Positions 1 through 35,250 of a DNA stretch of 35,250 nucleotides are shown here, one piece after another. Position 1 is the first letter of the stretch. Each line of letters begins with the position of its first letter. The DNA is from Gemmatimonadota bacterium (lineage in GTDB: Bacteria; Gemmatimonadota; Gemmatimonadetes; Gemmatimonadales; GWC2-71-9). The notes under the pieces are model-generated. The model had not been told where the DNA came from, made no database searches, and saw only the letters and a list, made by a program, of their open reading frames with translations. The position numbers and the translations under genes were made by a program. Location of the stretch: contig JACQVB010000161.1 of NCBI GenBank assembly GCA_016209985.1, positions 1 through 35,250 of the forward strand, read 5' to 3'.

Positions 1-552
1 GACGGGGACGGCATCCGGGAGCGCAACGGAAGGAAGCTCGAGTTCGAGATCCTGGTCCCGAGCTCGAGCCAGGTCCGGCAGCGGATGGCGGTGATCCTGC
101 AGGAGCAGCTCAAGAAAGTCGGCGTCGGAACCAGCATTTCGGTGATCGAGCTGAACCTGTTCGGCAACCGCACCCGGAACGGGAAGTTTGAGACCGCCAT
201 GCTGAGCTGGAACGACGATCCCACGCCCTCGAGCATACGCCAGACCTGGACCAGCAAGGCCATCGGTGACGCGAACTTCGTTGGCTACGCCAATCCCCGG
301 TTCGACCGCCTGGTAGATGAGGCGTCCTTCGCTCCCGATCCAGCTACGGCGGTGCAGAAATGGAGAGCGGTCTTCTCGACCGTCATCGAGGATGCACCCG
401 GCATCTGGTTGACGAGCCTCATCCAGCCGGCGGGCATTCACCAACGGTATGACAATGTGACCATCCGGGCGGATCAATGGTCCGCCACGCTGTGGACCTG
501 GCGGATACCGGCAGATCGGTTGACGGAACGGGACCGCGTCGCGGCCCGCTGA
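1..552 (+). CDS. Peptide ABC transporter substrate-binding protein, C-terminal part (family 5)
   Basis: The reading frame is open from base 1, so only the last 183 codons are in the window and the true start lies to the left. The first residues (DGDGIRERNGRKLEFEILV) match the region of DppA/OppA-type binding proteins where a DGDG(I)R turn precedes the second lobe. The segment QRMAVILQEQLKKVGV is the usual 'recruit a helix, then next strand' piece of the same fold. In this family the protein sits in the periplasm and hands di- or oligopeptides (sometimes nickel or opines) to the membrane permeases. The next four genes are the permeases and ATPases of the same transporter, with 2 bases between this stop and the first permease start, so cotranscription is very likely. 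Substrate cannot be fixed from sequence alone. Confidence 0.9.
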   Translation, partial: DGDGIRERNGRKLEFEILVPSSSQVRQRMAVILQEQLKKVGVGTSISVIELNLFGNRTRNGKFETAMLSWNDDPTPSSIRQTWTSKAIGDANFVGYANPRFDRLVDEASFAPDPATAVQKWRAVFSTVIEDAPGIWLTSLIQPAGIHQRYDNVTIRADQWSATLWTWRIPADRLTERDRVAAR

Positions 553-554
553 CG

Positions 555-1529
555 GTGCTTCGCTACGTCGCCGGTCGCCTTCTCCAAGCCGTTGCGGTGA
601 TGTTCCTGGTCGCCAGCCTCACGTTCGTGCTCCTCCATCTGGCCCCGGGTGACCCGTTCAGCTCCGCTTCGGAATCGGTATACACGTCGCCCGACGTCGT
701 GAAGCAAATGCGGCAGAACTTCGGCCTCGATCAGCCGATCCGGGTCCAGTACCGGCTCTATCTCTCCAACCTCGCGCGCGGAAACCTGGGCTACTCGTTT
801 TCGCAGTCCCGGCCGGTGTGGGACGCATTCCGCGAGCGGGTACCCAACACGCTGCTGCTGGCCATCGCGGCGCTCGCGATCGATTTTGCCGTGGGAATAG
901 GACTCGGCGTGGCACAAGGCAGCCGGTCGGGATCGCGCATCGATCGCTGGGCCACCATCGCCACCCTGACCCTGTATTCGATGCCGGTATTCTGGCTGGC
1001 CCAGGTGCTCATGGTCGTCTTCGGCGAGAAACTCGGCTGGTGGCCCACCGGCGGCATACACGATCCGGTCACCTGGGCGTTCCGCTCCCCGTTGGGACGG
1101 AGCGCTGATTTGCTTTGGCATCTGTTCCTGCCCGCCCTCGCCCTGGGGCTGGTAGGAGCGGCCGGAACCGCCCGCTACCAGCGCGCCCAGCTGCTGGAAG
1201 TCATTCAGCAGGACTACGTGCGCACCGCCCGCGCCAAGGGCCTCGCAGAGCGGGTGGTGCTGTGGCGGCACGCCCTGCGAAATGCGCTCCTCCCCACCAT
1301 TACCCTGATCGGCCTCTCGCTGCCGGCTCTGCTCTCGGGGGCCGTACTCGTCGAGACCGTATTCGCGTGGCCCGGAATGGGACTGCTCACGACGGACGCC
1401 ATTGCCCGCCGTGACTATCCCCTGGTAACCGGAGCGGCGGTCTTGGCAGGCGCCCTGGTCGTCCTCAGTAACCTGGTTGCCGACATCCTGGCACACGCGG
1501 CCGACCCGCGCACCCGGTCCATCGCGTGA
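555..1529 (+). CDS. Peptide ABC transporter permease, DppB/OppB type
   Basis: Inner-membrane permease of about 324 residues, the normal length for DppB/OppB. I place the start at GTG 555, two bases after the binding-protein stop: it gives MLRYVAGRLLQAVAVMF, the standard N-terminus (first membrane helix after a short RY..RRLL segment). The frame is open further upstream, but that would overlap the binding-protein gene. The LAPGDPF motif after helix 1 and the loop ARAKGL with downstream alanine/glycine-rich EAA-type residues (about residues 215-235) are characteristic of the family and contact the ATPase. About six membrane helices can be followed. It pairs with the following DppC-type permease. 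Confidence 0.93.
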   Translation: MLRYVAGRLLQAVAVMFLVASLTFVLLHLAPGDPFSSASESVYTSPDVVKQMRQNFGLDQPIRVQYRLYLSNLARGNLGYSFSQSRPVWDAFRERVPNTLLLAIAALAIDFAVGIGLGVAQGSRSGSRIDRWATIATLTLYSMPVFWLAQVLMVVFGEKLGWWPTGGIHDPVTWAFRSPLGRSADLLWHLFLPALALGLVGAAGTARYQRAQLLEVIQQDYVRTARAKGLAERVVLWRHALRNALLPTITLIGLSLPALLSGAVLVETVFAWPGMGLLTTDAIARRDYPLVTGAAVLAGALVVLSNLVADILAHAADPRTRSIA

Positions 1530-2335
1530 ACCGCCGGGTCCGTGCCGGCCTCCTGCTCCTCGCCGTGCTGTTTGCATCCGCAGCTCTTGCTCCCGCCATC
1601 TCACGGCACAGTCCCGTAGACCAGCCGGATGTCGTCCGACTGCAATACGCTCCGCCCTCCTGGAACCATCCGCTGGGTACCGACTTCTTCAGCCGTGACG
1701 TGTTGAGCCGGACGCTGTATGGAGCGCGCATCTCGCTGTCCATCGCCTGCCTCTCGGTTCTGCTTTCGGTGACCGTGGGAACCATGGTCGGGCTGGGTGC
1801 GGGATTTGCCGGCAGTGCCGTGGATGCCGTCCTCATGCGATTGGTAGATGCCGGCCTCGCCATTCCCCGTATCTTTCTGCTGCTCGTGATCGCCGCCCTC
1901 TGGCCCCGGTTCAGCGTCACGGCGCTCATCCTAGTACTCGGCCTCACCAGCTGGTTCGGCACCAGCCGTCTGGTCCGCGCGGAAGTCCTCAGCGTACGCA
2001 ACCGCGAGTACGTCACCGCCTCACGCGTCCTCGGACTCGGCTCGTCGCGCATCGCCCTGCGGCACGTGCTCCCCAACGTGGTAGCCCCGATACTCGTGGC
2101 CGCCACGCTGGGCGTCGGTAACATGATCCTGATCGAAGCCGGCCTTTCGTATCTCGGGTTCGGTGTGCCTCAGCCCACCGCGTCACTGGGAAACATGATC
2201 AGAGACGGGCAGGACGCTCTTCTCCGGGCCCCCTGGGTCGCCATCACCCCCGGCGTCTTCATCATCGTGACGGTGCTCGCCTTCTCCGTGCTGAGCGATG
2301 GCTTGCGCCAGGCCTCCGATCCGAGAAGCGCGTGA
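1526..2335 (+). CDS. Peptide ABC transporter permease, DppC/OppC type
   Basis: Second permease of the transporter, 269 residues. It starts at GTG 1526, whose last bases overlap the stop of the first permease (GTGA), which indicates translational coupling. The sequence HPLGTDFFSRDVLSRTLYG near residue 50 is the DppC/OppC signature (HxLGTDxxGRDxxSR), and the EAA loop appears as REYVTASRVLGLGSSRI around residues 158-174. GLSYLGFGVPQP follows the expected membrane segment. It is slightly shorter than many DppC proteins (about 290-300) because the cytoplasmic N-terminal tail is short. Heterodimer partner of the upstream permease. Confidence 0.93.
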   Translation: MNRRVRAGLLLLAVLFASAALAPAISRHSPVDQPDVVRLQYAPPSWNHPLGTDFFSRDVLSRTLYGARISLSIACLSVLLSVTVGTMVGLGAGFAGSAVDAVLMRLVDAGLAIPRIFLLLVIAALWPRFSVTALILVLGLTSWFGTSRLVRAEVLSVRNREYVTASRVLGLGSSRIALRHVLPNVVAPILVAATLGVGNMILIEAGLSYLGFGVPQPTASLGNMIRDGQDALLRAPWVAITPGVFIIVTVLAFSVLSDGLRQASDPRSA

Positions 2336-3348
2336 CTCCGCTCCTTTCGGTCCGGAACCTGAGCGTGTCATTCGCGACGCCGCGGGGAGTGGCGCGCGCG
2401 GTGGATGACGTTTCCTTCGACTTGCTGCCGGGCGAAACGCTGGCGCTGGTCGGCGAGTCGGGTTGCGGCAAGACGGTCACCGCCCTCTCCCTCCTCAAGC
2501 TGATTCCCGAGCCCCCGGGGAGAACCGATCCGCGCAGCCGGGTCGAATACGCGGGAACCAACGTGCTCGCACTCGGCGGAGAAGCCCTGCGCCAGGTGCG
2601 CGGCGGTCAGATCGCCATGGTGTTCCAGGAACCGACCACCAGCCTGAACCCGGTGCTCACGGTCGGCTCCCAGATCGCGGAAACGGTTCGCGCCCACCGC
2701 GAGACCGATCGTGCCGGGGCCCGGGAGCGCGCGGTCGGGATGATGCGGTTGGCGGGCATTCCGGAACCGGAAGAGCGTTATGGGAGCTATCCGCACCAGC
2801 TTTCCGGAGGACTGAAACAGCGAATCATGATCGCCATCGCGCTCTCCTGCGAGCCCCGGATCCTGATCGCGGACGAACCCACCACCGCACTCGACGTCAC
2901 CATTCAGGCCCAGATCATCGAACTCCTCTCCGACCTCCGCAAACGCCTGGGACTCGCCGTCCTGCTCATCTCGCACGACCTGGGGCTCGTCGCGGGGATC
3001 GCCGACCGCGTGGCGGTCATGTACGCCGGAAGAATCGTCGAGGAGGCCACGACTGCGGACCTGTTTGCCAGGCCCCGGCATCCGTACACCGAAGGCTTGC
3101 TGCAGGCCGCGCCCCGCGTGGACCGGCCGCAGGCCGCCTTGGCTGCCATTCCGGGATCCGTGCCCTCGGCCACGGCGTGGCCATCTGGTTGCCGTTTCCA
3201 TCCCCGCTGTCCCCATGCGTGGGATCGCTGCATTCGGGAAGAGCCCGGGCTCCTGCAGGCCGGTGCGACACGGTCCTCGCGCTGCTGGTTGGTGGTGGAA
3301 CCCGAACGGCGCCGCCCCGCGACCACTGCCGTCACCGGCACCGCATGA
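2332..3348 (+). CDS. Peptide ABC transporter ATPase, DppD/OppD type
   Basis: Nucleotide-binding subunit of 338 residues starting at GTG 2332, overlapping the previous stop by 4 bases. Walker A is GESGCGKT (residues 41-48), the ABC signature is LSGG at 157-160, and Walker B is ILIADEP followed by TTALD. The C-terminal tail ([14 protein letters not shown], near residue 285) is the cysteine-containing oligopeptide/dipeptide C-terminal extension of this subfamily, known in DppD-like proteins to carry an iron-sulfur cluster. The protein couples ATP hydrolysis to peptide uptake with the DppF-type partner next door. Confidence 0.94.
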
Positions 3349-4352
3349 GCGCGCCCGCGCAATCGCCGCGGGTCTCGACGGACATCCTCGTCGAGATCGA
3401 TCGTCTGGTAAAGGAATTTCCGGTCGAGCGCGGGCTTCTGGCCACGCGCGATGTGCTCCGGGCCGTGAATGACGTCTCTCTCGCTCTCCGCCGAGGCGAA
3501 ATCCTCGGCCTCGTGGGCGAAAGCGGCAGCGGAAAGACGACGCTCGGCCGCTGCGCCATTCGGCTCATCCAGCCTACCGACGGACGGGTGATGTTCGAGG
3601 GAACCGATCTGGCCACTCTGTCGGCCCGCGATCTGCGCCGGTTTCGCCGCCGCATGCAGCTCGTGTTTCAGGATCCCTCTGGATCGCTCAATCCCCGCAT
3701 GAAGGTGGGCGATGCGGTCCGCGAACCGATCGAGGTGCACGACATCGCGCGCGGGAGCCGCGCGCGGGCGCGGGTGGCCGAGCTTTTCGGCGAAGTCGGG
3801 CTCGATCCTTCTTATGTAGACCGCTACCCCCACGAGCTCTCCGGCGGCCAGCGGCAGCGCGTCGGCATCGCCCGCGCCTTGTCGGTCGAGCCGCAATTCG
3901 TGGTGCTGGACGAGCCGGTTTCGGCCCTCGACGTCTCGGTTCAGGCCCAGGTGCTGAATCTCCTATCCGATCTTCGTCGCCGGCACGCGCTCACCTACTT
4001 GTTCGTCGCGCACGACCTCGCCGTGGTACGGCACGTGGCCGATCGGGTGGCCGTGATGTACCTCGGTCGCATCATGGAGCTCGCCGACGCATCAGTCCTC
4101 TACCAGCGGCCCAGCCATCCCTACACCCGAGCCCTGCTCTCGGCGGCCCCGGTTCCCGATCCCACCGCGAAACGCGAGCGCATCGTCCTCAGCGGCGACC
4201 CCCCCTCTCCGGTCCACCCGCCATCCGGGTGCCCGTTCCACACCCGCTGCTTCCACCCCAGAAAAGATGCCCGCTGTGTGGAAGAGCGCCCCGAGCTGCG
4301 TCCCATTACCGCCGGCCAGTCGACGGCATGCCACTACGCGGATCAGTGGTAG
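3345..4352 (+). CDS. Peptide ABC transporter ATPase, DppF/OppF type
   Basis: Second ATPase of the transporter, 335 residues. The frame is open far upstream (from about 2463), but that part overlaps the DppD gene in another frame. ATG 3345, overlapping the DppD stop by 4 bases (ATGA), is the natural start. Walker A is GESGSGKT (58-65), the signature is LSGGQRQR, and Walker B is FVVLDEP followed by VSALD. The tail has the CPFHTRC motif typical of OppF/DppF. It ends the operon: 77 bases follow before the next gene, which has its own strong ribosome-binding site. Confidence 0.94.
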   Translation: MSAPAQSPRVSTDILVEIDRLVKEFPVERGLLATRDVLRAVNDVSLALRRGEILGLVGESGSGKTTLGRCAIRLIQPTDGRVMFEGTDLATLSARDLRRFRRRMQLVFQDPSGSLNPRMKVGDAVREPIEVHDIARGSRARARVAELFGEVGLDPSYVDRYPHELSGGQRQRVGIARALSVEPQFVVLDEPVSALDVSVQAQVLNLLSDLRRRHALTYLFVAHDLAVVRHVADRVAVMYLGRIMELADASVLYQRPSHPYTRALLSAAPVPDPTAKRERIVLSGDPPSPVHPPSGCPFHTRCFHPRKDARCVEERPELRPITAGQSTACHYADQW

Positions 4353-4384
4353 ACCACGGGCTTGAAACTCCATGGGCCGGGGTT

Positions 4385-4409
4385 CGTATGAAGGAGCATC
4401 TCACATACG
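4385..4409 (+). promoter_or_regulatory. Inverted repeat in leader of the secreted-protein gene
   Basis: CGTATG (4385-4390) and its exact complement CATACG (4404-4409) flank a 13-base spacer, 20 bases before the start codon at 4430. It could form an RNA hairpin just upstream of the ribosome-binding site, or be an operator. It could also be part of the end of the peptide-transporter transcript. The six-base arms are short, so chance is possible. Confidence 0.3.
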
Positions 4410-4416
4410 GATCGTT

Positions 4417-4423
4417 GAGGAGG
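4417..4423 (+). promoter_or_regulatory. Ribosome-binding site deciding the start at 4430
   Basis: GAGGAGG lies 6 bases before ATG 4430. An in-frame ATG at 4388 would give a longer product, but it has no such site and would put charged residues before the signal peptide, so 4430 is chosen. Confidence 0.75.
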
Positions 4424-4429
4424 ATCGAA

Positions 4430-5107
4430 ATGCGCCTCGCACTTGCCGCAGCAACCGCCCTGGCTGCCGCCGCACTGCCCGTGCACGCGCAGTCAGCTCC
4501 CAATCAGTCCGCCGGCTTGACCGGCCGCTATGCGTTCGAAGCGCCTCTTCCCGACGGGGGCATCATCCCCGGCGAAATCGAGATCGCCAGCGTGTCACCC
4601 CCTGCGGGGACAGTCCGCTGGGCCAGCCCGAACGGCCCCGACTCGGCAACGATCACCCAACTCACCGCCGATGGCTCCAGCGCCCTGGTCGTCAGCGACA
4701 ACCCCGCAGGCCGCTATACCATCCACCTGGCTTTCGTGGCCGATACCTTCAGCGGCACCTATGATGGTCCCCAATCGGGCACGCTGCACGGCCGCCGAGT
4801 GGTGGTGGATCCCATCGGTGTCTACGATTTCGAGGCCGGCCCTTCCGGTGGTAACAAGGTGGGCGGCAGGCTGGTGATCAAAGTCGGACCGGCGGGCTAC
4901 AGCGGGACCGTGGCGCCCGATGGGAATGAGCCGGCCCCGATCACCAAAGTGACAACCGAAGGAATCAACGTCCTGGTACTCGCCTCGATCGGAGACGGCG
5001 GGACCGTAACGCTCCGCCTGAAGGCGGTGGCGGACTCGTTAAACGGCACCTACGAAGTGTCCAACGGGGAAGGCGGGGAGTTGCGATCAGTCAGAATCAG
5101 GCGGTAG
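4430..5107 (+). CDS. Secreted protein with a two-fold repeated beta-rich domain, unknown function
   Basis: 225 residues with a clear Sec signal peptide (MRLALAAATALAAAALPVHA, cleavage near residue 22). The mature part consists of two copies of a roughly 97-residue domain. GRYAFEA (32-38) corresponds to GVYDFEA (130-136), and SGTYDG (from 108) corresponds to NGTYEV (from 205). The order of elements between these landmarks is the same: a hydrophilic gain-of-strand segment, a G-x-V/A-x-P turn, an ITQLT/ITKVT segment, a long hydrophobic strand and the GTY motif. The pattern is all-beta and lipocalin- or avidin-like in feel, but I cannot name the family. It is probably periplasmic or extracellular. 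It is likely monocistronic, and the 3' gap holds the inverted heptad repeat at 5112. Confidence 0.75.
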   Translation: MRLALAAATALAAAALPVHAQSAPNQSAGLTGRYAFEAPLPDGGIIPGEIEIASVSPPAGTVRWASPNGPDSATITQLTADGSSALVVSDNPAGRYTIHLAFVADTFSGTYDGPQSGTLHGRRVVVDPIGVYDFEAGPSGGNKVGGRLVIKVGPAGYSGTVAPDGNEPAPITKVTTEGINVLVLASIGDGGTVTLRLKAVADSLNGTYEVSNGEGGELRSVRIRR

Positions 5108-5111
5108 CGCT

Positions 5112-5216
5112 GTGCATCAGCCGTCAGCCATCAGCCGTCAGTCAATCGCTGCAGGCCGTAAACTCGGAGAACGTCCCGGCATTGAGGCTGATGGCTGATG
5201 GCTCATGGCTGACGGC

Positions 5217-5225
<9 letters not shown>
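5112..5225. repeat. Inverted heptad repeat R1 (convergent gap)
   Basis: The left arm (5112-5144) is made of tandem 7-mers of the form CATCAGC/CGTCAGC. The right arm (about 5184-5225) is the imperfect reverse complement, GATGGCT/GACGGCT units. The outer ends GTGCA (5112-5116) and TGCAC (5221-5225) pair. A loop of about 40 bases separates the arms. The element fills the gap between two convergent genes and includes the last nine bases of the POT transporter gene, including its stop codon. It probably acts as a bidirectional terminator or 3' stabiliser. Confidence 0.75.
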
Positions 5226-6553
<1,328 letters not shown>

Positions 6554-6557
<4 letters not shown>

Positions 6558-7120
6558 TTCCCCATCTTTTTCTTGAGTTCGCGCAACTGGGCCTCCGCCG
6601 CCGCTTCTCGCGCCTGCCGGTCGATGCTGCCTTTGAGCAGCTCGTCAGCCAGGTCGGTTTCCGGCCGCGCCCCACCGGCCGCCTGAATGTCTCGCCAGGC
6701 CTGCTCCGTAGGGGATCCGGGCGACCCGGGAGGTCGCTCGCGCTCGACCGACCGCAGCCGGTCGGTCATCTCGCTCAACTCGCGTTCGGCCAGGGCCAGC
6801 TCGGCCCGCTGAGCCGAGAGCTTCTGCTCCAGGACCGAGATCCGCTCGGCATGCTTCACGGCAAAGCGGCGGGCCACTTCCACCGTCTCGTGGTCGCTGA
6901 TCCCCTCAGCCAGGCGGCCCCGGCGTTGCGCGTCACTCAGGCTGCGTCGCTCCGGTTCGAGCTGCCGCTCGGTGGCGGCGAGATCGTCACGCATCTTGCC
7001 CACCGCGGCCTTGAGCTCGATGACCGCCTTTCGCATCTGCCCGGCGAGGTCGCGCAGGTCCTGGGCCGGCGTCGCCGCCGCCAGCGCGGCGTCGATGGCC
7101 GCCCGCAGGCGCTCGAACAC
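6554..7120 (-). CDS. PspA/IM30-like coiled-coil protein
   Basis: 188 residues, almost entirely helical with heptad-like charge patterns (coiled coil about residues 25-135). It starts with FERLRAAIDAAL and ends with LRELKKKMGK. The ends and the spacing of the DLRDLAGQMRKAVIELKAAV segment resemble PspA/IM30 proteins, which coat and protect the inner membrane. The protein is shorter than E. coli PspA (222) and the match is weak, so a generic coiled-coil protein remains possible. The frame is open to 7255 but that would overlap the zinc-ribbon gene. GTG 7120 shares one base with the upstream stop (TAGTG), indicating coupling. It lies in a three-gene operon, zinc ribbon, this protein, POT transporter. 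Confidence 0.6.
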
Positions 7121-7284
7121 TAGCTTTTCTTGACCGTCTTGGCGTAGAACGGCGTGAACACCCGCGAGACTTTGGCCGACTTGCACTTCGGGCAGGACGC
7201 CTTCTTCCGGCCGTGCGTTGAAATGGACTCGATGCGGGAGAACTGCTTGCCGCACTTGTCACAGCGGTACTCGTAGGTGGGCAT
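7120..7284 (-). CDS. FmdB-family zinc-ribbon protein
   Basis: A 54-residue protein starting MPTYEYRCDKCG, the typical FmdB-family (putative regulatory protein) opening. Four cysteines form two CxxC knuckles (C8, C11, C31, C34) for one zinc. The C-terminus is basic (YAKTVKKS). The ATG at 7284 is chosen because it gives the family N-terminus; the frame is open to 7320. The role of the family is not established; some members are regulators or ribosome-associated. First gene of the operon with the PspA-like and POT genes. Confidence 0.85.
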   Translation of the reverse strand: MPTYEYRCDKCGKQFSRIESISTHGRKKASCPKCKSAKVSRVFTPFYAKTVKKS

Positions 7285-7357
7285 GGGGCCTTCCCCTGTG
7301 TTTTCGGGTTGATTGAGCAAACGATACGCGGGGGTGGTAGGGGGGTCAATCGTACCT

Positions 7358-7363
7358 TACTAT
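7358..7363 (+). promoter_or_regulatory. Possible -10 element of a near-leaderless promoter
   Basis: TACTAT at 7358-7363 would place transcription start at about 7370, two bases before the ATG at 7372, giving a leaderless or nearly leaderless mRNA. No convincing -35 box or ribosome-binding site is seen in the run of G's upstream, which agrees with, but does not prove, leaderless translation. Confidence 0.3.
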
Positions 7364-7371
7364 TCTGCGGC

Positions 7372-7869
7372 ATGCGCCGCCCCTCCTTGATGCTTCTGGC
7401 CCTGTTCGTGGCCTCCTGCGGAAAAAGCTCGGAAAACAGCGCCGTCTGCGGCTTTGCCAGCATCGCCGGAGCCACCATGGTGCTGCAATACCTGCCCAAC
7501 GAACACGCCCGGCTCGCCGCCCCGCCCGGTGGCCTGCCATCGTCACTTCCGGCACGGGTCGTGGGATACGGCACCTCTCACGTGCTGGTCACCGATAGCC
7601 CCGACGGGCTGGTCCTCGGCTACGAAGGCGCCGGCTTCCCGGCCACTCCCGGATTCGGCCTGCTGCTGGTGGACGATTCCTCTGAAGTGGTCCGCGGCGT
7701 GATGATCTACGACAAGGAAGTACAGGAAAACGTGCCCAAGATCGGCACCATCTCGGGAAGTACGTCGACCATCCCGTTGTATGGGCTACGGGTCAACTGG
7801 CCCTCGGTGAGCGACGTGCGGTGCCCCCTGTTCGCCGCGCCCGCGAGCGACAGCGCCGACAACCAATAA
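7372..7869 (+). CDS. Small lipoprotein of unknown function
   Basis: 165 residues starting at ATG 7372. The first 15 residues are a type II signal peptide with lipobox VASC, so Cys16 would be lipidated and the protein anchored in a membrane. The mature part is mixed alpha/beta with many glycines and no motif I recognise. Two further cysteines (in SAVCGF and VRCPLF) could form a disulfide. The C-terminus is polar and low in complexity. The longer frame from 7309 has no reason to be used because it would precede the signal peptide with charged residues. Divergent from the FmdB-type gene, convergent with the unknown gene ending at 7985. Confidence 0.7.
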   Translation: MRRPSLMLLALFVASCGKSSENSAVCGFASIAGATMVLQYLPNEHARLAAPPGGLPSSLPARVVGYGTSHVLVTDSPDGLVLGYEGAGFPATPGFGLLLVDDSSEVVRGVMIYDKEVQENVPKIGTISGSTSTIPLYGLRVNWPSVSDVRCPLFAAPASDSADNQ

Positions 7870-7984
7870 CGGCATCCCTTCCCCCCTCCGCCCGACCCCA
7901 CGGCACGACGGCAGACCTCGGACGCAATGGCCGTCGTTTCTCGCGCCCACTGGCCCTCTGCCGTTATGCCGTTATGCCGTATTA
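7865..7984. repeat. Inverted octamer/heptad repeat R2 (convergent gap)
   Basis: The right arm (7960-7984) has tandem 8-mers GCCGTTAT, and the left end AATAACGGCAT (7865-7875), which includes the TAA stop of the lipoprotein gene, is its complement. Nested inside is a perfect 8-base inverted repeat, ACGACGGC (7905-7912) with GCCGTCGT (7930-7937). The element fills the gap between two convergent genes. Confidence 0.65.
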
Positions 7985-8710
7985 TCAGGCCGAGAGCTTG
8001 AACTCCTCGCTCACCTGCCGCATCAGGCGGTCGGGACTCGAGAAGTTGGGAAAGAACACCCGGTCGGAGACCTGGTTGAGCGCCACCCGGATGCGGGCGA
8101 AGAGATCCGCCACACTGGCGTAGACCGCGTCCATTTCCAGCTCACGGGCCAGGCCGTGGTCCGCGGCGCGGCGAAAGCCCAGCGTCCCCATTTCGTCGTA
8201 GTAGGCGAACCCCGGCGCTCCTTTGCGGGCGTTCTGCGCGGTGATATAATCGGGGAAAATTCCGGACAACCAGAGACTGAAGTTTCCCAGGTGGGCGCAC
8301 AGGAGAAACGCGCGTCGCCCCTCGGCGCCGCTCAGATCGGCGACGATATCGACCAGGTAGCGGCGGGTATCGTCGTCGTGCGGCGATACCCGATAAGCAC
8401 GGTCCCGCATCCCGAAGTCGAGCACCAGCGCTCCGAGATAGTCCGCGAGCCGGGCATCATCGACCCCGTAATTGCGGAGCGCGTGGCGGAGCGTGACGTA
8501 CAAGAAAAGCGGCGCTGAGGGCGCCGTGAGCTGTGGGTGGCTGCCGAGCAGCGGCATCAGATCCGGATCGTCGAGCAGGCGGTCGGGTCCCTCCTCCTCC
8601 ACCAGCTCCGTGTAATAGCGGCGGTCGGCGCTGCTGCCGCGCGCCAGCAGGTCGATGGCCAGCTGAATGTCGGCAGCGGTCAGACGTTCCCGCAAATTCG
8701 CGAGGATCAT
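7985..8710 (-). CDS. Conserved-looking helical protein of unknown function
   Basis: 241 residues, starting at ATG 8710 (MILANLRERLTAADIQ). GGGAGG 7 bases upstream (plus-strand 8718-8723) decides this start over longer options up to 8908. The protein is predicted mainly helical, without signal peptide or membrane segment, and so cytoplasmic. I recognise no family. Repeating short helices with acidic surfaces (DPDLMPLL, DDTRRYLVDIVADLSG) and a central FLLCAHLGNFSLWLSG segment are visible. The gene is head-to-head with the histidine kinase, and the two ATG codons overlap in CATG, so a functional link or shared control with the kinase is possible but not shown. Confidence 0.65.
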   Translation of the reverse strand: MILANLRERLTAADIQLAIDLLARGSSADRRYYTELVEEEGPDRLLDDPDLMPLLGSHPQLTAPSAPLFLYVTLRHALRNYGVDDARLADYLGALVLDFGMRDRAYRVSPHDDDTRRYLVDIVADLSGAEGRRAFLLCAHLGNFSLWLSGIFPDYITAQNARKGAPGFAYYDEMGTLGFRRAADHGLARELEMDAVYASVADLFARIRVALNQVSDRVFFPNFSSPDRLMRQVSEEFKLSA

Positions 8711-10652
8711 GTCACAACCTCCCGTGCCTGATCGTACCCCCGGTCCAGTGACCGGGTCCGAAACCCTCGCGACACTGATCGCGCTCGCGCAGCAATTGGC
8801 GGGCGCATCTCGTTCCACGACCATCGCCGAACTGGTCGGCCAAGCGGTCCTGCGCCTGCTCGAGCCCGATGGGCTCGCCGTGCTGTTGATCGATGGTGCC
8901 GCAAACACGCGACGGGTCGCCTACACCCACAATTATGCAACTCCCGGGCCCGATGATCCACTGGTCGATCTGGCGCTGCACCAATCCGGCATCCTGCAGC
9001 GGGAGGCCCTCGCCCGGTTGGCGGTCGCTCGCGTCCCGGTTCCCCTCAGCTGGATGGGTGCACCCATTCGCGGGGCGGCCGCCCGTACCCTCGGCGCCAT
9101 CTCGCTGTTCGCAGGGCCGAATCGCCGCTACCTGCCACCTGACCTCGTGGTGCTGAACGCGATTCTCACCTCGGCGGCGATCGCGCTGGAAAACGCCCGG
9201 CTGCTTCAGCTGCTCTCGGAGGGCAAGCGGGAGTGGGAGCAGACGGTCGACGCGATCAGCGAGGCCTTCTGTGTGGTTGATCGGGCGGGGGTGGTACGCC
9301 GGGCCAACCGCGCGTTCGGCATGCTGGCCCAGCGCCCGCTGACGACCCTGGCGGGAAGACAGTGGTCGACCCTGCTTCCCGAATCCTGGGTGCCGTCCGT
9401 GACCCAAGTCCTCGCGCAGCCGTCGACCGTCGTGGAGCTTCCGATGGCCGGAAGGCTTTTCACCGTCTCCGCGCTGCGCATCGGCTCGGCAGAGGACCGC
9501 GCGGTCGTGCTGGTGTTCGCGGACCAGACCGAGAAACGGCGCCTCCAGGAGCAGCTGGTGCAATCGGAGAAGATGTCTGCCATCGGCCAGCTCATTGCCG
9601 GTGTCGCGCACGATCTGAACAATCCGCTCGCTTCGGTGGTCGGGTTTGCCGACTACCTGATCGAAAGCGAGGACAACGCCCCGCCCCACCTGCTCGAGCC
9701 GCTCCGGGCCATCCAACAGGAAGCCGAACGGGCCGCCAACATCGTGCGCAACCTGCTCTCGTTTGCCCGGAAGCAGGACCGGCGCCGCCGGAGCCAGCAA
9801 ATCGGTCCCGTGCTCGAGGCCACTCTCTTGCTGCTTCGCAATCAGCTCATGGCCTGCAAGGTCGAGTCCCACCTGACCATCGACCCCTCGCTGCCGGAAG
9901 TCACCATCGAGGCGAATCAGATCCAGCAGGTGTTCGTCAACCTGATCAACAACGCGGCGCAGGCGATCCAGGGAACCCATGGGATGGGCAACGTCTGGGT
10001 CCACGCCTCCCGGTGGCTGGACGGCGTTGCGGTCACTATCGAGGACGATGGTCCCGGCGTGCCTCAGGCCATTCAGGCGAAGGTCTTCGAGCCGTTTTTC
10101 ACGACCAAACCCGAAGGCCAGGGAACTGGTCTCGGACTCTCGATCTGCCACGGTATCGTGGCCGAGCATGGAGGTCGCATCACCCTGGGCCGGCGCACGG
10201 GCGGCGGCGCCGCCTTCCGGGTCGAGCTGCCGGGCGGCACGGCGCCCGAGGAACGGCCGGTGGCGGCAGTGTCCGCGGAAACTGGGAAGCTGCGCGTGCT
10301 CGTGGTCGACGACGAGCCCCACATCCTGCATTACATGCAGGCGACCCTGGAGGCGTGGGGTCACACCGTAACGCTCGCCGCCGACGGGGACGAGGCGCTC
10401 GCCCGCGCCCGTTCGGAGCTCTTCGACGTCATCATCACGGACGTGCGCATGCCGCACCTGGGCGGGCGCGAATTCTTCGAGACGCTGGAAAAAGAACGGC
10501 CGGACGTCGCCAAGCGGGTGGTGTTCAGCACCGGCGATACGGTACGGGGGGATACGCTGGCGTTCCTGGAGTCTCTGGGACGCCCCTTCCTGCACAAGCC
10601 GTTTTCGCTGGCCGAGCTGCGGTCGGCGCTGGCTTCTACCCTTCGGCCCTGA
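8709..10652 (+). CDS. Hybrid sensor histidine kinase (GAF-PAS-HisKA-HATPase-receiver)
   Basis: 647 residues from ATG 8709, no membrane segment, so a cytoplasmic sensor. Domains: GAF about 25-165, PAS about 185-285, HisKA about 285-350 with phospho-acceptor H301 in AHDLNNPL, HATPase about 395-505 (N box NLINNAAQAI, G1 DDGPGVP, F box FEPFFTTK, G2 GTGLGLS), and a C-terminal receiver about 530-645. The receiver has acidic pocket D534/D535, acceptor D578 (TDVRMP), T in FSTGD and K630 (HKPF), so all key residues are intact. A GAGG precedes ATG 8709 by only three bases. An in-frame ATG at 8667 would lie wholly inside the divergent gene. There is no separate response regulator nearby, so output goes through another phosphotransfer protein or the receiver is autoregulatory. 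Its 3' end overlaps the convergent permease gene by 17 bases. Confidence 0.93.
   Translation: MSQPPVPDRTPGPVTGSETLATLIALAQQLAGASRSTTIAELVGQAVLRLLEPDGLAVLLIDGAANTRRVAYTHNYATPGPDDPLVDLALHQSGILQREALARLAVARVPVPLSWMGAPIRGAAARTLGAISLFAGPNRRYLPPDLVVLNAILTSAAIALENARLLQLLSEGKREWEQTVDAISEAFCVVDRAGVVRRANRAFGMLAQRPLTTLAGRQWSTLLPESWVPSVTQVLAQPSTVVELPMAGRLFTVSALRIGSAEDRAVVLVFADQTEKRRLQEQLVQSEKMSAIGQLIAGVAHDLNNPLASVVGFADYLIESEDNAPPHLLEPLRAIQQEAERAANIVRNLLSFARKQDRRRRSQQIGPVLEATLLLLRNQLMACKVESHLTIDPSLPEVTIEANQIQQVFVNLINNAAQAIQGTHGMGNVWVHASRWLDGVAVTIEDDGPGVPQAIQAKVFEPFFTTKPEGQGTGLGLSICHGIVAEHGGRITLGRRTGGGAAFRVELPGGTAPEERPVAAVSAETGKLRVLVVDDEPHILHYMQATLEAWGHTVTLAADGDEALARARSELFDVIITDVRMPHLGGREFFETLEKERPDVAKRVVFSTGDTVRGDTLAFLESLGRPFLHKPFSLAELRSALASTLRP
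8718..8723 (-). promoter_or_regulatory. Ribosome-binding site for the gene starting at 8710
   Basis: On the minus strand GGGAGG is followed by 7 bases and the ATG at 8710. It lies inside the first codons of the divergent kinase gene, so the same DNA serves as leader of one gene and coding sequence of the other. Confidence 0.65.
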
Positions 10653-11802
10653 GCGCCTCGACCACCTCCTGTTTCGCTGCCCGCCGCGCCGGGAAATACC
10701 CACCCAGTAGCCCCATCACCACACTGAATCCTAGTCCACTGAGGAGCAGCGCCGGCGTCACTCGGAACGCAAACGCGACTTCGCTGAATGAATTCCAGTT
10801 CGTCGTGCTCGTCACCAGGCCGTTGATCGGCAGGGCCAGGAGCGCACCAATCACCCCGCCGATCAGCGCGATGATCATCGCTTCGGCGAGGAACGAGCTC
10901 ATCACGCTGCGGGGCCGGAACCCCAGGGTCAGCAACACGCCAATCTCGGGGGCCCGCGAGGCCACGGCGGCATACATCGTGTTCACGGCGCCGAAGATCG
11001 CCCCCACCGCCATCACACCGGAAATGAACACCGCGATGAAGCCCAGCACCTGGCTCAGTAGCCGCGACTGTCCTTCGTAGAACTCGATCTCCCGCGCCAC
11101 GTCTACCGTGATGCGGGGGTCGGTTTCCAGGGTCTGCTTCACGCCGTCGAACGCGGCCGGATCCTTCATGCGGAAGGTGACCGACTGGAAGACTTCGCCC
11201 CGAAACACCGGCATGAACTGCTCGTTCTCCCCCCAGATTTCCGACTCGAAGGAGGAGCCGTTCGCGGTGAAGTGGCCCACGACGGTCCAGTCGCGACCCC
11301 CGAAGGTGATGCGATCACCCAGGCCCGTGTTGGGAAAGCTGCGGGCCAGTGTGGCGCCGACCAGGATTTCCGGCGCGCCCACCTGGAACATTCGCCCGTC
11401 CGTGATCGTGATACCCTTACGCACCTTCAGGGCCTGTGGGCTGATCCCACGCACCACGACGTTGGCGAAGCCTCCGTTCAACCGGGTCAGGCCCACCACG
11501 ACAAAAATCTCCGGGCTGACCAGCGGACGCCCGGTTTCATCGGCCGCCACGAACGGCAGGCTGGCAATCACGCTCGCGGTGTGCCGGTCGATACCGCTGT
11601 TCATCTCCGCCTGGGCGCCCTTGCGCAGGATGAAGGCGTTGTCGGAAGAGCCCGTTTTGACCAGCGCCGCCTTGAATCCGTTGGATAACGCCATCATCGC
11701 GATGAATACCGCCACCACCACCGCCATTCCCAACGCGGTCGCCGCGGTCGAAACCGGCCGCTGCCGGATCGAGCGCAGGTTGTAGATCAGCGGGATCTTC
11801 AT
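10636..11802 (-). CDS. FtsX-type ABC exporter permease (MacB-like), second permease
   Basis: 388 residues with one N-terminal membrane helix (about 20-42), a large periplasmic domain (MacB-type core, about 45-260) and three C-terminal helices ending in the typical YFPARRAAKQEVVEALR motif. ATG 11802 comes one base after the stop of the upstream permease (TGA-C-ATG). The frame is open to 11988 but that overlaps the other permease. It is last in the four-gene exporter operon. In Lol or MacB-like systems such permeases expel lipoproteins, peptides or drugs from the periplasmic side; substrate here is unknown. Confidence 0.9.
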   Translation of the reverse strand: MKIPLIYNLRSIRQRPVSTAATALGMAVVVAVFIAMMALSNGFKAALVKTGSSDNAFILRKGAQAEMNSGIDRHTASVIASLPFVAADETGRPLVSPEIFVVVGLTRLNGGFANVVVRGISPQALKVRKGITITDGRMFQVGAPEILVGATLARSFPNTGLGDRITFGGRDWTVVGHFTANGSSFESEIWGENEQFMPVFRGEVFQSVTFRMKDPAAFDGVKQTLETDPRITVDVAREIEFYEGQSRLLSQVLGFIAVFISGVMAVGAIFGAVNTMYAAVASRAPEIGVLLTLGFRPRSVMSSFLAEAMIIALIGGVIGALLALPINGLVTSTTNWNSFSEVAFAFRVTPALLLSGLGFSVVMGLLGGYFPARRAAKQEVVEALRAEG

Positions 11803-11803
11803 G

Positions 11804-12942
11804 TCAGGCCACCTTCCGGAGTGCCTGTACCACCGAGAGCCGGGCGGCCTGCCACGCGGGCAGCGCGCCGCTGATGACTCCCAGGGTGGCCGCGATGGCG
11901 AATCCCAAAGCGAGGGTGCCGCCTTCCACCCGGAAGCCCGGCAGGAAGGCATCCAGCGCGTGGGTCGAGCCGAATAGCGCCCGCGCACCGACCAGGCCGA
12001 TGGCGCCGCCCAGGAGCGTCATGACGCCCGCTTCGGCGATCACGATGCCGAAGATGGTCCCGTCCGGGAAACCGAGCGTCTTGAGAACCGCGATCTCACC
12101 GATGCGTTCTCGAGCAGCCATCATCATGGTGTTCGCCGCCACGAACAGAATCGCGAAGAACACCGCCGTCCCGATGGCCCGCATCAGGAACGCCACATTG
12201 CCCCACATGGTGACGAAGCCGGCCTGGAACGCCTTCTCCGTCTCGGTCTTGGTCGGCGTCGGCGAGTTCTTGAACATGGTATCGACGCGCGCCGAAATCG
12301 TGGCAGCGCTGGCGGGATCGGTCAGCTGCAACACGAACCAGCCGGGCTCGGCTCGCCGCCCGGAGCGCTCGTACAGGTAGTCGTAGCGAAAGAAGAAGTT
12401 CTGGTCGCCATAGGCCGGGTCGGTGGGCGTGTAGACGCCGCGGATCACGAAGTCCCAGTCGCCCGGGAAAATGGTGCCCTTGAGAGTGACGGTCTGTCCG
12501 AGGCGCCAGCCAAATTTTTCCATGAGGCCCTTGCCCACGATGGCCGCGGTCCGCTCCGCCAGAAACGTGGTCTTCTGATCGGGGGGCAGCTGGACTTCGG
12601 GGTACAGGGCGAGATACGACGCCGGATCGATCGCGAAATTGGCGAAGAAATCCTCCGGCCGCTCCTGGTAGAGTCCGCCGAACCAGTTGGCCCAGGACAC
12701 GCTCTTCACTCCCTCCATCGCCTCCAAGCGCGGGATCTGCGACTGACGCACCGGGAACGTGAGCCCGGTGGCGTTCAGCACGATCAGGCGGGATTCACTG
12801 CCCAATTCTCTCGCGGCGTCGAGCGTGGTGAGCACCGACCGCAAGGTGGCGAACAGGAAGAAGGCCAGCGCCACCGACAGGACCGTCAGCACCGTACGCC
12901 GCTTGTTGCGGCCCAGATTGGCCAGGACCAGGCGGGCGAATT

Positions 12943-12946
<4 letters not shown>
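11804..12946 (-). CDS. FtsX-type ABC exporter permease (MacB-like), first permease
   Basis: 380 residues starting MKFARLVLANLGRNKRRTVLTVLSVALAF in the usual FtsX/MacB arrangement: basic N-terminus, helix 1, periplasmic domain (about 40-250), then three helices with the REIGEIAVLKTLGF-like motif (RERIGEIAVLKTLGFP) and the PAWQAARLSVVQALRKV end. It differs clearly from the second permease, so the complex is likely a heterodimer as in LolCE. ATG 12946 overlaps the ATPase stop by 4 bases. Confidence 0.9.
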
Positions 12947-13614
<668 letters not shown>

Positions 13615-13633
13615 GGACGCTCGCTCCTCGAAG

Positions 13634-14896
13634 TTAGGGCCCGGCGACAGTGACCTTCTTACCGTCTTCCAGTGTTCCCGATTGAGCCACCACCACCTGT
13701 TCCCCGCCGGAAAGACCAGACCGGATCTCTCGCTTGCCGGCCGAGACCGGCCCCGCGGTCACGGCCTGCCGCCTCGCCTTACCGTCTCGCACCACCCACA
13801 CAATGGACCTCCCGCCTTCTTCGTGCACCGCCGCGCCAGGAACAAAGATCCGGGAAGGGAGCGCCGGCCCCGGCCCGGAAGCGGACATCTCGTTCAAAAA
13901 CTCCACCCGGGCGGCCATCTCGGGAAGAATCCTGGAATCGGGCTGGAGAATCCCGACCTTCACCAGGACCGTCGCGCGCTGTCGGTCCGCAGTGGGCACG
14001 ATCTGGCGGACCGACCCGCGATACGACGTGTCGGGATAGGCATCGAGCATGATCCGCGCCGGCTGGCCCCCGCGAATCTGCGCGATGTAGGACTCGTTCA
14101 CGTCTACTTCCACCTCGAGCGTCTTCAGGTCGGCCATCGTGACCACCGCGCCTCGCGTCAGCCCGCCACCCACCGAGGGAGCCACGATCTCGCCCACTTC
14201 CGCGTCTTTCCGCAACACCGTTCCGTCGAACGGCGCCCGGATATCGGTGTTCTGGAGCGTTGCGCGGGAAACCTTGAGTGACGCTTCGGCCGACTGTACC
14301 TGGGCCTTCTGGAGCTCTACCCGCGCCTCCGCGGCCGAGAGTTGCGAGGCGAGCGTCTCCGCCTGCTGGCCGGAAATCAGATTTCGGGCGAGGAGATCCT
14401 GGGACCGCGCCACGTCGCGTTGCAGCTGGTCTCGCGTGGTCTCCGCCTCGGCCAGCGCGGCTCGCGCCCGGGCCAACTCGGCTTCGGCCTGTGAGACCTG
14501 GGCCGCATAATCCTCGTGCTCCAGTCGCGCGATGATCTCGCCCTTCCGCACCCGGGACCCTTCGGTCACGCCGAGATACTCCAGCCGCCCCGGAATCTTG
14601 GATGACACGGAGGCCTTGGTGCGGGCCACCACGTATCCGTTGGCCGTGATGCCGGCGCCGCCGCCCGCCCCGGTCACTTCGGCTCGGGTCACTTGCACCG
14701 TGACCGCCCCACCGCGCCGGAGCACGAAGAAGACCGCGACCACGAGCAGGATGGCCACCACGGCAATGCCGATCGAAATCTTCAAGGCGCGCGCCATAGC
14801 CGGGCCGGGCCGGTCCCGATCGATCCGGAGCCGTCCCAGGTCATGCACCGGTCCGCTCACGTTCTCACTATGGTCATTGCCCGGCCGTACGTCCAT
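13634..14896 (-). CDS. Periplasmic adaptor (HlyD/MacA-like membrane fusion protein)
   Basis: 420 residues, one membrane helix (about 38-60), then a biotinyl-lipoyl half, a long alpha-hairpin (about 120-215, alternating A/E/Q/R helices), the second lipoyl half with DIRAPFDGTV, and beta-barrel plus membrane-proximal domains. I keep the longer start at ATG 14896: the segment DLGRLRIDRDRP just before the helix matches the cytoplasmic stretch (DLxxLRIDR) common in this adaptor family. ATG 14797 would drop it. No good ribosome-binding site is seen for either. It heads the exporter operon and would link the inner-membrane pump to an outer-membrane channel, which is not encoded here. Confidence 0.9.
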   Translation of the reverse strand: MDVRPGNDHSENVSGPVHDLGRLRIDRDRPGPAMARALKISIGIAVVAILLVVAVFFVLRRGGAVTVQVTRAEVTGAGGGAGITANGYVVARTKASVSSKIPGRLEYLGVTEGSRVRKGEIIARLEHEDYAAQVSQAEAELARARAALAEAETTRDQLQRDVARSQDLLARNLISGQQAETLASQLSAAEARVELQKAQVQSAEASLKVSRATLQNTDIRAPFDGTVLRKDAEVGEIVAPSVGGGLTRGAVVTMADLKTLEVEVDVNESYIAQIRGGQPARIMLDAYPDTSYRGSVRQIVPTADRQRATVLVKVGILQPDSRILPEMAARVEFLNEMSASGPGPALPSRIFVPGAAVHEEGGRSIVWVVRDGKARRQAVTAGPVSAGKREIRSGLSGGEQVVVAQSGTLEDGKKVTVAGP

Positions 14897-14927
14897 TGTT
14901 CCGCAGTCGTTTCATCGAGGGGAACAA
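14896..14927. promoter_or_regulatory. Inverted repeat in the divergent exporter/glycosyltransferase gap
   Basis: TTGTTCC (14896-14902) and GGAACAA (14921-14927) form a perfect 7-base inverted repeat with an 18-base spacer. It touches the adaptor start codon and overlaps its leader; a TATTTT (minus strand, plus-strand 14928-14933 region) could be the -10 box just upstream. The position fits an operator controlling the exporter operon, but no regulator gene is adjacent. Confidence 0.4.
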
Positions 14928-14996
14928 AATAGCTGGCCGCGGGGTTTGCCGCCCCCCTTTCCTACCGGGCTTTCCTCGTACTTCTTTCGAGAACCA

Positions 14997-15746
14997 ATGA
15001 TCTACATCTGCATTCCCACATATAACGCCGCCGTAACCGTCGGGTTGGTGCTCTGGAAGGTTCGCCAGGTCTTTTCGGTCTTTCCCCGCGAATACCATTT
15101 GCTGGTGGCCGACGACGGCTCGACCGACGCGACGCCGGAAGTACTGGAGCCCTACCAGCGCGCGCTCCCGATGTCACTCATCCGGAAGGAGCGGCCCGTA
15201 GGGTATGCCGCCAGCGTCGAAGCGCTGCTCCGCGATGCCCTGACGCGCAGCGACCGGCCCCGGCGCGATTTCGCGATCACCATCCACGCGAATTTCTCGG
15301 TCTCACCCTCCGCCCTCCCGGATCTGGTGCGGGCCATGGAATCCGGGGCGGATCTGGTCGTGGCCGAAGCCCTGGAGGGCGAACGGTCGTTGGCCAGGCG
15401 GCTGGTCCGGCGGTCGGCGCCGTGGCTGCTGCGCCCCGGCCTCAACCTGCCGGGTATTCGCGACCTGCTCTCGGGAGTCTGCGCAGTCCGCCTTGCCACC
15501 CTCCGCTCCTGGCTGCACGACTCCGAGCAGAGCCTCCTCGAATCGCGGGGGCCGAGCGCTTGGGCCGAGCTGGTCGCGCGCACGGCGGCGGTGTCCCGCC
15601 AGATCTCGGTGGTGACTATTCCACCGGAGCAGAAGCGGGTCGAGAGCGTCGATGGGTCGGCCTTGAGGCTCGCGCTCGAGCTGTTCCGCTGGGGACGCCG
15701 TCTCAAGATCCCGGCGCCGGCCGCCGAAGTGCGGCGAGCATCATGA
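14997..15746 (+). CDS. Glycosyltransferase family 2-like protein with altered metal motif
   Basis: 249 residues from ATG 14997 (MIYICIPTYNAA), the classical GT2 opening. The first nucleotide-binding motif VADDGSTD (D39, D40) is intact and the VGYAASVEALLRDAL stretch matches the 'G.g.A.N.g' region. Where GT2 enzymes have the metal-binding DxD (usually DADLQ), this protein reads IHANFS (H97, A98, N99), so both aspartates are gone. The later LSGVCAVR corresponds to the SGFRxxR region of dolichyl-phosphate-mannose-synthase-like enzymes. It may use another metal arrangement or be inactive. The frame is open to 14532 but that lies antisense to the adaptor gene. It overlaps the following gene by 4 bases. 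Confidence 0.8.
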   Translation: MIYICIPTYNAAVTVGLVLWKVRQVFSVFPREYHLLVADDGSTDATPEVLEPYQRALPMSLIRKERPVGYAASVEALLRDALTRSDRPRRDFAITIHANFSVSPSALPDLVRAMESGADLVVAEALEGERSLARRLVRRSAPWLLRPGLNLPGIRDLLSGVCAVRLATLRSWLHDSEQSLLESRGPSAWAELVARTAAVSRQISVVTIPPEQKRVESVDGSALRLALELFRWGRRLKIPAPAAEVRRAS

Positions 15747-16531
15747 TTCACCTCGCCATCCTTTTCCTGTGCGCCATGGGAGCGCTGACTCCGGCGGTGG
15801 GGCAGGACAGCGCGACATCCCCTCCCACCGCGGGTACGCCGTTCCCACCGGGCGAGCGGCTCAAGTACGAGGTGCGCTGGGGCGTGGTGACCCTCGGGAC
15901 CGCGGAGATGCGGGTGGTGGGTATCGACACGATTCGCGGCACGCCGGCAGCGCACATTCAGTTCAGGATCGTGGGATCGAATTACCTGTACCGGATGGAC
16001 AACCGGATGGATTCCTGGATCGCCCTGTCGGACACCACCTCGAGGCGCTTTACCCAGGACTTCCAGGAAAACAGGAAGGAACGCCACGCCTGGTACGACA
16101 TCTTTCCCGATTCCGGATACTATCGGGAGAAGGGCGTCGATGGCCCGCGGCCGAGCGTCAAGAACCCGCTCGATGATGCCGCGTTCTTCTACTTCGTGCG
16201 GACCATGGGGCTCGAGCCCGGCCGCAAATACGAGATCAACCGGTATTTCCGGCCGGACCGCAACCCCGTGATCCTCGATGTCCTGTCGCGAGATACCCTG
16301 GACGTTCCGGCCGGGAAGTTCCCGTCCATCGTGCTCCAACCGATTATCAAGGGCCAGGGAATACTGAAGGAAACGTCCGACGCGCGGATGTGGCTTTCCG
16401 ACGATGACCGCCACCTCATGGTGCAGCTCAAATCCAGGTTCCCGGTAGTCGGCTACCTCACCATGCGCCTCATCCGCATCGAGAGCGGCCCCAAAACTTC
16501 CAAATCAGACAAAGTGAGAAGTGAGATGTGA
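15743..16531 (+). CDS. Secreted DUF3108-type protein
   Basis: 262 residues with a signal peptide (MIHLAILFLCAMGALTPAVG, cleavage near residue 20). PPGERLKYEVRWGVVTLGTA is the typical beginning of DUF3108 domains, which continue as a curved beta-sheet to about residue 250 (YFRPDRNPV, LDVPAGKFPSIVLQP and the KSRFPVVGYLTMRL end). The family is periplasmic and structurally related to lipoprotein-carrier-type folds; function is not established. ATG 15743 overlaps the glycosyltransferase stop (ATGA). The last about ten residues (SKSDKVRSEM) are read from the left arm of repeat R3, which also supplies the stop codon. Confidence 0.8.
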   Translation: MIHLAILFLCAMGALTPAVGQDSATSPPTAGTPFPPGERLKYEVRWGVVTLGTAEMRVVGIDTIRGTPAAHIQFRIVGSNYLYRMDNRMDSWIALSDTTSRRFTQDFQENRKERHAWYDIFPDSGYYREKGVDGPRPSVKNPLDDAAFFYFVRTMGLEPGRKYEINRYFRPDRNPVILDVLSRDTLDVPAGKFPSIVLQPIIKGQGILKETSDARMWLSDDDRHLMVQLKSRFPVVGYLTMRLIRIESGPKTSKSDKVRSEM

Positions 16532-16594
16532 CAAATGAGAAGTACTCCAGACCACCTTCCTGCTCACTTCTCACTTCTCACTTTCTCACTTGCA
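16509..16594. repeat. Inverted heptad repeat R3 (convergent gap)
   Basis: The left arm (16509-16543) carries tandem 7-mers around GAAGTGA, and the right arm (16561-16594) carries their complement, TCACTTC units in a row. Loop about 17 bases. Pairing is imperfect but extends over about 30 bases. The left arm includes the end and stop codon of the DUF3108 gene, and the element occupies the convergent gap to the small membrane protein. Confidence 0.7.
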
Positions 16595-16614
16595 TGGAAT
16601 GGGCAGGGGTGAGG

Positions 16615-16836
16615 TCATGCCGCCGGACGTTCCCGGCCGGTGACTACCTCTCGCACTCGGCGAGCGGTGCCCGGACTGATAAGTTTGAGCACCAGATAAA
16701 ACACAAAACCGATCGCGGCCAGCCAGAGTAGCGTGATCGCGAGCGAGACCACGAAGCCGAGCAGGCCGAACACGAGCTTCAGAGCAAGGAAGCCGATGAT
16801 CGCCAGAACGGCGTACCCGAAAATCGTCCGGAACAT
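16615..16836 (-). CDS. Small two-helix membrane protein, unknown function
   Basis: 73 residues: two membrane helices (about 6-28 and 30-52), then a basic cytoplasmic tail (TARRVREVVTGRERPAA). ATG 16836 is chosen because GGGAGGGAAG lies 3 bases upstream and it gives a clean membrane protein; the frame is open far upstream but overlaps the oxidase gene. No family recognised. It is alone on this strand, divergent from the ThiO-like gene. Confidence 0.65.
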   Translation of the reverse strand: MFRTIFGYAVLAIIGFLALKLVFGLLGFVVSLAITLLWLAAIGFVFYLVLKLISPGTARRVREVVTGRERPAA

Positions 16837-16838
16837 GT

Positions 16839-16848
16839 CTTCCCTCCC
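16839..16848 (-). promoter_or_regulatory. Ribosome-binding site deciding the start at 16836
   Basis: GGGAGGGAAG on the minus strand, a strong purine-rich site with its core at a normal distance from ATG 16836. It rules out the longer open frame that runs up to 17469. Confidence 0.65.
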
Positions 16849-16914
16849 AGGGAAATCCGCCTTGATCTCCCTACGAACGTATGTTTCACCCAGTTTCATC
16901 ACAAGCATGGCGAC

Positions 16915-18024
16915 ATGAGCCAACCGGACGTCATCATCGTCGGCGGCGGGATCGTGGGTCTGGCCTGCGCCCGCGAGCTGGCCGCCTGCGAGGCCTCGGT
17001 GGAGGTTCTCGACGACGGCACCCGCCCCGGGGCCGCCACCCCGGCGTCGGCCGGCTTGCTGGCGCCCTTCCACAATGCCAAGCCCGACGATCCAGTGCTG
17101 ACCTTGAGCATTCGTGGGCGGGATCTGTATCGGGAGCTCGTGCCCAAGCTCCGCGATGAGACCGGGATCGATGCTCACCTCTGGACCGGTGGCATCCTTC
17201 ATGTCGCCTTCACTCAGGCGGAAGTGGACCGCATCCGCGGGGCCATCGCCTGGCAGCGGCAGCAGGGCCTGATCACCGATTGGCTCGACGCCCATGACGT
17301 ACATCAGCGAGCGCCGGGCATTTCTCGCAAGGCACTCGGTGCCCTGCTCGGTGCGGAGGATGGCGCGCTCGACCCGGTCGCGTTCATGGAAGCGCTGCGC
17401 GTGAGCGCCATGAACGCCGGCGTGCAGATCACCCAGGGCCAGCGGGTGGACTCCCTGGTGCGCAATCACGACCGGGTGACTGGGGTGCTGACCACCGCGG
17501 GACCCCGGTCGGCCGGCGCGGTCCTCATCGCGGCCGGCTGCTGGTCCGGGAGAATCGCCGGCCTGCCCCGGCCGCTGACCGTCGAGCCGATACGCGGCCA
17601 GATGATTGCACTGGAGTGGCCCGCCGGTGAGCCCACCGGCATCGCGGTCAGCAGCGCCGGCTACGTCCTGCGCCGGGGCGACGAAGCCCTGGTCGGCTCA
17701 ACCATGGAATACGCCGGCTTCGAGCCCTCGGTGACCGTGGATGGCGTCACCCGGCTCCTCGATGCGGCAGGACAACTCTACCCTGCCCTCGACGGACGCC
17801 CCGTCCGTCGCAAATGGGCCGGGCTTCGTCCCGGCTGCCCGGACGGACGTCCGATCATCGGTCCCGATCCGGTCCTGCAGGACCTCTGGTATGCCACCGG
17901 GCACGGCCGAAGCGGCATCCTCCTGGCCGCCGTTACCGCCGAGATCATCGCCGCCCTCTACTGCAAACAGCCGATCGAGCACGACTTGAGCGGAGTGAGT
18001 CCGAGCAGGTTCTGGGCATACTGA
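16915..18024 (+). CDS. FAD-dependent amino acid oxidase, glycine oxidase (ThiO)-like
   Basis: 369 residues. The N-terminus has the FAD dinucleotide-binding motif VGGGIVGLACARELA (residues 9-23) of the DAO family, and the C-terminus has GLRPGCPDGRPIIGP and YATGHGRSGILLA, the second FAD contact typical of glycine oxidase and related DAO enzymes. Length and these motifs fit ThiO, which turns glycine into glyoxylate plus ammonia and peroxide, giving iminoglycine for thiamine thiazole synthesis. No thiamine genes are nearby, so another D-amino acid or sarcosine-type substrate is equally possible. No good ribosome-binding site is visible before ATG 16915. Confidence 0.8.
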   Translation: MSQPDVIIVGGGIVGLACARELAACEASVEVLDDGTRPGAATPASAGLLAPFHNAKPDDPVLTLSIRGRDLYRELVPKLRDETGIDAHLWTGGILHVAFTQAEVDRIRGAIAWQRQQGLITDWLDAHDVHQRAPGISRKALGALLGAEDGALDPVAFMEALRVSAMNAGVQITQGQRVDSLVRNHDRVTGVLTTAGPRSAGAVLIAAGCWSGRIAGLPRPLTVEPIRGQMIALEWPAGEPTGIAVSSAGYVLRRGDEALVGSTMEYAGFEPSVTVDGVTRLLDAAGQLYPALDGRPVRRKWAGLRPGCPDGRPIIGPDPVLQDLWYATGHGRSGILLAAVTAEIIAALYCKQPIEHDLSGVSPSRFWAY

Positions 18025-18114
18025 AGGACAAGAATGGAGTGTATTGAAGAAGTCTTGAGCCGACCCGGGGTCTCCTCACTGCGCACTCGTCGGTCCGATC
18101 CACCCGAAAGAGGT

Positions 18115-18134
18115 ATTCAACCGTCTAGTTGAAT
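18115..18134. promoter_or_regulatory. Palindrome upstream of lipA
   Basis: ATTCAAC (18115-18121) and GTTGAAT (18128-18134) are perfect 7-base complements around a 6-base spacer, in the 155-base gap before lipA and 45 bases before its start. There is no T run after it, so it looks more like an operator for a dimeric repressor than a terminator. Confidence 0.45.
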
Positions 18135-18163
18135 GTCCCGTGGTTCACCCTACCGGAATCGGC

Positions 18164-18169
18164 TATCTT
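18164..18169 (+). promoter_or_regulatory. Possible -10 element for lipA and the PDH cluster
   Basis: TATCTT at 18164-18169 would start transcription near 18176, four bases before ATG 18180, so a nearly leaderless mRNA. There is no convincing -35 box. Weak evidence from sequence alone. Confidence 0.25.
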
Positions 18170-18179
18170 TTGGTCGCCC

Positions 18180-19094
18180 ATGGACCTAGTACAGCTGAGC
18201 CCGCGCTACCCGACACCACCCGAGTCGACCGCGCTCCGGAAGCCTGCCTGGCTCAAGGTGAAGGCGCCTGGCGGGCAGAACTACGTGCAGATCAAGCAGC
18301 TCATGCAGGATCTCAAGCTCCACACCGTATGCGAAGAGGCCCATTGCCCCAACATCGGCGAATGCTGGGAGCATCGAGCGGCGACCTTCATGGTCTTGGG
18401 CGACGTCTGTACCCGGAACTGTGCCTACTGCGCGGTCGCGCACGGAACGCCGGCGGCCTACGACCCGGTCGAACCGCAACGTCTGGCCGAAGCGGTCGCA
18501 CGGATGAATCTCCGACACGTGGTTATTACCAGCGTGGACCGCGATGACCTTCCCAATGGCGGCGCCGAAATCTTCGCAGGCTGTGTCACGGAGATCCGCA
18601 AGCTGGTACCCCAAACGTCGGTCGAGCTCCTGATCCCCGACTTCAAGGGATCCGACGAAGCGCTCGCCATCGTGGTCAAAGCGAGGCCCGACATCCTCAA
18701 TCACAATCTGGAGACCGTCGAGCGACTGTACCGCATCGCCCGCCCCGGCGGCCGCTACCCCAGAGCGCTCCGTCTGCTCGCGCGTGCGCGGGAGCTCGGC
18801 TCCGATCTGATGACCAAGTCGGGAATCATCTGTGGTCTGGGCGAGGAATGGGACGAGCTCCTCGTGGCCATGCGGGATCTGCGGGCCCAGGACGTCAGCC
18901 TTCTGACGCTGGGCCAGTACCTCCGGCCCTCCGCCGGACATCTGCCGGTCGCGCGCTTCTACACGCCCGAGGAGTTTGCCGAGCTCAGGGCCTATGGTCT
19001 CTCGCTGGGATTCAAGCACGTCGAGGCGGGGCCGCTGGTCCGTTCGTCCTACCATGCCTGGGAACAGGTGCAGCAGGCCACTGCGGCCGTCTGA
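18180..19094 (+). CDS. lipA: Lipoyl synthase
   Basis: 304 residues. A radical-SAM enzyme that inserts two sulfurs into protein-bound octanoate to make lipoyl groups. Auxiliary-cluster cysteines C51, C56, C62 (CEEAHCPNIGEC) and radical-SAM cysteines C77, C81, C84 (CTRNCAYC) are all present. So is the C-terminal RSSYHA, whose serine binds the auxiliary cluster. The start at ATG 18180 gives the normal N-terminus. A TTG at 18129 would begin inside the palindrome. It lies 15 bases before E1 alpha, so the lipoyl cofactor enzyme is made with the complex that needs it. Confidence 0.97.
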   Translation: MDLVQLSPRYPTPPESTALRKPAWLKVKAPGGQNYVQIKQLMQDLKLHTVCEEAHCPNIGECWEHRAATFMVLGDVCTRNCAYCAVAHGTPAAYDPVEPQRLAEAVARMNLRHVVITSVDRDDLPNGGAEIFAGCVTEIRKLVPQTSVELLIPDFKGSDEALAIVVKARPDILNHNLETVERLYRIARPGGRYPRALRLLARARELGSDLMTKSGIICGLGEEWDELLVAMRDLRAQDVSLLTLGQYLRPSAGHLPVARFYTPEEFAELRAYGLSLGFKHVEAGPLVRSSYHAWEQVQQATAAV

Positions 19095-19109
19095 CCTTCA
19101 CCCGCATCC

Positions 19110-20105
19110 ATGACCGGCCTGAGCACCACCCCGTCCCTCGACCGCGCGCGCCTCGGGTTCTACCGTGGCCTGCTGCGACAGATGATGCTGATCCGGCGCT
19201 TCGAAGAGAAAGCCGGCGAGGCCTACGCGCTCGGGAAGATCGGCGGGTTCTGCCACCTCTACATCGGCCAGGAAGCGGTCGCGGTCGGGTCCATCGCCGC
19301 CCTGCGGGACGACGACTACATCATGTGCAGCTACCGGGAGCACGGGCACGCGCTGGCTCGCGGGGTTGCCTCGCGGGCGGTCATGGCCGAGCTGCTCGGG
19401 AAGAGCACGGGCTGCTCCGCCGGCAAGGGCGGCTCCATGCATCTCTTCGACGTGTCGCGCGGCTTCCTGGGAGGCCACGCGATTGTCGGGGCACATATCC
19501 CGCTCGCCACCGGTGCTGCGTTCGCCATCAAGTATCGCGGTACCGACCAGGTCTCCATTTGCTACTACGGTGAGGCGGCCGTCAACAACGGGGCATTCCA
19601 CGAAGCCCTGAACATGGCCGCCCTATGGAAGCTCCCCGCCATCTACCTCTGCGAAAACAACCGCTACGGCATGGGAACGGCGCTGGAGCGGGCGTCGGCG
19701 ATCTACGACATCGCCGAGCGCGCCTGTTCCTACGACATGCACGCCGAGACGGTGGATGGTATGGATGTGTTGGCGGTGCACGAGGCGACCGAGCGTGCGG
19801 TCCAGCGCGCCCGTTCGGAAAAGCTTCCCACGCTACTCGAGGTGCGCACCTACCGGTTCATGGGGCATTCGATGTCCGACCCCATTCACGGTCACTACCG
19901 GACCCGCGAGGAGGTGGAGGAGCAGAAGCGATTGGACCCGATACCCGGCTTGTTCCACCGTCTCGAGACCGACGGTCTGATGTCGCAACACGAGCTGTCG
20001 GCGCTGGACGCAGAGGTCGTGGCGGAGGTCGAAGACGCCATCAGCTTCGCGGAAGAAAGCCCGGAGCCAATGGAGGATCAGTTGTACCAGGACGTGTACC
20101 AGTGA
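19110..20105 (+). CDS. pdhA: Pyruvate dehydrogenase E1 component, alpha subunit
   Basis: 331 residues, the usual length for the alpha subunit of heterotetrameric E1. MMLIRRFEEKAGEAYALGKIGGFCHLYIGQEAVAVG-like opening (about residues 27-62) and CSAGKGGSMHLFD are diagnostic. The thiamine-diphosphate motif, usually GDG(A) followed about 27 residues later by NN, reads GEAAVNNG (154-161) and ENN (182-184): the magnesium-binding aspartate is glutamate at 155. The phosphorylation-loop-like segment YRFMGHSMSDP is normal. With E1 beta it decarboxylates pyruvate and acetylates the E2 lipoyl arm. A branched-chain 2-oxoacid complex is less likely given the GGFCHLYIGQEA match to PDH. Confidence 0.93.
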   Translation: MTGLSTTPSLDRARLGFYRGLLRQMMLIRRFEEKAGEAYALGKIGGFCHLYIGQEAVAVGSIAALRDDDYIMCSYREHGHALARGVASRAVMAELLGKSTGCSAGKGGSMHLFDVSRGFLGGHAIVGAHIPLATGAAFAIKYRGTDQVSICYYGEAAVNNGAFHEALNMAALWKLPAIYLCENNRYGMGTALERASAIYDIAERACSYDMHAETVDGMDVLAVHEATERAVQRARSEKLPTLLEVRTYRFMGHSMSDPIHGHYRTREEVEEQKRLDPIPGLFHRLETDGLMSQHELSALDAEVVAEVEDAISFAEESPEPMEDQLYQDVYQ

Positions 20106-20143
20106 GGGCCCAACGGCATCCACCAGCCCACTCCGCCCTTCCC

Positions 20144-20190
20144 CACGGCACCGACGGTGTGCCGTCGTGCCGTCGTGCCGTCGTGCCGTC
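20144..20190. repeat. Inverted octamer repeat R4 between E1 alpha and E1 beta
   Basis: The right arm (20161-20190) is almost four tandem copies of GCCGTCGT. The left arm CACGGCACCGACGG (20144-20157) pairs with it, with one bulged base, across a very short loop. The resulting GC-rich hairpin ends 18 bases before the GTG start of E1 beta. Without a T run it is more likely an RNA-stability or attenuation element than a full terminator inside this operon. Confidence 0.7.
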
Positions 20191-20207
20191 CAGCGGGATC
20201 TAGATTC

Positions 20208-21191
20208 GTGCCCACCCTCACCTACCGCGACGCCCTCAACCACGCGCTCCGCGAAGAGATGGAGCGCGACCCCAACGTCTTTCTCATGGGTGAGGAAGTC
20301 GGAGTCTATCAGGGCGCCTACAAAGTGAGCCGTGGGCTGCTGGAGACTTTCGGTGAGCGACGCGTGGTAGATACGCCGATCACCGAGCTCGGCTTCGCCG
20401 GAGTCGGCGTCGGCGCGGCGATGGTAGGCCTGCGTCCGGTCGTCGAATTCATGACCTTCAATTTCGCGCTGCTGGCCATGGATCAGATCGTCAACTCGGC
20501 TGCCAAGATGTTGTACATGTCGGGCGGACAGGTTCCGATCCCGATCGTCTTCCGCGGGCCGGGCGGGGCGGCCCTCCAGCTCGGCGCGCAGCACTCCCAG
20601 GCATTCGAGTCGTGGTTCGCGCACGTGCCGGGCCTCAAGGTCGTGGCACCGGCGACGCCGGCCGACGCGAAAGGCCTGCTCAAGTCCGCCATCCGCGACG
20701 ATAACCCGGTGGTGTTTCTCGAAGGTGAGATGCTGTACAACACCAAGGGCGAGGTGCCCGAAGGTGAGCACATCGTGCCGCTGGGCAAGGCCGACATCAA
20801 GCGCGCCGGCTCGGACGTGACCATCGTGTGCCACTCCAAGACGCTGAGCGTGGTCGAAAAAGCGGCTGCCGAGCTGGCCGAACAGCATCAGATTTCAGCC
20901 GAGATTCTGGATCTGCGGACCATCCGGCCGCTGGATCGGGATGCGCTGGTCGAGTCGGTAGCCAAGACCAATCGGTGTGTCGTGGTCGAGGAAGGGTGGC
21001 CCTTCTGCGGGGTCGGTGCGCAGGTCGTGGACGAGATCCAGCGGGAGGCCTTCGATCACCTCGACGCTCCTATCCTGCGCGTGACCGGCGCGGACGTTCC
21101 GATGCCCTACAACAAGCATCTGGAGCGGGCCGCCAAGCCTACCGTAAACCTGGTGATCGAAGCGGTCCGCTCGGTCACCTACCAGAGCTGA
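20208..21191 (+). CDS. pdhB: Pyruvate dehydrogenase E1 component, beta subunit
   Basis: 327 residues, starting at GTG 20208 (VPTLTYRDALNHALREEMERD). The frame is open upstream to 20157, but that part is repeat R4. Family motifs: LMGEEVGVYQGAYKVSRGL, VVDTPITELGFAGVGVGAAM, MLYMSGGQVPIPIVFRGP, QHSQAFESWFAHVPGLKVVAPATPAD-type stretch and the PYNKHLE end. Forms the alpha2beta2 E1 with the upstream subunit. Only a weak ribosome-binding site (GGGATC) is visible, so expression may rely on coupling or on the hairpin being opened. Confidence 0.94.
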   Translation: MPTLTYRDALNHALREEMERDPNVFLMGEEVGVYQGAYKVSRGLLETFGERRVVDTPITELGFAGVGVGAAMVGLRPVVEFMTFNFALLAMDQIVNSAAKMLYMSGGQVPIPIVFRGPGGAALQLGAQHSQAFESWFAHVPGLKVVAPATPADAKGLLKSAIRDDNPVVFLEGEMLYNTKGEVPEGEHIVPLGKADIKRAGSDVTIVCHSKTLSVVEKAAAELAEQHQISAEILDLRTIRPLDRDALVESVAKTNRCVVVEEGWPFCGVGAQVVDEIQREAFDHLDAPILRVTGADVPMPYNKHLERAAKPTVNLVIEAVRSVTYQS

Positions 21192-21195
21192 TCCC

Positions 21196-22521
21196 ATGGC
21201 CACCAAGGTCCTGATGGAAGCCCTCTCGCCCACGATGACCGAAGGCAAGGTCATGAAGTGGCTCAAGCATGAGGGCGATCAGGTCCACGCGGGTGACACA
21301 CTGGCGGAGGTCGAGACCGATAAGGCCATCATGGAGTTGAGCGCCCGCGGCGATGGGGTGCTGCGCCAGGTGGTGGTGCCTGAAGGCTCGACCGTCGAAG
21401 TCGGCAAGCTGGTCGCGGTGATTGCCCGACCGGAGGAGGATATTTCCGGCATCGCCGCTGCCACGGGCGGTCAGAAACCGAGGCCCCAGCCGGCGGAGCC
21501 CAAATCACCCGAGCCCGCCGAGGCTCCCGCCGCGGAGGCGCCCGGGCATCGCGACACCGCCGCGCGACAACTCGCGCCGAAAGCTCCTCCGGACACCCCC
21601 AAGCCGGAAAAGCCCCAGCCCGAACCTCAACGGCCGGTTCAACCAGGAGAACGGATCAAGGCTTCCCCGCTGGCCCGCAAGGTGGCTCGGGACCGCGGCG
21701 TCGACCTCGCCGTCATGTCTGGTACGGGTCCTGGCGGCAGAATCGTGAAACGGGACCTGGAGGGCGCTACGGCGGCGCCACTCACCACGCACCCTTCGGC
21801 TCCGCTCAGGGCAGGCCACGCACCACGCACCGCACCCGGCGCCGTTCGCGACGTTCCGCTGAGTCAGATTCGAAAGACCATTGCCAAGCGGTTGGTCCAG
21901 TCGCTCGCGCCCATTCCGCATTTCTTTCTCACTTCCGAGATCGACATGGAGCGCGCCTGGGACGCCCGGGAAGCACTCAATGCGCTCGGCGATGAGCAGC
22001 GAATCTCCTTCAACGACATCGTGGTGAAGGCGGTGGCATTGGCCCTGGTACAGCATCCGGAGTGCAATGCCTGGTGGCAGGACGACCACATCCGGTATTT
22101 CTCGGACGTGCACCTCGGCATGGCGGTCGCCGTCGAGGAGGGCTTGATCACCCCGGTCATCCGGAACGCCGAGGCGAAATCGTTGCGGGAAATCGCGATC
22201 GAGTCGCGCGACCTCGTGGAACGCGCCCGCGCCCGCAAACTCAAGCCGGAAGAGTACACCGGCAGCACCTTCTCGGTTTCCAATCTCGGCATGTTCGATA
22301 TCGAGCAGTTCACCGCCGTGATCAATCCTCCGGAAGCCGGAATCCTGGCCGTCGGCACCATGGCGCCACGGCCGGTCGCACACGACGGAGAGCTCGTGCT
22401 GCGCCGCCGCATGCGGGTCACGATGAGCTGCGATCATCGGGTAATCGATGGGGCCACCGGGGCGAGATTTCTGCAGACCCTGAAGAGGATGCTGGAGAAT
22501 CCGCTGGCAATGGTGTGGTGA
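21196..22521 (+). CDS. pdhC: Pyruvate dehydrogenase E2 (dihydrolipoamide acetyltransferase)
   Basis: 441 residues. One lipoyl domain (1-80) with lipoyl-lysine K43 in ETDKA, a Pro/Ala/Glu linker (about 95-150), a subunit-binding domain (155-192, ASPLARKVARDRGVDL...GRIVKRDL), a second linker and the catalytic domain (about 215-441) with active-site H414 and D418 in DHRVIDG. It transfers acetyl groups from lipoamide to CoA. The second linker (residues about 196-214) is encoded by a heptad repeat element with a core seen on the other strand as GAGCGGAGCCGAAGG, so a mobile-looking repeat has been taken into a disordered part of the protein. It begins 4 bases after E1 beta. Confidence 0.96.
   Translation: MATKVLMEALSPTMTEGKVMKWLKHEGDQVHAGDTLAEVETDKAIMELSARGDGVLRQVVVPEGSTVEVGKLVAVIARPEEDISGIAAATGGQKPRPQPAEPKSPEPAEAPAAEAPGHRDTAARQLAPKAPPDTPKPEKPQPEPQRPVQPGERIKASPLARKVARDRGVDLAVMSGTGPGGRIVKRDLEGATAAPLTTHPSAPLRAGHAPRTAPGAVRDVPLSQIRKTIAKRLVQSLAPIPHFFLTSEIDMERAWDAREALNALGDEQRISFNDIVVKAVALALVQHPECNAWWQDDHIRYFSDVHLGMAVAVEEGLITPVIRNAEAKSLREIAIESRDLVERARARKLKPEEYTGSTFSVSNLGMFDIEQFTAVINPPEAGILAVGTMAPRPVAHDGELVLRRRMRVTMSCDHRVIDGATGARFLQTLKRMLENPLAMVW
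21783..21830. repeat. Heptad repeat element R5 inside the E2 linker
   Basis: A 24-base core (21792-21815) lies between tandem 7-mers CCACGCA (one copy at 21785, two at 21816-21829), giving a 10-base direct repeat CACCACGCAC at 21783-21792 and 21821-21830. The core read on the minus strand encodes ACPERSRR, a peptide string I know from many environmental genomes as the by-product of a dispersed repeat. It is in frame and free of stops in the E2 gene. Confidence 0.6.
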
Positions 22522-22529
22522 GAAAAGGC

Positions 22530-22610
22530 GTGAAGAGTGGAGAGTGCAGAGGGAAGGGTACGACGGGCTCAGTATGCTTTACTCTTCCCTCTTCACGCTT
22601 CACTCTTCAC
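22530..22610. repeat. Inverted heptad repeat R6 between E2 and E3
   Basis: Two 31-base arms, 22530-22560 and 22580-22610, are complementary at 27 of 31 positions. Each arm is four 7-mers of the GTGAAGA type plus three bases. The loop is 19 bases. It starts 9 bases after the E2 stop. A long hairpin at this place would terminate transcription partly or protect the 3' end of the E1-E2 message from decay. Confidence 0.8.
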
Positions 22611-22652
22611 CGGGTTGTGAACAACCGTCTCTGACGCGAGCCGACTGAGTCT

Positions 22653-24044
22653 ATGGCAAACTTCGATGTGATTGTGGTTGGTGGCGGACCCGGCGGCTAC
22701 GTCTGCGCCATCCGCGCCGCACAGCTCGGCCTCAACACCGCGGTCGTCGAGCGAGACAAGCTGGGGGGGGTATGCGTCAATGTCGGGTGCATCCCCAGCA
22801 AGGCGCTGCTCCACAGCGCCTACGTCGCCAACCTGGTGCGGCACGACGCCAAGGATTTCGGCGTGGAACCGGGAACCGTGACCCTCAACTTCGGCACCGC
22901 GATCAAGCATTCGCGCCGGGTGAGCGAGCAGAATTCCAAGGGCGTCGAATTCCTGATGAAGAAGCACAAGGTCACCGTCATCAAGGGCGAAGGCGTCCTG
23001 GCGGCCGGCCGGAAGGTGAAGGTCGGCAACGAGACCCACGCCGCCGCCAAGGCGGTGGTGCTGGCGACCGGCACCCGAGTCAAGGGGATTCCCCAGATCG
23101 GTCTCGAGATCAACCAGACGACCGTCATCTCATCCGACGAAGCCTTGTTCCTCGAAACCGTGCCCAAGACGCTCGCCATCGTAGGCGCCGGCGCTGTCGG
23201 TACCGAGTTCGCCGATATCTTCAGCGCCTTCGGCACCAAGGTCACCCTGATCGAAGTGTTGCCCCGGATGCTCCCGATCGAAGATGCCGAATCCTCCGCC
23301 ACCATCGCCCGGGTCTTTAAGAAGCGAGGTATCGACGTGCTCGCTGGCGTCAAAGTCAAGGCGGCCACCGTGGGCAAGAACGGGGTGATCCTGGAGCTCG
23401 AGGTCGGCGGAAACGCCCAGAAGCTCGAGGTCGAAAAGGTCTTGATGGCGGCCGGACGCGCGCTCAACACGCAGAACGTCGGGCTGGAAGCTGCCGGTGT
23501 GACGCTGGACGAGCGGGGATTCGTGAAAGTCGACCAGCACCTGCGGACCACGGCCGAGGGGGTCTATTGCATCGGCGATATTGCCGGCCCGCCCATGCTG
23601 GCGCACAAGGGAAGCCGGGAGGGTGTCCACGTGGCCGAGGTCATCGCTGGGCAAAAGCCCCATCCCATCCGGTACGACAACATTCCCAGCGTCACCTACT
23701 GCCATCCGGAAGTGGCAAGCATCGGCCTCACCGAAGACCAGTGCAAGGAGCAGAAGCTCGAGTACGTCGTGGGCCGGTTCAATCTGAGCGCCAATGGACG
23801 GGCGCGTGCGGCCAACGAGACCGAAGGATTCGTCAAGATCATTCGCGACCAGAAGTACGGGGAGATCCTCGGGGCCCATATCGTCGCGTCGCACGCCAGC
23901 GAAATGATCCACGAGCTGGCCGTCGCGCGGGAGAACGAATACACCGTCGAGGAAATCGAGCTGGCGGTCCATGCCCACCCCACCCTCTCGGAAGCGGTGG
24001 CGGAAGCGGCTTTGGACGCAATGGGAAGGGTCATCCATGGGTAG
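22653..24044 (+). CDS. lpdA: Dihydrolipoamide dehydrogenase (E3)
   Basis: 463 residues. FAD motif VVGGGPGGYVCAIRAA, redox-active disulfide C41-C46 in GGVCVNVGCIPSK, NAD motif VGAGAVGTEFADIFSAFG, second FAD motif CIGDIAGPPMLAHKG and the catalytic His-Glu pair H442/E447 in HPTLSE. It reoxidises dihydrolipoamide on E2 with NAD+. Its 131-base leader holds repeat R6 and only a weak ribosome-binding site. Position after E2 completes the PDH complex. Confidence 0.97.
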   Translation: MANFDVIVVGGGPGGYVCAIRAAQLGLNTAVVERDKLGGVCVNVGCIPSKALLHSAYVANLVRHDAKDFGVEPGTVTLNFGTAIKHSRRVSEQNSKGVEFLMKKHKVTVIKGEGVLAAGRKVKVGNETHAAAKAVVLATGTRVKGIPQIGLEINQTTVISSDEALFLETVPKTLAIVGAGAVGTEFADIFSAFGTKVTLIEVLPRMLPIEDAESSATIARVFKKRGIDVLAGVKVKAATVGKNGVILELEVGGNAQKLEVEKVLMAAGRALNTQNVGLEAAGVTLDERGFVKVDQHLRTTAEGVYCIGDIAGPPMLAHKGSREGVHVAEVIAGQKPHPIRYDNIPSVTYCHPEVASIGLTEDQCKEQKLEYVVGRFNLSANGRARAANETEGFVKIIRDQKYGEILGAHIVASHASEMIHELAVARENEYTVEEIELAVHAHPTLSEAVAEAALDAMGRVIHG

Positions 24045-24071
24045 AGATGCAGTGGCACTTCTCCACTTCCT

Positions 24072-24078
24072 GAGGAGG
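24072..24078 (+). promoter_or_regulatory. Ribosome-binding site for the gene at 24084
   Basis: GAGGAGG five bases before ATG 24084, the best site in this cluster. It suggests that the small membrane protein is translated more efficiently than its neighbours. Confidence 0.65.
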
Positions 24079-24083
24079 TCTCG

Positions 24084-24536
24084 ATGACTGGACCGAATCG
24101 TGTGGCTCTCACCCTGGGCAGCATTTTTGCCGGGGCGGCCGCAGGAGCGGCGGTCGTTGCCGCCGGCGTCTGGACCGGCAACTGGCTCATGATGAATGGC
24201 AAGATGACCCTGGGGGATCCGCGCAATGCCGTCTTTCTCGGCGGTGCGGTCGGCCTGCTGCTGGCTCTGTTCGTCGGTTGGACCTGCTCGGCCGGCCTGG
24301 AAGAAACGTGGCGCCGGGCGGCCATTGCGGTGGTCGCAACGTTCGGCGCGGTCGCCGCCGGGGGGGCCTCCTACCTGCTGAGCGTCTACTCGCTCATGAT
24401 GATGAGTCGCATCGCACAGTTGCTGGTACCCGGATACTTGGTGCTGCTGGCGATCATCGCCATCGTGGCCGCGCGCGTGGCCCGGCGGCACGGTCGAGCC
24501 CTGTTGGCTTCACCGACGACGGTGTCGCTGGCTTGA
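24084..24536 (+). CDS. Four-helix membrane protein, unknown function
   Basis: 150 residues with four predicted membrane helices (about 7-28, 48-70, 79-101, 109-132) and a basic tail. Small residues dominate helices 1 and 3 (GAAAGAAVVAAG, GAVAAGGASYLL), suggesting tight packing or oligomers. No family recognised. It lies between E3 and lipB; its stop overlaps the lipB start (TTGA), so it is cotranslated with lipB. A membrane partner of the lipoylation or PDH system is a guess from position only. Confidence 0.65.
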   Translation: MTGPNRVALTLGSIFAGAAAGAAVVAAGVWTGNWLMMNGKMTLGDPRNAVFLGGAVGLLLALFVGWTCSAGLEETWRRAAIAVVATFGAVAAGGASYLLSVYSLMMMSRIAQLLVPGYLVLLAIIAIVAARVARRHGRALLASPTTVSLA

Positions 24537-25252
24537 GTACCGACCTGGCCGTGGTGGGACTGGGCCGCATGGACTACGGCGAAGCGCTGGAGCTCCAACG
24601 CACCCTCGCGCTTCGCCGGATCGAGAAGAGCATCGATCGCGACCTCCTGCTGCTGGTCGAGCACCCACCGGTCGTGACCCTCGGCCGCGGTTTCCGCCCG
24701 GACAGCCTCCCCCTGCCGCGCGAGTTCCTCGAAGCGAAAGGGATCGAAATCTTCGAGATCGACCGCGGTGGCGACGTGACGTTCCACGGCCCCGGGCAGC
24801 TGGTCGGCTATCCCATTTTCGATTTGAGCGAGCACCGCCCGGACCTACACTGGTTCCTCCGCCGGATGGAACAGGCGCTCATCGTCGGACTCTCGGAGTT
24901 CGGTATCCCGGGAGGACGGCGCGAGGGCTACACCGGGGTGTGGACCGGCGGGCGCAAGATCGCCAGCATCGGGATCCACGTGAAACAGTGGGTGACGTGG
25001 CATGGGTTCGCGCTCAATGTCGCGACCGAGCTTTCCTACTTCGACCTTATCGTCCCGTGCGGGATTCCCGACGTCGTGATGACCAGCATCCATCGGGAGC
25101 TGGGAGAGCGCGCGCCGCGGGACCTCTGGAGCCGCTCGCTGGACGCGACCATCGTCGGTTTCAGTGAGACATTCGGGCAGCGCCCGCAGGCGGTCCTGCT
25201 CGAGGAGCTCCTTCCGACCAGCTCGGCGGCCAGTCCTTCATCTCACCACTGA
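24533..25252 (+). CDS. lipB: Octanoyl-[acyl-carrier-protein]:protein octanoyltransferase
   Basis: 239 residues from TTG 24533, overlapping the previous stop by 4 bases. The frame is open to 24278 but that overlaps the membrane-protein gene. It moves octanoyl from ACP to the lipoyl lysine of E2, giving the substrate of LipA. Motifs: RGGDVTFHGPGQLVGYPI, catalytic K142 in GRKIASIG, WVTWHGFALNV and catalytic C176 in VPCGI. With lipA at the other end of the cluster, both steps of lipoate assembly bracket the PDH genes. The C-terminal tail after QAVLLEEL is low in complexity. Confidence 0.96.
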   Translation: MSTDLAVVGLGRMDYGEALELQRTLALRRIEKSIDRDLLLLVEHPPVVTLGRGFRPDSLPLPREFLEAKGIEIFEIDRGGDVTFHGPGQLVGYPIFDLSEHRPDLHWFLRRMEQALIVGLSEFGIPGGRREGYTGVWTGGRKIASIGIHVKQWVTWHGFALNVATELSYFDLIVPCGIPDVVMTSIHRELGERAPRDLWSRSLDATIVGFSETFGQRPQAVLLEELLPTSSAASPSSHH

Positions 25253-25284
25253 CCCGATAAGCCGCTGGCCGGGTCTGCTGCCCG

Positions 25285-25887
25285 ATGAGTGATACCAGCC
25301 CCCGACTTCCGCCCGGCCAGGTCGAGACCCGCAAATGGCCGGTCCTCCACTACGGCGCGGTGCCCCGGATCGACCGGTCCCAGTGGATACTGCGCGTCTG
25401 GGGCGAGGTAGAGAATCCGCTCGAGATCGGCTGGCGCGAGCTGCAGCACTTTCCCCAAGCCAGCACTCACTGCGATATCCACTGCGTGACCCAGTGGAGC
25501 AGGTTCGACAATACGTTCGGTGGTGTGCGGGTGTCCGATCTCTTGCGGCGGGCCGTTCCGCTGGCGGCTGCGAAATACGTCCTGGTGCACGCCGCGCCTG
25601 ATTACACCACGAATCTTCCGCTGGAAGACCTCGACCGTCCCGCTAACCTCATCGCCCTGTCATGGAACGGCGAGCCGCTGACGCCCGAACACGGCGGCCC
25701 GGCTCGACTGCTGGTTCCTCATCTCTACCTCTGGAAGAGCGCCAAATGGGTGACCGGACTGCAGCTCCTGCAAGAAGACTATCCCGGCTTCTGGGAGCAG
25801 AACGGCTACCACATGTTGGGCGACCCGTGGAAGGAGCAACGCTACGGCAGGCCGGACCCGGTTCGCATGCGCCGAGGACCTCGGTGA
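25285..25887 (+). CDS. Sulfite-oxidase-like molybdopterin protein
   Basis: 200 residues, a single Moco-binding domain of the sulfite oxidase/YedY fold without dimerisation domain or heme part. The molybdenum ligand is probably C67 in DIHCVTQWS. GVRVSDLLRRA, YTTNLPLEDL and GGPARLLVPHLYLWKSAKWV are typical family segments. No Tat or Sec signal peptide is seen, so it is likely cytoplasmic, unlike MsrP/YedY. Reaction unknown; the name rests on fold family. It follows lipB by 32 bases and may be read with the same transcript. Confidence 0.88.
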   Translation: MSDTSPRLPPGQVETRKWPVLHYGAVPRIDRSQWILRVWGEVENPLEIGWRELQHFPQASTHCDIHCVTQWSRFDNTFGGVRVSDLLRRAVPLAAAKYVLVHAAPDYTTNLPLEDLDRPANLIALSWNGEPLTPEHGGPARLLVPHLYLWKSAKWVTGLQLLQEDYPGFWEQNGYHMLGDPWKEQRYGRPDPVRMRRGPR

Positions 25888-25898
25888 GCTCTCGCGTT

Positions 25899-25922
25899 CC
25901 CCTCTCCCGGGCGGGAGAGGGG
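25899..25922. terminator. GC-rich palindrome R8 in convergent gap
   Basis: CCCCTCTCCCG (25899-25909) and CGGGAGAGGGG (25912-25922) are exact complements with two bases between them. It lies between the molybdoprotein and M20 genes, which converge here, so it could terminate both. No T run follows on either strand. Palindromes of this kind (CCCTCTCCC with GGGAGAGGG) are familiar dispersed intergenic repeats in many bacterial genomes. Confidence 0.6.
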
Positions 25923-25934
25923 ACAGGGGTGAGG

Positions 25935-27296
25935 CTACTGCCCCATGAACTGGAGAAATCGTCCGAAGACGCGGATCCCTTTGTAAAACTGATCCACCGC
26001 AATCTTCTCGTTCGGCGCGTGCAGGCGGTCGTCCGGCAGGCCAACGCCGGCCAGGATGACGGGTGCCCCTTTCTGCCCCAGGGCGGGCACGACGGGAATC
26101 GAGCCGCCCGAGCGGGTGGGTACCACCCCGCGGCCCTCTACTTCCTTGAACGCGCGGTCGATCAGCTGGAAGGGCTTGGCCGTGATGTCGACGATCACCG
26201 GATCGGCGCCGTGCAGGAAACGGACCGATACGTCGGCGAATTTTGGCGCCAGCGCCTTCACCGCACGAATCAGTTGTTTCTGGACTGCTTTCTCCTTCTG
26301 ATTCGGAACCAGGCGCAGACTCACTTTTGCCGTTGCGGCGGCCGGAATCACCGTCTTCGCTCCTTCGCCGGTGAATCCTCCCATGATTCCGTGAATCTCG
26401 AACGTCGGTAGTGCCCAGGTCCGCTCGAAAATCGAGAATTTCTTCAGGCCGGTGAGCGCCTTGGCCTGCACTTCCTCGCGCAGGAATTTCCGTTCGTTGA
26501 ACGGGAGTTTCTTCCACCCCTCCCGCTCAGCCTGGCTGGGCGGCCGCACCGCGGAATAGAGTCCCGGAATATTGATCTTGCCGTCCGGCGACTTGAGCCG
26601 TGACAGGAGCTGCACCAGCGCATCGTGCGCATTGGGGGCAACACCGCCGTACAATCCCGAGTGAAGATCGGTTTTCGACGTGCGCACCGTGATCTCGGCG
26701 TAACAGAGGCCCCGCAAACCCGTTTCCACCGAAGGCCATTTAGGCGCATAATAGGCGGTGTCGGAAACCAGCACGGCATCGGCCACGGTCCGTTGCGGCT
26801 CGCGCGAGAGAAACTGAAACAGTGCCGTACTGCCGGACTCTTCCTGCCCCTCGATGAGGAAGCGGACGTTCACCGGTGGGCGCCCACCCCGGTTCACCGA
26901 CTCGAACGCCTTGATCGCCGCGAAGACCTGGCCCTTGTCGTCGGTCGCCCCGCGCGCGTACAGGTTGCCGTCCCGCACCACCGGCTCGAACGGCGGCGAG
27001 ACCCACTCGTTCAACGGGTCAGGCGGCTGCACATCGTAGTGGCCGTAGATCAGCACGGTCGGCTTTCCCGGCACCTCGGGGCCCTCGGCCCATACAATGG
27101 GGTGGGTCTCGCTCGCCAGCAGCTCGACTTTGGGACAGCCCAGGTGTTTGAGCTGGTCTCGCACCCACTCCGCGGCGCGGCGGCAATCTCCCGCGTGCGT
27201 GGGGTCGGTGGAGACGCTGGGAATGCGGAGGAATGCCTTGAGCTCGTCCAGGAAGCGCGAGCCCTCAGTGAGGACGAACGTATCGAGGTTGGACAT
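25935..27296 (-). CDS. M20-family dipeptidase
   Basis: 453 residues. A zinc peptidase with co-catalytic metal site: H86 and D88 in GHYDVQPPD, bridging D119 in RGATDDKG, catalytic E152 and metal ligand E153 in EGQEESGS. DLHSGLYGG is the lid-domain histidine segment. The length and motifs place it with cytoplasmic dipeptidases of the CPG2/carnosine-dipeptidase type. No signal peptide. It follows the ammonium-channel gene on the same strand after repeat R7. It would split peptides taken up by the ABC and POT importers. Confidence 0.93.
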   Translation of the reverse strand: MSNLDTFVLTEGSRFLDELKAFLRIPSVSTDPTHAGDCRRAAEWVRDQLKHLGCPKVELLASETHPIVWAEGPEVPGKPTVLIYGHYDVQPPDPLNEWVSPPFEPVVRDGNLYARGATDDKGQVFAAIKAFESVNRGGRPPVNVRFLIEGQEESGSTALFQFLSREPQRTVADAVLVSDTAYYAPKWPSVETGLRGLCYAEITVRTSKTDLHSGLYGGVAPNAHDALVQLLSRLKSPDGKINIPGLYSAVRPPSQAEREGWKKLPFNERKFLREEVQAKALTGLKKFSIFERTWALPTFEIHGIMGGFTGEGAKTVIPAAATAKVSLRLVPNQKEKAVQKQLIRAVKALAPKFADVSVRFLHGADPVIVDITAKPFQLIDRAFKEVEGRGVVPTRSGGSIPVVPALGQKGAPVILAGVGLPDDRLHAPNEKIAVDQFYKGIRVFGRFLQFMGQ

Positions 27297-27307
27297 GCCC
27301 CAAATAT

Positions 27308-27365
27308 AGGGAAGAGGGAGGAGGGAAGAGGGAAGCTCCTTACTCTTCCCTCTTCCCTCTTCCCT
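27308..27365. repeat. Inverted heptad repeat R7 between amtB and the M20 gene
   Basis: The left arm is four 7-mers of AGGGAAG (27308-27335, one with a G change) and the right arm is three exact CTTCCCT copies (27345-27365). The 9-base loop is CTCCTTACT. 20 of 21 positions pair in the stem. It sits between two genes read in the same direction, 3' of the ammonium channel and just before the M20 start. Confidence 0.8.
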
Positions 27366-27368
27366 GCT

Positions 27369-28691
27369 TCAGGCGCTAGCTGGGAGCGGCTCTTTGCTGG
27401 GTTCGGGGTCGTGCGCGAGTATCACGCTGTCGCCCAGCGCCAGACCGGATCCGGCCAGGCTTCCGAGCTCTCCACCGAAGTACGCTTCCTCCCCGTGCTC
27501 CGACAGGTCGAGACCGGTGAGCTCATCGTGCACGGTCGCCCGCGCGCCCAGGGTCGCCTGCACCAACGACAGGAGGCCGAAGGTGCCCAGACCGGCGAAC
27601 GCCGCAGCGACGCAGACGGCAAGCGCCTGCACGCCGAGCTGGCTCCAGTTGCCGGCGAGGACACCATCGGCCCCTGCCGGATTCCATACCTTCGCTGCAA
27701 ACACGCCTGTGAGCAGCGCGCCGCTGACGCCGGCCAGGCCGTGGCAGGAAAAGACGTCCAGCGAATCGTCCAGCGCGGTCCGCGAGCGGAGTTGCATGGC
27801 CGTGTAGCTGATGACCGCGCAGATCGCCCCGATGGCAATCGCCGCCACCGGGCCCACGAATCCGGCCGCGGGTGTGATGCCTACCAGGCCGACCACCGCC
27901 CCGGTCGCCGCCCCCACCGCCGTCACTTTCCCCGTTCTCCGCACATCCATCAACGCCCACGCGACCAGCGCGGTGGCGGCCGCCGTATTGGTGTTGGTGA
28001 ACGCGAGCGCGGCGAGACCGTTGGCGGCGAGAGCTGATCCGGCATTGAACCCAAACCACCCGAACCAGAGCAGCCCCGCCCCGAGTATGACCAACGGCAC
28101 ATTGTGCGGCACCAGCGCGGAGCGCCGATAATCGTTCCGGGCGCCAAGCATCCGAGCCGCCACCAGGGCCGAAACGCCGGCGCTGATATGCACCACGGTT
28201 CCGCCCGCGAAGTCGAGGGCGCCACGCGTTGCGAGCCAGCCACCCTGGCCCCAGACCCAACGGGCGAGCGGATCGTAGATCAACGTGGCCCAGAGCACGA
28301 TGAACGCCGCGTAGGCGCGGAAGCGCATCCGCTCGACAATGGCGCCGGAGATGAGCGCCGGCGTGATGATGGCGAACATGCCCTGGAACATCACGTGCGC
28401 CTGCTGGGGGATGGTGGAGCCGTAGGCCGGATGCGGCTCGAGCCCAATCCCTTTCAGGCCCGCCCACGCCAGGCCCCCGATCCAGGAGGAACCGGGCGCG
28501 AAGGCCAGCGAGTAGCCCGCCAGCACCCATTGCACGCCGACCAGGCCCAGCGCCACCACACTCATCATCATGGTGTTGAGCGCGCTCTTGGGACGCACCA
28601 GCCCCCCGTAGAAGAATGCCAGCCCTACGGTCATGAGCAGCACCAGGGCGCTGGACATGAGGACCCAGGCGGTATCGCCGGCCGAAATCAC
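27369..28691 (-). CDS. amtB: Ammonium channel
   Basis: 440 residues, about eleven membrane helices. AmtB features: FFYGGLVRPKSALNTMMMS, QGMFAIITPALISGAIVER (outer gate aromatic), DFAGGTVVHISAG with the binding aspartate and first pore histidine, and the second histidine in SCHGLAG (usually VHG(V/I)GG). It begins directly, without the signal-like first helix of E. coli AmtB. Start ATG 28691 overlaps the PII stop by 4 bases, the classic glnK-amtB pair. The C-terminal cytoplasmic tail (DELTGLDLSEHGEEAY) is the canonical PII-docking region. Confidence 0.96.
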   Translation of the reverse strand: MISAGDTAWVLMSSALVLLMTVGLAFFYGGLVRPKSALNTMMMSVVALGLVGVQWVLAGYSLAFAPGSSWIGGLAWAGLKGIGLEPHPAYGSTIPQQAHVMFQGMFAIITPALISGAIVERMRFRAYAAFIVLWATLIYDPLARWVWGQGGWLATRGALDFAGGTVVHISAGVSALVAARMLGARNDYRRSALVPHNVPLVILGAGLLWFGWFGFNAGSALAANGLAALAFTNTNTAAATALVAWALMDVRRTGKVTAVGAATGAVVGLVGITPAAGFVGPVAAIAIGAICAVISYTAMQLRSRTALDDSLDVFSCHGLAGVSGALLTGVFAAKVWNPAGADGVLAGNWSQLGVQALAVCVAAAFAGLGTFGLLSLVQATLGARATVHDELTGLDLSEHGEEAYFGGELGSLAGSGLALGDSVILAHDPEPSKEPLPASA

Positions 28692-29095
28692 ATGACCCCC
28701 ACTTCCGCCGCGGCGACTTCGATCGCGGCCCGCTGCACCTCGTCGGCGTTGATCGCGGTCAACGCGGCATTGTCCTCCTCGCCGGTCCGGATCCGGATCA
28801 CCCGCTCCAGCGGCTGCACGAAGATCTTGCCGTCACCGACTTCGCCGGTGCGCGCCGAAGACAGAATCGCGTCGATGGTGGGCTGGACGAAGGGTTCGGA
28901 CACCGCCATCTCGATCTTCACCTTGTCGCGGAACTCCATGACGACGGTGGTGCCGCGGTACTGGCCCAGGATTTCCCGCTCGCCCCCGTGTCCCGAGACG
29001 CGCGAGAGCGTGATGCCGGTAACGCCGGCGCGAAACAACGCGGCCTTTACTTCGGGCAGCCGCTCCAGGCGGAGGATGGTGGTGATGAGCTTCAT
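28688..29095 (-). CDS. PII-family nitrogen regulatory protein with altered T-loop
   Basis: 135 residues from ATG 29095. It aligns without gaps to E. coli PII numbering. The ATP site is kept: TGEVGDGKIFV (83-93) with K90, plus R101, R103 and K58. The T-loop is changed: R38 is Gly, Q39 is Glu and uridylylation site Tyr51 is Val (YRGTTVV), although Tyr46 is present. Beyond residue 112 there is a 23-residue helical extension absent in GlnB/GlnK. It should bind nucleotides but not be uridylylated at 51, and 2-oxoglutarate sensing through Q39 is likely altered. Frame is open to 29143; AGGAGG nine bases before 29095 decides the start. It is a close functional counterpart of GlnK by its amtB neighbour. 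Confidence 0.9.
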   Translation of the reverse strand: MKLITTILRLERLPEVKAALFRAGVTGITLSRVSGHGGEREILGQYRGTTVVMEFRDKVKIEMAVSEPFVQPTIDAILSSARTGEVGDGKIFVQPLERVIRIRTGEEDNAALTAINADEVQRAAIEVAAAEVGVM

Positions 29096-29104
29096 CGGTT
29101 GGCA

Positions 29105-29110
29105 CCTCCT
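29105..29110 (-). promoter_or_regulatory. Ribosome-binding site for the PII gene
   Basis: AGGAGG on the minus strand, nine bases before ATG 29095, selecting this start over the longer open frame. Confidence 0.7.
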
Positions 29111-29125
29111 GGGTGTCGTTCGATT

Positions 29126-29142
29126 TGTGCATTTTACGCACA
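29126..29142. promoter_or_regulatory. Dyad in the PII-amtB leader
   Basis: TGTGC and GCACA (29126-29130, 29138-29142) flank 7 bases, and a second dyad GCAC-ATC-GTGC lies at 29150-29160 overlapping the -12 region of the sigma-54-like promoter. The 17-base span resembles that of NtrC sites, but the half-site order differs and it lies downstream of the promoter, so a repressor site or RNA hairpin is more likely. Confidence 0.35.
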
Positions 29143-29157
29143 TCAGCTAGCACATCG

Positions 29158-29173
29158 TGCATGTTCTAGGCCA
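29158..29173 (-). promoter_or_regulatory. Sigma-54-like promoter of PII-amtB
   Basis: On the minus strand the sequence TGGCCTAGAACATGCA has GG and GC exactly 10 bases apart, as in the -24/-12 consensus TGGCAC-N5-TTGC(A). TGGC and TGCA match; the AC and the first T of TTGC do not. Transcription would start near 29147, about 50 bases before the PII start. This fits nitrogen control of glnK-amtB in many bacteria. Confidence 0.5.
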
Positions 29174-29302
29174 AAATCGACGCTAATGATGGTTATTTCC
29201 GGCATTTCGTGCAAGACAGCGCGAACACACCGATTTCGGGTAATTTTCGCGTCGCCATCTCGACGGCCGTGGCTTCCCCGCCCCACTTAGATTTCTGCGC
29301 CC

Positions 29303-30547
29303 ATGCCGGAATGCCCCGCCGCCCCACTTCACCCCGTTCCACCCCGGTCGGCCCGGTCCCGGTTTGGAGTCCTTTTCCTCACCGTCTTCATCGATCTGGC
29401 GGGCTTCGGGCTGATCCTGCCCATCCTGCCCTACTATGCCCAGCGTCTCGGCGCGGGCGGCGTGGGGTTCGGGGCGCTCGTGGGCATCTACTCGGCCATG
29501 CAGTTTCTCGCGACCCAGATCCTCGGCCGGCTCTCGGACCGCGTCGGGCGCCGTCCCGTCCTGCTGGCGACGATCACGGTGAGTGCGGTGGGCTACACCA
29601 TGTTCGGGCTGGCCGGCACCTACGGGGTGCTGTTCCTGGCTCGAATGATTTCGGGCTTTTCCGGCGGGAATATTTCGGTCGCCCAGGCCTACATCGCCGA
29701 CGTGACCGCACCCTCGGAGCGCTCCAGAGGCATGGGGTTCATCGGTGCGGCGTTCGGCCTGGGCTTCATCGTCGGCCCCGCGCTGGGCGGTCTTGCCGGC
29801 CACTATGGCGGCCCTTCGGCGCCCGCCTGGGTCGCGGTGACGCTCTGCATCGCCAACCTGATTTCGGCCTACTTCATCCTGCCCGAATCGCTTCCGGTGT
29901 CCGGCCGCTCCCACCGCCCGCTCCTCGATCTCGGTCACCTGCGGCGGGCAGTCATGCAACCGCACCTGCGCAGCCTGATGGTGTTCTTCGGGGTGATGCC
30001 GCTCGCCTTCGCAGGATACACCGTGGCGCTCCCCTTGTACGCCGGCAGAACCTTCGGATGGCGGGAGCGCGAGTTGGGATGGTTTTTTACCATCGTCGGC
30101 TTCATCGCCGCCCTGGTCCAGGGCTATCTCTTCGGGCGCATCGTGAAGCGGGTGGGCGATCGCACGCTAGTCATCCTGGGTGCGCTGGGGATGGCGGTCT
30201 CTATTGGGGCGGTGCCGTTTCTGCAGACCACCATGGCACTCTACGCCTGGACCGTCGTGCTGGCCTTTTCGAACAGTATCGCCTCCCCCGCCGCGACCGG
30301 GCTCATCTCGCGCTTGAGTGGCGCGCAGGAGCAGGGGACGATGCTGGGTGCGGCCCAGGCCGTCTCCGCCCTCGGACGCCTCACCGGCCCGGTCGTCATC
30401 GGCCAGGTGTACGATGGCATCGGAGCACGTTCCGCGTTTTTCGCCGCGGCCGCCGTGATGGGCGCCGCCTGGGTGGCCGCGACGCGCGTGGCTCCCCTCC
30501 CGGACCTGGCGGCGCACCAGCCGACCCCATCGGCCTCCGACTCATGA
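29303..30547 (+). CDS. MFS transporter, DHA1/TetA-like drug exporter family
   Basis: 414 residues, twelve predicted membrane helices. Motif A GRLSDRVGRRPVLL (about 72-85) between helices 2 and 3 and the helix-5 antiporter-type segment GAAFGLGFIVGPALGG are typical of H+-coupled DHA1 exporters such as TetA-type proteins. FIDLAGFGLILPILPYYA in helix 1 is a TetA family feature. The N-terminal 20 residues are proline/arginine-rich and cytoplasmic. Substrate unknown. It overlaps the following tag gene by 4 bases, so the two are coupled. Confidence 0.9.
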   Translation: MPECPAAPLHPVPPRSARSRFGVLFLTVFIDLAGFGLILPILPYYAQRLGAGGVGFGALVGIYSAMQFLATQILGRLSDRVGRRPVLLATITVSAVGYTMFGLAGTYGVLFLARMISGFSGGNISVAQAYIADVTAPSERSRGMGFIGAAFGLGFIVGPALGGLAGHYGGPSAPAWVAVTLCIANLISAYFILPESLPVSGRSHRPLLDLGHLRRAVMQPHLRSLMVFFGVMPLAFAGYTVALPLYAGRTFGWRERELGWFFTIVGFIAALVQGYLFGRIVKRVGDRTLVILGALGMAVSIGAVPFLQTTMALYAWTVVLAFSNSIASPAATGLISRLSGAQEQGTMLGAAQAVSALGRLTGPVVIGQVYDGIGARSAFFAAAAVMGAAWVAATRVAPLPDLAAHQPTPSASDS

Positions 30548-31125
30548 TTCGACGCTGCTGGCCCGCAATCGACGCAGATCCGGCGATGCTCGCCTACCAC
30601 GATCGGGAATGGGGCGTGCCGGTCCACGATGACCGGAAGCTTAACGAGTTCATGGTGCTGGATGCCTTCCAGGCCGGGCTCTCCTGGGCCATCGTCTTGA
30701 AGAAACGGGAGGCGTTTCGGGACGCGTTCGACAACTTCGAGCCGGACCGGATGGCTCGCTTCACGCCGGCCCGCATCCAGCGCCTGGTCAAGAATCCGGG
30801 CATCATCCGCAACCGCCTGAAGATCGCGGCATCAGTCACCAACGCCCGTGCCTTCCTCGACATCCAGGAAGAAGTCGGCTCGTTCGACGCGTTCATCTGG
30901 CAGTTTGTGGGCGGGAGGACCAGGCACAACCGATGGAAAACGTTGCAGCAGCTCCCGGCGCGCAGCCGCGAATCCGATCGGATGAGCGAAGCGCTCTACG
31001 GGCGGGGATTCAAGTTCGTGGGTTCAACCATCTGTTACGCGTTCATGCAGGCGGCCGGAATGGTCAACGATCACCTGGTCGGCTGTTACCGGCACGCGGA
31101 GCTCGGCGGCTCGCGAGGTCGTTGA
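30544..31125 (+). CDS. tag: DNA-3-methyladenine glycosylase I
   Basis: 193 residues from ATG 30544; the frame is open far upstream but that is the MFS gene region. It removes 3-methyladenine from alkylated DNA. Family zinc ligands are present: C5, H19 (YHDREWG), H177 and C181 (NDHLVGCYRH). LDAFQAGLSWAIVLKKRE, NPGIIRNRLKIAA and FKFVGSTICYAFMQAAG are strong family segments. The last 62 bases, which encode the H177/C181 part, overlap the convergent aminopeptidase gene on the other strand. Confidence 0.95.
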   Translation: MIRRCWPAIDADPAMLAYHDREWGVPVHDDRKLNEFMVLDAFQAGLSWAIVLKKREAFRDAFDNFEPDRMARFTPARIQRLVKNPGIIRNRLKIAASVTNARAFLDIQEEVGSFDAFIWQFVGGRTRHNRWKTLQQLPARSRESDRMSEALYGRGFKFVGSTICYAFMQAAGMVNDHLVGCYRHAELGGSRGR

Positions 31126-32221
31126 ACCGCGGCACCAGCGCTTCGACGGCGCGATAGGGGTCCCGCCGCGGGTCGTTCTTTACCGCCTGGACGATGGCGC
31201 TCACGGTCCGTCGCAGGTCTCCGCCTTGCGCGGCGAGCACCCGGTCGAACAGATCCAGCCGCATGTGATATACCCGTGCGGCCACGACCGTCGCATTGTT
31301 GAGCGGCTGTCTCAGCAGCCAGTCCACCGGATACCACCGCAACGATCGGCGCAGCGCTCGGTCGATGGTCGCCCGCGCCTCTGCGAAAATCGCATCGCGC
31401 CCAGCCCCGAGGGCGGCACTGTCGGCACCCGAGCGGTAGAGGGAATCCAGCGATCCGGCCAATTGCGCGTCGAACGCGGCAATCTGCTTTTCGTCTTCCC
31501 ATGACGCCGCAGCACGATCGGCCGCCGTCGCGGAGCCGCGCCCACGGAAAAACCACTCGGCACCGCGGAAGCCCACGAACATCGCCAGACTCTCGTTGAA
31601 CGCCACCGCACCCGGCACCCACACGGTGTTGTGGGTGACTTCGTGGAGCACCGTCTCGACCAGTTGGACCGTGTCGCGGGAAAGAGCGGTGGAAAACAGG
31701 GGATCGCTGAACCAGCCCAGTGTCGAGAACGCCGCCGCCGGTCGCAGGTAGGTGTCGTGACCGGTGCGTTCCAGCCGTCGCGCCTCGCGCCGGGCGGCGT
31801 CCAGGCTGAAGTACCCGTGATAGGGCACCGCGCCCACGATGGGAAACCACCAGGTGTACTCCGTGAGCTGAAACCGCGGGCTCGCGGACAGCACCAGCAC
31901 TAGGGTGTCGCGACCCACATCGACGAAGGTCGCATAGGTGCCGCCGACCGCGAGGCCCACGGAATCAGCGGCGAAGCGTCTCGCGTCCAGGACCTGGCGG
32001 AAGCGCTCCCGGCGTCCCGGCGGCGTTTGGGGGTCGGCAATGAGCTTTTCAAGAGAACGCCGGCGCAGCAGCAGGCGAGCTTCTTCGTATCCGGCGCGCA
32101 CCACGAATCGAACGTCGGTGCTGGCGGCGTACGCGATTCCGAGCGCGAGCACCAAGACCGCCGCGGCCACCGCGAGCATTCGGCCCGCGCGCTTCGCGGC
32201 CGGCGAGCGCCTCCAGCTCAC
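31064..32221 (-). CDS. Predicted membrane-anchored aminopeptidase (COG4324-type)
   Basis: 385 residues starting at GTG 32221, overlapping the stop of the PorV-like gene by 3 bases. Residues about 13-32 (RMLAVAAAVLVLALGIAYA) are a membrane anchor or signal sequence. It has a gluzincin-like site: H193-E194-x-x-H197 (HEVTH) and E210 in FNESLAMF. WWFPIVGAVPYHGYF and the Lys/Arg-rich ALRRSLRWYPVDWL segment match a family of predicted aminopeptidases. Active site most likely faces the periplasm. The gene's 3' end overlaps tag antisense by 62 bases. Third gene of the M30/PorV/aminopeptidase group. Confidence 0.88.
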   Translation of the reverse strand: MSWRRSPAAKRAGRMLAVAAAVLVLALGIAYAASTDVRFVVRAGYEEARLLLRRRSLEKLIADPQTPPGRRERFRQVLDARRFAADSVGLAVGGTYATFVDVGRDTLVLVLSASPRFQLTEYTWWFPIVGAVPYHGYFSLDAARREARRLERTGHDTYLRPAAAFSTLGWFSDPLFSTALSRDTVQLVETVLHEVTHNTVWVPGAVAFNESLAMFVGFRGAEWFFRGRGSATAADRAAASWEDEKQIAAFDAQLAGSLDSLYRSGADSAALGAGRDAIFAEARATIDRALRRSLRWYPVDWLLRQPLNNATVVAARVYHMRLDLFDRVLAAQGGDLRRTVSAIVQAVKNDPRRDPYRAVEALVPRFNDLASRRAPRAGNSRPGDR

Positions 32222-33120
32222 AGGGTGAAGCGCACTCCGAACCGGTGGCGCGAGCCGATCAAGCCCGACGGCTCGTAGGAGTAATCGAAGATCATTCGGG
32301 TGAGCACCACGCTGCCGCCCCAGGTGACCGACGACGGCTGGTACTCCGGCCACCGCGACCCGTAGCCGAGCCGCCCCACGAGGCCCACGCCTCTGAGCAC
32401 CGTTCCGGCCTCACCACCGACCACGGCGCGCGCCTTCCGTCCCTCCGGCCATTGGACTTCGACGGCCGACAGCAGACGAAACGATTCCTGCGGGTCCACA
32501 TAGTTCATGGTGAACCCGAGCCGGGTGAGGCGCGGCAGCACCAGCGTCGACTGCGCATCGAAATTGCCGCCCACGTTCTGAATGGAAAAACCGATGGCCA
32601 TGATATCGAACACGGCGATGGCGAGCCCCAGGTCCCCGCCCCACGCCCGCTGTCGCACGCCGCCGGTGGTCGTGCCGATCCATTTGGCCGAAACACCCGC
32701 CGCCAGCAGTCCGAATCGATAGACCAGCGACCCCACGGCGAGGGCTTCATGCGGCCGGCTGGTGCCGCCGAGCGCCGGATCCATGCCCACGGAGAGATAT
32801 TGAATCCCGCCACCGAGGTCGAATTGCTGCAGACGCCACGCGGCCGCCGCGGTCACCGTGTGACCGCGCAACGGCTCCGGGCGAAACCCTCCCTCGAGGG
32901 CGATGTGCCGAATGGTGGCGAGACCGGCGGGATTCCCGAATACCGAGCCGGCGTCGCCCACCAGGGCGCCACCGGCCCCGTTCAGTCCCGCGTAGCGGAC
33001 CGATCCGGGGACCCGAAGAACCAGCGGGGCCAACCCGGGGGTCTGGGCGGCGAGCCCCGGCGCGGCGGCGAGGAGCGCGGCCGCGAGGAGCCATTCCCCG
33101 CGAAGCCGGGGGCGTGAAAT
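32218..33120 (-). CDS. PorV/UPF0164-like outer-membrane beta-barrel protein, unusual start
   Basis: The mature part begins LAPLVLRVPGSVRYAGLNGAGGALVGDAGSVFGNPAGLA-like, the pattern of PorV/PorQ and UPF0164 proteins (FxxxGxxxxGxGxAxxAxxxDxxxxxxNPAGLA), followed by alternating strands ending in RFGVRFTL, an outer-membrane C-terminal signature. The first ordinary start codon is TTG 33033, but the same frame upstream encodes RGEWLLAAALLAAAPGLAAQTPG, a clear signal peptide, with no ATG, GTG or TTG before it. I extend the gene to ATT 33120, two bases after the upstream gene's stop (33123), as a non-standard start coupled to it. The exact start is uncertain. In T9SS bacteria PorV is a shuttle for secreted proteins; no other T9SS gene is here. 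Confidence 0.65.
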   Translation of the reverse strand: MSRPRLRGEWLLAAALLAAAPGLAAQTPGLAPLVLRVPGSVRYAGLNGAGGALVGDAGSVFGNPAGLATIRHIALEGGFRPEPLRGHTVTAAAAWRLQQFDLGGGIQYLSVGMDPALGGTSRPHEALAVGSLVYRFGLLAAGVSAKWIGTTTGGVRQRAWGGDLGLAIAVFDIMAIGFSIQNVGGNFDAQSTLVLPRLTRLGFTMNYVDPQESFRLLSAVEVQWPEGRKARAVVGGEAGTVLRGVGLVGRLGYGSRWPEYQPSSVTWGGSVVLTRMIFDYSYEPSGLIGSRHRFGVRFTL

Positions 33121-33122
33121 AC

Positions 33123-35250
33123 CTATCTCACGCGTATGACGTTGAGCCGGGCGAGCACCTTGGTGTCGATGGGCCCGCCAGCGGAGCTGGTGAGACGCAC
33201 GGTAAATCCGCCCTGGCTCGGACCCTGGGTTACCCGGAAGTAGTCGCCCGATCCCGATTTCAGCGTTCCGGTGGCCGAAAAAGTGCCGCCGACGACTTGC
33301 TGCGGCACCAGGGGGTATGGACGGTCGAAGCGCGACGGCTGCTGCTGGTTCAGCGAGGCGAACGTCGTGCGGAAGCTCCAGGTGTCATACCGCAGCCGCG
33401 CCGGCGCGGTGAAGCCGGGAAGATCGGAGACCCAATTGGCCAGGAACCACTGGCCCAGCAGACGGCTCACTGGCTCGCCTATCGCGTTCGCCAGATTCTC
33501 CGTTCCGATCAAGGAGGTCTCCTCCAACCGGCGCGTGACCCCCGGGCCGAACTTGTCTACCACCCAGCGGAGGAAGAGCCACGGACCACCCCGCTCCGCC
33601 AGCGTCCCACCGCCCTGATCCCAGAGCACGTAGTTCGCTCCGGGCGCTTTCAGATATAGGAACGCGTCGTAGAGATCGCCGATCACGAAGTCGGAGAACG
33701 TCTGGTCGTTCCCCGTTTCCTTGAATTTCAGCCCGCCGAGTTCTTCCGCCAGGTGCGACATCGCCTCATTGAGCCAGATGTCTTCCGAGAGCCCACGACG
33801 CTGCAGCACGTGCTGGTTGTAGCTGATCATGTGCTGAAACTCATGAATAAACGTCGAGGGGATGATCTGATTGATCCGCGTCTTTGCCACGGTACAGGTC
33901 ACCGTGCCCTGCGGATCGGGTACCAGACCGTAGAATACTTCCGCCTGGTTGAAGCGCGCGTCGTTGGAATACGCCGGATCGATGTCGAACGCAAAGAAAA
34001 AGCCCGTAATGACGCCGCTGCTGCATTGGCTTTTCTGGGTCAGCCCGTTCACGACCGGGGTCAGTAGCATGTAAACGATGCCGTTCCCGTCCACGTCCGA
34101 CTCGACCCCGAAGGCCCGCGTGTCTACATCATAGAGGACGTCGTTGAATATCTGTCCCAGCGGCCCGAACTCGTCGTCGGTGAAGCCCCCGGGGGGAACG
34201 TTCAGGTCCTGGAAGATCGCAACGTGGGAGCCGACGTACTTGGCCTTGGCCTGAACCTTGGTGAAGTCGGGAAGCTCCGTGCACGGGAGCTTGTTGCAGA
34301 CCCGAAACTCACGCTGATCGCCGACCTGGGGGGGCGCCGACGCCGCCGCAGGTGCCGGAGCGATGCCACCCGGAGTGGCCGGTCGGGGCGCCAGCGAGAG
34401 CGCACGCTCCCTCTGGCGCAGGAACTCGTGAAACTCGCGCACCGGGTCCGCCGGGCTCGGCTGGGGCGCGGGTGGGTAAATGGTCACCAGGACAGCATCG
34501 CCGGCGAGGCGGTAATCCGCCGAAACGCCCACCGAGGTACTCGCTGCCTGGGGAGCCAGCAAGTACTCCGCGCCGCCGACATCGGCCGCCGGGAAGGTCG
34601 CGCACCCCGCCAGCTGCGCGGGGTCGATGGAAGCGTACTCACCAACCCCCAGGTTGACGGGCGACGTCGATGCCACATACACGCCGTTCATGGTGTTCGA
34701 ATTCGCCCCGCTCACGCGGACCCGTATCGCCGCCTGTCCCGGGGCGAGGCAAACCGGGACCACAGCCGAGATCGCGGTAGCACTGGCGGAAGTGACGCGG
34801 GCGGGGGCGCCGCCGATTTCCACCACCGGCGAGGGGCCGAACGCGCTCCCTTGCAGCGTCACCAAATCCCCACCGGTAAACTGGGTCGGCGCTACCGAGG
34901 CAATGCTCGGGCCCGCCACCGCCGTGATCGAGAAGTCAGTGGAGCGTGAAGTCTTGAGCACCAGTTGCGCCCGAACCTCGTAGGCGCCGACGGCGCGGCC
35001 AGTGGTAAACGTGACCTCCGCCCGCCCGTTCCCATCCGAAAGCGTCACCGAATCCGAGAGCTGGCCGCCGCCGGCTCCGGCAATCCAGCGCACCTTGACC
35101 CGCGCCAGCGCTCTTCCATCGCTCGCCTTGGTAATCACGGCGAGCGGAATCGGGAGACGGGCTTCGGTGGGAACCGTCTGGTTGTCGGTGTCGGCGACCT
35201 TCTCGATCCCGTCCACCGTCACCGGGTCTCCCCCACAGGCCACTACGATC
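33123..35250 (-). CDS. M30-like metalloprotease lipoprotein with Ig and IPT/TIG domains (5' end missing)
   Basis: At least 708 residues; the start lies beyond the right edge. The first residues in the window (IVVACGGD) look like the end of a type II signal peptide with a lipobox cysteine. Then comes an Ig-like domain (about 30-110), an IPT/TIG domain (about 112-190), a linker rich in proline/alanine, and a peptidase domain with HEFQH (plus-strand 33831-33845) followed by WLNEAMSHLAEEL, the zinc-site arrangement of M30 hyicolysin-type peptidases. A C-terminal beta domain resembling pre-peptidase C-terminal domains ends the protein. Probably surface-exposed and anchored, digesting extracellular protein. 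It precedes the PorV-like gene without a gap. Confidence 0.85.
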   Translation of the reverse strand, partial: IVVACGGDPVTVDGIEKVADTDNQTVPTEARLPIPLAVITKASDGRALARVKVRWIAGAGGGQLSDSVTLSDGNGRAEVTFTTGRAVGAYEVRAQLVLKTSRSTDFSITAVAGPSIASVAPTQFTGGDLVTLQGSAFGPSPVVEIGGAPARVTSASATAISAVVPVCLAPGQAAIRVRVSGANSNTMNGVYVASTSPVNLGVGEYASIDPAQLAGCATFPAADVGGAEYLLAPQAASTSVGVSADYRLAGDAVLVTIYPPAPQPSPADPVREFHEFLRQRERALSLAPRPATPGGIAPAPAAASAPPQVGDQREFRVCNKLPCTELPDFTKVQAKAKYVGSHVAIFQDLNVPPGGFTDDEFGPLGQIFNDVLYDVDTRAFGVESDVDGNGIVYMLLTPVVNGLTQKSQCSSGVITGFFFAFDIDPAYSNDARFNQAEVFYGLVPDPQGTVTCTVAKTRINQIIPSTFIHEFQHMISYNQHVLQRRGLSEDIWLNEAMSHLAEELGGLKFKETGNDQTFSDFVIGDLYDAFLYLKAPGANYVLWDQGGGTLAERGGPWLFLRWVVDKFGPGVTRRLEETSLIGTENLANAIGEPVSRLLGQWFLANWVSDLPGFTAPARLRYDTWSFRTTFASLNQQQPSRFDRPYPLVPQQVVGGTFSATGTLKSGSGDYFRVTQGPSQGGFTVRLTSSAGGPIDTKVLARLNVIRVR

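Follow-up and report, generated by a model that had tools for sequence, protein, structure and literature searches.

The closest described systems are found in Xanthomonas and in filamentous cyanobacteria. According to the sections of Rehm et al. (2015; PMC4692102) on which we draw, the GGGAATC heptads of Xanthomonas are intergenic and transcribed, and on the coding strand they lie close to stop codons or overlap them, with 83% of the sites common to two species, and convergent inverted pairs that are able to form stem-loops number 70 in Xcc and 75 in Xac. The STRR heptads of filamentous cyanobacteria, 7 bp in length, form intergenic hairpins, and the part of that study used here (PMC2670836) suggests transcript stabilization, translation coupling, and the ending of transcription as their roles.

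The inverted repeat considered herein, R6, lies in a window of 35,250 nucleotides (the whole stretch of DNA that was analyzed), which is contig C117 of a Gemmatimonadales MAG, termed G000 (4.64 Mb, 289 contigs, 95% complete). The initial annotation had placed R6 between E2 and E3 of the pdh operon, and these gene identities are borne out by NCBIfam, which recognizes pyruvate dehydrogenase E1 alpha, E1 beta, E2, and E3, as well as lipA and lipB, in the window. The PDH E2 gene (21196–22521, plus strand, TIGR01349) is 5' of R6 and the gene for E3, dihydrolipoyl dehydrogenase (22653–24044, plus strand, TIGR01350), is 3' of it, with the stem starting 8 nt past the E2 stop codon. On the plus strand, the G- and purine-rich 5' arm (22530–22560) reads GTGAAGA, GTGGAGA, GTGCAGA, GGGAAGG, and GTA, and is separated by a loop of 19 nt (22561–22579) from the 3' arm (22580–22610), the complement of which reads GTGAAGA, GTGAAGC, GTGAAGA, GGGAAGA, and GTA. 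When both arms were re-read, they and their heptad blocks proved to be exactly as previously listed, with 27 Watson-Crick pairs of 31, units of seven bases, and the same block order in both arms, and two of the four mismatches are, from the letters, potential G-U pairs in RNA. The predicted fold of the E2–E3 gap (22522–22652) has an energy of −61.6 kcal/mol (z −5.1), and none of 200 shuffles was equally good. A search of the whole window against Rfam gave no match at the gathering score.

The window contains four inverted-repeat sites compared with none in 20 Markov shuffles (24-nt arms, at least 20 pairs, loop of up to 120), and one site appeared in a single shuffle when the loop limit was 150. 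All four are composed of 7-base units. The other three are an AAGTGAG-flavor hairpin (16508–16587, plus strand, fold z −5.2) over the stop codon of a gene ending at 16531, an AGGGAAG-flavor hairpin (27307–27366, minus strand, fold z −4.9) at the stop codon of a minus-strand gene (27369–28691), and a CAGCCRT-flavor hairpin (5117–5212, strand not assigned, fold z −6.0) that fills the gap between two convergent genes. Across 30 arbitrary stretches of G000 (387,422 bases; 24-nt arms, at least 20 pairs, loops of up to 150), 41 inverted repeats were found, 33 of them built of repeats, with none in one shuffle; the period is 7 in 23 of the 33 and 8, 9, 10, or 12 in the others. Looser arms (20 nt, 17 pairs) gave 36 repeat-built hairpins outside genes in 422,672 bases of G000, window included, from which we extrapolate about 400 in the whole genome if the remainder is alike, and hundreds are probable. 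Each of 11 other genomes has 0 to 3 such hairpins outside genes (40–100 kb sampled per genome). The units in G000 come in many flavors, including GTGAAGA, AGGGAAG, CAGCCRT, GTGCGTG, GTGCGGA, GGTGTCA, AAGTGAG, one 8-mer, a 9-mer, and a 10-mer. The idea that 7-, 8-, and 10-base units serve to place stop codons in all three frames was rejected because the second and third 5' units of R6 lack TGA and the GTGCGTG and AATGCGG units lack a stop.

G outnumbers C in the 5' arm of 26 of these 36 hairpins, and the CAGCCRT and CCTCTCCC flavors have the reverse bias. A G-rich arm on the coding strand and a similar position recall the G-quadruplex-forming heptads proposed for Xanthomonas and Nostoc, but a quadruplex requires four GGG runs, R6 has two in its 5' arm and one in its 3' arm, and some flavors are wholly without GGG, so that we regard quadruplex formation as extremely unlikely to be what these units are for.

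Other repeats were noted in the window and in G000. In the E1 alpha–E1 beta gap (20144–20190), (GTGCCGTC)x4 is found with a shorter inverted partner directly upstream, which may form a second repeat-built stem in the pdh operon. At 7959–7980, 3' of a gene ending at 7869, there are 8-mer tandem repeats TGCCGTTA. Heptad arrays are also found at the ends of contigs C5, C64, C70, and C279 of G000, where they probably represent assembly break points.

R6 is one copy of a family. With 501 bases around R6 as the query, 75 matching pieces were recovered in G000, a number that includes the window's own and counts each arm and strand of one place separately. The exact 17-base core of the family, GTGAAGAGGGAAGAGTA, which in R6 lies within the 3' arm (minus strand, 22580–22596), has 21 exact copies in G000 with none for the reversed control, and it is absent from the 297 other genomes of the phylum that were searched. 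For the GTGCGTG family, 55 exact 21-mers are found in G000 and one each in three of 40 other genomes (the reversed control is identical to the pattern and is therefore uninformative), while the CAGCCAT family has 14 copies in G000, five in G020, one in G006, and none in 38 others. Judged by these exact matches, both families are near-private, like that of R6. The family copies consist of three GTNNAGA units followed by GGGAAGA-GTA as the inner end beside the loop. The block order kept between the two arms had been taken to mean that an inversion arose at this site after the array had formed or that one arm was copied from the other, but the same order recurs in other family copies of the genome and is thus a property of the family, so that R6 was more likely copied in as a whole hairpin than inverted on the spot.

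A rival origin would be that of REP/BIME elements, which are likewise dispersed intergenic palindromes with proposed 3'-end roles in the material consulted (PMC3733652), and which would here be mobilized by a RAYT-type tyrosine transposase. The 95% complete MAG does contain a Y1_Tnp domain match. However, it is a single match in a 134-aa open frame, with no evident RAYT, the R6 stem begins GTGA and has no GTAG tag, its stem is built of tandem units, unlike REP/BIME, and the units of the genome are many and unrelated. We therefore consider this origin very unlikely.

Comparison of the E2–E3 gap in relatives, a check named in the initial annotation, gave a divided answer. Ranked by E3, the top named relatives are MAGs that bear the labels Gemmatimonadetes, Gemmatimonadota, or Gemmatimonadales, together with Bacterium HR33, and the nearest row in the E3 tree is the isolate Baikal-deep-G155. 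In the named loci, a repeat-type hairpin is present in 20 of 54 E2–E3 gaps (one of them, in L052, is a doubtful repeat) versus 22 of 393 other co-directional gaps, with a p value of 1e-9 that is too small because the loci are related; if gaps shorter than 40 nt are excluded, the values are 20 of 41 versus 22 of 179. Elsewhere in the operon such hairpins occur in 6/43 gaps between E1b and E2, 1/37 between E1a and E1b, 1/26 between lipA and E1a, 0/33 between E3 and x, and 4/27 between E3 and lipB. The E2–E3 gap is thus a recurrent hairpin site, but it is occupied by 14 different units, and in the one same-genus relative it is only 4 nt long with no hairpin. The recurrence fits a role in setting the output of E2 and E3.

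The E3 tree comprises 69 rows, which are the window and 68 of 80 named loci, the other 12 being left out where E2 was not directly upstream or E3 was cut; its bootstrap support is not settled. A two-armed repeat hairpin is found in 24 of the 69 rows, in 14 unit classes, and with the hairpin labels assigned by hand from the gap letters, the tree requires at least 15 changes of presence or absence and 17 changes of unit. Close relatives differ in both respects. L072 and L079 (E3 96.5% identical) have AACGCGG and AATGCGG units and L095 and L096 (94.2%) have GTTGACG and GATGGCG units, respectively, while L067 has no hairpin and its sister L069 (96.7%) has one of ATTGCGG, and L070 has none where L078 has one. 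In the last two pairs, an entire block next to the stop codon was gained or lost. At two gene ends of the same-genus relative L039 (10960–11050 and 258–322), judged by eye, unrelated stems are found where G000 has heptad hairpins. Some gaps contain other structures. Those of L104, L105, L109, L110, L113, L114, and L118 have C-rich tandem heptads (for example, CCTGACC and CATCTCC) with an unclear second arm, and this type is in the tree branch with Gemmatimonadaceae; those of L050, L087, and L097 have long palindromes that are not built of short repeats.

The hairpins are concentrated at gene ends, and specifically near stop codons. In the unbiased set, the distance from stop to stem is 12 nt or less in 26 of 40 cases and that from start to stem is 12 nt or less in 6 of 30, based on gene calls from a purpose-written gene finder for which stops are exact and starts are approximate. 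Of the gaps that measure 40 nt or more, a repeat hairpin is present in 31 of 155 that are co-directional or convergent versus 3 of 45 that are divergent (p 0.04), and in most convergent cases it abuts both stops. Co-directional hairpins are closer to the stop than to the next start in 17 of 23 cases in the unbiased set (p 0.02), in 12 of 12 in stretches chosen for R6 matches, in 20 of 20 in the named relatives, in the one case in G028, and not in the one case in G001. This mostly holds even where the gap is roomy (7 of 9 in the unbiased set and all four of the picked set). Among gene ends that lack repeats, a fold z below −2.5 is reached in only 15 of 99 in G000, in 1 of 28, 0 of 15, and 0 of 13 in relatives, and in 6 of 27 in G001. 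The hairpin signal at ordinary gene ends is therefore weak, and a hairpin is not a general 3'-end need in this group; a requirement for one at every gene end is not supported.

Where a hairpin is shared, it is well conserved. In three hand-picked pairs of loci, the gaps are identical at 90/94, 109/118, and 110/127 positions (87–96%), while the fourfold sites of E2 and E3 in the same pairs are identical at 139/279, 153/299, and 174/300 (50–58%), and since the former are far above the latter, the shared E2–E3 hairpins appear constrained and look to be under selection, although re-copying from other family members would have the same effect. L074 and L072, a fourth pair with a unit in common, have 80/92 identical positions with 10 gap columns. 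The compensatory changes in the stem that the initial annotation had named as a check did not emerge. In nine in-register copies of the R6 flavor (from 33 family rows), which are few for a covariation test, the arms of the same hairpin pair at 27.2 of 31 positions and arms taken from different hairpins at 27.4 of 31. In the three orthologous pairs, no base pair is altered on both sides and still paired; single-side changes kept the pair in nine cases and broke it in six, and the one base pair altered on both sides is broken. Mixed sets do give more matched positions than permutation (24.4 vs 22.6 for the 33 family rows and 24.3 vs 22.7 for 20 GTG-type rows), but flavors and registers are mixed in both sets, and the excess vanishes with one flavor.

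These data also bear on the view that R6 is a selfish or passive repeat, spread by copying and retained just past stop codons only because insertions at other places do harm, with no function in the operon. Private multi-copy families, the large difference in number between G000 and the 11 other genomes, the rapid gain and loss between sister species seen in the E3 tree, and the hairpin-free E2–E3 gap of the same-genus relative would all be expected of such a repeat. It would not explain why the three shared hairpins are conserved so much better than fourfold sites, why one operon gap is struck repeatedly by unrelated units, or why the hairpin is mostly at the stop even where there is ample room. 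We consider a purely selfish repeat possible but rather unlikely.

A second view is that R6 is a terminator or attenuator proper, in which the stem releases RNA polymerase after E2, so that the transcript is shorter and ends with E2, and less E3 is made. The stems are very stable, with a median of −47 kcal/mol for 61 oriented hairpins, they have the stop-codon position, including contact with both stops in most convergent cases, and T is raised behind them (0.29 vs 0.19). However, the R6 stem is followed by CGGGTTGTGA, which has no U-tract of an intrinsic terminator, and a run of four T within 12 nt of the stem is found in only 5 of the 61. There is no terminator-like match at R6, and around the operon there are one terminator-like and zero promoter-like matches, which is not above shuffles. 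U-tract terminators are found at only 3 of 201 gene ends of G000, and the presence of Rho is indicated by two matches to the RNA-binding domain of this protein, so that termination in this genome is probably mostly Rho-dependent. Such hairpins are, moreover, also found inside operons. Given the lack of a U-tract and of a terminator match, and the weak signal at ordinary gene ends, R6 is not a canonical terminator, and we think it unlikely, to the extent of roughly one chance in a few, that it acts as a terminator in the strict sense.

We now put forward a mechanism for R6 in which the repeat family and the operon both have a part. G000 carries several families of dispersed inverted tandem-heptad hairpins, each with different units, and R6 is one copy of such a lineage-private family. 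The hairpins are gained or lost as whole blocks at gene 3' ends, near the stop codon. In the pdh transcript, R6 is predicted to fold into a long stem right behind E2, with the purine-rich arm leading, and we propose that the stem-loop blocks 3' exonucleases and/or slows read-through in the operon message. The yields of E2 and E3 would thereby be partly uncoupled, without a U-tract and independently of the exact sequence. Most simply, a long stem directly behind E2 would guard the 3' end of the upstream message and hinder read-through. On balance we lean, by a modest degree, toward this reading of R6 as a 3'-end stem-loop of a copied family that partly separates the expression of E2 from that of E3. 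If it is correct, a stem-loop that recurs in place and form, but differs in its letters between sister species, is present in many operons of one phylum. It then becomes possible to ask how short intergenic hairpins are selected and copied, a question that goes back to the discovery of the STRR and REP repeats. R6 itself would be a testable point in the pdh operon that could set E2 against E3.

A more far-reaching form of the proposal, which we regard as speculative and quite unlikely, is that the hairpins are a class that lacks its own gene, is installed at stop codons, and is under selection for fold over letters, with each lineage rewriting the heptad in both arms at once and re-installing or replacing the hairpin at the same gaps. 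Were this so, the hairpins would be a mobile 3'-end element of disposable sequence.

Searches of an open-access library gave no description of such hairpins for Gemmatimonadota. It should be noted that inverted heptads at stop codons are already known from Xanthomonas, at least from those sections of PMC4692102 considered here. Like the heptads described there, R6 has two inverted arms built of 7-base units in tandem, has many dispersed copies, and has its stem near the stop of the gene that precedes it. In contrast to Xanthomonas, which in the same sections has one unit type, GGGNATC, with G-tracts for quadruplexes, the R6 unit is GTGAAGA, and here many flavors are found per genome that are lineage-private and are swapped between sister species at one site. 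The STRR heptads are unrelated in sequence, and the portion of PMC2670836 cited describes them as capable of forming hairpins and not as paired inverted arrays at stop codons genome-wide. The P6b stem of the Nostoc tRNA-Leu intron resembles R6, as its degenerate heptads pair into one long hairpin, but in the account given in the relevant part of PMC3488679 it is a single intron site, unlike the dispersed family of R6. The new part is the many flavors that coexist in one genome, their privacy to a lineage, and their fast replacement at one operon gap.
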